6,465 nt of DNA from Azonexus sp. (GTDB taxonomy: Bacteria > Pseudomonadota > Gammaproteobacteria > Burkholderiales > Rhodocyclaceae): the NCBI GenBank assembly GCA_031285115.1, contig JAITWU010000153.1:1-6465 (forward strand), written 5' to 3'. A program made the position numbers and the translations under genes. This document shows positions 1-6,465 of this stretch, piece after piece. Every line of letters begins with the position of its first letter. Position 1 is the stretch's first letter. The notes under the pieces are model-generated. The model was not told the origin of the DNA. It was given only the letters and a program-made list of their open reading frames with translations, and did not search any database.

Positions 1-18
1 TGACTTCGCGCTCGCCTA

Positions 19-154
19 CCCCTCCACCATGCTGCGCATGGTCCCCCTCCCCATTGCTTCGCAACGGGGAGGAACTTGGAGCCACCGTGGTTTTCGATCA
101 TCCCTATTGGCGCAGCCAATGGGGAGGGGGACCACGCGCGGCGTGGTGGAGGGG
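19..154. repeat. Imperfect inverted-repeat element with nested hairpins (REP/BIME- or MITE-like)
   Basis: Positions 19-56 are the near-perfect reverse complement of 117-154: of 38 pairs, 35 are Watson-Crick, two are G-T (30/143 and 33/140) and one is a mismatch (38/135). Each arm also folds on itself. On the left, accatgc (26-32) pairs with gcatggt (36-42), and 46-57 pairs with 61-72 with one mismatch. On the right, 101-111 pairs with 115-125, and accacgc (131-137) pairs with gcgtggt (141-147). The arm differences at 30, 38, 135 and 143 convert a T-A pair into a C-G pair within the local hairpins, so both stay perfect. The layout resembles paired REP elements or a small non-autonomous transposon. 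I see no open reading frame in it, no clear target duplication and no canonical REP head motif, so the family is unassigned. Confidence 0.75.
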
Positions 155-329
155 GCAGAGGGGTGCAGATAACCAATTTACGGACAAATTCTTAATCGCC
201 GGTTCTATCAGTCATTGAGCGTTAAAAAATTTTGATGCTCTGGCCCTGTCTCCTCCCCTCAAGGAGCGGGGTTTTTGCGGCAAATCGTGTGAAAATGGCG
301 AGGTTAAGGGGTCTAAGGGGAAATCACAG
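155..329. other. Gene-free leader between the repeat element and gene 1
   Basis: This stretch is more AT-rich than the rest of the window, notably at 180-240. It includes an A/T run at 223-233 (taaaaaatttt), a weak terminator-like hairpin near 255-276, and the ribosome binding site of the next gene. The heptamer taagggg occurs twice, at 305-311 and 314-320. The second copy is placed correctly as a Shine-Dalgarno sequence for the start at 330. A promoter for gene 1 presumably lies here, but I could not find a convincing -35/-10 pair. Confidence 0.5.
255..276 (+). terminator. Weak candidate intrinsic terminator
   Basis: CCCC (255-258) can pair with GGGG (268-271), extended by C260-G266 across a T/C mismatch, with a short A/G loop, and is followed directly by five T residues (272-276). 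The stem is short and imperfect. An alternative pairing of ctcct (250-254) with aggag (262-266) competes with it. It could end transcription entering from the left, upstream of gene 1. The T run supports the call; the weak stem argues against it. Confidence 0.35.
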
Positions 330-1043
330 ATGTCGACAGAATTGCAAACCGCCTTTCAGCTATCGTCGCCCGCCGGAATCGTCGATACGCACCTGCTGCT
401 GATCCTGGTCGTCATGGTCGTGGCTGGGGCGCTCGGCGGCGTCGCCAACTACTTTCTGGCCGACCGCCCGGAGCAGGCGGGCCGCCGCGACTGGGTGAAG
501 TATCCGCTTCTCGGCGTCGTCGTGGCGCTGACGGCGCCCTTGTTCCTCAACATGATTTCCAGCACCCTGCTCGAAGGGGCGCGCACCCGGCCCGTCGATT
601 TCTTTACCTTTGCCGGTTTCTGCCTGATTTACGTGATTGCTGCGCGGCGTTTGATGGAAAACGTCGCCCAGCGCCTACTCAACCAGCTCGATCAGGTCCG
701 CCGCGAGGTGGGCAAATTGCAGCAGGAGAAACAGAAGGAAGAAGAAGCGCGCGTCGAATCGCCGGTTGTCGAAGAGCCGCGCGAGGTGCTGTCTTACAAC
801 GATGTCGAAATACTGCGCGCCTTGGCCGAAGAACGCTTCGTTTGCGGCAATCTCGCCGCCATTTGCGAGCGCACCGGCCAGGCCCGCGAGTTTGTCAGCC
901 ATCGCTTGACGGTGATGAAGGGCCTCGGTGTGATCGAAACCCGCATCAATGACAAAAACGTCCTGCACTGGGTGGTGTCGGCCCGTGGCAAGGCCGTGCT
1001 TGATGACATTCTGACCGCCCAGGATGACAGGAAATCCGCGTGA
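330..1043 (+). CDS. Three-helix membrane protein with coiled coil and C-terminal winged-helix-like domain (YEATS-associated type)
   Basis: The protein has 237 residues. Three hydrophobic segments lie at about 21-44, 57-80 and 91-105. They contain the string PLFLNMISS (70-78) and FAGFCLI (94-100), which I recognise from the small three-transmembrane proteins annotated as YEATS-associated helix-containing proteins. These are known from neighbourhoods of prokaryotic YEATS-domain proteins; their biochemical function is unknown to me. Residues 107-142 are charged, rich in Glu, Lys and Gln, and probably a coiled coil. Residues 154-228 look like a winged helix: helices around YNDVEILRAL and NLAAICERTG, a probable recognition helix near REFVSHRLTVMKGLG, then a strand pair ending in HWVVSARGKAVL. 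The fold resembles MarR/ArsR-type regulators, suggesting a membrane-anchored DNA-binding or protein-binding module. AAGGGG at 315-320 lies 9 bases before the ATG and supports this start. No YEATS gene is visible here. glmU follows 41 bases later. The coding call is firm; the function is inferred. Confidence 0.85.
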   Translation: MSTELQTAFQLSSPAGIVDTHLLLILVVMVVAGALGGVANYFLADRPEQAGRRDWVKYPLLGVVVALTAPLFLNMISSTLLEGARTRPVDFFTFAGFCLIYVIAARRLMENVAQRLLNQLDQVRREVGKLQQEKQKEEEARVESPVVEEPREVLSYNDVEILRALAEERFVCGNLAAICERTGQAREFVSHRLTVMKGLGVIETRINDKNVLHWVVSARGKAVLDDILTAQDDRKSA

Positions 1044-1084
1044 AACCCAAGCCGCTCGCCGGTCGCCAACACTAAAAAATCGCC

Positions 1085-2455
1085 ATGAATATCGTCATTC
1101 TCGCTGCCGGTCAGGGCAAGCGCATGTACTCCAACCTGCCCAAAGTGCTGCACCCGCTGGCGGGCAAACCGCTGGCCGGGCATGTCATCGACACGGCGCG
1201 CAGCCTTGGGCCGGAAAAACTGGTGGTCGTCTACGGCCACGGCGGCGATGTCGTCCGCGCCACGCTGGCCGCGCCCGACATTGCCTGGGCCGAACAGGCG
1301 CAGCAACTGGGCACCGGCCACGCCGTCGCCCAGGCTTTGCCGCATCTTGGTCCGGCGGCGCAGACGCTGGTGCTCTATGGCGACGTGCCGCTGACTACGG
1401 CGGCGACCTTGCAGCGCCTGTTGCACGCTGGCAGCGATGGTTTGGCGATTCTTACCGTCAATCTTGCCGATCCCGATGGTTATGGCCGCATCGTCCGCGA
1501 CGCGGCGGGCAAGGTCGTGCGCATCGTCGAGCAGAAGGATGCGACCGAAGCCGAGAAGAAAATCGGCGAGATCAACACCGGCATCATGGTCATGCCGACC
1601 GCCCGTCTGGCGGACTGGATGAGCCGCCTGAAAAACGACAACGCCCAGGGCGAGTATTACCTGACTGACATCGTCGCCCTCGCCGTTGCCGAAGGCTTGC
1701 CGGTGCGCACCGCGCAGCCGCAGGGCGAGTGGGAGGTGCTCGGTGTCAACAGCAAGGTGCAACTGGCCGAGCTTGAGCGCCAGCACCAGCGCAATCTGGC
1801 CGGGCAGTTGCTCGTCGCCGGGGTGCGTCTGGCTGATCCCGAACGGATCGACATTCGCGGCGAATTGAAGCATGGCCGCGATGTCGCCATCGACGTCGGC
1901 TGCGTTTTTGAAGGCCAGGTCGAACTGGCCGATGCCGTCGAGGTTGGCCCCTACTGTGTGCTGAAAAACGTCAAGGTCGGCGCTGGCGCGCGCATTGCGG
2001 CTTTTTGCCATTTCGAGGACGCCGTGATTGGCCCGGATGGCGTGCTCGGCCCCTATGCGCGGCTGCGGCCTGGCACGGAACTGGGGCCAGCAGTCCATAT
2101 CGGCAATTTTGTCGAAATCAAAAAGAGCGTTTTCGGCGCTCAATCCAAGGCCAACCATCTCGCCTACATCGGCGACGCCGAAATCGGCGAGCGGGTCAAT
2201 ATCGGTGCGGGCACGATCACCTGCAATTACGACGGGGCCAACAAATTCAAGACCATCATCGAGGACGACGCCTTTATTGGTTCCGACAGCCAACTGGTCG
2301 CCCCGGTGCGCGTTGGCCGTGGCGCAACGCTCGGCGCGGGCACGACCTTGAGCCAGGACGCCCCGGCTGAGGCGCTGACCCTGTCGCGCGTCCGGCAGAT
2401 GACCCTGAGCGGCTGGCAGCGCCCGAAAAAACAGACTCAGAAAGTAGAAAAGTAA
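1085..2455 (+). CDS. glmU: Bifunctional GlmU: N-acetylglucosamine-1-phosphate uridyltransferase / glucosamine-1-phosphate acetyltransferase
   Basis: This cytoplasmic enzyme makes UDP-GlcNAc in two steps: acetyl-CoA-dependent acetylation of glucosamine-1-phosphate (C-terminal domain), then uridylyl transfer from UTP (N-terminal domain). The product feeds peptidoglycan and lipopolysaccharide synthesis. The protein has 456 residues, the same length as the E. coli enzyme. The N-terminal Rossmann-like domain carries LAAGQGKRM (6-14) and Lys20 for nucleotide binding, QQLGTGHA (73-80), the metal-binding Asp100 in YGD, and Asn222 in GVNS. The C-terminal left-handed beta-helix (from about 245) shows Arg328, Lys346, catalytic His358, Tyr361 and Asn372, all offset by five from E. 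coli numbering, plus [13 protein letters not shown] (372-384). The basic tail is usual. An in-frame TAA at 1073-1075 makes ATG 1085 the start. The Shine-Dalgarno sequence is poor, so translation may be weak or depend on upstream flow. The stop overlaps the next gene's ATG by one base, implying coupling. glmS, a common neighbour, is not in the window. Confidence 0.98.
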
Positions 2456-2850
2456 TGGATGCCTGGTTTCTCCTTTTTGTTTTTACCATCGCCATCGGCA
2501 TCGCCGCTGGCGGCGCTTTGGCGCTGGCTGGCTACATCGGCCTTTTGCCAGCCTCCCTCAATTTCGGCTGGCGCAACTGGCTGCCAGCGACGAGCGGCGT
2601 GCTGGCCTTGGTTGCCGGTTATTTCGCCAGCCAACTGCCATTTCTCGATTTCAATTGGCGGCTCTGGGGCGGGGTCACTGCGCTGCTGGCGACCGTCGGG
2701 CCGCTGTGGTTCGCCTGGCGGAATCGGAGCGAGTTCGCCAAGCCCGGCAAGCAATTGCTGATCGGCGCGCTGTTGCTGGTCGCTGCCATCGGGCTGCTGT
2801 ATGGCGCGGGGCCGCATTTCATCGAGCGCATGGCCGCCGGAATCAAATGA
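2455..2850 (+). CDS. Small four-helix membrane protein, function unknown
   Basis: I do not recognise this 131-residue protein. It is very hydrophobic, with four likely membrane segments at about 4-31, 42-62, 69-88 and 100-118. They are linked by short loops rich in Trp and Arg (GWRNW at 38-42, FNWRLW at 66-71, FAWRNRSEF at 86-94). No cleavable signal peptide or catalytic motif is apparent. The helix loops and basic patches (WRNR 88-91, KPGK 96-99) suggest an inner-membrane protein. Its ATG shares one base with the glmU stop codon (TAATG), so it is probably translated by coupling to glmU. The EF-G-like gene begins 35 bases after its stop. Codon use and high third-position GC match the neighbours, and the tight overlap supports a real gene. 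A link to cell-envelope synthesis would rest only on its position beside glmU. Confidence 0.82.
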   Translation: MDAWFLLFVFTIAIGIAAGGALALAGYIGLLPASLNFGWRNWLPATSGVLALVAGYFASQLPFLDFNWRLWGGVTALLATVGPLWFAWRNRSEFAKPGKQLLIGALLLVAAIGLLYGAGPHFIERMAAGIK

Positions 2851-2885
2851 TTTAGCCTGTTTCACCCATACTTTTGGAGAGCATG

Positions 2886-4937
2886 ATGTCGCAAAACACG
2901 ATTGAAAAGCTGCGTTCCGTCGCCCTGGTCGGCCACGGCGCCGCCGGTAAAACCTCGCTCGCCGAGGCGCTGCTCCAGGCCACCGGAGCCATTGCCGCCC
3001 GTGGCAGTATCGAAAAAGGCAGCACCGTCTGCGATTTCGACCCGCAGGAGAAAGAAGCCGGTCACTCGCTGTATTCGGCGGTGGTCGGTTTCGACCATGA
3101 AGACACCCACATTCACCTGATCGACACGCCGGGCTACCCGGATTTCGCCGGGCAGTCGATTGCCGCGCTGGCTGGCGTCGATACGGCGCTGATCGTCATC
3201 AACGCCCAGACCGGCGTCGAACTGATGACCGAGCGCATGATGCGCTACGCCGCCGAGCGCCGTCTGTGCCGGATGCTGGTCATCAACAAGATCGACGCCG
3301 AAAACCTCGATCTGCCCGGCCTCGTTGCCGACATCCGCGAACGCTTCGGCACGGCGTGCATGATCCTCGACCTGCCCGCGCACGGCGGCGCTGATGTCGT
3401 CGAAGTGCTTGAACACGACGCTGGCGACGCCGATTTCGCTTCCGTCGCCGCCGCCCACCGCGCCTTGATCGACCAGATTGTCGAAGAAGACGAAGACCTG
3501 CTTACCCGCTATCTCGAAGACGGCGCTGACCCGAGCGCCGCCGACCTCCATGCGCCGTTTGAAAAGGCGCTGCGCGAAGGGCATCTGATTCCCATCCTCT
3601 TCGTTTCGGCCAAAACCGGCGCGGGCATCCCGCAACTTCTGCACGCCCTGGCTTCGCTCGCCCCCAACCCGGCGGAAGGCAATCCGCCGCCCTTCTACAA
3701 AGGCGAGCCAGGCGGCGCGGTCGAAGCCTTCGCCGCCCAGCCGGATGCCGCCAAACATGTGCTGGCTCACGTTTTCAAAATCGTCGTCGACCCCTATCTC
3801 GGCAAAATCGGCGTTTTCCGCGTCCATCAAGGCACGCTGAGGAAGGACATGCAACTGTTCGTCGGCGACGGCAAGCGGCCCTTCAAAGTTGCTCATCTCT
3901 ACCGCTTGCAGGGCAAGGAGACGGTCGAAGTCGAGCAACTGCTGCCGGGCGACATCGGCGCTATTGCCAAGGTCGATGAAATCGCCTTCGACAGTGTGCT
4001 GCACGATTCGCACGACGAAGATCACATTCATCTGACGCCGCTCGAATTCCCCCGTCCGATGGCCGGGCTGGCCGTGGAGACGCGCAAGAAGGGCGACGAG
4101 CAGCGCCTCTTTGACATTCTCGGCAAACTGGCGATGGAAGACCCGACCTTCGTCGTCGAGCGTCACCCGACCAGCAACGAGACGGTCATTCGCGGCCTCG
4201 GTGAAATTCACCTCAAAGCCAAGCTGGAAAAAATGGCCAGTCAGTTCAAGCTCGAAGTCGACACCCAGCCGCCGCGCATCCCCTACCGCGAAACCATCAC
4301 CGCCCCGGCGGAAGCCATGTACCGGCACAAAAAGCAGTCGGGCGGCGCGGGCCAGTTTGGCGAAGTGCATCTGCGCATCGAGCCGAAAGAGCGCGGCGAG
4401 GGCTTTGAATTCGTCGATGCCGTCAAGGGCGGCGTCATTCCCGGTGTTTTCATGGCCGCCGTTGAGAAAGGCATCCGTCAGGGTCTGGCGGGCGGCGTCG
4501 TCGCCGGTCATGAAGTCGAAGACCTCAAAGTCACGGTGTTCGACGGCAAAACCCACGCCGTCGACGGCAAGGAAGTGGCCTTCACCATCGCTGGCCGCAA
4601 AGCCGTGATCGAAGCCATCAGGAACGCCCGGCCCATCGTTCTGGAGCCGATCGTCACGATCGAAATCATCGTCCCCGAAGCCAGCATCGGCGACCTCACC
4701 GGCGATCTTTCCAGCCGTCGCGGCCACATCACCGGCACCGACAGCCGTGGCCACGGCCAGGCGGCAATCAGCGGCGAAGTCCCGCTCGCCGAATTGAACG
4801 ACTACCAGTCGCGCCTCAAATCGCTGACCGGCGGCCAGGGCAGCTACAGCATCGAATTCGCCCGCTACGCCGCCGTCCCGCCCAATGTCCAGCAACAACT
4901 GGCGAGCCGCTTCCAGTTGCACGACGAGGATGAGTGA
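2886..4937 (+). CDS. fusA: Elongation factor G-like translational GTPase (EF-G2 type paralogue)
   Basis: The protein has 683 residues, against about 700 for canonical EF-G. From the ATG at 2886: P-loop GHGAAGKT (16-23), G3 DTPGYPDF (80-87), G4 NKID (134-137) and G5 SAKTG (241-245). Domain II begins near 290, domain III near 388. Domain IV carries HKKQSGGAGQFGEV (481-494), GGVIPGVF and the conserved tip His557. Domain V has PEASIGDLTGDLSSRRGHI. All five EF-G domains are thus present, consistent with a ribosome-dependent GTPase that could promote translocation. Two GTPase positions differ from canonical EF-G: the catalytic His of DTPGH is Tyr84, and the switch I Thr of RGIT is Ser61 (AGHS). DxPGY also occurs in Thermus EF-G2, so this is probably the EF-G2 paralogue, with the housekeeping fusA elsewhere beside tuf; the symbol is family-level. 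The start is 2886 or 2883 (ATGATG), with GGAGA at 2876-2880 as ribosome binding site. An upstream in-frame TTG at 2874 is less likely because it would overlap that site. The sensor gene begins 3 bases after the stop. Confidence 0.93.
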   Translation: MSQNTIEKLRSVALVGHGAAGKTSLAEALLQATGAIAARGSIEKGSTVCDFDPQEKEAGHSLYSAVVGFDHEDTHIHLIDTPGYPDFAGQSIAALAGVDTALIVINAQTGVELMTERMMRYAAERRLCRMLVINKIDAENLDLPGLVADIRERFGTACMILDLPAHGGADVVEVLEHDAGDADFASVAAAHRALIDQIVEEDEDLLTRYLEDGADPSAADLHAPFEKALREGHLIPILFVSAKTGAGIPQLLHALASLAPNPAEGNPPPFYKGEPGGAVEAFAAQPDAAKHVLAHVFKIVVDPYLGKIGVFRVHQGTLRKDMQLFVGDGKRPFKVAHLYRLQGKETVEVEQLLPGDIGAIAKVDEIAFDSVLHDSHDEDHIHLTPLEFPRPMAGLAVETRKKGDEQRLFDILGKLAMEDPTFVVERHPTSNETVIRGLGEIHLKAKLEKMASQFKLEVDTQPPRIPYRETITAPAEAMYRHKKQSGGAGQFGEVHLRIEPKERGEGFEFVDAVKGGVIPGVFMAAVEKGIRQGLAGGVVAGHEVEDLKVTVFDGKTHAVDGKEVAFTIAGRKAVIEAIRNARPIVLEPIVTIEIIVPEASIGDLTGDLSSRRGHITGTDSRGHGQAAISGEVPLAELNDYQSRLKSLTGGQGSYSIEFARYAAVPPNVQQQLASRFQLHDEDE

Positions 4938-4940
4938 GCG

Positions 4941-6041
4941 GTGAACGATCAGCATGGCGATGCCCCAGGCCAGCCAGCGGCGGCCAAGGCATCCGGCGCG
5001 GCGGCGGGAAATGGCGACGATATTGTCGCCCTGCGGCAGCTCGTCATCGGGGTGATCGTCTTTTTTGTCCTGACCGGCGGACTGGCGACGATGATTTTCG
5101 ACTACGCCAACAGGAGTATTGCCGAATCGCTCGGGCGCGACACCGCCAAGCGTCAGGCGCAGTTTGACCATGAGCGCATCGTCAATCTGTTGCAGACCGA
5201 TCTGACGCTGGCCCGCCGTCTTGCCGATTCACCGCTGCTCCTCAAATGGGCGCTCGACGAAAACAACCCGGCGCTCAAACGCGCCGCGCTGGCCGAACTG
5301 GAAAGCTACCGTCACTATTTTCGCGGCGGCAGTTACTTCTTCATCCCCCGCGCCAGCGGCAATTACTACCATAACGACGAAAACAACACCTATCCCGGCG
5401 GCGGTCTGGCCCAGGTGATCCTGCCGGGCAAGGTCGAACATGCGTGGTATTTCGCGGCAATCGACAATCCGGAGCAGGTTCAGTTGAACGTCGACCGCAA
5501 TCCGGCGCTGGCCCGAACCAACGTCTGGATCAACATCCAGATGCGCCACTACGATCAGGTCGTGGCGATGGTTGGCAGCGGCATTGATCTCAACGAATTT
5601 ACGCGAACGGTGGCGACCTCGACCGCATCCGGCGCTTACGGGATACTGGCCAGCGCCGATGGGGCCATCCAGATTCACCCCGACACCTCATTGATCGACT
5701 TCAATTCCGGCGCCAAGCGCCCGAATCTGCGGCACACCATCTTTGACCTCCTCGCCAGCGACAATGAACGGCGGCAACTGCGCGAGAGCTTTGACCGCCT
5801 GCGGCGCGGAAGCAGTTCAGTCGAAGTGCTGCGCCTGACCATCGCGGGCCATGCCAAACTGGTCGGCGTAGACTATGTCAAAGAAATCGGCTGGTTCAAT
5901 CTGGCCCTTGTCGATACGGCGCAACTGATCCGCAACCGGGAGTTTTTTACACTCGGCCTGCTGATCGGCGGCGCGCTGCTGCTGATCGTGCTGGTCGTTT
6001 TAACACCATTCGCCCAAAAGCTGCTCCGGCCTTCGCGTTAG
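4941..6041 (+). CDS. Membrane-bound Cache-type sensor protein lacking its output domain (truncated)
   Basis: The reading frame encodes 366 residues. A polar, Ala/Gly-rich N-terminus (1-30) precedes a membrane helix at about 33-55, a periplasmic region at 56-331 and a second helix at about 335-354. The periplasmic part resembles double-Cache ligand sensors: an initial long helix (about 60-105), RHYFRGGSYFFI (124-135), HAWYFAAID (167-175), NVWINIQMR (194-202) and VGSGIDLNEF (211-220). In betaproteobacteria such sensors normally continue after the second helix into HAMP, PAS, GGDEF, kinase or chemoreceptor modules. Here the frame stops about 12 residues after the helix (TPFAQKLLRPSR), so nothing remains to transmit a signal. 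I could not recover an output domain in the other plus-strand frames before 6072. The GTG start lies 3 bases after the EF-G stop; no in-frame ATG is nearer than residue 51 and that would remove most of the first helix. The ligand is unknown. Truncation may be real or linked to the adapter junction 32 bases downstream. Confidence 0.82.
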   Translation: MNDQHGDAPGQPAAAKASGAAAGNGDDIVALRQLVIGVIVFFVLTGGLATMIFDYANRSIAESLGRDTAKRQAQFDHERIVNLLQTDLTLARRLADSPLLLKWALDENNPALKRAALAELESYRHYFRGGSYFFIPRASGNYYHNDENNTYPGGGLAQVILPGKVEHAWYFAAIDNPEQVQLNVDRNPALARTNVWINIQMRHYDQVVAMVGSGIDLNEFTRTVATSTASGAYGILASADGAIQIHPDTSLIDFNSGAKRPNLRHTIFDLLASDNERRQLRESFDRLRRGSSSVEVLRLTIAGHAKLVGVDYVKEIGWFNLALVDTAQLIRNREFFTLGLLIGGALLLIVLVVLTPFAQKLLRPSR

Positions 6042-6072
6042 AGCGGTTTCGTTTTACATGCGCACATACGCC

Positions 6073-6094
6073 AGATCGGAAGAGCACACGTCTG
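6073..6094 (+). other. Illumina TruSeq adapter remnant (assembly artefact)
   Basis: Twenty-two consecutive bases match the TruSeq adapter, beginning AGATCGGAAGAGCACACG and ending TCTG. The match stops at 6094: the adapter would continue AACTCC, but the window reads CGCGGA. Translated, it yields the well-known contaminant peptides RSEEHTS (plus strand) and VLFRS (minus strand). By orientation, the ligated genomic insert lies to the left, ending at 6072, and the DNA to the right is joined to an internal adapter base. It is not biological sequence and marks a probable chimeric join. Confidence 0.96.
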
Positions 6095-6465
6095 CGCGGA
6101 GGCTCGGCCAGCATGTGCCGCAAGCGCCTCCAGTTGTCGACCGCCACGGTCAAACTCAGCAGTGGCGCAATACTGCGACACAGCAGACTGAGCATCAACT
6201 CGGTTTCACGCCACGGACAGCTTGCCCTTGTCTGCAAACCACGACATTTCGTACCCCCAGGGGGAAACGCGCTCGGCATGAGCCATCATGCGAGCGATCA
6301 GCAGGGCTACCAGCAGCTTGCCCTGGAGCCAACTTCGCGCCGCGCGCGCATCGTGTTTTTTCAGATGCCCCAGTTCAATCAAGGACTTCAGGCGCGTGAA
6401 CTCCAACTCGATTTGCCAGCGCAATCGGTAGGTCTCCATCACCTGGACTGCCGTGATGTCAGTGG
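6095..6465 (-). pseudogene. IS4-family transposase, C-terminal fragment, frameshifted and cut by the window edge
   Basis: Read on the minus strand from the window edge, the frame opens with TDITAVQ and gives YRLRWQIELEFTRLK, a perfect Y-(2)-R-(3)-E-(6)-K signature of IS4-family DDE transposases that includes the catalytic Glu. It continues through LIELGHLKKHDARAARSWLQ, a typical C-terminal region, and stops at 6206-6208. Family members usually go on with a segment like PWRETELMLSLL and end near LAEPPRRR. That segment is present in the other frame, from about 6216 down to 6095 (PWRE to LAEPP). One extra base, or two lost bases, between about 6216 and 6250 would explain it, so this is either a decayed copy or a sequencing error. 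The N-terminal part lies beyond 6465. The last few codons and the terminal inverted repeat are missing because the adapter sequence begins there. Confidence 0.85.
6095..6465 (-). mobile_element. Partial IS4-family insertion sequence (3' end of transposase only)
   Basis: The identification rests on the transposase signature. Neither terminal inverted repeat nor a target duplication can be seen: one end is outside the window and the other is replaced by adapter sequence at 6094. The placement next to the sensor gene is therefore unsupported. Multicopy insertion sequences are typical places for short-read contigs to break. Confidence 0.75.

Follow-up and report, generated by a model that had tools for sequence, protein, structure and literature searches.

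Library fragments that end in a ligated adapter are a normal product of read-through, and the closest parallels to the locus described here are untrimmed TruSeq adapters at contig ends. The string concerned is the 22-mer AGATCGGAAGAGCACACGTCTG, the first 22 bases of the 3' arm of the Illumina TruSeq adapter. The adapter identity is visible in the data themselves. IMG/VR contigs often continue the 22-mer as AACTCCAGTCAC, an index, ATCTCGTATGCCGTCTTCTGCTTG, and poly-A; among the first 80 IMG/VR stretches, 57 of 84 matches extend to 34 adapter bases, and many run on through the index, ATCTCGTATGCCGTCTTCTGCTTG, and poly-A. At least 120 IMG/VR stretches contain the 22-mer, and of the 128 matches listed, 113 lie at most 100 bases and 127 at most 250 bases from the outward end of the stretch. 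A single listed match (L054, positions 3889 to 3910) has more than 1 kb past the 22-mer (1,269 bases), where other sequence comes after the adapter, an index, and almost all of the primer sequence behind it. At the family level, the 22-mer is present in 6 of 395 genomes, the genome under study included (control, 0), and the other five show 0, 1, 9, 20, and 47 bases between the 22-mer and the contig end. Chimeric reads formed through microhomology in library end repair are described in PMC8674242. A search by titles for embedded adapters gave no title bearing on this point, and a literature search on artefact peptide names found no paper.

The window, i.e., the whole stretch of DNA analysed, is an entire contig (C236) of 6,465 bases from a draft genome (G000) with 414 contigs, 2.64 Mb, and 83.4% completeness. 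Taken as a whole, the preferred explanation, which is moderately probable, is that an adapter remnant in this contig stands in place of about 115 bases of real sequence that would have connected an intergenic repeat with the terminus of an IS4-family element. The features concerned are the following.

2886 to 4937, plus strand: elongation factor G (EF-G)-like gene, the syntenic anchor, with Pfam EFG domains and 93% identity in genome G013.
4941 to 6041, plus strand: complete open reading frame for a short, predicted sensor-like membrane protein of 366 amino acids, with an orthologue in G013 and, in contig C66 of the same draft, a paralogue.
6042 to 6072, plus strand: first part of an intergenic repeat that breaks off where the adapter begins, one of five copies in the draft.
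6073 to 6094, plus strand: Illumina TruSeq adapter remnant, an exact match absent from all 200 shuffles; the same string stands at or near contig ends elsewhere.
6095 to 6207, minus strand: transposase C terminus continued in the +1 frame and cut at the adapter, similar to the +1 segments of the relatives L159, L160, L161, and L169.
6206 to 6463, minus strand: C-terminal part of an IS4-family transposase in frame 0, ending at GCG-TGA, with its start beyond the contig end; PF01609 E value of 1.5e-6, relatives at most 86% identical.

The 22-mer at positions 6073 to 6094 matches without a mismatch and occurs once in the window. It is absent from 200 of 200 dinucleotide-preserving shuffles even when up to three mismatches are allowed, which bears out the preliminary description in that a match of 22 of 22 bases is beyond chance. 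Position 6095 is a C, in place of the A of the TruSeq adapter, and the match is therefore exactly 22 bases long. This segment is a sequencing adapter remnant, an assembly artefact with no biology of its own. The false peptides that had been foreseen do occur in mechanical translations, RSEEHTS in the plus-strand open reading frame from 6058 to 6399 and VLFRS in the minus-strand frame from 5947 to 6279. A protein database search with the stretch of the reverse frame that lies beyond the adapter found no relative; an entry of 110 residues would have exceeded the length limits of this search.

The adapter reached the draft elsewhere as well. The 13-base core AGATCGGAAGAGC has two sites in the 2.64 Mb, one in the window and one in contig C158 (positions 5 to 17), and the reversed control has none. 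C158 (L004, G000:C158) starts at positions 1 to 17 with CGACGCTCTTCCGATCT, a 17-base piece of the opposite adapter arm, before other sequence follows; together with the 22-mer of the window, this shows that both adapter arms reached this assembly. The window copy has the same outward orientation as the IMG/VR matches and lies on the plus strand directly after the end of the insert, 371 bases short of the nearer (right) contig end. It neither continues as the rest of the adapter nor ends the contig; the next base differs, and IS sequence comes after it. Since the 22-mer is internal here and at or near contig ends elsewhere, it marks a faulty join, and the window adapter is a remnant built into a join, unlike plain terminal carry-over.

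On the left side, the intergenic repeat (GAGCGGTTTCGTTTTACATGCnCACA...) stands directly after the sensor stop codon. The pattern CGGTTTN{0,5}TTTTACATGCNCACA has five occurrences in the draft and none for a control pattern. The other four copies (C189, C190, C222, and C298) continue without adapter and there differ from the window, whose similarity to them ends at 6072. Those in C189, C190, and C298 run into a G+C-rich hairpin of the type CCCCTCTCCCGC...GCGGGAGAGGGG, while the C222 copy shows a more degenerate sequence. The left tail was also considered as an IS terminus and was rejected because of these four copies, three of which have no IS end in the 160 bases shown. At the far end of the contig, positions 1 to 170 contain runs such as CCCCTCC...GGGGAGGGGGACC, which look like another palindromic intergenic repeat.

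The right arm belongs to a transposase with the domain DDE_Tnp_1 (PF01609), detected with 28.6 bits against a cut-off of 23. Its similarity to IS relatives stops at 6095 or within a few bases of it. The +1 segment comprises 37 amino acids before the adapter, compared to 53 in L159, 49 in L160, and 53 in L169, which continue for 12 to 16 codons beyond the break point of the window. An IS end, TTAGCGCTTATGCC, follows the transposase in C189, C131, and L160; in L160 this end and an inverted copy, the latter before the gene, lie 1.4 kb apart. The same end was not found downstream in L159 and L161 at up to two substitutions. As the +1 segment is shorter than in the relatives and no IS end is present, the right arm stops inside the gene. 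A pure insertion of the adapter into a continuous IS can be discarded, as the relatives run 12 to 16 codons past the break, followed by the IS end in C189, C131, and L160.

The surroundings of such IS ends were followed across genomes. The draft itself has four matches to the IS-end pattern, of which those in C131, C189, and C409 were examined and that in C312 is weaker. The three ends examined adjoin a whole hairpin (C131 and C189) or a partial hairpin (C409) of the kind found after the repeat, a pattern suggestive of a target preference. The contigs C131 and C409 themselves start within the IS. At up to two mismatches, the pattern matches 33 of 336 genomes, mostly once each, and since a reversed control also matches many genomes, these scattered matches mean little. 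Genome G116 has 10 IS-end matches, four of them 110 to 140 bases from a contig start, a sign that elements of this kind are prone to contig breaks. A scan of viral contigs for the IS end gave five stretches, and no relative of the transposase was present in any of them.

The evidence on whether the two flanks are neighbours comes from C189, which contains the repeat, the hairpin, the IS end, and the matching transposase codons in the same order and orientation as the flanks of the window. There, 115 bases lie between the points aligning with 6072 and 6095, and 118 bases lead to the GGAGG located at 6098 in the window. Judged by this sequence comparison, the adapter probably replaces about 115 bases of real sequence between true neighbours, the repeat and the IS4-family end. 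The description of the site as a chimeric join is weakened by the repeat-then-IS order of C189, by which the flanks may be real neighbours. The warning that no conclusion from adjacency across the adapter is safe stands, given that homology to related copies breaks on both sides.

A plausible course of events begins with a library fragment that would have ended at 6072 and been ligated to the adapter. The adapter end would then have been joined to IS sequence, possibly by way of a few matching bases, a step that is abnormal in its orientation, and the assembler may have taken the adapter path where real coverage likely failed at the hairpin. The minus-strand sequence at the junction is CCTCCGCG-CAGACG; in relatives, the corresponding CG is followed by AAAACG, GAAACG, or AAAGCG. 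Counted by eye, 3 to 4 of the 6 bases are shared in four relatives, and these could have served to prime or bridge the join of adapter and IS, which is only suggestive.

A random chimera, in which the IS fragment joined to the adapter-bearing end of the sensor fragment came from another organism or a different part of the genome, so that the flanks are no neighbours, is the less probable reading and yet a serious one. The right arm has no second copy in the draft at the DNA level, and its protein is closer to database proteins (up to 86% identical) than to the IS copies of its own genome (60% for C189 and 56%). Among 75 other genomes of the genus, its DNA has one match of 34 bases, and the best protein match in 394 other genomes of the family is 63% identical. 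Closer relatives were sought in plasmids (DNA), in viral contigs, and in samples of the genus, family, and class; none was found in the first two and none close in the samples. With 60% identity to the C189 IS and no second draft copy, the IS fragment could stem from another organism in the sample. The adapter together with 371 non-adapter bases requires one read containing both, and a chimeric library molecule of random origin would yield such a read too; the microhomology-driven chimeric reads described in PMC8674242 fit this origin. Against it, the IS family of the right arm adjoins these very hairpins in this genome, and its orientation and distance from the IS end are about as C189 predicts. 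True neighbourhood of repeat and IS end is hence retained as the preferred reading, and about 115 bases are probably missing at the join. In this contig, gene order across 6072/6095 is no evidence. The case also illustrates how much the repeats of a draft genome can reveal about an adapter embedded in it, without reads.

The sensor-like gene had been described as truncated, with the adapter lying between it and a transposase fragment. Its own stop codon TAG lies at 6039 to 6041, 31 bases before the adapter, and its closest orthologue, which occupies the same position in the sister genome G013, is equally short, showing that the adapter did not truncate the gene; only the right-hand transposase is cut by the adapter. 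The G013 protein has 361 residues, likewise stands beside an EF-G-like gene, and is followed by the next open reading frame 80 bases downstream; the paralogue in C66 has 372 residues. The sensor-like protein has matches in 29 of 60 genomes of the genus searched. At 50% identity or more and with the protein itself excluded, relatives fall among short open frames of 362 (G013), 376 (own C66), and 328 (G058) codons and long ones of 974 (G028), 1,024 (G026), 1,161 (G038), and 950 (G014) codons. The G028 relative is a protein of 966 residues with HAMP (362 to 411), HisKA, HATPase, and two receiver stretches. A Pfam search of the 366-residue window protein gave no family, and dCache_1 (PF02743) appears in the G013 and C66 relatives with E values of 8.5e-9 and 3.7e-8, i.e., 35.7 and 33.7 bits, below the gathering cut-off of 45. 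Like the window gene, L007 and L035 encode short Cache-like proteins with no output domain detected, and one of these stands at the site next to the EF-G-like gene that a complete hybrid histidine kinase occupies in G028. The position beside EF-G is not general: of 29 EF-G loci in other genomes, two (G013 and G026) have the sensor-like gene in the flanking sequence covered, and the G028 relative comes from a separate stretch. The G013 gene downstream of the sensor, sought in the draft as a marker of the true continuation, has no match there, which carries little weight with a draft 83% complete.

A sensor gene truly truncated by insertion of the IS, with the adapter merely interrupting the IS, is improbable. 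Relatives at the same place are long in G028 (966 residues) and G026 (open frame of 1,024), which would mean that an output part is missing from the window gene, but the short forms in G013 and C66 speak against a truncation, and positions 6042 to 6072 match the intergenic repeat, unlike an IS end. The window gene looks sound, a short form that exists elsewhere. With the flanks as neighbours or not, the IS would lie downstream of the sensor stop, leaving the gene uninterrupted.

Genomic sequence equal to the adapter by chance has a negligible probability, given the exact 22-mer that none of the shuffles contains, the break in similarity to related copies at both of its ends, and the opposite adapter arm at the start of C158, and nothing in support of a real genomic origin of the 22-mer was found.

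A further feature concerns the way in which the transposase may be completed. Around the end of frame 0, 17 IS loci were read, and the five closest (L159, L160, L161, L168, and L169) stop exactly at GCG-TGA, like the window. A recognisable C terminus in the +1 frame is present in four of these five (L161 with a stop inside; L168 shifted again after a few codons), and C409 shows the same GCG-TGA site. The subgroup with this site and a +1 C terminus comprises window positions 6095 to 6463 on the minus strand, L159, L160, L161, L168, L169, and L301. The other 12 loci are distant, lack the site, and are left uninterpreted because strand or frame was probably misassigned for some of them. Among the best 120 of 4,272 protein relatives of L160, 117 end in alanine (LA in 107, VA in 9, and MA in 1) and 103 have 390 to 394 residues; relatives of the window fragment are alanine-final in 52 of the 76 listed. 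P0197 has lost the stop and continues into a different sequence. In the distant relatives L265 (428 residues) and L263 (449 residues), a C terminus of the same kind is fused in one frame, and in the likewise distant L262 and L264 it lies in the +1 frame but after TAG, an arrangement for which plain decay could also account. In a comparison of L159 with L169, the +1 segment (36 codons) shows 12, 4, and 25 differences at codon positions 1, 2, and 3 (chi-square P = 0.0003); the pattern is less clear in the other pairs. In the window, as in each of the six close relatives read at this point, frame 0 ends at GCG-UGA, with a conserved C terminus continuing in +1 that is fused in distant relatives. 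On these grounds, a combined reading, in which the adapter hides a real mobile-element boundary and this IS4-family subgroup completes its transposase by programmed +1 frameshifting at GCG-UGA, is put forward tentatively, its probability falling a little short of even. A literature search on such a frameshift in this IS family found no paper.

Compared with known systems, nearly the whole of the short sensor-like protein can be aligned to the N-terminal region of the G028, G026, G038, and G014 relatives, a parallel to hybrid histidine kinases that carry a Cache-like extracytoplasmic sensor. It differs from these kinases in lacking HAMP, kinase, and receiver domains, and it ends where the HAMP domain of G028 begins. 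The right arm resembles IS4-family (DDE_Tnp_1) elements in holding the C-terminal part of their transposase, and its relative L160 has inverted ends. In contrast to such elements, the window fragment is without an IS end and without the N-terminal part, and the last C-terminal portion in its subgroup lies in the +1 frame. The adapter shares with untrimmed TruSeq sequence at contig ends the same 22 bases, the outward orientation, and the position directly after insert sequence. Unlike terminal carry-over, the window copy is internal and halts after 22 bases, with 371 bases behind it, part of them IS coding sequence; a run past the 22-mer as long as this is seen in 1 of the 128 viral-contig matches listed.
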